A model generated the notes under the pieces. The model was not told the DNA's origin, searched no databases, and was given only the letters and a program-made list of their open reading frames with translations. Position numbers and translations under genes: made by a program. A stretch of 34,155 nucleotides of DNA, taken from Rhodocyclaceae bacterium (GTDB lineage: Bacteria > Pseudomonadota > Gammaproteobacteria > Burkholderiales > Rhodocyclaceae). Shown in pieces: positions 1 to 34,155 of the stretch; position 1 is the first letter of the stretch; the number at the start of each line of letters is the position of its first letter. The DNA lies in contig JAUSBB010000019.1 in NCBI GenBank assembly GCA_030652245.1, forward strand, positions 1-34,155. The letters run 5' to 3'.

Positions 1-405
1 CGTTCCTGCCGCCATGAAAGAGGTGGCGCCATACTCAGTACCCATGCCGCCTTGCGAGTACATGCCGACACCGTAAGTCAGCTTCCCTTCTTTACGCACA
101 TAGCCAATGGCTGGCATGTAGTAGGCATCACCTCCAGAACCTATTGAACCCGCCATTGGGTGCGTGACCCCAACGTCCGGGCCAAGAAAGCCCAACGCAA
201 CACCGATGCCACTACCTTGCGCCATAAGGCCTAGAGTCGCCGGATTACCCATCATGGCACCTGGACCGTTGTCGTAGGCCATCGAAGCGCCGCCCATGCC
301 GGTGGCGATTGGGCCGTAGCCTTCCATGTTCATGCCATTGGTGGCGAAGGCCGAAGTGGATAGTCCGGCGATGGCGAGCAGTGCGGCGATTTTATTGAGT
401 TTCAT
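1..405 (-). CDS. FadL/OmpP1-type outer-membrane transport protein, N-terminal part (runs off window)
   Basis: The reading frame opens at an ATG at 405 behind an AGGGGG ribosome binding site and stays open for 135 codons to the window edge, so the C-terminus is missing. It starts with a clear signal peptide (MKLNKIAALLAIAGLSTSAFA). The mature protein begins TNGMNMEGYGPIATGMGGAS and continues with NPATLGLM. This Gly/Met-rich start with an NPA motif is characteristic of the FadL/TodX (Toluene_X) family, 14-stranded outer-membrane barrels that take up hydrophobic compounds. The substrate cannot be told from this fragment. It lies downstream of dsrE2 on the same strand, 159 bp away, and probably has its own promoter. 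The family call is fairly sure; any link to sulfur metabolism is only positional. The gene is absent from the ORF track because it is partial. Confidence 0.8.
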   Translation of the reverse strand, partial: MKLNKIAALLAIAGLSTSAFATNGMNMEGYGPIATGMGGASMAYDNGPGAMMGNPATLGLMAQGSGIGVALGFLGPDVGVTHPMAGSIGSGGDAYYMPAIGYVRKEGKLTYGVGMYSQGGMGTEYGATSFMAAGT

Positions 406-493
406 GTTTCCCCCTTTTGGGTTTAATTCAAGCAGTTAGCGATATTTGCTGACAAACGACAACAAGTCGACAACACTCTAGACTTTCCTGCGG

Positions 494-551
494 TGGGTGA
501 CAACGGTTTGCCTGTTTTCACCCATCATCTCAAACCCTCCGCGTTGCGGAG
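494..551 (-). terminator. Two hairpins between dsrE2 and the FadL-like gene
   Basis: Two inverted repeats lie downstream of the dsrE2 stop. One is CTCCGC/GCGGAG with a 3-4 nt loop at about 537-551. The other is TGGGTGA/TCACCCA (494-500 and 518-524), a perfect 7-bp stem with a 17-nt loop. Neither is followed by a clean T-run on the minus strand, so this could be a weak terminator or leader structure. The rest of the 159-bp gap shows nothing I recognise. Confidence 0.3.
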
Positions 552-564
552 ATACGACAACTTC

Positions 565-1170
565 TCAAATAAACAGCGTCACATCGGCCACCTGGGCGAC
601 CGGCAGGAAGGAGGCGGCGCCGACGTATTCCATGCCTTCGACGAAGTCGTTGTGGTCGAAGCCAAACAGTTCGACGGTCATCTGGCAGACGGAGAACTTG
701 ACGCCGGCTTCTTGCGAGAGTTCGCGCAGTTCGGTGAGGCTGGCGACGCCGTTGTTCTTGATGGTTTGTTGCATCAAGGCGGTGGCCAGACTCTCGAAGC
801 CGGGGACGTTACCCTGCACGATGTTGGGAATGTTCCAGTTCATGCTCTTGAACCAGTCGGGGCCGAAGGGCATTTTCATCGGCATGCCGGGGTTGCCGAG
901 CGGGCTGACCTTGAGGTCGGAAAGGTCCTTCTTGACCAGTTGCAGGCCATAGAAGGTGAAGAAGATGGTGACATCCCAGCCCAACGCGGCGGCGGTGGAG
1001 GCGAGAATGAAGGGGGGGTAACCCCAGTCGAGCGTGCCCTTGGTGGCGATGATGGCCAGCGAGGGCGTCTTCGCTTCCTCGCGCGCTTGCAGCAGGGCTT
1101 CGAGCTTTTGCGGCAGCAGTGCTTCGAGGCGCTGGTTGATCAGTTCGTCGATGTTGGTGGTGTCGGTCAT
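565..1170 (-). CDS. dsrE2: DsrE2-like protein (DsrE/DsrF/DrsH-like family)
   Basis: The 201-residue protein starts at an ATG with a perfect AGGAG 6 bases upstream. Residues 1-32 look like a charged amphipathic helix (INQRLEALLPQKLEALL). The core has the DsrE-like fold signature SLAIIATKGTLDWGYPPFIL near residues 37-56, then the hydrophobic stretch DVTIFFTFYGLQLV. The conserved C-terminal block KFSVCQMTVELFGF carries the only cysteine, about residue 162. In sulfur oxidisers, DsrE2 proteins occur with TusA and rhodanese and are thought to pass sulfane sulfur between carrier proteins; some members are membrane-associated. Here it lies just downstream of tusA on the same strand but behind a strong terminator, so the two may be expressed at different levels. 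No rhodanese gene is next to it. Family assignment is firm; the exact sulfur-transfer role is inference. Confidence 0.85.
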   Translation of the reverse strand: MTDTTNIDELINQRLEALLPQKLEALLQAREEAKTPSLAIIATKGTLDWGYPPFILASTAAALGWDVTIFFTFYGLQLVKKDLSDLKVSPLGNPGMPMKMPFGPDWFKSMNWNIPNIVQGNVPGFESLATALMQQTIKNNGVASLTELRELSQEAGVKFSVCQMTVELFGFDHNDFVEGMEYVGAASFLPVAQVADVTLFI

Positions 1171-1248
1171 GGTTTTCTCCTGAATCGCTCGGGGGGTCGC
1201 GGAATTTCAGAAAAGTCTAAAAGACTGAAATACTTATATGCCAGACGC

Positions 1249-1278
1249 AAAAAAGGCGCCGATCAACGGCGCCTTTTC
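1249..1278 (-). terminator. Rho-independent terminator after tusA
   Basis: On the minus strand the sequence reads AAAAGGCGCCG, a 5-nt loop, then CGGCGCC followed by a run of T. The stem is GC-rich and perfect, the T-tract is good, and it begins about 7 bases after the tusA stop. It should end most tusA transcripts before dsrE2. Confidence 0.9.
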
Positions 1279-1284
1279 GCGGGC

Positions 1285-1512
1285 TTACTTGCGCTTGATG
1301 TAGAACTCGAATTCCTTGTTGTTCTCTGCGCTGGAGAGCAGCTCGTTACCGGTTTGCTTGGCGAAGGCGACAAAGTCCTTCACGGAGCCAGGGTCGGTGG
1401 CGAGGATACGCAGCACCTGACCGCTGGTCAGTTCGCCCAATGCCTTCTTGGCGCGTAGGATCGGCAGCGGGCAGTTCAGACCACGGGCATCCAGCTCTTT
1501 GTCAAAATTCAT
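1285..1512 (-). CDS. tusA: TusA-family sulfur carrier protein
   Basis: The 75-residue protein starts at an ATG behind GGAGG. It has the full TusA signature LDARGLNCPLPILRAKKAL, in which the Cys of the CPxP motif (about residue 14) carries the persulfide. It ends in the usual short beta-alpha tail. TusA proteins accept sulfane sulfur from rhodaneses or cysteine desulfurases. In sulfur oxidisers they pass it to DsrEFH/DsrC or the sHdr system; in other bacteria they serve tRNA thiolation. The nearby dsrE2 and the dsrC 22 kb away favour the sulfur-oxidation role, but a housekeeping tRNA role is not excluded. It has its own sigma70-like promoter and its own terminator, so it is probably a monocistronic gene with high output. 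Confidence 0.93.
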   Translation of the reverse strand: MNFDKELDARGLNCPLPILRAKKALGELTSGQVLRILATDPGSVKDFVAFAKQTGNELLSSAENNKEFEFYIKRK

Positions 1513-1572
1513 TGTGATTCCTCCGGTAATTAATGGGTGGTTGAAAGGGTGGATTGACGCTTCGGGTGCAGA

Positions 1573-1601
1573 ATCATATGCCTCTTTTACTGCTGCGGCA
1601 A
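1573..1601 (-). promoter_or_regulatory. Sigma70-like promoter for tusA
   Basis: On the minus strand TTGCCG (1596-1601) and TATGAT (1573-1578) are separated by exactly 17 bp, about 60 bp upstream of the tusA start. Both boxes match consensus at 4 and 5 of 6 positions. A TATAAT at 1613-1618 on the plus strand may serve the divergent gene starting at 1726, but its -35 match is poor. Confidence 0.55.
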
Positions 1602-1725
1602 TCGTGAAAACTTATAATGCGGGAGAGCTACCGCAATCTTACGATATTCTTGTGCCCCGGCGCTTTTTATCATGCGGAATTTTGTCCCGCCCAATATCTT
1701 CAGGAACATCTTCAGGAAACCCGTC

Positions 1726-2151
1726 ATGTCCAATTCAATACCCGACTTCACCCTCAGCGAACGTCGTCTCGTCAGCCAGACCTTGCAGGAACGCTATGGC
1801 AAGCCGGTGCCGGTGGAAAACGCCGAGGCCGAGTTGTTGCTCGACCCGCTGGACAGCGCGACCACGACCTGCCCCAGTTTGACCTGGGTCGAGCACGACG
1901 TGAATTTCGTCATTTTCAAGACTGGCGACAAAAACCATAGCCGTTTCCGCTGCCAGTTTTATTACATCGAAGCGGAGCAGTTCGGCACCGGCAAGGAGGA
2001 ATACGACACGCTCGGTGATTGCGTGATTACCTTGTTGCAGGTGCAATCCGACCATGAACGCGAGCATGCGCGCGTACGCTCGGGCATGAACGCGGTCGAT
2101 TTCAGCAAGGCCAACGATGGCGAGGATTATTTCGCGCCCATCATCGTATGA
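1726..2151 (+). CDS. Unrecognised protein, 141 residues
   Basis: I chose the ATG at 1726 (MSNSIPDF) rather than the longer start at 1672 because AGGAAA lies 7 bases before it and the extra residues look like leader sequence. The protein is acidic and soluble, with no signal peptide or membrane segment. It has three separated Cys (in TTTCPSL, FRCQF and GDCVIT) and a mixed alpha/beta composition with aromatic-rich strands such as RFRCQFYYIEAEQF. I do not recognise a family. The gene overlaps the following metallophosphoesterase by an ATGA junction, so the two are very likely co-transcribed and translationally coupled. It is divergent from tusA across a 213-bp gap. Codon use is like that of its neighbours, which supports a real gene. 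Confidence 0.75.
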   Translation: MSNSIPDFTLSERRLVSQTLQERYGKPVPVENAEAELLLDPLDSATTTCPSLTWVEHDVNFVIFKTGDKNHSRFRCQFYYIEAEQFGTGKEEYDTLGDCVITLLQVQSDHEREHARVRSGMNAVDFSKANDGEDYFAPIIV

Positions 2152-2663
2152 AGATCTGCATCGTTTCGGACAGCCACGATCGCGGCCCGCTCCTGGCAAC
2201 CGCCATCGAGATTGCCAAGGCCGAGGGCGCGGCGGCGGTGATCCACTGCGGCGACCTGATCGGCACCAACACCCTCAAGGCGTCGCTGAAACTCGGCCTG
2301 CCGATTCACGCCGTGCATGGCAACAACCTCGGCGACCCGGTGACCATCGCCCGGCTAGCCTGCCACTCGGAAGGTCTGCTGCACTACCACGGTAACGATG
2401 CCAGCATCGAACTGGGCGGCCGGCGCGTCTTTGTCACCCATTATCCGCACATCGGTCGCGCCTTCGCCTGCACCGGCGATTACGATCTGGTCTGCTGCGG
2501 CCATAGCCATGTGCCGGCGCTGCAGGAGGAACCGAATGTCAAGGGCGGCCGCACCTGGCTCGTCAACCCTGGCACCGTCGCCGGGCTCGGCGCACCGGAA
2601 GCGACGTGGATCATGGGCGACCTGGCCGCCCTGCACTTCGAGATTCGTACTCTGCCGCGCTAA
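2148..2663 (+). CDS. YfcE/MJ0936-type metallophosphoesterase
   Basis: The 171-residue protein has all calcineurin-like phosphoesterase motifs of the small YfcE class in order: SDSHD (D-x-H, residues 8-12), HCGDLIG (GD, about 34-40), GNN (about 59-61), THYPH and GHSHVP (GHxH). These residues bind two divalent metals. Members hydrolyse phosphodiesters, but the physiological substrate is usually unknown and cannot be read here. It ends with VNPGTVAGLG, the usual family C-terminal motif, so it is full length. It overlaps the upstream unknown gene (ATGA), suggesting a two-gene operon. Its TAA stop is the first part of a dispersed repeat copy, and the convergent cheA ends 28 bp away. Confidence 0.9.
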   Translation: MKICIVSDSHDRGPLLATAIEIAKAEGAAAVIHCGDLIGTNTLKASLKLGLPIHAVHGNNLGDPVTIARLACHSEGLLHYHGNDASIELGGRRVFVTHYPHIGRAFACTGDYDLVCCGHSHVPALQEEPNVKGGRTWLVNPGTVAGLGAPEATWIMGDLAALHFEIRTLPR

Positions 2664-2686
2664 AAGTCGGCGCTGGCGGGACGGCG
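2662..2686 (+). repeat. Dispersed 24-bp repeat, copy 1 (between convergent genes)
   Basis: A perfect copy of the consensus (AAAGTCGGCGCTGG then CGGGACGGCG) fills nearly all of the 28-bp gap between the metallophosphoesterase and cheA. Its first bases are the last bases of the TAA stop codon. See the findings for the family. Confidence 0.85.
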
Positions 2687-2691
2687 CGGCG

Positions 2692-4596
2692 TCAGGCAAC
2701 AGCCCGCGTTTCCGGGATCAGGGCGGAGCGCGGCACGCCGCGGTTTTCGCCCATGTCGGCGAGCAGTTCTTTCATGTCGAGGATCAGCACGATCTGGCCG
2801 TTGGACAGGGTGGTGACGCCGGCCACGCCTTTCGGGCGGAAGTCTTCGAGCGACTTGATGACGGCGTCTTCGCGGCCCATGAAGCCGTCGATGGCGAGGA
2901 TGAAGGCGTGATCGGCGGTTTGCATCAGCACGCCGTATTCGGGCACCTGAACCGGCGTCCAGCCGAGCAGGTTGCAGATCGGGTAGATCGGCATGACTTC
3001 GCCGCGCACCACCATCGTCGCTCGGCCGCCGACTTCCTGCACCTGTTCGATCTGGATGGGCAGAATCTCGCGCACCATCGACAACGGCACGGCAAAGGGT
3101 TGCTCGCCCAGTTGCACCAGCAGCACCGGCAGGATCGCCAGGGTCAGCGGCAGCGAGATGACGAATGAGGTGCCCTTGCCGGGCAGCGACTTGATCTCGA
3201 TGCTGCCATTGAGCTTCTGGATGTTGGTTCTGACCACGTCCATGCCGACGCCCCGGCCGGATACGTCGGAAGCGACTTCCATGGTCGAAAAGCCGGGCAA
3301 AAACACCAGGTTGAAACTCTGGCGCTCGTCCATGCTGTTCGCTTCTTCATCGGTGATGATGCCCTTTTCGAGCGCCTTGGCGCGCAGCCGCTCGGCGTTC
3401 ATGCCCTTGCCATCGTCGGCGACGATCAGCACGATGTGATCGCCCTCCTGACGCGCTTCGAGCCGCACCTGCGACTTCTCCGGCTTGCCGGCGGCAAGCC
3501 GCTCTTGCGGGCCTTCGACGCCGTGATCCACGGCGTTGCGGATCAGGTGAATGATCGGGTCGGACAAATCCTCGATCATGGTCTTGTCAATTTCGGTTTC
3601 TTCGCCGACCAGGAGCAGTTCGACATCCTTGCCGAGGTTGCGGGCTAGGTCGCGGGCAATGCGCGGATATTTCTGGAACAGCCGGCCGATCGGCTGCATG
3701 CGGGTTTTCATCACGGCGTTTTGCAGGTCGGAGACCAGCAAATCAAGCTGGCTCACGGCCTGGTCGAGCGCATGCAGGGTGTCGGTGTCGGAGCGGCCGT
3801 TGAGAATGTCGCTGCGCAGTGCGTTGAGGCGGTTTTTGGTGAGGCCGATTTCGCCCGATAGGTTGAGCACCTGGTCAAGGCGCGAGGTGTCGACGCGAAT
3901 CGAGTTGTCGCGGGCTTTTTCGTTGTCGCGGCGGCCGACCGGTGCGGAAATTGCGCCCGGCTTGTCGGTGGCGCGGCGGCCGACGGCATGCTGGATGATG
4001 ACTTCGGGTGTCTGATCGGCGACCTGGGTGTGCATCCCCGGTTCTGTCGCAAACGTCGGTGCTGCCGAAACGGCGGCGGCGCCGGCAACAGCGCCATGCA
4101 GCTGCTCCCAGTCGAGGCCGGTCGTCAGTGCGGCGGCGGCCGGCGCGGCAACTGGCGCGGCGACCGATGAGGCAACTGCGGCGGGCACTGCTGCCGCAAC
4201 CGGTTCGCCGGCCAGCGCGGCCTTGAGGTTGGCGATCAGACGGGCATCGGCCGGCGGCGGCAGCACGCCGCTGTCCAGATGGCCGAACATGTCGCGTACC
4301 GTGCCGGTGGCGGCCATGATGCTGTCCATGATCTCCTTGGTCAGCAGCAGTTCGCCGGTGCGCAGCTTGTCGAAAAGGTTTTCCGTCAGGTGGCAGAGCG
4401 TCACCAGCTCGGCGGCGTTGAGAAAACCAGCGCCACCCTTGATGGTGTGGAAACCCCGGAATATGTCATTCAGCAGGCGTGCATCCTGCGGATTTTTTTC
4501 GAGGTCGACTAGTTTGTTGTCGACATCCGACAGCAAATCGGTGGCTTCTGTCAGGAAGTCCAGCAGCAGGTCTTCCATTCCGGCAAAATCACTCAT
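2692..4596 (-). CDS. cheA: Chemotaxis histidine kinase CheA
   Basis: The 634-residue kinase starts at an ATG behind GGGAG. Domains in order: the Hpt domain (about 1-105) with the phosphorylated His50 in FHTIKGGAGFL; an Ala/Pro-rich linker (about 130-220); the dimerisation domain (IRVDTSRLDQVLNLSGE, about 233-300); the ATPase with N-box HLIRNAVDHGVE (350-361), DDGKGM and GRGVGMDVV; and a CheW-like domain (about 485-620) that docks to receptors. A recognisable CheY/CheB-binding P2 domain is absent; only low-complexity linker lies between Hpt and dimerisation domain. CheA phosphorylates CheY to reverse the motor. It is the last gene of the motility cluster, 30 bp after cheZ. The linker segment AVSAAPTF may be a decayed copy of the dispersed repeat (4051-4075). 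Confidence 0.96.
   Translation of the reverse strand: MSDFAGMEDLLLDFLTEATDLLSDVDNKLVDLEKNPQDARLLNDIFRGFHTIKGGAGFLNAAELVTLCHLTENLFDKLRTGELLLTKEIMDSIMAATGTVRDMFGHLDSGVLPPPADARLIANLKAALAGEPVAAAVPAAVASSVAAPVAAPAAAALTTGLDWEQLHGAVAGAAAVSAAPTFATEPGMHTQVADQTPEVIIQHAVGRRATDKPGAISAPVGRRDNEKARDNSIRVDTSRLDQVLNLSGEIGLTKNRLNALRSDILNGRSDTDTLHALDQAVSQLDLLVSDLQNAVMKTRMQPIGRLFQKYPRIARDLARNLGKDVELLLVGEETEIDKTMIEDLSDPIIHLIRNAVDHGVEGPQERLAAGKPEKSQVRLEARQEGDHIVLIVADDGKGMNAERLRAKALEKGIITDEEANSMDERQSFNLVFLPGFSTMEVASDVSGRGVGMDVVRTNIQKLNGSIEIKSLPGKGTSFVISLPLTLAILPVLLVQLGEQPFAVPLSMVREILPIQIEQVQEVGGRATMVVRGEVMPIYPICNLLGWTPVQVPEYGVLMQTADHAFILAIDGFMGREDAVIKSLEDFRPKGVAGVTTLSNGQIVLILDMKELLADMGENRGVPRSALIPETRAVA
4051..4075 (+). 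repeat. Possible decayed copy of the dispersed repeat inside the cheA linker
   Basis: The bases AAACGTCGGTGCTG followed by CCGAAACGGCG match the repeat consensus at about 20 of 25 positions. In the cheA frame it reads VSAAPTF, the same frame as the AVPPAPTF and AVLPAPTF copies in the TonB-like and cbbO genes, and it sits in a disordered linker. Chance similarity in GC-rich coding DNA cannot be excluded. Confidence 0.35.
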
Positions 4597-4626
4597 AACA
4601 ATCTCCCTTCGGCGTTCGACACCGAA

Positions 4627-5454
4627 TCAGAATCCTAAACTTTCCAGCAAATCATCGACCTGCGCCTGGCTGGTGACCACGTCGGTACGCCCGGCGGCAC
4701 TGATCACCGGGCCATTCATCAGGTTAACAGGGGCCTCGGCCTTCTTCTCTTCCGGCATCACCTCGATCAGCACCTGCAACAACTGCGTTTCGACGCCTTG
4801 CACCAGTTCAACGACCTTCTTGATCACTTGCCCGGTGAGATCCTGAAAGTCCTGCGCCATCATGATTTCTCTGAGCTGGGCGTTGGTGATGTCGATTTTG
4901 CTCGGCGCAACGGCAAAGAAGGTCCGCGTATCGGCGGCCAGCGCCTTGAATTCGTCGACCGACAACTGATTGGCGAACATCTTGTCCCAGCGCGCGCCCA
5001 TCTGCCGGGCATGGTGTTCGAGTTCATTTTGCACCGGCAAGGCAATGTCGGTGGCATTGAGGACGCGGCTCGCCGCCTGTTCGGTCATCTGGGCGATATA
5101 GGCGAGGCGCTCGCGCGCGTCGGGAATCTTGCGCGCCGTCTCTTCCAGTCCCTTGTCATAGCCGAGCTCGCGCATGCTGTCATGCAGCTTGCGCACCATC
5201 TGGCCAAGTCGATTGTAAGTGGCTTCCTGCGTTGGGGCGCCCGTCGCGGCCAGCGCGGGCGCGGCGGCGGCGCCAGCGGACACCTGCTCCGCCACGCTAT
5301 CGAACAATGACTGCAAATCGTCCGAGTCGCCGCCGGGATTGGGCTCGGCCGCGGGCGCCGGCGGCACCGGGGCGGGGCCGCCGGCGATGGTGTCGAACAG
5401 CGCTTGCAGGTCCTGCGAATCGCCGGATTCGTCGAATTTGATCGGTTTAGCCAT
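4627..5454 (-). CDS. cheZ: CheY-P phosphatase CheZ
   Basis: I prefer the ATG at 5454 (MAKPIKFD) over the GTG at 5460 in the ORF track; the GTG directly abuts the cheY stop. The protein has about 275 residues. The long helical-hairpin core carries the catalytic segment MAQDFQDLTGQVIKK, in which the Gln after DLTG attacks phospho-CheY, and the C-terminal VDDLLESLGF is the CheY-binding helix. The N-terminal 80 residues hold two near-copies of an acidic motif (DSQDLQALFDTIAG and DSDDLQSLFDSVAE) separated by a Pro/Ala linker, resembling the C-terminal tail. CheZ switches off the CheY-P signal. The gene is packed tightly between cheY and cheA. Confidence 0.93.
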   Translation of the reverse strand: MAKPIKFDESGDSQDLQALFDTIAGGPAPVPPAPAAEPNPGGDSDDLQSLFDSVAEQVSAGAAAAPALAATGAPTQEATYNRLGQMVRKLHDSMRELGYDKGLEETARKIPDARERLAYIAQMTEQAASRVLNATDIALPVQNELEHHARQMGARWDKMFANQLSVDEFKALAADTRTFFAVAPSKIDITNAQLREIMMAQDFQDLTGQVIKKVVELVQGVETQLLQVLIEVMPEEKKAEAPVNLMNGPVISAAGRTDVVTSQAQVDDLLESLGF

Positions 5455-5460
5455 GTCCAC

Positions 5461-5856
5461 CTACCAACCCAGTTTCTCGAAAATCTTCGTCAGTTTCTCG
5501 TTGAGGGTCGCCGCCGTGAAGGGTTTGACGATGTAGCCGGTGGCGCCGGCCTGCGCGGCGGCGATGATGTTTTCTTTCTTCGCCTCGGCGGTGATCATCA
5601 GCACGGGCAGCGTCTTGTAGGTGGCATGGCCACGAATCGTCTGCAGCAGTGTCAGCCCGTCCATGTTGGGCATGTTCCAGTCGGTGATGATGAAATCGAA
5701 AGGGGTGCTCTGGATCTTTTGCCAGGCCACCGCGCCATCTTCGGCTTCGTCGACGTTGGTGAAACCCAGTTCCTTGAGCAAATTGCGCACAATGCGCCGC
5801 ATCGTGGAAAAATCATCCACGACAAGGAATCTGATTTTGCTGGGATCTGCTGGCAT
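5461..5856 (-). CDS. cheY: Chemotaxis response regulator CheY
   Basis: This is a stand-alone receiver domain of 131 residues. All functional residues are visible: the acidic pair in [12 protein letters not shown], the phospho-acceptor Asp59 in [12 protein letters not shown], the Thr in MITAEA, and the Lys in GYIVKPF. The sequence DWNMPNMDG and the ending KIFEKLGW are typical of flagellar-motor CheY. Phosphorylated CheY binds FliM and changes the direction of rotation; CheA adds the phosphate and CheZ removes it. The gene lies 33 bp after cheV and abuts cheZ, giving the classical cheY-cheZ-cheA order. Confidence 0.96.
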
Positions 5857-5889
5857 GCAACGTTCTCCGGGAGGCTGTTAAATGGGCGA

Positions 5890-6864
5890 TCAGTCGCGTT
5901 GCGACCTGAGCAGTAGCGGCCGCAGGGCGTCGGACAGCGCCTCGGCATCGAATTTGGCGACATAGGCATCGACGCCGACGCTTTTGCCCATCGCGCGGTT
6001 GGCTTCTGAAGACAACGAGGAGTGCATGACCACCGGGATGCCGTCGAAGCGTTTGTCGGACTTGATGTGCTTGGTCAGCACGTAGCCATCCATCTCGGGC
6101 ATTTCGGCGTCAACGAGGATGATATTCACTTCGTCGCGCAGGTTGCTGCCGGTTTGCTGCGCGTGCGCCGCCATGCCGGACAGGCGCGTCCAGGCTTCCA
6201 TGCCATTCAGCGCATGCTTGTGGCGGACACCCATCTTGTCGAGCACTTCGACGATTTTCTTGCGCGCCACGGCGGAATCGTCGACAAAAAATATCTCGTA
6301 GTCCGCGTCGCCGCCTACCTTGTCGATCTGGCCGACCAGCGCTTCACCGAAGGTGTTGGCCATGATCTGCTCGACATCGACGATCGACACCAGCTTGCCG
6401 TTATCCAGTTCGGTGATGGCGGTGATGTAGGCGTGAGTGCCGCCGGTAACGGCTTCAGGCGCGCGCACCCGATCCCAATCGACGCGAATGATGCGATCGA
6501 CATCGTGCACCAGAAAGCCGAGCGTGCGCTTGCTGTACTCGGTCACCATCATCGAGCCGCCGCGGCCGGGCGGCGCGTCGGCCAGTTGCATGACCTGCGC
6601 CAGCGAGACCACGGGAATCACGTTGCCGCGCAGGCTGATCAGCCCTTCGACGCCATTCGGCATGTGGGGCGATTTGGTGATGCTCGGGGTCTTGCTGACT
6701 TCGCGCACCTTGAAAACGTTGATGCCGAAGGTCTCGTTGGTGCCCAGCGAAAACAGCAGAATCTCCATGCGGTTCGACCCCGCCAGCTTGGTGCGGGCAT
6801 CGACGCTGTCGATCATGGAAGCATGGCTCTGGCCAGTCGTCAGCGCGGTAAATTCACCCATCAT
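5890..6864 (-). CDS. cheV: CheV-type coupling protein (CheW domain plus receiver), copy A
   Basis: The 324-residue protein joins a CheW domain (about 25-165, FGINVFKVREVSKTPSITKSP and LISLRGNVIPVVSL) to a receiver domain (about 190-315). The receiver has its acidic pair in FFVDDSAVARKK, phospho-Asp in ILVDAEMPEMDG, Ser in VVMHSSLSS and Lys in YVAKFD. CheV links receptors to CheA like CheW but can be tuned by phosphorylation, which is thought to aid adaptation. The start at 6862-6864 overlaps the stop of the upstream cheV paralogue (ATGA) and has GAGGAG in front. The two CheV proteins are clearly homologous but well diverged, so this is an old duplication and not a recent one. Confidence 0.93.
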   Translation of the reverse strand: MMGEFTALTTGQSHASMIDSVDARTKLAGSNRMEILLFSLGTNETFGINVFKVREVSKTPSITKSPHMPNGVEGLISLRGNVIPVVSLAQVMQLADAPPGRGGSMMVTEYSKRTLGFLVHDVDRIIRVDWDRVRAPEAVTGGTHAYITAITELDNGKLVSIVDVEQIMANTFGEALVGQIDKVGGDADYEIFFVDDSAVARKKIVEVLDKMGVRHKHALNGMEAWTRLSGMAAHAQQTGSNLRDEVNIILVDAEMPEMDGYVLTKHIKSDKRFDGIPVVMHSSLSSEANRAMGKSVGVDAYVAKFDAEALSDALRPLLLRSQRD

Positions 6865-7859
6865 GGTTCTCCTCGGGCCGCAACGGCCGCTATGGTCGCC
6901 ATCGCCGCCGGTTCATCCTTGAGCAGGAATCGCCCCAGCGTTTCGGCCAGCCGCTGCGCCTCGAATTTCGGCACATAATCATCGACGCCCAGCGAACGGC
7001 CGAGTTGCTGGTTCGACATCGACGACAACGAAGAATGCATGATCACCGGCACGCCGGCAAAACGCGGGTCGGCCTTGATGTTCTTGGTCAGGAGATAACC
7101 ATCCATCTCGGGCATTTCGACGTCGGTGAGCACCAGTTGCACCATCTCCTTGGCCTTGCGGCCGGTGGCGTCGGCGTAGTTGGCGATTTTCAGCAGCTCG
7201 TCCCAGGCCTGGCGGCCATTCACCGCGGCCATCCCCCGCACGCCCATGGCCTTCAGGGTGCGCTCGATCTGGCCGCGCGCCACCGAGGAGTCGTCGGCAT
7301 ACACCACCGTCAGGCCTTCCTTGCCGATCGGCTGAATGGCATTGAACACCATGTCGTCATCGTATTTCGCGGTTTCGGAGAGGATGCGCTCGACATCGAG
7401 CATCATCACCAGCCGGCCATCCTGCAGTTCGGTGACGGCAGTCACCAGCCCGCCCAGATTGGCGGTCAGCATCTCTGGAGGCACGCGCATCTTCGACCAG
7501 TCGAGACGCAAAATGGTGTCGACCGACTGGACCAGAAAGCCCTGCGTATGGCCGTTGTATTCGGTGACGATCATGATCTCGCGCGGCGTCGCGGTCTGCA
7601 TGTCGATGAAATCAGCCAGATCGATCACCGGCACGAGCACGCCGCGCAGGGACACCATGCCCTTGACGGCGGCCGGCATGTCGGGTGCCGAGGTGACGGG
7701 CGGCGTGCGCATCACCTCGCGCACCTTGAATACATTGATGCCAAAGGTTTCTTCCCGGCCGGTGCGCTGATCGACGCCCAGCGAAAACAGCAGAATCTCC
7801 AGCTTGTTGGTGCCAGCCAGACGGGTGCGCGCATCGATATTCTTCAGTAGTTCTGACAT
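6861..7859 (-). CDS. cheV: CheV-type coupling protein, copy B
   Basis: The 332-residue protein has the same CheW-receiver layout as the next gene. The CheW part contains FGINVFKVREVMRTPPVTSAP and MVSLRGVLVPVIDL. Compared with its neighbour it has a short insertion (DQRTGREE) before FGINVFKVRE. The receiver carries the acidic pair in VVYADDSSVARGQ, phospho-Asp in VLTDVEMPEMDG and Lys in DDYVPKFE. It follows the mcp gene by about 90 bp and is translationally coupled to the second cheV. No CheW gene is found anywhere in this cluster, so one or both CheV proteins may do the coupling for the neighbouring receptor. Confidence 0.93.
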   Translation of the reverse strand: MSELLKNIDARTRLAGTNKLEILLFSLGVDQRTGREETFGINVFKVREVMRTPPVTSAPDMPAAVKGMVSLRGVLVPVIDLADFIDMQTATPREIMIVTEYNGHTQGFLVQSVDTILRLDWSKMRVPPEMLTANLGGLVTAVTELQDGRLVMMLDVERILSETAKYDDDMVFNAIQPIGKEGLTVVYADDSSVARGQIERTLKAMGVRGMAAVNGRQAWDELLKIANYADATGRKAKEMVQLVLTDVEMPEMDGYLLTKNIKADPRFAGVPVIMHSSLSSMSNQQLGRSLGVDDYVPKFEAQRLAETLGRFLLKDEPAAMATIAAVAARGEP

Positions 7860-7950
7860 TTGACTATCCTGGGCGGAGAAGATTTTTCGGGATTAGCGGC
7901 CCGTTGCCGTGATAACTCAATAAGCTTAGGCGAGAATATTACGCCATTCT

Positions 7951-9171
7951 CTACAGCCTGAAGCGTTGCACGGCGATTTCGAGCTCGCCAGCCAGCGTCT
8001 CGAGTTGTTCTGCACCCTTGACCACATCGCCCACCGTGACGTCGCAACTCGCCGCCTTCGCGATGATGCGTTCGAGATTGGCGGAAATTTCGCTGCTGGC
8101 CTGGGCTTGCAGGCCGACGGCGGCGTTGATGCGCCCCATGCCCGCGGTAGTCTGGCCGACCGACTGGTTGATCTCGCCCAGCGTGACCGCGACGGTTTCG
8201 AGGTGCTCCTGCGAGGTGCCCAGGGACGCCAGGCCGCGCTCCAGCGACGACTCGACCTTGTCGGCCTGCTGCTCAAGGCCGCGGGTCACCTTGTCGATCT
8301 CGCTGGCCGTCTTGGCGGATTTTTCCGCCAATTTCCTCACCTCGTCGGCCACCACGGCAAACCCCCGGCCCTGCTCGCCGGCGCGCGCTGCTTCGATGGC
8401 GGCATTCAGCGCCAGCAAATTGGTCTGGTCGGCGATGTCGCGCACTTCGCGCGTCATGCCGGTGATGGCAGAGGCGCTGGCGACGAATTCACGCGCGATG
8501 CCGCTCATCTCGCGCACCGAACCATCTGCCATGTCGAGCTCGCCGATCATGCGCGACAGGCTTTCGTTGCCATCCTGGATGTGCACCAGGCTGGTGGTTG
8601 CCAACTGGTCAACCTCTGCCGCCTGGGCGGCGATGTTGTCGACCCCCTCGGACAAACGCGTCACCGCGCCGCCAGTCTCCTGCGCCGCCGCGGTCTGCGC
8701 GACCGTGCTCGCCTGCATGCCGGAGGTAATATGCTGAAACGCGGCGGCAGTGCCGTGCAGCTTGACTGAAGCAGCCGTCAGCCCGCCGGCCATGTCGCGC
8801 AGGCTGTTTTGCATGCCGGCAATCGCCGCCAGCAGACTCTTGTTGTCACCGGGCTTGAGTTCGATGCGGGCGGAGAGATCGCCTGACGAAATGCGCTTGA
8901 CCACGTCGGCGGCATACTGCGGATCGCCGCCGAGCAAGGACAGCAAGAGGCGCAGCAGATGAATGAATGCGGCCAGGCCGGCCACGGAGGAGACAAGAAT
9001 GACGGCGATGATCCAGTTGCGGGTGCCGGCGGCCTGCGCCAGGAGTTGAGGGTCGAGCCGTCCGGCCGCGTCGGCCAGGCGCAAATACATGAGGAACGTA
9101 AAGCCATTGGCGACCAGCGCAGTGATCGCCAGAACTCCCAGTACCAGAAACATCCGTTGCCGTAACGTCAT
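7951..9171 (-). CDS. Methyl-accepting chemotaxis protein with minimal periplasmic part
   Basis: The 406-residue receptor has transmembrane helices at about 7-30 and 52-74 with only some 20 residues between them. There is therefore no room for a periplasmic ligand domain. A HAMP-like segment follows ([27 protein letters not shown], about 79-105; quoted in part of the known LGGDP type). The cytoplasmic signalling hairpin tip is present as [20 protein letters not shown]. The protein ends in AVQRFRL and has no CheR-binding pentapeptide. With no sensory domain it may sense membrane or cytoplasmic conditions such as redox or proton motive force, or act with a partner; this is inference. It is encoded between cheB and the two cheV genes. 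Confidence 0.92.
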
Positions 9172-9234
9172 GCTGGATTACTCCTTTGTTCATAGACGGG
9201 AGGCGTCGCCCCCTCCGGCGGCATTTTAGTCGAC

Positions 9235-9259
9235 GCCGCTCCGTCAGCGCCGACTTTTT
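9235..9259 (-). repeat. Dispersed 24-bp repeat, copy 2 (right after cheB stop)
   Basis: Read on the minus strand, AAAAGTCGGCGCTGACGG followed by AGCGGCG is a slightly decayed copy. Its first bases directly follow and overlap the cheB TGA. It fills part of the 87-bp gap between cheB and the receptor gene. Confidence 0.7.
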
Positions 9260-9837
9260 CAGGCGCGCAGGCGCGCCAGCACACGCGCCGCGATGGTGTC
9301 GAGGCTGACCACCTCGTCGACCGCGCCGAGCAGTGCCGCTTCGCGCGGCATGCCATAGACCACGCAACTGTCCTGATCCTGCCCGATCGTCCACGCCCCG
9401 GCCCGATGCATCGCCAGCATGCCGGCCGCGCCATCCTTACCCATGCCGGTGAGGATAACGCCGATGGCTTGCCGGCCGACCTCTTTGGCGACGGAATGGA
9501 ACAGCACATCGACGGCCGGGCGATGGCGATTGACGGGGGCAGACTTTGCCAGTTCGGTCACCCAGCCTGCGCCGCTTCTTTTCACCGTCATGTGCGAATG
9601 GCCGGGCGCGAGATAGGCATGACCGGGCTGGATGCGCTCGCCGCCTTGCGCTTCGACAACGCGCACCGCGCCCAGGCCATCGAGCCGCCGGGCGAACGTG
9701 GGAGTGAAGGTTTCGGGCATGTGCTGGACGATGACGATGCCCGGCACCGCGGCGGGCAACCGCACGATGACTTCCTTGATCGCCTCGGTGCCGCCCGTGG
9801 AAGCGCCGATGGCGATGAGCCAGTCAGTCAACGCCAT
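9259..9837 (-). CDS. cheB: Receptor methylesterase CheB without receiver domain
   Basis: The 192-residue protein is only the catalytic domain of CheB. The Ser-His-Asp triad is visible as GASTGGTEA (Ser about 13), VQHMPETFT, and GMGKDGAAG. Canonical CheB is about 350 residues with an N-terminal receiver that blocks the active site until phosphorylated; that half is completely missing. The start ATG overlaps the cheR stop by one base (TAATG), so this is not a truncated annotation or a frameshift. The enzyme removes methyl groups (and deamidates Gln) on receptors. Without the receiver its activity cannot be controlled directly by CheA phosphorylation and may be constitutive or set by expression. 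Confidence 0.92.
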
Positions 9838-10763
9838 TATTTGCGGCGGTCGGCGCGCTCATAGACGGTGCGGCCCAGGGAGCGAAACAGGTCTGTCGCA
9901 TGTAGAAAACTTTCTGAATGCCCCGCATAGAGCAGGCCGTCCGGATGCAGCAGCGGCACGAATTTCTTGAGTATCTGATATTGCGTCGGCTTGTCGAAGT
10001 AGATCATCACGTTGCGGCAGAACAAGGCATCGAACGGCCCCTTGGCCGACGGCCACTGGGCATCGAGCAGGTTGATGCGGCTGTAGGTGATCAGCTTTTG
10101 CAGTTCGGGGCGCACGCGCACCTGGCTGGTCGGCACGCCCGCGCCCCTGACGAAATATTTGCGCTGCCGCTCGGCATCCAGCCGCTCGATGCGGTCGACC
10201 GGATACTCGCCGCGCGCGGCGGTCTTCAGCACATTCGTATCGATGTCGCTGGCGTGAATCTGCACCGGCGGCGTCAGGGTATTGAAGACTTCGCAGGCGG
10301 TAATCGCCAGCGAATAAGGCTCTTCGCCGGTGGAGGCGGCGGAGCACCAGATGCGGATCGGCCGCTGCGCCAGCCGCAGCAGATGCTTTTGCAGCATCTC
10401 GAAGTGATGATTTTCGCGGAAGAAGGAAGTGAGATTGGTCGTCAGGGAGTTGACGAAAGTTTCCCATTCCGCGGCATGGCCCTGTTCGAGATAGGCCAGA
10501 TACTGATCGAAGCTCGTCATGTTGAGCGCCCGCAAGCGTCGCGCCAGGCGCGAATAGACCATGTCCTGCTTGATCGGCGCCAGTGATATGCCGGCATGCT
10601 TGTGGATCAACTGCCGCACCCGCTCGAAGTCCGCCGCGGTGAAATGGAACTCGCGGCCGGCCGCCGACGCGGGCGCCAACACCGGAGCCGTCCCCGTTTT
10701 AAGCGGCGGGTCGGCTGACGCCGTCCCGCCAGCGCCGACTTTCATTCCAATAGGCAGCGGCAT
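9837..10763 (-). CDS. cheR: Chemotaxis protein methyltransferase CheR
   Basis: The 308-residue protein has the CheR helical N-domain ([22 protein letters not shown], about 41-60) and the SAM-binding domain with [40 protein letters not shown] and LYAGHSES. CheR transfers methyl groups from S-adenosylmethionine to receptor glutamates. The first 40 residues are an extra Ala/Pro/Gly-rich extension not found in typical CheR, and it contains a complete copy of the dispersed repeat, read as KVGAGGTA. The ATG at 10763 overlaps the motB stop (TGATG); a second ATG at 10745 lies just before the repeat. Neither has a good ribosome site, so coupled translation from motB is likely. Confidence 0.94.
10719..10742 (-). 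repeat. Dispersed repeat, copy 3, extended form, at the cheR N-terminus
   Basis: A perfect consensus copy on the minus strand begins immediately after an ATG (ATG AAA GTC GGC). Downstream it continues as GTCAGCCGACCCGCCG and CTTAAAACGGGGACGGC, matching the extended form seen next to copy 4 in the TonB-like gene. The frame is open and reads [13 protein letters not shown]. Confidence 0.85.
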
Positions 10764-11713
10764 CAGCGGCTGGCCGCGCCCGCCGGCGGCGGCACGATGC
10801 CGCGCACGGTCAGTTCCTCGGCATCGGTCACTTCGGCCGCCGGGGCTTCCTTGCCGTCGCCGAGAATTGCTTCTTCGGTGCGCTTATTGAGAACGACGAT
10901 GCTGATGCGGCGGTTGATGGCGCTTTGCGGCTGCGCCTTGTCGTAAAGCACCGTTGAGGCGAAGCCGAGCACGCGGATGATTTTCGCGTCGTCCAGGCCG
11001 CCCGTGATCATCTCGCGGCGCGAGGCATTGGCGCGGTTGGTGGAAAGCTCCCAGTTGCCGAAACCGCGGTCGCCGCCCGCGTAGGGCGTCGCGTCGGTGT
11101 GTCCCGAAAGGGAAATGCGGTTGTCCACCTTGTTGAGCAGCGGACCGATCTCGCGCAGAATCTGCTTGGTGTAGGGCTTGAGCTCGGAGCTGGCCAGATC
11201 GAACATCGGCCGGTTCTTTTCATCGACGATCTGGATGCGCAGGCCTTCGCTGGTGATGTCGATCAACAGTTGATTCTTGAACTGCTTGAGCGTCGGGCTG
11301 GCCTCGATCAGCGTTTCGATGTCGACCTTCAGCCCTTGCAGGCGCTCTTTCTCCATGCGCTCGAATTCTTCCTTCATGCGCTTTTCGCTGATCTTGCGCT
11401 CACTCTTCGTTTCGCCGCGCTTGACCTGGCCATGGGCCTGCGAAAGATCCTGCCCGCCGCCCTGAATGATCGAAGAGGCATCGCCGGCGCCCGAACCGCC
11501 GAACATGGCCACCATCAGCGGTGTCTGGAAGTGGTCGGCGATCCCCTTCAGGTCGCCTTTGGATGTCGAGGCAAGCAGCCACATCAAGAGAAAGAAGGCC
11601 ATCATCGCCGTCACGAAGTCGGCATAGGCGATCTTCCAGGCGCCGCCGTGCGCGGCACCGCCGCCCTTCTTGATCTTCTTGACTACGATGGGTTGCTGGC
11701 TGTCATCGCTCAT
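10763..11713 (-). CDS. motB: Flagellar stator protein MotB
   Basis: The 316-residue protein has a short cytoplasmic N-terminus (KKIKKGGGAAHGGAWKIAYA) and one transmembrane helix with the proton-binding Asp in ADFVTAMMAFFLLMWLLAS. A charged periplasmic linker rich in Lys/Glu follows, then an OmpA-like peptidoglycan-binding domain (about 150-285) with SGHTDATPYAGG and NRANASRREMI. MotB anchors the MotA4MotB2 stator to the wall and carries the proton path. The KKGG...AWKIAYADFVTAM start is typical of proton-type MotB. It follows motA after only 2 bp and overlaps cheR, so the stator and adaptation genes are one transcription unit. Confidence 0.95.
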   Translation of the reverse strand: MSDDSQQPIVVKKIKKGGGAAHGGAWKIAYADFVTAMMAFFLLMWLLASTSKGDLKGIADHFQTPLMVAMFGGSGAGDASSIIQGGGQDLSQAHGQVKRGETKSERKISEKRMKEEFERMEKERLQGLKVDIETLIEASPTLKQFKNQLLIDITSEGLRIQIVDEKNRPMFDLASSELKPYTKQILREIGPLLNKVDNRISLSGHTDATPYAGGDRGFGNWELSTNRANASRREMITGGLDDAKIIRVLGFASTVLYDKAQPQSAINRRISIVVLNKRTEEAILGDGKEAPAAEVTDAEELTVRGIVPPPAGAASR

Positions 11714-11715
11714 GG

Positions 11716-12573
11716 CTATTTACCCTTGCGGCTCTTGATATCCTCTTCGAGTTCGATGAAGGTCGGGCGGTCGGTGGAGAACAGCACCTTGCGACCAAAC
11801 TCGACGGCGACCTGCGGTGCGTAGCCGTTCATGCTGGCCAGGAGCACGGCCTTGATGCATTGATAGATCTTGCCGCCCTCTTCCGCCTTCTGCTCGAGCT
11901 GACTGGCGATCGGCGCGGTGAAGCCGTAGGAGGCCAGAATGCCCAGGAAGGTGCCGACCAGCGCACCGCCGATCATCTTGCCGAGCACGGCGGGCGGCTG
12001 CCCCACCGAGCCCATCACATTCACGACGCCCATCACCGCGACGACAATGCCAAAGGCCGGCAGGGCATCGGATACCTTGGCCATGACATGGGCGGGAACA
12101 TGGGCTTCCTGGTGGTGCGTCTCGATTTCGATATCCATCAGGTTTTCGATCTCGAAGGCGTTCAGGTTGCCGCCGACCATCATGCGCAGATAGTCGGTGA
12201 TGAATTCCATGACGTGGTGATCGTGACTGACCGAGGGATATTTCGAGAAGATTGGGCTGGCCTCGGGGGTTTCGACATCGTTCTCGATCGACATCAGACC
12301 TTCCTTGCGCACTTTCGCCAGGACCTCGAACAGCATGGCCAGAAGGTCCATGTAGAGCGCCTTGTTGAGAGGTGAGCCCTTGAGAACGGAGGGTAGCGCA
12401 CCGAGCGTTGCCTTGACCGCCTTGCTGCCGTTGCTGGCGATAAAACCGCCAATCATCAGGCCAACGATGGCGATATATTCGAGCGGAACCCAGAGGGCGC
12501 CGAGGCTACCGTGCACGGCATAGGTGCCGATGGAGGCGAGCAGAATAATGACGTAGCCGACGAGCAGTGACAT
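11716..12573 (-). CDS. motA: Flagellar stator protein MotA
   Basis: The 285-residue protein has four membrane helices: two near the N-terminus (about 3-20 and 32-50) and two late ones (about 172-192 and 203-222). The conserved segment GIVVAVMGVVNVMGSVGQP is in helix 3. The large cytoplasmic loop has the charged residues that interact with FliG (ALYMDLLAMLFEVLAKVRKEG). It is the typical length for the family. MotA and MotB form the ion-driven stator of the flagellar motor. It begins a long transcription unit running through cheA and is separated from flhC by a terminator, so it should have its own promoter. I looked for a sigma28 site (TAAA-N15-GCCGATAA) and found only a vague GCCGCTAT, not enough to call. 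Confidence 0.95.
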   Translation of the reverse strand: MSLLVGYVIILLASIGTYAVHGSLGALWVPLEYIAIVGLMIGGFIASNGSKAVKATLGALPSVLKGSPLNKALYMDLLAMLFEVLAKVRKEGLMSIENDVETPEASPIFSKYPSVSHDHHVMEFITDYLRMMVGGNLNAFEIENLMDIEIETHHQEAHVPAHVMAKVSDALPAFGIVVAVMGVVNVMGSVGQPPAVLGKMIGGALVGTFLGILASYGFTAPIASQLEQKAEEGGKIYQCIKAVLLASMNGYAPQVAVEFGRKVLFSTDRPTFIELEEDIKSRKGK

Positions 12574-12683
12574 GAATGATCTCGGTTGTTTAACGTCTGG
12601 CGCGGGGCGCGACGCAGACAGGCGAGCGCAATAATAGCGGCAAACCTGGCGCGATGGCGGGGGGAATTTGCCGCAAATTGAAA

Positions 12684-12715
12684 GGGCGCCCCCTCCGGTC
12701 AGGGAGGCGGGCGCC
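12684..12715 (-). terminator. Terminator after flhDC
   Basis: On the minus strand GGGCGCCCGCCTCC, a short loop, then GGAGGGGGCGCCC forms a strong stem with one bulge, followed by TTTCAATTT. It lies 26 bases after the flhC stop and separates the master regulator from motA. Confidence 0.7.
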
Positions 12716-12740
12716 CGTCAAAGCGGGAAAACAGGCCGGG

Positions 12741-13286
12741 TCAGGCCGCCACGGCCTCCACCACCGGCGCGGGCCGGCGGGTTTTGCCGGCGCGGGCCGG
12801 CATGTGACACAGGCCGCAAACATAGTCGCGCTTCGGGTCGTGGGCGTGGGCGACGAATTCACCGCCGCAGGTCTTGCAGCGGGTCGTCTGCAACATGCCC
12901 GCGTCAAAGAAGCGCACCATGGTCCAGGCGCGGGTCAGGGACAGGACACTCTCCATGTTCGATCGGCCCACCTGCTCGGTGTAGAGACGAGAGGCCTTGA
13001 TGATGCGTTCGAGGCCGGACAGGCCGGTGTGGCGCCCGAGGACATTGAAGTAGGCCATGAACACCGCCGCATGCACGTTCGGCTGCCAGGTCATGAACCA
13101 GTCGGTCGAGAAAGGCAGCATGCCCTTGGGGGGCGAAACGCCGCGAACTTCTTTATAGAGCTTGAGCAGACGCTCGCGGGACAGCTTGGTTTCGGCCTCA
13201 AGGAGTTGCAGGCGAGCGCCCATTTCGATGAGTTCGATGGCAAGGCGAATATCCCTCGCCTCCGAGATGACTGATTTATTACGCAT
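12741..13286 (-). CDS. flhC: Flagellar master regulator subunit FlhC
   Basis: The 181-residue protein matches FlhC over its length (KSVISEARDIRLAIELIEMGARLQ at the start, LPFSTDWFMTWQPNVHA in the middle). The zinc-binding cysteines are present near the C-terminus as CKTCGG and CGLCHMP. With FlhD it forms the FlhD4C2 complex that activates sigma70 promoters of early flagellar genes. FlhDC is used by enterics and by many betaproteobacteria, which supports the taxonomic reading. It follows flhD by 42 bp. Its last residues are Ala/Pro/Arg-rich and variable, as is common for the family. Confidence 0.95.
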   Translation of the reverse strand: MRNKSVISEARDIRLAIELIEMGARLQLLEAETKLSRERLLKLYKEVRGVSPPKGMLPFSTDWFMTWQPNVHAAVFMAYFNVLGRHTGLSGLERIIKASRLYTEQVGRSNMESVLSLTRAWTMVRFFDAGMLQTTRCKTCGGEFVAHAHDPKRDYVCGLCHMPARAGKTRRPAPVVEAVAA

Positions 13287-13328
13287 GCAAACCTCCTGAA
13301 TACTCCTGGATACGCTGGATCGACGGGA

Positions 13329-13646
13329 TCAGGCAACCGACGCTACTGCCCGGCCGGCGGCGAGAATGGCGGCGTGAATGTGACCAACGCCGCGCTCGCG
13401 CTCGTGGTTGGCCAGCAAATCGATCAGCAAGCTATCGTCAAAGCGGAAGCTGCACAGCAACATGTCGGAGCTGGCCATTTTCAGGACCTGTCCCGGTGTC
13501 AGGGTTTCGAGAATGTCGGCAATCTCCTCGCTGATGCCTAAGCGAAACACGGCGGTTTCCCGATCGGAACGCACCATGTTTTGCGCCAGCATCAGGTAGG
13601 CAAGATTGACTTCCTTTATGTCGTTGTAGGTGTCAGTCGGTTTCAT
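13329..13646 (-). CDS. flhD: Flagellar master regulator subunit FlhD
   Basis: I start the gene at the ATG at 13646 (MKPTDTYNDIKEVNLAYLML) because AAGGAG lies 8 bases upstream and the FlhD family begins there. The ORF track's extra 25 residues are leader translation. The 105-residue protein has the FlhD signature EEIADILETLTPGQVLKMA and ends with an Ala-rich tail. FlhD has no strong DNA contact alone; it acts with FlhC to start the flagellar cascade. The 215-bp upstream region is AT-rich and holds repeated TTGTAAG half-sites (see separate entry), a likely control region. Confidence 0.94.
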   Translation of the reverse strand: MKPTDTYNDIKEVNLAYLMLAQNMVRSDRETAVFRLGISEEIADILETLTPGQVLKMASSDMLLCSFRFDDSLLIDLLANHERERGVGHIHAAILAAGRAVASVA

Positions 13647-13764
13647 CTTTGCGCTCCTTGCATTGCCGCCATCCCAGGGCGCGGAGACTTTCCGCGCATG
13701 CCCGTTTGGCAGTGATGGCATTCAACGGCATTTTTGACAAGAAGAAAATCAATGGAAAGACCAT

Positions 13765-13815
13765 CCTTTTGTAAGAATAGGATAGTCACCTCTTGTAAGA
13801 AAAAACCTTACAAAA
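13765..13815. promoter_or_regulatory. Inverted/direct TTGTAAG repeats upstream of flhD
   Basis: CTTTTGTAAG (13765-13774) and CTTACAAAAG (13806-13815) are a perfect 10-bp inverted repeat 31 bp apart. A third half, CTTGTAAG (13791-13798), lies between them. If transcribed on the minus strand, the right arm can pair either with the near copy (10-bp stem, T-rich loop) or with the far copy. It could be a regulator binding site for flhDC, a switchable leader, or an imperfect terminator of the upstream GGDEF gene. The AT-rich tract contrasts with surrounding DNA. Confidence 0.5.
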
Positions 13816-13861
13816 GCGGTCTTATCTCATGTTTTGAATTGATTTTTTGTGATTACCAAAC

Positions 13862-15844
13862 CTACTGAACGGTCGCCACGCAGTTCCGGCCCCGCTGTTT
13901 TGCCTGGTAAGCGCCCTCATCGGCGCGCTTGATCAGGGCGTCGATATCCGGGGTATCCATGCCGCGCGCCGCGACACCGACGCTGATGCTGCATTTCATG
14001 TCCAGCGCGCCCGTCGTCAGCTTGACATCGGCAACGGCTTTTCTCACGCGTTCGCCGCACAGCAGCGCGGCGGCGAGATCGGTTTCCGGGCAGATGACGA
14101 TGAACTCATCCCCGCCGGTGCGGCAAATCACGTCCTCCACGCGCAGCCCGGACTTGATCGCCTGGGCGGTTTGCCTGAGCACCGCATCGCCAACATCGTG
14201 GCCATGCGTGTCATTGATCGCCTTGAAGTTATCGACGTCGATCATCAGGCAAGCCAGCGGCCGCTTGCTGCGGTTGGCGTGCTGCCATTCCTGCTGGAAG
14301 CGTTCGATGGCGTAGCGGCGGTTCGGCAAGCCGGTCAGCACGTCGGTGAGCGCGGCCTCCTGCAAACGGCTATTGGTGACCGCCAGCTCGGCGGCGAAAC
14401 GGCGAATTTCCTCGCGGTCGCGCTCGATTTCCTGTTGCAGCGTCATCACGCGCTGGCCGGCGCGCAGGCGCGCGCCCAGCACCCGGGCCTTCGGCGGCTT
14501 GCTCATGAAATCGTCCGCGCCGGCATCGAACACCTCGATCAGTTTTTCCTCGGTGTCTTGCGCCGTCAGGATGAGAATGTAGATGGCGCGGCCCAGCTTG
14601 GTCTGACGCAGCGCGCGCGTCAGTTCGACGCCATCCATGCCGGGCATGACGCACTCGGCGATCAGGATATGCGGCTGAACTTCGAGCGCCGTGTCGAAAC
14701 CTTTCTGGCCGCTCTCCGCCTCGGACACCAGATAGCCGGCGGCGGCGAGGAGGGTGGCGAGCTGCTCACGAATACTTGGGTCGGCGTCAACCACCAGCAC
14801 GCGCAGATTGCCATCGACGGCCAGGGCGCTCGGCATGCCGGCGGGCGACAGCTCGGGCGCCGTCGGCGCTCCCGACAAATCGTCAAACGGTGGCATGTCG
14901 TTGGCATCAACACTCAATTGTGCGGCCCACTCCCGCCAGTCGCGCACCACGCGGTCGCACAGCTCGGTCAGCGCCTCGCTTTTCAGAGCGAGCTTGCTGC
15001 CCACCAGGAACAGCTTGAGCATCAGGCCGCGCCGCGCCGCCTCGGGGGCCAGGCAAACATCGGCGATCAGTCGCGCCAGGGTCAGCGTCCAGGTCAGGCG
15101 ATAGCTACGCGAATCGGGCGGGAAATTGGCGCCCTCCGGCGCTTCGTGCGCAAACACCGGATCGACAAACATGCGCGGCAGGCCCCAGTCCTGCAAGATC
15201 GCCGCCGTCAATTCGGCATGCGTCATGGCGAAGGCGTTTTGTTCGAGGACGCAAAGCGAAACCGCGTGATCGTCCCTGGCCTGACCGAGCAGACGCGAGT
15301 ATTCCGCGGGGAACACAGTGGCCAACGACAGTTCGCCAATGCGGCAGAGCAGGCCGACGCTGAAGGCTTCCTCGGGCGGCGCGGCGCGCACTTGGGCGGC
15401 GACCGCCTGCGCGGCCACGGCGCAGGCCAGTGAGTGCGACCAGAAACGACCGTAGTTGAAATTGGCGCACAGCCCGCTGCGATGGCCGTTCAGGAGCGAA
15501 AAGCTCAGCGCCAGATAGCGCACCGTCGGCGTGCCCAACAGGATCAGCGCATCCTGCACGGCCGCGACCGGGCGTTCCGCGCCGACCTCGGGCGCATTCG
15601 CCGCCTTGATCAACCGACCGACCAGCGCCGGATCGGTTTGCACCGCGCGCACCAGTTCGGCAATGGAGACATCATCCTTCTGCGTCAGCCGCATGACCGC
15701 CAAAGCCGCCCCCTTGGGCGATGGCAACTCGCCCATCGCCTTGAGTTCCTGCAAACGGTCAAACCGGAAATGCCTGACGTTGTCGGCCAACAACTCGCTC
15801 ATGAGGGTATTTGCCAGCCTTGCAAAAGGTTTCTGCCCGGCCAC
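13862..15844 (-). CDS. HDOD - receiver - GGDEF protein (probable diguanylate cyclase)
   Basis: The 660-residue protein has an HDOD domain (about 35-245; LPSPKGAALAVMRLTQ, VQTDPALVGRLIKAAN), a helical region, a receiver domain (about 345-465), a short coiled coil and a GGDEF domain (about 500-660). The GGDEF active site is intact (CRTGGDEFIVI), and an RVED inhibitory I-site lies five residues before it. The enzyme should make cyclic-di-GMP. The receiver is altered: the phospho-acceptor position is Glu (LIAECVMPGMDG instead of D-x-x-M-P) and the acidic pair is Asp-Ala (VVDADPS), while Lys (MSKPP) and Thr (LTAQD) remain. The ORF start at 15844 is GTG; an ATG at 15802 is an alternative, and neither has a strong ribosome site. 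It lies 215 bp upstream of flhD on the same strand. Confidence 0.9.
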   Translation of the reverse strand: MAGQKPFARLANTLMSELLADNVRHFRFDRLQELKAMGELPSPKGAALAVMRLTQKDDVSIAELVRAVQTDPALVGRLIKAANAPEVGAERPVAAVQDALILLGTPTVRYLALSFSLLNGHRSGLCANFNYGRFWSHSLACAVAAQAVAAQVRAAPPEEAFSVGLLCRIGELSLATVFPAEYSRLLGQARDDHAVSLCVLEQNAFAMTHAELTAAILQDWGLPRMFVDPVFAHEAPEGANFPPDSRSYRLTWTLTLARLIADVCLAPEAARRGLMLKLFLVGSKLALKSEALTELCDRVVRDWREWAAQLSVDANDMPPFDDLSGAPTAPELSPAGMPSALAVDGNLRVLVVDADPSIREQLATLLAAAGYLVSEAESGQKGFDTALEVQPHILIAECVMPGMDGVELTRALRQTKLGRAIYILILTAQDTEEKLIEVFDAGADDFMSKPPKARVLGARLRAGQRVMTLQQEIERDREEIRRFAAELAVTNSRLQEAALTDVLTGLPNRRYAIERFQQEWQHANRSKRPLACLMIDVDNFKAINDTHGHDVGDAVLRQTAQAIKSGLRVEDVICRTGGDEFIVICPETDLAAALLCGERVRKAVADVKLTTGALDMKCSISVGVAARGMDTPDIDALIKRADEGAYQAKQRGRNCVATVQ

Positions 15845-15931
15845 GCTGATCGGTGGCGCCTGCTTCGATAAAGGTTTATACCACCGCCGCGAGGCTTTGT
15901 ATTGCGGACTGGCGCGCTAGAATTTCGCTTC

Positions 15932-16486
15932 ATGGAACCCGCCATCAACTATTGCTGCACCTGCGCCGCACCGGTGAGTTTGCGCGTGCCGCTGGGCGAC
16001 AGCCTGCCCCGCCATGTTTGCGACGCCTGCGGCGCCATCCATTACCGCAACCCGCGCCTGGTGGTGGGTACTTTGCCCATTTGGGAAGAGCGCATTCTGT
16101 TATGCCGCCGCGCCATCGAACCGCGCCACGGCTGCTGGACGCTGCCCGCCGGCTTCATGGAAAACCAGGAAACCATCGCGGAAGCCGCTGCGCGCGAGAC
16201 CCGCGAGGAAGCCTGTGCCCACATCGAACTGGATGACCTGTACACGATGATTTCCGTGCCGCACATCAATCAGGTGCATGTCATTTATCGCGCTCGCTTG
16301 CTCAAGGCCGAGTTCGCGCCGGGCGCGGAAAGTCTTGAAGTGGCCCTGTTCGACGAGGCCAGCATTCCCTGGGATGAGATTGCCTTTCGCACCATCGCCA
16401 TGACCCTGCGGCATTTCTTCGCCGACCGCGCGGCGGGCCGCTTCGGCTTGCATGTCGAGTCCATCGCCGAACCCCGGCCGCGCTGA
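15932..16486 (+). CDS. Zinc-ribbon Nudix hydrolase
   Basis: The ATG at 15932 (MEPAINYCCTC) gives 184 residues; the TTG at 15902 in the ORF track adds unlikely residues. An N-terminal zinc ribbon is visible (CTCAAP and CDACGAIHYRNPR). The Nudix box follows: GFMENQETIAEAAARETREEA, with all acidic metal ligands; the late Gly of the consensus is Cys here, a change common in this subfamily. These enzymes split nucleoside diphosphates linked to another group, for example NADH or ADP-ribose, but the substrate of this subgroup is uncertain. It is divergent from the GGDEF gene and convergent with the TonB-like gene, whose stop is adjacent. Confidence 0.88.
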   Translation: MEPAINYCCTCAAPVSLRVPLGDSLPRHVCDACGAIHYRNPRLVVGTLPIWEERILLCRRAIEPRHGCWTLPAGFMENQETIAEAAARETREEACAHIELDDLYTMISVPHINQVHVIYRARLLKAEFAPGAESLEVALFDEASIPWDEIAFRTIAMTLRHFFADRAAGRFGLHVESIAEPRPR

Positions 16487-17347
16487 TTATTTTTCCGTCT
16501 CGAACACCACCGGCAACAACACCACGAAGTTCCGCCCCTGCAAAGATTCCGGCAGCGCGGCGCGCGTGACCGCCTGACGCAGCATCTCCAGCGCGGCCGC
16601 GTCGAGCACCGCATGACCGCTGGAACGATTCAGATCGACACGGCGGGCCGGCACACCCGTCTCCACCGTGACACGCACTTCGGCCGTGCCAGCCAACCCC
16701 GCCCGCTCCGCCGCGTCCGGATAACGGCGAAAGCGGCGCGCCTCGACCGCCAGCGCCAGGCGAAACTGCCGCAGGCCGGCGGCATGGGCGCCACGTTCAT
16801 TTATCTCCTGCGCCAGGGCTGCCGTGGCCGGGCCCGCCATGTGACGCGGCACGACTTCGCCACCCGCCCCACTGGCTATCGGTGCCTGGGCCTGCTCCGG
16901 CAGGACCGGCATATCAAAAGTCGGCGCTGGCGGGACGGCGTTAGCCGGACCGCCGCGTAAATCGGGGACGGCGTTAGCCGGGAATACCGCTCCCCTCTCC
17001 CCCGGCCCCTCTCCCGCAAGGGGAGAGGGGAGTCGAAGCCCCTCCCCCCGCGCGGGGGAGGGGTTGGGGAGAGGGGGAAATGCGGCAGTCGGCGCACGCT
17101 GCAACACCGGATCGGGCGCGTCGACCGTTGACGGCGCGGGCAGCAACCTGCCCTGCAAAACGCTTGCCGGCGGGACGCTTTGCTCCATTGCACTAAACTG
17201 TGGCAGCAGCCCCAGCAACAGCAGCGCGTGGAACAGCAGCGACAAAACGGCGGGACGGAGCGGAAATCCCCGCAATTCCCAGGCCTGTTCCGGCCGCCGA
17301 GACGAACTTTCCATTGTCACAATACTCTGATAGGTTTTGGGTTCCAT
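16487..17347 (-). CDS. TonB-like energy transducer with repeat-filled linker
   Basis: The protein has a single N-terminal membrane helix (PAVLSLLFHALLLLGLL), a long Pro/Ala-rich periplasmic linker and a C-terminal TonB domain (about the last 90 residues; RRFRRYPDAAERAGLAGTAEVRV, ending in LLPVVFETEK). TonB proteins pass energy from ExbBD to outer-membrane receptors. No exbBD is next to it. Starts at 17347 and 17314 (MESSSRR) are both possible; the TTG at 17359 is unlikely. The linker is odd: residues reading NPSPARGEG and SPLAGEGPGERG are the translation of a palindromic GAGAGGGG-type repeat, followed by [10 protein letters not shown], the translation of the dispersed 24-bp repeat. Both insertions keep the frame, so the gene is probably still functional. 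Confidence 0.85.
   Translation of the reverse strand: MEPKTYQSIVTMESSSRRPEQAWELRGFPLRPAVLSLLFHALLLLGLLPQFSAMEQSVPPASVLQGRLLPAPSTVDAPDPVLQRAPTAAFPPLPNPSPARGEGLRLPSPLAGEGPGERGAVFPANAVPDLRGGPANAVPPAPTFDMPVLPEQAQAPIASGAGGEVVPRHMAGPATAALAQEINERGAHAAGLRQFRLALAVEARRFRRYPDAAERAGLAGTAEVRVTVETGVPARRVDLNRSSGHAVLDAAALEMLRQAVTRAALPESLQGRNFVVLLPVVFETEK
16916..16981 (+). repeat. Dispersed repeat, copy 4, extended form with second half (inside TonB-like gene)
   Basis: A perfect consensus copy (16916-16940) continues as TTAGCCGGACCGCCG and then a second partial unit, GGGGACGGCGTTAGCCGG (16964-16981). Both units end in the small hairpin CGGC-GTTA-GCCG. The frame of the host gene is kept; on the minus strand it reads [10 protein letters not shown]. 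Confidence 0.85.
16991..17077. repeat. GAGAGGGG-type palindromic repeat inside TonB-like gene
   Basis: Two perfect stems stand side by side: CCCCTCTCCC/GGGAGAGGGG (17006-17015, 17021-17030) and CCCCTCCCCC/GGGGGAGGGG (17039-17048, 17054-17063), flanked by further CCCTCTCC and GGGGAGAGGG tracts. This pattern is a well-known intergenic repeat of many proteobacteria. Here it is inside a coding region and in frame. Confidence 0.85.
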
Positions 17348-17358
17348 TGTAAAGGCCA

Positions 17359-17934
17359 ATGAACACCTACCCCCTGATCCTCACGCTTGACCCGCATGGC
17401 GTGCCGCACCGCTGGGTGACGTGGCAGCACGCCTGCTGTTATTACGCCAAGGATCTGGTGGCTTGGGCGGCGGGGGATCACAGCTTCACCATTCACGGCG
17501 GTCTCAGCCGGCTGACCGGGCAGCAATCAGAAATCTGCACGAACAGCATCATCGCCATCAAGGGCCGCGCGCTGGCCGGGCGTCAATTCACCCAGGTACC
17601 GCCACTCGACAACTGCGAGCTGTTCCATCGCGACCGCCACATCTGTGCCTATTGCGGCGACAGCCTGACCAGCGCACGCCTGACACGCGATCATGTGGCA
17701 CCGGTTTCGCAAGGCGGGCGCGACACCTGGATGAACGTGGTCACTGCCTGCCGGCCCTGCAACCAGCGGAAAAGCGACCGCACCCCCGAACAGGCCGGCA
17801 TGCAACTCATGTATGCACCCTATGTGCCCAACAAGGCGGAATACCTGATTCTCTGCAACCGCAACATCCTGGCCGACCAGATGGACTTCCTGGCGCGCCA
17901 TGTGCCCAGCGCAAGTCGAATCCGGCAGGCATAA
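17359..17934 (+). CDS. HNH-fold protein (HNH_5-like)
   Basis: The 191-residue protein has an HNH core at about 96-140: CAYCG, LTRDHVAPVSQGG (the His-containing strand), then NVVTACRPCNQRKSDRTPEQAG with the second Cys pair. The Asp-His of RDH and the Asn of MNVV complete the motif. Two C-x2-C pairs would hold a structural zinc. Such stand-alone HNH proteins with a long N-terminal domain are common chromosomal genes in proteobacteria, with no firmly known role. I see no restriction, toxin or phage gene nearby, so a defence role is not supported. The start is an ATG 12 bases from the divergent TonB-like start, with a weak AAAGG in front. Its stop is part of a palindrome (next entry). Confidence 0.85.
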   Translation: MNTYPLILTLDPHGVPHRWVTWQHACCYYAKDLVAWAAGDHSFTIHGGLSRLTGQQSEICTNSIIAIKGRALAGRQFTQVPPLDNCELFHRDRHICAYCGDSLTSARLTRDHVAPVSQGGRDTWMNVVTACRPCNQRKSDRTPEQAGMQLMYAPYVPNKAEYLILCNRNILADQMDFLARHVPSASRIRQA

Positions 17935-17944
17935 GAGTCTCTTA
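17932..17944. promoter_or_regulatory. Palindrome TAAGAGTCTCTTA overlapping the HNH stop
   Basis: This 13-bp perfect palindrome with a central T includes the TAA of the HNH gene and ends in CTTAAT. It lies 50-60 bp upstream of the mini-ORF/cytochrome b561/two-component operon. CTTAAT is the half-site of PmrA/QseB-type regulators in other proteobacteria, so it may be an operator for the OmpR-family regulator encoded downstream. This is weak evidence. Confidence 0.3.
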
Positions 17945-17962
17945 ATCTTCGGCGCGCAACAT

Positions 17963-17989
17963 GGCTCCTGTCGAATACTGACAGGAGCC
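17963..17989 (+). promoter_or_regulatory. Perfect hairpin covering the ribosome binding site of the mini-ORF
   Basis: GGCTCCTGTC (17963-17972) and GACAGGAGCC (17980-17989) form a perfect 10-bp stem with the 7-nt loop GAATACT. The right arm contains the AGGAG that serves the ATG at 17994, and the left arm CTCCTG is its anti-sequence. In RNA the ribosome binding site would be fully paired. As DNA it could instead be a repressor operator. Confidence 0.6.
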
Positions 17990-17993
17990 CAAA

Positions 17994-18119
17994 ATGAATT
18001 TCAGGATTTTCGCCGTCGTCGCTCTGGCTACCGCCTGCCACACCGCCGCGGCAAGCGGCAACTATGCGGAACGCGGCCTCAAGCTGCCCGGCGGCTGGCG
18101 TCGCGCCAAGCAGCGCTGA
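17994..18119 (+). CDS. 41-residue exported mini-protein
   Basis: This short frame is missing from the ORF track because of its size. It has an ATG 6 bases after AGGAG. It encodes a typical signal peptide (MNFRIFAVVALATACHTAAA) followed by a mature part of about 20 residues ending in KLPGGWRRAKQR. A Cys at residue 15 (LATAC) could be a weak lipobox, but cleavage after AAA seems more likely. Its TGA is 10 bases before the cytochrome b561 start, so it is the first gene of that operon. I do not recognise a family. It could be a small partner of the cytochrome, a leader peptide, or the remnant of a periplasmic cytochrome c gene; there is no CxxCH. Confidence 0.6.
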   Translation: MNFRIFAVVALATACHTAAASGNYAERGLKLPGGWRRAKQR

Positions 18120-18129
18120 AGGAGAGATC

Positions 18130-18870
18130 ATGGACAAGCGCATCCTCGTCTGGGACTTCCCCACCCGCATCTTCCACTGGACGCTGGCGCTGAGCTTTGC
18201 CGGTGCTTACCTGACCGCCGAAGCGGAGCGCTGGCGCGATATCCACGTGATCTGCGGCTATCTCATGCTGGGCATGATCGGCTTCCGCCTCGTCTGGGGC
18301 CTGGTTGGCAGCCGCCACGCGCGGTTTGCCGATTTCGTGCGCGGCCCGGCGGCGGTGCTGCGCTACCTGCGCTCCTTGCTTTCGCGCAGTCCCGAGCGCC
18401 ACGTCGGCCACAACCCCGCCGGCGCCATCGCCGTCGTCCTGCTGCTCGCCCTCGGCCTCGGCTCGGGCATCAGCGGCTGGATGATGTTCAACGAAAGCGG
18501 CGGCGCCCAGTTGGCTGATGTACTGGAAGATCTGCACGAAACTCTGGGTAATGCCATGCTCGCCGTGGTCGCCATCCATGTCCTTGGCGTCATCGTCGCC
18601 AGCCGCCTGCACCGCGAGAATCTGATCGCGGCCATGGTCACCGGTTACAAGAACGGCCCGGAAAACGAAGGCATTCACCATCGTCACGGCATCATCGCGG
18701 TTATCCTGATCGCCGCCCTCGTCGCCTTCGGCTGGAGCCTGACGCAGGGCAAACTACCGGCGCTCTACGACCCGGGCGGGGCGACAATGGAAAAACTGCA
18801 AAAGGAAGCCGGGCACCATGACCACAATGACCGCAGCCGCCGCAAAGGAAAGAATCCGCATGACGACTGA
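18130..18870 (+). CDS. Cytochrome b561-type membrane protein
   Basis: I start at the ATG at 18130, behind AAGGAGAG; the longer frame in the ORF track begins inside the mini-ORF. The 246-residue protein has four or five membrane helices with the haem-ligand histidines of the bacterial cytochrome b561/Ni-Fe-hydrogenase type: RIFHWTLA, RWRDIHVICGY, GHNPAGA and AIHVLGV. It should carry b-type haems in the inner membrane and shuttle electrons between quinones and a periplasmic cytochrome or similar partner. The C-terminal tail is odd, charged and His-rich (GHHDHNDRSRRKGKNPHDD), and could bind metal. It is followed after 3 bp by a two-component system, so redox or metal stress regulation is plausible but not shown. 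Confidence 0.88.
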   Translation: MDKRILVWDFPTRIFHWTLALSFAGAYLTAEAERWRDIHVICGYLMLGMIGFRLVWGLVGSRHARFADFVRGPAAVLRYLRSLLSRSPERHVGHNPAGAIAVVLLLALGLGSGISGWMMFNESGGAQLADVLEDLHETLGNAMLAVVAIHVLGVIVASRLHRENLIAAMVTGYKNGPENEGIHHRHGIIAVILIAALVAFGWSLTQGKLPALYDPGGATMEKLQKEAGHHDHNDRSRRKGKNPHDD

Positions 18871-18873
18871 ATC

Positions 18874-19533
18874 ATGCGCGTCCTGATCGTCGAAGACGAC
18901 CGTCTGCTCGGTGCAGGCATCCTCGCCGGTGCGAAGCAGGCGGGCATTCAGGCCGACTGGGTCGAGGACGGCGCGGCGGCGTTGGCCGCGCTCCGCTCCG
19001 AGCCCTTTTCCGCGGTGGTGCTCGATATCGGCCTGCCGCGCCTGTCGGGACTCGATGTGCTGCGCGAACTGCGTGCGTCCCGCAATGCCATTCCCGTGCT
19101 GATCCTCACCGCCCGCGACACCTCGCGGGACGTGATCGCCGGACTCGACGCGGGGGCGGACGACTATATGGTCAAACCCTTCGACCTCGGCGAGCTCGCG
19201 GCCCGGCTGCGCGCGCTGGTGCGGCGTGCCGCCGGCAGTACCGCGCCACTGCTCGAGCACGGCAACCTGCAGCTTGATCCGGCGGCGCGCCAGATCATCT
19301 GGCAGGGCAAACCGGTCGATCTCGCGCCGCGCGAGTTCGCCCTGCTGCACGAACTGCTGCTCAACGCCGGCCGCGTGCTGACCCGCGCCCAGATCGAGGC
19401 CAAGCTCTACCCCTGGGGCGAGGAAGTCGAGTCGAACGCGCTGGAAGTGCATATCCATCATCTGCGCAAGAAGCTCGCGCCGGAACTGATCCGTACCGTG
19501 CGCGGCGTCGGCTACATGGTGCCGCGTGAATAG
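18874..19533 (+). CDS. OmpR-family response regulator (QseB/PmrA type)
   Basis: The 219-residue protein has a receiver domain (1-115) with acidic residues in VLIVEDDRLL, phospho-acceptor Asp51 in VVLDIGLPRLSG, Thr in ILTARD and Lys in YMVKPFD. A winged-helix DNA-binding domain (about 125-219) follows, with LAPREFALLHELLLNAGRVLTR and the ending RTVRGVGYMVPRE. The LPRLSG and PFDLGELAARLRAL wording is typical of the QseB/PmrA/TctD group. It starts 3 bp after the cytochrome gene and overlaps the sensor kinase by 8 bases. It probably controls its own operon, possibly through the palindrome at 17932. Confidence 0.93.
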   Translation: MRVLIVEDDRLLGAGILAGAKQAGIQADWVEDGAAALAALRSEPFSAVVLDIGLPRLSGLDVLRELRASRNAIPVLILTARDTSRDVIAGLDAGADDYMVKPFDLGELAARLRALVRRAAGSTAPLLEHGNLQLDPAARQIIWQGKPVDLAPREFALLHELLLNAGRVLTRAQIEAKLYPWGEEVESNALEVHIHHLRKKLAPELIRTVRGVGYMVPRE

Positions 19534-20860
19534 CCTCCGGGCGCGGCTGATCGTTGGCGTGGTCGGCCTCGTGACGGTCATCTGGCTCGGCGTGACGCTG
19601 GCCGCATGGATCGAGACCCGCCACGAAACCGAGGAAATTCTCGACGCCCACCTGGCGCAGGCGGCCGCGCTGCTGACCGCCTTCGTTGGTCACGAACCCG
19701 ATGAACTCGACGAGCACCTGCCGACCAACCGCTACCTGCACAAGGTGACCTTCCAGGTCTGGGACGGCGGACGCAGCTTGCTCGTCCATTCCGCCAACGC
19801 GCCCGATCATCGGCTGTCCGCCAGCGACCAGGGCTTCTCCGACGCCAGGTTCGACGGCCACCGCTGGCGCGTTTTCAGCCAGTGGAGCGGCGATGGCCGC
19901 TATCTCGTCCAGGTTGGCGAAACCTTCGATACGCGGGACGACATTTCGCGCGAACTCGCCGGCCACTTGCTGGCGCCGCTCGGCGTCGCCCTGCCGCTGC
20001 TGGCGCTGGCGCTGGCGCTGCTGATCGGCCGCGGACTGCGGCCACTGACTACATTGGCCGAGGACATTGGCCGCCGCGATGCCAACCGTCTCGACCAGGT
20101 CGATACGGCGCGCGCGCCGCGCGAACTCAAGCCCGTGCTCGACCGGCTCAACCAGCTTTTCGCGCGCCTGAGCCGTTCGATCGAGCTGGAACGCCGCTTC
20201 ACCGCCGACGCCGCCCACGAACTGCGCACGCCGTTGGCGGCGATGCGCACCCATGCCCAGGTGGCCCAGGGCGCGACCGCGGCCGACGAACGCGACGCCG
20301 CCCTCGCCCACGTCATCGAGGCGACCGACCGCGCCACCCGCCTCGTCGAACAATTGCTGACACTGGCGCGTCTCGAAGCCCCCTCGGCCAGCCAGGCTTT
20401 TGTCGCCTGCGACCTGCGCCAGATCGCGGTCACTACCCTGGCCGCCGCCGCGCCCGCCGCGCTGGCCAAGCAAATCGAAATCGAGCTCACCGATGGCCCC
20501 AGTGTCTCCGTCCCCGGCGACCCGACGCTACTTGGAGTGCTGTTGCGCAACCTTATCGATAACGCCGTGCGTTACAGCCCGCCGCAAGTCGGCGTTGGCG
20601 TGACGGCAGGCCTTGGCGCGGCCGGCGAACCATTCGTCGCAGTCATCGACCAGGGCCCCGGCATTCCGCCAGCAGAGCGCAGCCGCGTGCTCGATCGCTT
20701 CCACCGCATCGCCGGCAATGCCGAATCCGGCTCGGGCCTCGGTCTGTCCATCGCTGCGCGCATCGTCGAGTTGCACGGCGCGCGCCTCGAGCTCGACAGC
20801 GGCCCCGATGGCAAAGGCCTTTGCGCGCGCGTGGTGTTTTCGCCGCGTGCTTCCAGCTAA
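19526..20860 (+). CDS. Sensor histidine kinase (QseC type)
   Basis: The 444-residue kinase starts with GTG, overlapping the regulator by 8 bases. It has a first membrane helix (about 7-28), a periplasmic domain of about 115 residues, a second helix (about 147-168), a HAMP linker and the dimerisation helix with the phosphorylated His231 in TADAAHELRTPLAAM. The ATPase has LRNLIDNAVRYSP (N box), DQGPGIP (G1) and GSGLGLSIAARIVELHG (G2). All residues needed for activity are present. The ATPase segment QVGVGVTAG is encoded by bases that resemble a decayed copy of the dispersed repeat (20586-20609). The signal sensed by the periplasmic domain is unknown; linkage to cytochrome b561 hints at redox or metal. 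Confidence 0.93.
   Translation: MNSLRARLIVGVVGLVTVIWLGVTLAAWIETRHETEEILDAHLAQAAALLTAFVGHEPDELDEHLPTNRYLHKVTFQVWDGGRSLLVHSANAPDHRLSASDQGFSDARFDGHRWRVFSQWSGDGRYLVQVGETFDTRDDISRELAGHLLAPLGVALPLLALALALLIGRGLRPLTTLAEDIGRRDANRLDQVDTARAPRELKPVLDRLNQLFARLSRSIELERRFTADAAHELRTPLAAMRTHAQVAQGATAADERDAALAHVIEATDRATRLVEQLLTLARLEAPSASQAFVACDLRQIAVTTLAAAAPAALAKQIEIELTDGPSVSVPGDPTLLGVLLRNLIDNAVRYSPPQVGVGVTAGLGAAGEPFVAVIDQGPGIPPAERSRVLDRFHRIAGNAESGSGLGLSIAARIVELHGARLELDSGPDGKGLCARVVFSPRASS
20586..20609 (+). repeat. Possible decayed copy of the dispersed repeat in the sensor kinase
   Basis: AAGTCGGCGTTGGCG followed by TGACGGCAG matches the consensus at about 21 of 24 positions and is in the same frame as the KVGAGGTA copies (reads QVGVGVTA). 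It lies between two conserved ATPase motifs where a surface loop is expected. Chance is possible. Confidence 0.35.
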
Positions 20861-20869
20861 GATGCCGGG

Positions 20870-22960
<2,091 letters not shown>

Positions 22961-22963
22961 AAG

Positions 22964-22988
22964 AAAAATGCCCCGCCGGGGCATTTTT
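22964..22988. terminator. Bidirectional terminator between ygiQ and dsrC
   Basis: AAAAATGCCCCG and CGGGGCATTTTT form a perfect hairpin with A-run and T-run on the two sides, so it can stop ygiQ transcripts on the plus strand and dsrC transcripts on the minus strand. Confidence 0.92.
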
Positions 22989-23005
22989 CATCAAGCGGTA
23001 AAGGC

Positions 23006-23335
23006 TTAGACGCAACCGGTCGGCTTGGGCATGCCCGCGTAGCGGCAGGCCTGCTTCGCCGGGCCGTAGGGGAACAGGTCGAACAGGTATTTCTTGTCGG
23101 CGTATTCTTCGCCCAGAGCTTCAGGCAGCAGCTTGGTGATCAGGCGCAGGTTGGGCGCCGTGCCGGTTTCGGCGTAGTAATCGCGAATCCAGCTAATGAC
23201 CTGCCAGTGCTTTTCCTGCAGCGCCAACTGATCCTGGCTGGAAAGATAATCCGCAACATCCTCGGACCAGTCATCCAGATTGGCCAGATAGCCTTGCGCG
23301 TCGGTTTCGATGTCTCTGCCATTGACGTTGATCAT
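23006..23335 (-). CDS. dsrC: DsrC sulfur carrier with both redox cysteines
   Basis: The start is the ATG at 23335 (MINVNGRDIETDAQGYLAN), behind GGAGAGGAC; the extra 29 residues in the ORF track are translation of a C-rich leader. The 109-residue protein has DsrC features: WSEDVADYLSSQDQLAL, HWQVISWIRDYYAETG, and the C-terminal arm CRYAGMPKPTGCV. The two Cys are separated by ten residues, as needed to form the intramolecular disulfide or trisulfide of true DsrC; TusE-type proteins have only the last one. In sulfur oxidisers DsrC carries sulfur from DsrEFH to the reverse DsrAB sulfite reductase or interacts with sHdr-type complexes. No other dsr gene is next to it. It seems monocistronic, with its own promoter and terminator. 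Confidence 0.92.
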   Translation of the reverse strand: MINVNGRDIETDAQGYLANLDDWSEDVADYLSSQDQLALQEKHWQVISWIRDYYAETGTAPNLRLITKLLPEALGEEYADKKYLFDLFPYGPAKQACRYAGMPKPTGCV

Positions 23336-23350
23336 TTTTTGTCCTCTCCG

Positions 23351-23386
23351 TGGGGTTGGGGGGGTTGGGGGTGCTGGGGTCGGGGG
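23351..23386 (+). promoter_or_regulatory. G-tract array (G-quadruplex-type motif) in the dsrC leader
   Basis: Five runs of 4-7 G are separated by 2-4 bases (GGGGTTGGGGGGGTTGGGGG, then TGCT, GGGG, TC, GGGGG). This meets the usual G-quadruplex pattern. It lies on the strand opposite to dsrC, between the likely promoter and the ribosome binding site, so the dsrC mRNA leader would be C-rich and the template DNA G-rich. Confidence 0.6.
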
Positions 23387-23411
23387 TGAATACCTGACTA
23401 ACTTGGTGAGA

Positions 23412-23439
23412 ATTATAACCACACGCCCGGCGGAGGCAA
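23412..23439 (-). promoter_or_regulatory. Sigma70-like promoter for dsrC
   Basis: On the minus strand TTGCCT (23434-23439) and a perfect TATAAT (23412-23417) are separated by 16 bp, about 77 bp upstream of the dsrC ATG. This puts the G-tract array in the transcribed leader. Confidence 0.55.
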
Positions 23440-23488
23440 ATAGTAATTGTTGATTAAGTTGATAGCCTATTGCTATGAACGGAATTGC

Positions 23489-25549
23489 TCAGGCCGTCAG
23501 CTTGCGGTAAATCTCCGCCACCTTGAGCGGCAGCTTTTTTGCGTCGTCGAGCACCGTGTAGCTGGCCGGGCCCACCATGTGGCGCAGGTAATCCGCGCCG
23601 TGCCGGTCGATGGTGATGCAATAGCCGCGGATGCCCTGCTCGCGCGCCTCCTGCAAGGCGCGCCGCGTGTCCTCGATGCCGTACTGGCCGCGATATTCGT
23701 CGCCAAAATCATCGGGACGGCCGTCGGAGAGCGTCACCAGGAGCTTGTGGCGCGCCGGTTGCTTTGACAGGAGATGGCTCAGGTGGCGGATCGCCACGCC
23801 CATGCGAGTGTAGTCCTTGGCCTCGATGGCGTCGATGCGGCCACGCACGGCGTCGTCGTAACGATCGGCGAAAGACTTGATGCGGTAGATGTCGCAGCGC
23901 GTGCGCGTCCAGCCGCTGAAGCCGTAAATCGCATAGGCGTCGCCGAGCTTTTCGAGCGCCTCGCACAACATCACCAGCGACGCGCGCTCGGCATCATTCA
24001 CCCAACCCTTGGTCGACCCGCTCATGTCGATCATGAACATCGCCGCCAGGGAACGTTCGTTTCGCACCCGCCGGCAGAACAGGCGGGGCGAGGGTTCGGC
24101 GCCGCTCCGGCGGTCATTCACCGCCTCGACTTGCGCATCGAGATCGATTTCCTCGCCCTCCGGCTGGCGCCCGAGAATGCGGTCCTCGCCGCGCACCGCT
24201 TCGAAGCGGCGCTTGATCTGCTGGATGTGCGCCGCGTAGCGGGTCTTCGCGTCGCGCACGAACTGCCCATCACCCGGCGTCACTTCATTCACATAGACGT
24301 GACACCATTGGCGGCGGTAGGCGTTGCGGTGATAGTCCCATTCGTCATAGCGATAATCCGCAGCGCGATTGTCAATCTGTTCGGGCAGGCCGAGGTTCTT
24401 GCCGGTCGGCTGCCACGGACCGTCGCCGGCCGGCGTCAGCACCGCGGGCGGCAACTCGCCCAGATCCTGGACCAGCGATTGCGCCGCGGCCCGGGCATCG
24501 GGCGGCAGCGTCACGGCCTCGCCGTCGAGGCGGATTTCGATCTCGCCGGTTTCCGTTTTCAGTTGCGCGGCAAATTCCGCGGGCGACGCCGGCTTTTTGC
24601 CCGCCGTGCCCTTGAGAGCGCCGAGCGCACGGCGCAGAATTTCCGTCTCGCGGGCGATGCGTTCCCCACGCGCCAGCGCAGCAGCCGCCGGATTGAGGCG
24701 GGCGACAAAAGTCGGCGCTGGCAGGACGGCGCCGTCCGCCATGAATCGGGCAAGCCAGGCCAGCGAAACGCCGACATCGGCCCGCGGCGACTGCAGCTCG
24801 GGCAGCGCGACATGGAGTACCGCCGGCCAGGCGCCGCGCAGGGCGACCAGCATGGCCCCGAGTCCTGGCAAGTCGCGCCGGACACAGGCTTCGAGCCGCA
24901 CGGCTTCCAGCACGGCCAGCCAGTTTCCCGCCGTACTTCGGTCGGGCCAGCGGGCGAGTTCAGCCTCCAGATCGACGTTGAATGTGCCATAGCGCGTCTG
25001 CGCCCACATCTCCACCGCCAGCCCTTTGTAAAGCTGGCGATTGTCCTGGGCTTCGGCGCTGAGCGCGATGCGCTCGGGCAGGAAGATCGTCTCGGTATCC
25101 GTCCAAGGGTAAGCGCCTACTTTCAAGGACAGCGCTCTGCCGGACAAGCCCTGCACAAAACGGCCGAGCCGTTGTTCAACCTCGGCAAAGCAGACAAGGC
25201 GGCGGCCGTCGCGCCGGGCGACAAAGCCATCCAGGTCGCGCAGAGAATCCATCGCCTGACGCAAGCCATCGCGATCATAGGCGTCCAGCGCGCCAATCAC
25301 CCAGGCTTCGAAACCGGCCGTGTCGAGAGATTCCAGCGCCTGGGGCGCCAGCGTGGCCACCATGTGGCCGATTTCGGCATAGGTCTGCGCCGCCACGCCC
25401 GCCATGCGCATGACGAGTTCCTGCTGGGTGCGCGACAGCGCTTCGAGTTGCGCCGCCAGTTTCCCGATCTTGCGATGCGAGGACGAGGCGAACAGCAGCG
25501 CGTCCAGGCGCTCTTCGATTTCATGCTCGAAGAGGCGACGTTCAAGCAC
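23489..25549 (-). CDS. cbbO: CbbO/NorD-type VWA-domain protein
   Basis: The 686-residue protein starts with GTG, sharing one base with the cbbQ stop (TAGTG). The C-terminal 190 residues are a von Willebrand A domain with an intact metal site: FMIDMSGSTKG (DxSxS), the Thr region DYTRMGVA, and TLSDGRPDDFGDEY. The N-terminal part is helical, as in CbbO. CbbO is the adaptor that binds Rubisco and works with the AAA+ ring CbbQ to remove inhibitory sugar phosphates. The close relative NorD acts on nitric oxide reductase; no nor gene is nearby, and the sulfur-autotroph context favours CbbO. A dispersed repeat copy lies at about residue 273-280 (AVLPAPTF), in frame, between helical and charged regions. 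Confidence 0.85.
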   Translation of the reverse strand: MLERRLFEHEIEERLDALLFASSSHRKIGKLAAQLEALSRTQQELVMRMAGVAAQTYAEIGHMVATLAPQALESLDTAGFEAWVIGALDAYDRDGLRQAMDSLRDLDGFVARRDGRRLVCFAEVEQRLGRFVQGLSGRALSLKVGAYPWTDTETIFLPERIALSAEAQDNRQLYKGLAVEMWAQTRYGTFNVDLEAELARWPDRSTAGNWLAVLEAVRLEACVRRDLPGLGAMLVALRGAWPAVLHVALPELQSPRADVGVSLAWLARFMADGAVLPAPTFVARLNPAAAALARGERIARETEILRRALGALKGTAGKKPASPAEFAAQLKTETGEIEIRLDGEAVTLPPDARAAAQSLVQDLGELPPAVLTPAGDGPWQPTGKNLGLPEQIDNRAADYRYDEWDYHRNAYRRQWCHVYVNEVTPGDGQFVRDAKTRYAAHIQQIKRRFEAVRGEDRILGRQPEGEEIDLDAQVEAVNDRRSGAEPSPRLFCRRVRNERSLAAMFMIDMSGSTKGWVNDAERASLVMLCEALEKLGDAYAIYGFSGWTRTRCDIYRIKSFADRYDDAVRGRIDAIEAKDYTRMGVAIRHLSHLLSKQPARHKLLVTLSDGRPDDFGDEYRGQYGIEDTRRALQEAREQGIRGYCITIDRHGADYLRHMVGPASYTVLDDAKKLPLKVAEIYRKLTA
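24707..24731 (+). repeat. Dispersed repeat, copy 7 (inside cbbO)
   Basis: One mismatch from consensus (GGCAGG for GGCGGG), in the opposite orientation to the gene. It is read in frame as AVLPAPTF, the same frame as in the TonB-like gene. Confidence 0.85.
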
Positions 25550-26364
25550 TAAAACACTGCCCGAACCAGGTCGTCGAGCGTCTGCGTCATGTCCGGGTCA
25601 TCGGTGAGCGCCCGCGCCACGGCGGCGGTGCTGGCCGCCGCCGGCGACATGCCGGCATCGATCAACTGCGCGGCATGGATCAGCAGGCGCGTGCTGGCGC
25701 CTTCGTCGAGTCCGGCACCCTTGAGGTTGCGCGTCAGCTCGCCGAGCTTGACGAGTTTTCTGGCCAGTTCTGGGTCGATGCCGCCTTCGGTGGCGACGAT
25801 GCGCGCCTCGACCTCGGCGCCCGGATAGTCGAATTCCAGCGCGACAAAACGCTGGCGCGTACTCGGCTTGATTTCCTTGAGCACGCTCTGATAGCCGGGA
25901 TTGTAGGAAATCACCAGCATGAACTCGGGTGGCGCGGCCACCAGTTCTCCGCGCTTGTCCACCGCCAGCGCGCGGCGGGTGTCGGCCAGCGGATGAATGA
26001 CCACCGTGGTGTCCTTGCGCGCCTCGACGATCTCATCGAGATAGCAGATGGCCCCGGCGCGCACGGCGGCCGTCAAGGGCCCGTCCAGCCAGACGGTATC
26101 GTCGCCGACGATCAGGTAACGGCCGACCAGGTCGGCGGTGGTCAGGTCGTCATGACAGGCGACGGTGACCAGCGGGCGCTTCAACTTCCACGCCATGTAT
26201 TCGACAAAGCGTGTCTTGCCGCAACCGGTCGGGCCTTTCAGCAGCACCGGCAAGCGCTTGGCCGCCGCCGCGTCGAACACCGCCACCTCATCGCCAACCG
26301 GCTGGTAGTAAGGCTCCTCGCCCAACGCAGCCAGTTGCGGCGTGATCTGTTCGAGTGGTTTCAT
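25549..26364 (-). CDS. cbbQ: CbbQ/NorQ-type AAA+ ATPase
   Basis: The 271-residue MoxR-class ATPase has Walker A GPTGCGKT (residues 44-51), Walker [16 protein letters not shown], sensor 1 in [10 protein letters not shown], and the arginine-finger region [14 protein letters not shown]. The C-terminal CbbQ/NirQ domain is present ([21 protein letters not shown]). CbbQ forms a hexamer that threads or remodels the Rubisco C-terminus with CbbO as adaptor. NorQ is the alternative; the order Q-O fits both, but the setting favours Rubisco activation. It overlaps cbbO and follows the ykgJ-like gene by 33 bp, so all three may be one operon. No cbbL/cbbM is in the window. Confidence 0.88.
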
Positions 26365-26397
26365 TCCGGAAAAATCAGATCAGCACGGTTTTCAGGT

Positions 26398-27324
26398 TCA
26401 CTCCTTGCCGCAACTCACGCTGCCGCAATCATCGGCATCCGCGTCATCGTAGCCGCCATCCTCGCCACGAGCGAAACGCTCGGCGGCTGCGCGCTCTTCG
26501 GCCATGCGTTTTTCCTGAACCTTCTTCATGCGTTCGGCCGACTGCGCCTCATCGAGCGGAATGGATTGCTCGCCAAACAATACCTGCTTGAGGAAGCGGA
26601 AAGAGAACTGCAGCAATTCGGTGTCGTCGGCGAGAATCCGCGTCTTTTCTTCGGCGGGCAGGGCGAACAGTTGGGCAAACGCATCACTCTCGACAAACAC
26701 CCGAAAGGTATCGATGTCATAGCAGGCCATGAAGAATAGCTGGCGGCTCTTCAGCGATGGCGCGCCAACCGCCGGGCCGGAGGATTTTTTCTTCAGCACC
26801 AGTTGACGCCAGCCGCGCGCCAGTTCGTCGTATTCCGTCAGCCCCTGCTCCTTGCGATAGTCGTCGATGGTGATCGAACGATTGACTTCGTGCCCCTTGC
26901 AGTGGTCTTCCTTGACCAGCGCGTAGGAGTTGCGGTCAACGTATTCGTCCTGCATGCGCATCGACAGCAGGGCAACCGGGTAATAGCGGCAGGCGGTCGG
27001 CCGGTCGGCATACACGCCGCAGCCTTCGGGCTGCATGAAGCGGCAGGCCGTGCCGTTTTCGATCGGGCGCAGCTTGACGCCGGCAATGCCGTCTTTCTCG
27101 AATTCGTAGGGAACGGTGTAGTCCTGCAGAAACTGCGTCGAAGTCATCCCGAGGTGTTTCTTGAGCCGGACAATGTCATAGGGCGTCAACGAAATGTCGA
27201 TGTTGGCGCAGCAGGCGTTCCAGCAACTGATGCCCTTGTGGCAGGAAAACTGGATGACATGGTCGGCATCCAGCATCGTGGGGACGACCGGACTTTGCGG
27301 AAAGGGGACTTCTGGCTTGGACAT
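26398..27324 (-). CDS. YkgJ-like cysteine-cluster protein
   Basis: The 308-residue protein starts at an ATG behind GAGG. The N-terminal half has the PF03692 (YkgJ) signature: FSCHKGISCWNACCANIDIS, then CRFMQPEGCGVYADRPTACRYYP. This family is predicted to bind zinc or an iron-sulfur cluster through these cysteines, but the function is not known. The C-terminal half is extra: a region with FFMACYDIDTFRVFVES, then charged helix (SAERMKKVQEKRMAEERAAAERF) and an Asp-rich tail ending DDCGSVSCGKE with two more cysteines. It is long for the family. It stands between aprA and cbbQ, on the same strand, with a terminator upstream and only 33 bp to cbbQ. Its role in sulfur or carbon metabolism is unknown. 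Confidence 0.82.
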   Translation of the reverse strand: MSKPEVPFPQSPVVPTMLDADHVIQFSCHKGISCWNACCANIDISLTPYDIVRLKKHLGMTSTQFLQDYTVPYEFEKDGIAGVKLRPIENGTACRFMQPEGCGVYADRPTACRYYPVALLSMRMQDEYVDRNSYALVKEDHCKGHEVNRSITIDDYRKEQGLTEYDELARGWRQLVLKKKSSGPAVGAPSLKSRQLFFMACYDIDTFRVFVESDAFAQLFALPAEEKTRILADDTELLQFSFRFLKQVLFGEQSIPLDEAQSAERMKKVQEKRMAEERAAAERFARGEDGGYDDADADDCGSVSCGKE

Positions 27325-27367
27325 AAAAACCTCTTCGGAACAATGGTTTGAGCAACTGCAAATAGAA

Positions 27368-27397
27368 CAGGCCGGGAGCCTTGCGGCTTCCGGCCTG
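27368..27397 (-). terminator. Terminator after aprBA
   Basis: On the minus strand CAGGCCGGAAGCC, loop GCAA, GGCTCCCGGCCTG is a 13-bp stem (one mispair) followed by TTCTATTT, about 22 bases after the aprA stop. Confidence 0.85.
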
Positions 27398-27419
27398 CGT
27401 CTTACACAGGTACGGCTAC

Positions 27420-29447
27420 TTAGTGCGGCGCGGCAGCCTTGAACAGCTTCGACTTATCGATCAGATCGATGTGGGCGCGCTTGAAGCAGGTCCACTTCTT
27501 GGACTTCTTGTCGTAGATCGAGTTAACAAAACACTTCCAGTTCTTCTCATCGACGAAGTTCTTGTCGGTGCGATAGTAGAAGCCGGGATAACGGCTCTCT
27601 TCACGGAACTGGATATGCTTCATGTGAGCTTCGGCCGTCAGGATGCGATGGTAGTTCTCCCAGGCGCGCAGCAGTTCGTGCAGGTCCTTCGCACGCATCT
27701 TCTGGGCGTCTTCCTTCAGCATCTCGAGTTTCTCTTCGGCAACCGCCAGCATCTTGTCGTTGGTGGTGTAGTAGGTGGCCACGCCGGCAACATACTCGTC
27801 CATGATTTTCTGCAGACGCATCTGCAGCATCTTGGGCGTGATGTAGTGCGGGTTGACGTCGATCGCGGTCGAATAGTCCTTGTGCTCCAGGAAGGTGCGA
27901 ACCGGCTTCCAGATCGCTTCGGCGATCTCTTCGGCGGTCTCGTCGAACTCGGACTTGAGATCGGCGTTATCCATGCAGTACTTGACCATGGCCTTGGCGG
28001 CCAAACGACCTTCGGCATGCGAACCGGAGGAGAACTTGTGGCCGGATGCGCCCACGCCGTCGCCGGCGGTGAACAGACCCTTGACGGTGGTCATGGAGCG
28101 ATAACCCCAGTTCCAGCCCTTCGGCAGGTGAGCGGGCACGTTAGCCTCGGTCTCGTCGGTGGGGGCACCGACGTCGGTCGGGCCGGACACCCAGATGCCG
28201 CAGCAGCCGGAGTGCGAACCGAGCAGGTAGGGCTCGGTCGGCATCAGCTCGGACATCTTCTTCTCGGGCTCGATGTTCTCGCCAACCCAGACGCCGCACT
28301 GACCGATACACATGTCGAGGAAGTCTTCCCAAGCCTCGGCTTCGAGGTGCTTGACTTCTTTCGGCGACAGGGTCTCGCGCAGTTTGGCCAGCGCCGTGAC
28401 GGTGTCCATCCAGATCGGGCCGCGGCCTTCCTTCATCTCTTTGAGCATCAGGTGGTTGCGCAGGCAGGAAGCGGGAACGGCAGCCTGACCATAAGGCGGG
28501 TAGTCGTTCAGCATGTCCTTGTTCTTGGTCATGTAGTCTTCGCCGTAGGCGTTGGCGGCACGGGCCTTGAACAGCAGGAACCAGGCGCCGACCGGGCCGT
28601 AACCGTCCTTGAAGCGGGCGGGCACGAAACGGTTTTCCATCAGCGTCAGTTCGGCGCCGGCTTCGGCAGCCATCGCGTAGGTCGAACCAGCGTTCCACAC
28701 CGGATACCAGGCGCGGCCTGAAGCCTCACCCACGGAACGCGGACGGAAAATGTTCACGCAACCACCAGCGGCCAGCATGATCGCCTTGGCCTTGTAGATG
28801 TAGATCTTGTTCTCGCGCACGGAGAAACCAGCGGCGCCAGCGATGCGGGAGGGATCGTTCTTGTCGTTGATCAGATGCACGATGAACACGCGCTCTTCGA
28901 TGCGGGCGAGACCGAGGGCCTTCTTGGCGGCTTCGGCAACGATCCACTTGTAGGCTTCGCCGTTGATCATGATCTGCCACTTGCCGGAACGGACCGGCAG
29001 ACCGCCGTCCTTCAGCAGGGGCAAGCCTTCCTTGATGGCGTCAGCGCCGTCATGACGCACACCGGCGGCGTCGGTTTTCCAAATGGGCAGGCCCCACTCT
29101 TCGAACAGGTGCACGGAGTCATCGACGTTACGGCCGCAGTCGTAGGTCAGGTCGTCACGGGTGATACCCATCAGGTCGTTGGAGACCATGCGGGCGTAGT
29201 CGGCGGGGTCCTGCTTGTCGCCAATGTAGGTGTTGATCGCGGACAGACCCATCGCCACGGCGCCGGAGCGGTCCAGGGCGGCCTTGTCGACCAGCTTGAT
29301 CTTCAGGTCTTTGCCGGTTTCGTTCTTGAGAGCCTCGGCCCAGCGCATGATTTCGTATGCCGTACCGCAGCAGGCCATGCCGCCGCCGATCAGCAGAACG
29401 TCCAGCTCTTCCTGGACGACTTCTGGTTTGTCAAATGTTCCAGCCAT
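27420..29447 (-). CDS. aprA: Adenylylsulfate (APS) reductase, alpha subunit
   Basis: The 675-residue flavoprotein begins with the FAD-binding motif DVLLIGGGMACCGTAYEI (residues 16-33). It contains typical AprA segments: DKAALDRSGAVAMGLSAINT, DDLTYDCGRNVDDSVHLFEEW, LAAGGCVNIFRPRSVGEASG and ENRFVPARFKDGYGPVG. It is full length. AprA holds FAD where APS is reversibly formed; in sulfur oxidisers it runs from sulfite and AMP to APS. It follows aprB by 20 bp and the pair ends in a strong terminator. The sequence looks intact with no missing motif. Whether it belongs to the AprM- or Qmo-associated lineage cannot be read from this window, since neither partner is present. Confidence 0.97.
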   Translation of the reverse strand: MAGTFDKPEVVQEELDVLLIGGGMACCGTAYEIMRWAEALKNETGKDLKIKLVDKAALDRSGAVAMGLSAINTYIGDKQDPADYARMVSNDLMGITRDDLTYDCGRNVDDSVHLFEEWGLPIWKTDAAGVRHDGADAIKEGLPLLKDGGLPVRSGKWQIMINGEAYKWIVAEAAKKALGLARIEERVFIVHLINDKNDPSRIAGAAGFSVRENKIYIYKAKAIMLAAGGCVNIFRPRSVGEASGRAWYPVWNAGSTYAMAAEAGAELTLMENRFVPARFKDGYGPVGAWFLLFKARAANAYGEDYMTKNKDMLNDYPPYGQAAVPASCLRNHLMLKEMKEGRGPIWMDTVTALAKLRETLSPKEVKHLEAEAWEDFLDMCIGQCGVWVGENIEPEKKMSELMPTEPYLLGSHSGCCGIWVSGPTDVGAPTDETEANVPAHLPKGWNWGYRSMTTVKGLFTAGDGVGASGHKFSSGSHAEGRLAAKAMVKYCMDNADLKSEFDETAEEIAEAIWKPVRTFLEHKDYSTAIDVNPHYITPKMLQMRLQKIMDEYVAGVATYYTTNDKMLAVAEEKLEMLKEDAQKMRAKDLHELLRAWENYHRILTAEAHMKHIQFREESRYPGFYYRTDKNFVDEKNWKCFVNSIYDKKSKKWTCFKRAHIDLIDKSKLFKAAAPH

Positions 29448-29467
29448 TTTTCGATTCCTCTAAAAGA

Positions 29468-29941
29468 TTACTTGCGGATCAGTTCGGCGGGGTTGCCAGC
29501 GCGGAAACCGCCCATGACTTCCTTGGTGAACACGCCATCCAGGGCCAGGTCGGCCAGCTTGGGCATCGGCTTGCCACCGAACGGGTCAATCGAACCCTCG
29601 GCGGTGGTGCGGATCGGGAACTTGAAGCGCTTCACCACGCCATTGCGGAACTTGATGGTCCACATGATGGAGTCGGAACCGCGCATCGGCTGCACGGAGC
29701 CGCCCAGCGGGACGACGTCAGCGTAGTGACGGCATTCGATGGCGCCCTGCGGGCAGATCTTGACGCAGGAATAGCACTCCCAGCACTGCTCAGGCTCCTG
29801 GTTGAAGGCCTTCATTGCGTGGCCGGTATCGGAACCATCTCTGTCAAGCTTCATCAGATCGTGCGGGCAGATGTACATGCAGGCGGTCTTGTCCTGACCC
29901 TTGCAGCCGTCGCACTTCTCGGTACGAACAAATGTTGGCAT
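29468..29941 (-). CDS. aprB: APS reductase, beta (iron-sulfur) subunit
   Basis: The 157-residue protein starts at an ATG behind AAGGAGAAGAGG. It has two [4Fe-4S] motifs: CDGCKGQDKTACMYICP (with the spacing typical of AprB) near residues 10-26, and CWECYSCVKICP near 53-64. A beta-strand tail (MWTIKFRNGVVKRFKFPIRT) wraps around AprA. It moves electrons between AprA's FAD and a membrane partner (AprM or QmoABC), which is not encoded here. It is the first gene of the aprBA operon and diverges from sat across a 380-bp control region. Confidence 0.97.
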   Translation of the reverse strand: MPTFVRTEKCDGCKGQDKTACMYICPHDLMKLDRDGSDTGHAMKAFNQEPEQCWECYSCVKICPQGAIECRHYADVVPLGGSVQPMRGSDSIMWTIKFRNGVVKRFKFPIRTTAEGSIDPFGGKPMPKLADLALDGVFTKEVMGGFRAGNPAELIRK

Positions 29942-30321
29942 TACCTCTTCTCCTTGCTAGCTAACAATCCGCTGTTGTTTGTGTACCAGCGGTCCATTTG
30001 ACTTCCGTGCCCTACCTTGGCCGGGGCGTATCGCGAGTCCGCTTCCGGCGGAGCACGGGAGTTCCAAATACCTCATGAAACGAGTGTAGGCTATCACCCT
30101 TAGGCACAGCATGATAATCCCGATTTTTGATTGGGGAATAAGCCACGCCAATTGTTCTTACGGAATGAAGACCGACATCAAACAACCTACTTTTCCGTAC
30201 TTTATCCTTGACATCGCCAATTAGTCATTGACACAGTTGAAAAAGAATATTTGATAGAAACGCCAGGGGGCTTATTGTATTTTGCGGGCTCTAAAACCAA
30301 ACATTAACAGGAGAATCAACA
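29942..30321. promoter_or_regulatory. 380-bp divergent control region between aprBA and sat
   Basis: No gene is supported here; the ORF at 29957-30151 lacks a family match and has poor codon use. On the apr side there is a stem CCGCTG/CAGCGG (29969-29974, 29987-29992) just before the ribosome site. A larger nested structure follows: CCGTGC/GCACGG (30005-30010, 30053-30058) enclosing TCCGC/GCGGA (30038-30042, 30048-30052). The sat side is AT-rich. I found no clear apr promoter. Confidence 0.5.
30228..30256 (+). promoter_or_regulatory. Likely sigma70 promoter for sat
   Basis: A perfect TTGACA (30228-30233) stands 17 bp before TTTGAT (30251-30256), about 66 bp upstream of the sat start. A second perfect TTGACA (30208-30213) lies 20 bp further up but has no matching -10 box. 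Confidence 0.5.
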
Positions 30322-31512
30322 GTGATAAAGCCACACGGTTCCGATCAACTCAACCCGCTGTTCGTGTATGACGACGTTCAGCATCGGGCACTGACACATG
30401 AAGCTGCGTCGCTGCCTTCGATGATGCTCTCCTCGGCCGCCGCCGCCAACGCGGTGATGATGGGGTCGGGTTACTTCAACCCGCTGACCGGCTACATGAA
30501 TCTGGCCGATGCCCTCGGCGCCGCGGAACACATGAAGACCGCCAGCGGCCTCTTCTTTCCGGTGCCGGTCTTGAATCTCACCAGCGACATCAGCGCCATC
30601 AAAGGCCACAAGCGGATTGCGCTGCGCGACCCCAATGTCGAGGGGAACCCGGTCCTGGCCGTCATGGACGTACAAGCGATCGAGGAAGTCAGCGAGGACC
30701 AGATGCGCCTCATGACCGAGAAGGTCTACCGCACGACGGATCCCGTGCATCCCGGCGTGGCGGCATTCAACTCCGCCGGTCGCTACGCTGTTTCCGGCCC
30801 GATCAAGGTGTTGAGCTTCAGCTATTTCCTGAGCGAATTCCCGGATACCTTCCGCACCGCGGTCGAGATCCGCAACGAAATCGCCGAGCGCGGATGGAAC
30901 AAGGTGGTCGCGTTCCAAACCAGAAACCCGATGCACCGCGCGCACGAAGAACTCTGCCACATGGCAATGGATCGTTTGGGTGCCGATGGCCTGGTCATCC
31001 ACATGTTGCTCGGCAAGCTGAAGGAAGGGGATATCCCCGCGCCGGTGCGCGATGCCTGCATCCGCAAGATGGTCGAGCTGTACTTCAAACCCAACAGCGC
31101 GATGGTCACCGGTTATGGCTTCGACATGCTCTATGCCGGCCCGCGCGAGGCGGTTCTGCACGCCCTCTTCCGCCAGAACATGGGCGCCACGCACTTCATC
31201 ATTGGCCGCGACCATGCGGGCGTGGGCGACTATTACGGCCCCTTCGACGCTCAATCCATATTCGACGAGGTACCCAAGGGCGCGCTATTGATCGAAATGT
31301 TCATGGCAGACAATACCGCCTGGTCAAAGAAACTCGGCAAGGTGGTGATGATGCGCGAGGCGCCCAACCACACCAAGGAAGACTTCATCACGCTATCTGG
31401 CACCAAGGTACGCGAGATGCTCAGCCGTGGCGAAGCGCCTCCGCCCGAGTTTTCCCGCCCGGAGGTTGCAAAAATTCTCTCGGGGTACTACCAGAGCATA
31501 AGCAAGGCGTAA
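30322..31512 (+). CDS. sat: ATP sulfurylase (sulfate adenylyltransferase)
   Basis: The 396-residue protein starts with GTG, 8 bases after AGGAG. It has the catalytic motifs QTRNPMHRAHEEL (about 201-213, the HxxH-type site) and GRDHAGVGDYYGPF (about 296-309), and the family's SGTKVREML segment near the end. It belongs to the monomeric/dimeric Sat type without an APS-kinase domain. In sulfur oxidation it converts APS and pyrophosphate to sulfate and ATP, completing the route from AprBA. It diverges from aprBA, so both halves of the pathway share one control region. It is followed by a strong terminator. Confidence 0.96.
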   Translation: MIKPHGSDQLNPLFVYDDVQHRALTHEAASLPSMMLSSAAAANAVMMGSGYFNPLTGYMNLADALGAAEHMKTASGLFFPVPVLNLTSDISAIKGHKRIALRDPNVEGNPVLAVMDVQAIEEVSEDQMRLMTEKVYRTTDPVHPGVAAFNSAGRYAVSGPIKVLSFSYFLSEFPDTFRTAVEIRNEIAERGWNKVVAFQTRNPMHRAHEELCHMAMDRLGADGLVIHMLLGKLKEGDIPAPVRDACIRKMVELYFKPNSAMVTGYGFDMLYAGPREAVLHALFRQNMGATHFIIGRDHAGVGDYYGPFDAQSIFDEVPKGALLIEMFMADNTAWSKKLGKVVMMREAPNHTKEDFITLSGTKVREMLSRGEAPPPEFSRPEVAKILSGYYQSISKA

Positions 31513-31520
31513 GAAAACGC

Positions 31521-31589
31521 CCGCCCCCCCTTCGCCCCCCTCGCGGGGGGTTCTTAACGGCGCGCTGACGCTCGCTTGTTGGGGGGCGG
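31521..31589 (+). terminator. Nested hairpins after sat (terminator/repeat)
   Basis: An inner perfect stem, CCCCCC-TCGC-GGGGGG (31535-31550), is followed by TTCTTAA and can act as terminator. Outer arms CCGCCCCCC (31521-31529) and GGGGGGCGG (31581-31589) are also perfectly complementary and enclose GGCGCGCTGACGCTCGC. The whole looks like a mobile-type palindromic repeat. The GC-rich stretch to 31698 holds more short inverted repeats but no gene. Confidence 0.65.
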
Positions 31590-31698
31590 TTCGTTTTGAT
31601 GTAGGTGCGGTTGCGCCTTGCGGCGCGCGCCGTTTCGCCTTGGGGCGGCCCGGCGGCGAGACTGCGGGGGGGGTTACTCCCCTCGCCCCTCGCCTAAC

Positions 31699-33144
31699 TT
31701 ACCGGCGGCGCAGTTCTCGCAATTCTTCCAGCTTGCGCTGCCGCAGTTCGCGCAGGCGTGCATCCACTTCCGATTGCTCGTAGAAATCGGCGTCGCCCGC
31801 CTGCCGGGCTATATCCAGTTGCATGATCGCGGCGTCGAGTTGGCCTTGGGCCAGATAGGCTTCGGCCTGGGCGCGATGCTGTTGCAAGCGCTTACCTAGC
31901 GCTGCAAAAGCCTTTGCCTGCAACGAGTGCAATCGGGGATCGCCGGGGGTGAGTTGCAGTTCCTTCTGGGTGAGCGTCAGCGCGACCGGCGCTTCCCCCC
32001 CGCCGATCTGCGCTTCGATCAGGGCATAAACCAACGCCCGGGCGTGCGGGTAGCGCTCCACCGCCGCTCGCAGCGTCCGCAGGGCGCCGGCATGATCCCT
32101 GCGCTTCAGTTGTATCTGTGCCGTCAGGCTTTCGAGCAGGGGCGATTCGAGTTTCAACCGCCGCACCGTCGCGAGCTCCTGCTCTGCGGCGGTGACTTTG
32201 TTGTCACGCAGCAGTGCATGGGCATAGCCGAAGCGCGCATCGGTTTCGCGGGCATATTTTCCCGCCTTCAACTGCGTGGCGAAATCGGCCACGGCCTCGC
32301 CCGGCGTGCCGTCCTGGGCCTTCAGCTTGGCGCGCACCAGACCAAATTCCACGCTGTCGGGCACCTGTTTGTACGGCCGCAGGGCGATGCGATTTTCCAT
32401 GTCGGTGATGCGCTCGGTGGTCAGCGGGTGGGTGCGCAGATAACCCGGCGCATTATTTTCGTAAAGCCGGCCGAACTGCAGCATGCGCTCGAAAAAGCTC
32501 GCCATGCCCCGCGTGTCGTAACCCGCCTGCTCCAACATGCTCAGGCCGAGCCGATCAGCCTCGCGCTCGAAATCGCGCGAGAAATTCAATTGCTGCTGGA
32601 TGCCCGCCGCCTGGCCGGACAGCGCCGCGCCAATCGCCACGTCCGGATTGCTGCGCGCCGCCAGAATCGCCACGGCCATCGACAGCAAAACGGCCATCTG
32701 CGCCTGACTCTGCTTGCCGAACAGCCGCGCCAGATGACTTTGCGTGACGTGGGAGATTTCGTGCGCCAGCACGCCGGCCAATTCGGATTCGGCGCGCGCC
32801 GCCAGGATCAGTCCGGTATGCACGCCGATGTACCCGCCCGGCAGGGCAAAGGCATTCAGCATCGAATCCTTGACCACAAAAAACTCGAAGGACGGACGCA
32901 CGCCTTCGGCATGGCTCGCCAGCCGCTGCCCCAGCTGGCTGACGTAACCGGCAACTTCCGGATCGTCGAGATAGGCCGGATCGCGGCGAATCTCCTGCAT
33001 GATCTGCTCGCCCAGCCGCCGCTCGGCCTGCGGCGACAGACCCGCGCGATCGGACTCGCCCAGATCGGGCAGGCCGTCGGCACGCAGCAGCGCGCCCGGC
33101 AACAGGAGAAAACCCGCCAGAATCAGCCACAAGAATGATTTCAT
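31699..33144 (-). CDS. bepA: BepA-type M48 metalloprotease with TPR domain
   Basis: I start at the ATG at 33144 (MKSFLWLILAGFLLLPGALLRA), which gives a signal peptide; the 566-residue ORF extends wrongly across the moaC start. The 481-residue protein has the M48 zinc site LAHEISHVTQSH (HExxH) at about 135-145 and the third ligand region FEREADRLGLSML. The second half has tetratricopeptide-like helices (YARETDARFGYAHALLRDN, HAGALRTLRAAVERYPHA). BepA checks and degrades misassembled outer-membrane proteins such as LptD in the periplasm. All features match the family. It is divergent from moaC with 49 bp between them. Confidence 0.92.
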   Translation of the reverse strand: MKSFLWLILAGFLLLPGALLRADGLPDLGESDRAGLSPQAERRLGEQIMQEIRRDPAYLDDPEVAGYVSQLGQRLASHAEGVRPSFEFFVVKDSMLNAFALPGGYIGVHTGLILAARAESELAGVLAHEISHVTQSHLARLFGKQSQAQMAVLLSMAVAILAARSNPDVAIGAALSGQAAGIQQQLNFSRDFEREADRLGLSMLEQAGYDTRGMASFFERMLQFGRLYENNAPGYLRTHPLTTERITDMENRIALRPYKQVPDSVEFGLVRAKLKAQDGTPGEAVADFATQLKAGKYARETDARFGYAHALLRDNKVTAAEQELATVRRLKLESPLLESLTAQIQLKRRDHAGALRTLRAAVERYPHARALVYALIEAQIGGGEAPVALTLTQKELQLTPGDPRLHSLQAKAFAALGKRLQQHRAQAEAYLAQGQLDAAIMQLDIARQAGDADFYEQSEVDARLRELRQRKLEELRELRRR

Positions 33145-33193
33145 GCGGCTATGATACCGGCTCGATCGAACAGTTCCGTCAGGTGCTTGCAAG

Positions 33194-33670
33194 ATGTCAC
33201 AGTTAACCCACTTCGATGCCGCCGGCCAGGCCCACATGGTCGATGTCGGCGCCAAGGCCGAAACCGCGCGGCTGGCGCGCGCCCGTGGCCGCATCCGCAT
33301 GCAACCAGCCACCTTCGAGCTGATCCGCTCCGGCTCGGCGAAAAAGGGCGATGTGCTCGGCATTGCGCGCATCGCCGCCATCCAGGCGGCCAAGCGCACC
33401 GGCGACCTGATTCCGCTGTGTCATCCGATTGCGCTCACCAGCGTCGCCGCCGATTTCGCGCTCGACGAGGCGAATTGCAGCGTGACCTGCACCGTCACCG
33501 CCGAAACCTTCGGCCGCACCGGCGTCGAAATGGAAGCGCTGACCGCCTGCGCGGCCGGCCTCTTGACCATCTACGACATGTGCAAGGCCGTCGATCGCGG
33601 CATGATGATCGAGGAAATTCGCCTGCTGGAAAAGGCTGGCGGAAAATCAGGGCACTGGACGGCAACCTAG
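33194..33670 (+). CDS. moaC: Cyclic pyranopterin monophosphate synthase MoaC
   Basis: The 158-residue protein has the MoaC motifs [18 protein letters not shown] (start), [17 protein letters not shown] (active-site His), [20 protein letters not shown] and [13 protein letters not shown]. It is full length. MoaC acts after MoaA in molybdenum cofactor synthesis, forming cPMP. Molybdoenzymes of the sulfite-oxidising type would need it, but none is in the window. No other moa gene is adjacent. Its TAG is followed by a dispersed repeat copy that separates it from the convergent dehydratase gene. Confidence 0.95.
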
Positions 33671-33687
33671 CGCCGTCCCCATGCTGG

Positions 33688-33712
33688 CGCCGTCCCGCCA
33701 GCGCCGACTTTT
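33688..33712 (-). repeat. Dispersed repeat, copy 8 (after dehydratase stop), with partial second unit
   Basis: Perfect consensus on the minus strand, with its first A residues belonging to the TAA of the dehydratase gene. A second partial unit (CGCCGTCCCCATGCTGG, 33671-33687) lies between it and the moaC stop. Together they fill the 40-bp gap. Confidence 0.85.
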
Positions 33713-34155
33713 ACGCAGACGCCCGCGCGCAATGCACCCAGTCGACGATCGCGTCATCCGGCCGGTAGCCTGAGACCACCTCTTCGAGAAGTCGCCGGAT
33801 GGCCGGCACATCGTTCGCCTCCAGCGCGCCCGCCAGCACCGCCAACTGCTGTTCCAGCGCCGACATGGGCAAGAAGTCATCGTGCGCCTTCATGATGCGC
33901 GGATGGGCGGTCGGTTGCGGGTTCTCGCCAATCAGCAGTTCCTCGTAGAGCTTCTCGCCGGGGCGCAAACCGGTCACCTGAATCTCGATATCGCCTTCCG
34001 GGTTTTCCTCGTCGCGCACGGCAAGGCCGGACAATTCGACCATGCGCCGCGCCAGGTCGCCGATCCTGACCGATTCGCCCATGTTCAGCACGAACACATC
34101 GCCCCCATGCGACATGGCGGCAGCCTGGATCACCAGTTGCGCGGCCTCGGGAATC
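33711..34155 (-). CDS. CapD/WbpM-type nucleotide-sugar dehydratase, C-terminal part (runs off window)
   Basis: The frame is open to the window edge; the upstream residues read [19 protein letters not shown], so the GTG at 34133 in the ORF track is not the true start. The fragment has [33 protein letters not shown], and a helical tail. These are the C-terminal features of membrane-bound UDP-GlcNAc 4,6-dehydratases/epimerases (PF02719 family: CapD, WbpM, FlaA1) used for capsule, O-antigen or glycan synthesis. The NAD-binding domain and membrane part are outside the window. Expected full length for the large form is about 620-660 residues, so only the last quarter is seen. Confidence 0.88.

Follow-up and report, generated by a model that had tools for sequence, protein, structure and literature searches.

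In dissimilatory sulfur metabolism, DsrC acts as the central sulfur carrier, and many sulfur bacteria have further DsrC copies. A lone dsrC of a Rhodocyclaceae bacterium raises the question of how such a copy is controlled, and whether the conspicuous array of G-runs in its leader takes part in that control. The gene lies in a stretch of 34,155 nucleotides (the window), which is one contig of the source genome (2.27 Mb, 85% complete), whose closest named relatives are Rhodocyclaceae and Sulfuritalea-type metagenome genomes. An earlier sequence-only reading of the window proposed that the array folds into a quadruplex in the template and so sets the output of dsrC, or else that it is slippage-prone sequence.

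The dsrC locus and its G-run array

The identification of the gene as dsrC holds: the encoded protein matches TIGR03342 and PF04358, and it has both C-terminal cysteines. A VWA-domain (CbbO-like) gene, a CbbQ/NirQ/NorQ-type ATPase gene and aprBA lie in its neighbourhood, and a second DsrC copy, 51% identical, is found on another contig of the source genome (G000:C128). A promoter scan gave a single site in the region, the sigma-70-type TTGCCT-16-TATAAT at 23439-23412, with a score of 10/12. The TATAAT promoter, the ribosome site and the position and strand of the array, as previously described, were all correct on direct reading. The features of the locus are as follows.

23006..23335, minus strand: lone dsrC, 109 aa, with both conserved C-terminal cysteines
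23342..23349, minus strand: strong ribosome-binding site GGAGAGGA, AGAGAGGA-like in nearly all orthologues
23352..23386, plus strand: array of five G-runs, on the template strand and C-rich in the mRNA
23412..23417, minus strand: -10 box TATAAT, from the promoter scan and direct reading
23434..23439, minus strand: -35 box TTGCCT, inside a TATTTGC stretch common to many orthologues

The array sits between the promoter and the ribosome site. Transcription of dsrC, a minus-strand gene, uses the G-rich strand as its template, so that the leader of the mRNA is rich in C. The runs on the plus strand are located at 23352-23355 (4 nt), 23358-23364 (7), 23367-23371 (5), 23376-23379 (4) and 23382-23386 (5), separated by loops of 2, 2, 4 and 2 nt in this order. 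With five runs, the array has the at least four G-runs with short loops that define a potential quadruplex, and its G4Hunter score of 2.72 is the second highest in the window. The window has 2 places with four G4+ runs, whereas 200 first-order Markov simulations gave 0.01 such places on average; this confirms that the five G-runs on the template side, giving the C-rich mRNA leader, are well above chance. In the 2.27-Mb source genome, a four-run pattern with one fixed spacing was found at only 2 loci, and a three-run pattern at a few dozen loci, many of which are a dispersed GGGGTTGGGGAGAGGGG-type repeat. The highest G4Hunter score in the window (2.92) belongs to a region of dense G/C-runs at 16992-17077, which is of the GGGGTTGGGGAGAGGGG type that recurs across the genome and looks like a dispersed intergenic repeat. 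More C-rich stretches with high G4Hunter scores are present at 31520 and 31679.

To see how far the array is kept, 22 orthologous dsrC leaders, the source leader among them, were read and aligned. Only 3 of the 22, namely the source and its close relatives L008 and L009, have at least four G4+ runs separated by short loops, and the quadruplex array is thus not conserved among the orthologous leaders. Relaxed criteria (G3+ runs, loops up to 12) added the leaders L010, L011 and L020, and most other leaders have one to three C-runs of at least 4 adjoining the ribosome site. Whether G-runs are absent upstream of dsrC in relatives, which the sequence-only reading named as one part of the case against it, has a divided answer: short C/G-runs are found in most of them, but the quadruplex-capable array is absent. 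The pair of runs nearest the ribosome site corresponds to the conserved CCCCCAACCC element, and the remaining array is, as judged from the aligned leaders, an expansion limited to the closest relatives.

The proposal that opening of the duplex lets a quadruplex form in the template strand, where it impedes or stops RNA polymerase just past the promoter and so sets dsrC output, can be weighed against these data. The five G4+ runs with loops of 2-4 nt, a score far over the simulation and the retention of four runs in L008 and L009 speak for it, as does a promoter-region quadruplex of Paracoccus denitrificans that alters expression when stabilised by a ligand (PMC5123632). However, the array is confined to the three leaders, similar G-rich repeats are scattered over the source genome, and enhancement by leader quadruplexes has been reported for the non-template strand and for the RNA (PMC11087576), both of which are C-rich here. 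We therefore regard such a device as improbable: the array is foldable by sequence, but it is not the conserved feature of the leader. The case illustrates how an array of G-runs, however striking, can be no more than an ordinary leader element expanded in one lineage.

An IscR-like palindrome at the expected start site

A far more widely conserved feature of the leader, overlooked previously, is a palindrome at the start site that resembles the sites of IscR, the bacterial iron-sulfur-cluster sensor. Two matches were found near the promoter.

23390..23414, plus strand: predicted IscR type-1-like operator ATACCTGACTAACTTGGTGAGAATT, matching the published consensus at 19/25 and ranking first in the 34-kb window
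23446..23470, plus strand: weaker second IscR-like match, 18/25, second best in the window with the matrix described below, upstream of the -35 box

The predicted operator is a 25-bp imperfect palindrome that touches the -10 box and spans the expected transcription start. The IscR type-1 consensus is ATASYYGACTRWWWYAGTCRRSTAT, and the functional-class sites of Pseudomonas aeruginosa iscR match it at 68 and 76% (PMC3899308). The window site, at 76%, equals the higher of these figures, and it is among the weaker ones of the dsrC leaders, having one good half and one degenerate half. All 26 leaders compared with the consensus had their best match in the same register near the -10 box, at 18-22/25 and each with p <= 0.02 against 300 shuffles, these leaders being from related orthologues and so not independent of each other. 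The second match, which is kept only in the closest relatives, may be due to chance.

To avoid circularity, a matrix was built from the iscR promoters of the genus alone. The iscR gene was located in 18 of the 19 genomes of the genus, and its promoters match the type-1 motif at 20-23/25. With this matrix, 20 of the 22 dsrC leaders scored above the best of 200 shuffles, and the dsrC site was the top match in the 34-kb window; the two exceptions, L022 and L024, were not above their shuffles, and in L008 the matrix preferred the upstream match. When a complete relative (G017, 2.74 Mb) was read whole and scanned with a matrix that omitted the G017 iscR, the top sites were those of iscR (42.4), an rpoH-like gene (30.5) and dsrC (24.4). 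In an independent search of the 19 genomes with a degenerate pattern, matches were chiefly in the upstream regions of iscR and dsrC, and the reversed control gave 0 matches. The site was found in 0 of 38 DsrC/TusE genes outside the orthologue group and in 0 of 7 dsr-operon-type paralogues. A corresponding site at aprBA was also considered and rejected, as the matrix gave nothing above 3 nearby.

Some further sites of this kind were observed. After the strong IscR-like site upstream of the rpoH-like sigma factor gene (G017:C1:198639-198663) comes a CIRCE-type (heat-shock) palindrome, TTAGCACTC-N9-GAGTGCTAA, and IscR-like sites are located upstream of a folE2-like gene in two species (G017:C1:1727639 and L116:1501-1522).

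The order of elements in the leader is conserved: TATTTGC at -35, TAtAAT, GACnAAA....GTCAAgTAt, a ACCCCCAACCC-like element, AGAGAGGA and ATG. The gene upstream of dsrC varies among the genomes (cbbO-like, a tRNA in several, and others). The leader stays despite its changing upstream neighbour, indicating that it is kept for its own sake.

As for the protein that would bind the site, IscR is the sole Rrf2-family match in the source genome, with a cysteine-desulfurase-like reading frame following it; because this genome is 85% complete, another regulator may be missing from it. The source IscR has E43, C92, C98, C105 and H108, and thus the three cysteines and the histidine of the cluster ligands. 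Its clade (L106, which is the source iscR, and also L105, L107 and L108) shows C-x5-C-x6-C-x2-H as compared with C-x5-C-x5-C-x2-H, and since the canonical spacing corresponds to C104/H107, the cluster loop of IscR in this clade is longer by one residue, located before the third cysteine. The palindrome might instead be bound by another regulator that shares the IscR motif, and some relatives (G005, G011) do have a second IscR-like protein. Nevertheless, a single Rrf2-family protein in the source genome and a single IscR in most relatives make this rather improbable.

From the position of the palindrome, its conservation and the matrix results, we consider it quite probable that the region serves this lone dsrC as a promoter and leader of its own, under predicted IscR control. 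The arrangement suggests that iron-sulfur supply switches dsrC on and off. By analogy with known type-1 sites (PMC3899308), IscR in its holo form ([2Fe-2S]) would sit on the start site and block RNA polymerase while clusters are plentiful; upon iron shortage, oxidants or raised cluster demand, IscR would lose its cluster and leave, and DsrC would be made. If this is true, the conserved IscR-type operator is a clue to the job of the extra dsrC, namely that it is made when iron-sulfur clusters are short. On the aligned sequences, an IscR-type operator is more probable, and more widely conserved, than the quadruplex.

The C-rich leader downstream of the predicted operator

Between -60 and -12, C makes up 58% and G 12% of the source leader, which is less folded than its own shuffles (z +1.54). 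No Rfam family matched in the window, that is, no known structured RNA leader was found there, and a structured RNA or riboswitch was rejected on the absence of an Rfam match and the weak fold. The C-rich, G-poor composition may serve to keep the ribosome site clear of RNA structure.

A leader of this kind could also load Rho, which would stop transcription when translation is poor. Such Rho-dependent attenuation would be consistent with the C and G contents given above, with the lack of structure and with a strong C-over-G excess in most, though not all, of the relatives. However, this excess in L014, L017, L021, L022, L024 and L027 is no greater than genes ordinarily show, and the conserved C element spans just some 11 nt. 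Attenuation by Rho is thus unlikely.

A strict pattern, CCCCAACCC-N(2-8)-AGAGAGG, searched in 19 genomes, gave matches only at dsrC coordinates. As a leader module used throughout a genome, the C-rich element was rejected, since in G017 it was found upstream of start codons 14 times against a shuffle mean of 14.6. In G017, the start codon of the folE2-like gene is preceded by CCCCAACCCCACGGAGA, as is that of the dsrC in the window; this exact sequence as a shared module was likewise rejected, being without support from enrichment.

The proposal of slippage-prone sequence gained some support from the comparison between species. Among the closest leaders the length of one run varies between 5 and 6 C, and relative to them the source leader contains an additional CCCCAAC-type unit, about 9 nt long; a difference in run length together with an extra unit is as expected of repeat slippage or duplication. 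That slippage causes phase-like variation in leader length would agree with such gains or losses where the genes are about 96% identical. On the other hand, the differences are between species and not inside one population, and the change falls between the transcription start and the ribosome site, where the spacing in relatives already varies. We judge phase-like variation to be highly improbable. With the leader under predicted IscR control, the C-rich element would simply have been lengthened by repeat duplication in the source species, becoming capable of quadruplex formation, which would not be its selected role.

Comparison with known systems

The nasT quadruplex of Paracoccus denitrificans (PMC5123632) is likewise an array of G-runs in front of a gene for inorganic-nutrient metabolism. 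That array, examined in vitro as well as with ligands, is 150 nt upstream of its gene, whereas the dsrC array, a quadruplex candidate by its sequence, is within the leader, on the template strand, and is not kept in most relatives.

The dsrC of the dsr operon in sulfur oxidisers of the Allochromatium vinosum type (PMC7596348) belongs to the same DsrC family, with both cysteines. In contrast, the dsrC of the window is a separate single gene with its own promoter, and the dsr-operon-type copies are without the IscR-like site.

The proposed control is of a known kind, and dsrC as its target was not found in the open literature searched, the coverage of which was incomplete: we found no reports of IscR control of dsrC, and papers with both terms either used an iscR-deleted strain for expression or dealt with tumours, where the letters are shared. 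A wider scheme can be imagined for this group of sulfur-oxidising betaproteobacteria, in which the non-operon DsrC, a dissimilatory-type sulfur carrier, would be in the IscR regulon and tied to the state of iron-sulfur clusters, perhaps donating or buffering sulfur for their repair, and in which a template-strand quadruplex beside the operator would be a second layer of control in the source clade; as a whole, we give this scheme very little likelihood.

Compared with the IscR type-1 promoters (Escherichia coli iscRSUA; Pseudomonas aeruginosa iscR, PMC3899308), the predicted target is a lone dsrC and not a cluster-assembly gene, and one half-site in the window is degenerate. The predicted dsrC operator starts at the -10 box and covers +1, whereas the sites of iscR promoters are located further upstream. 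What the dsrC leader shares with these systems (PMC3899308) is the 25-bp imperfect palindrome placed over the polymerase site, and a canonical-looking IscR encoded in the same genome.
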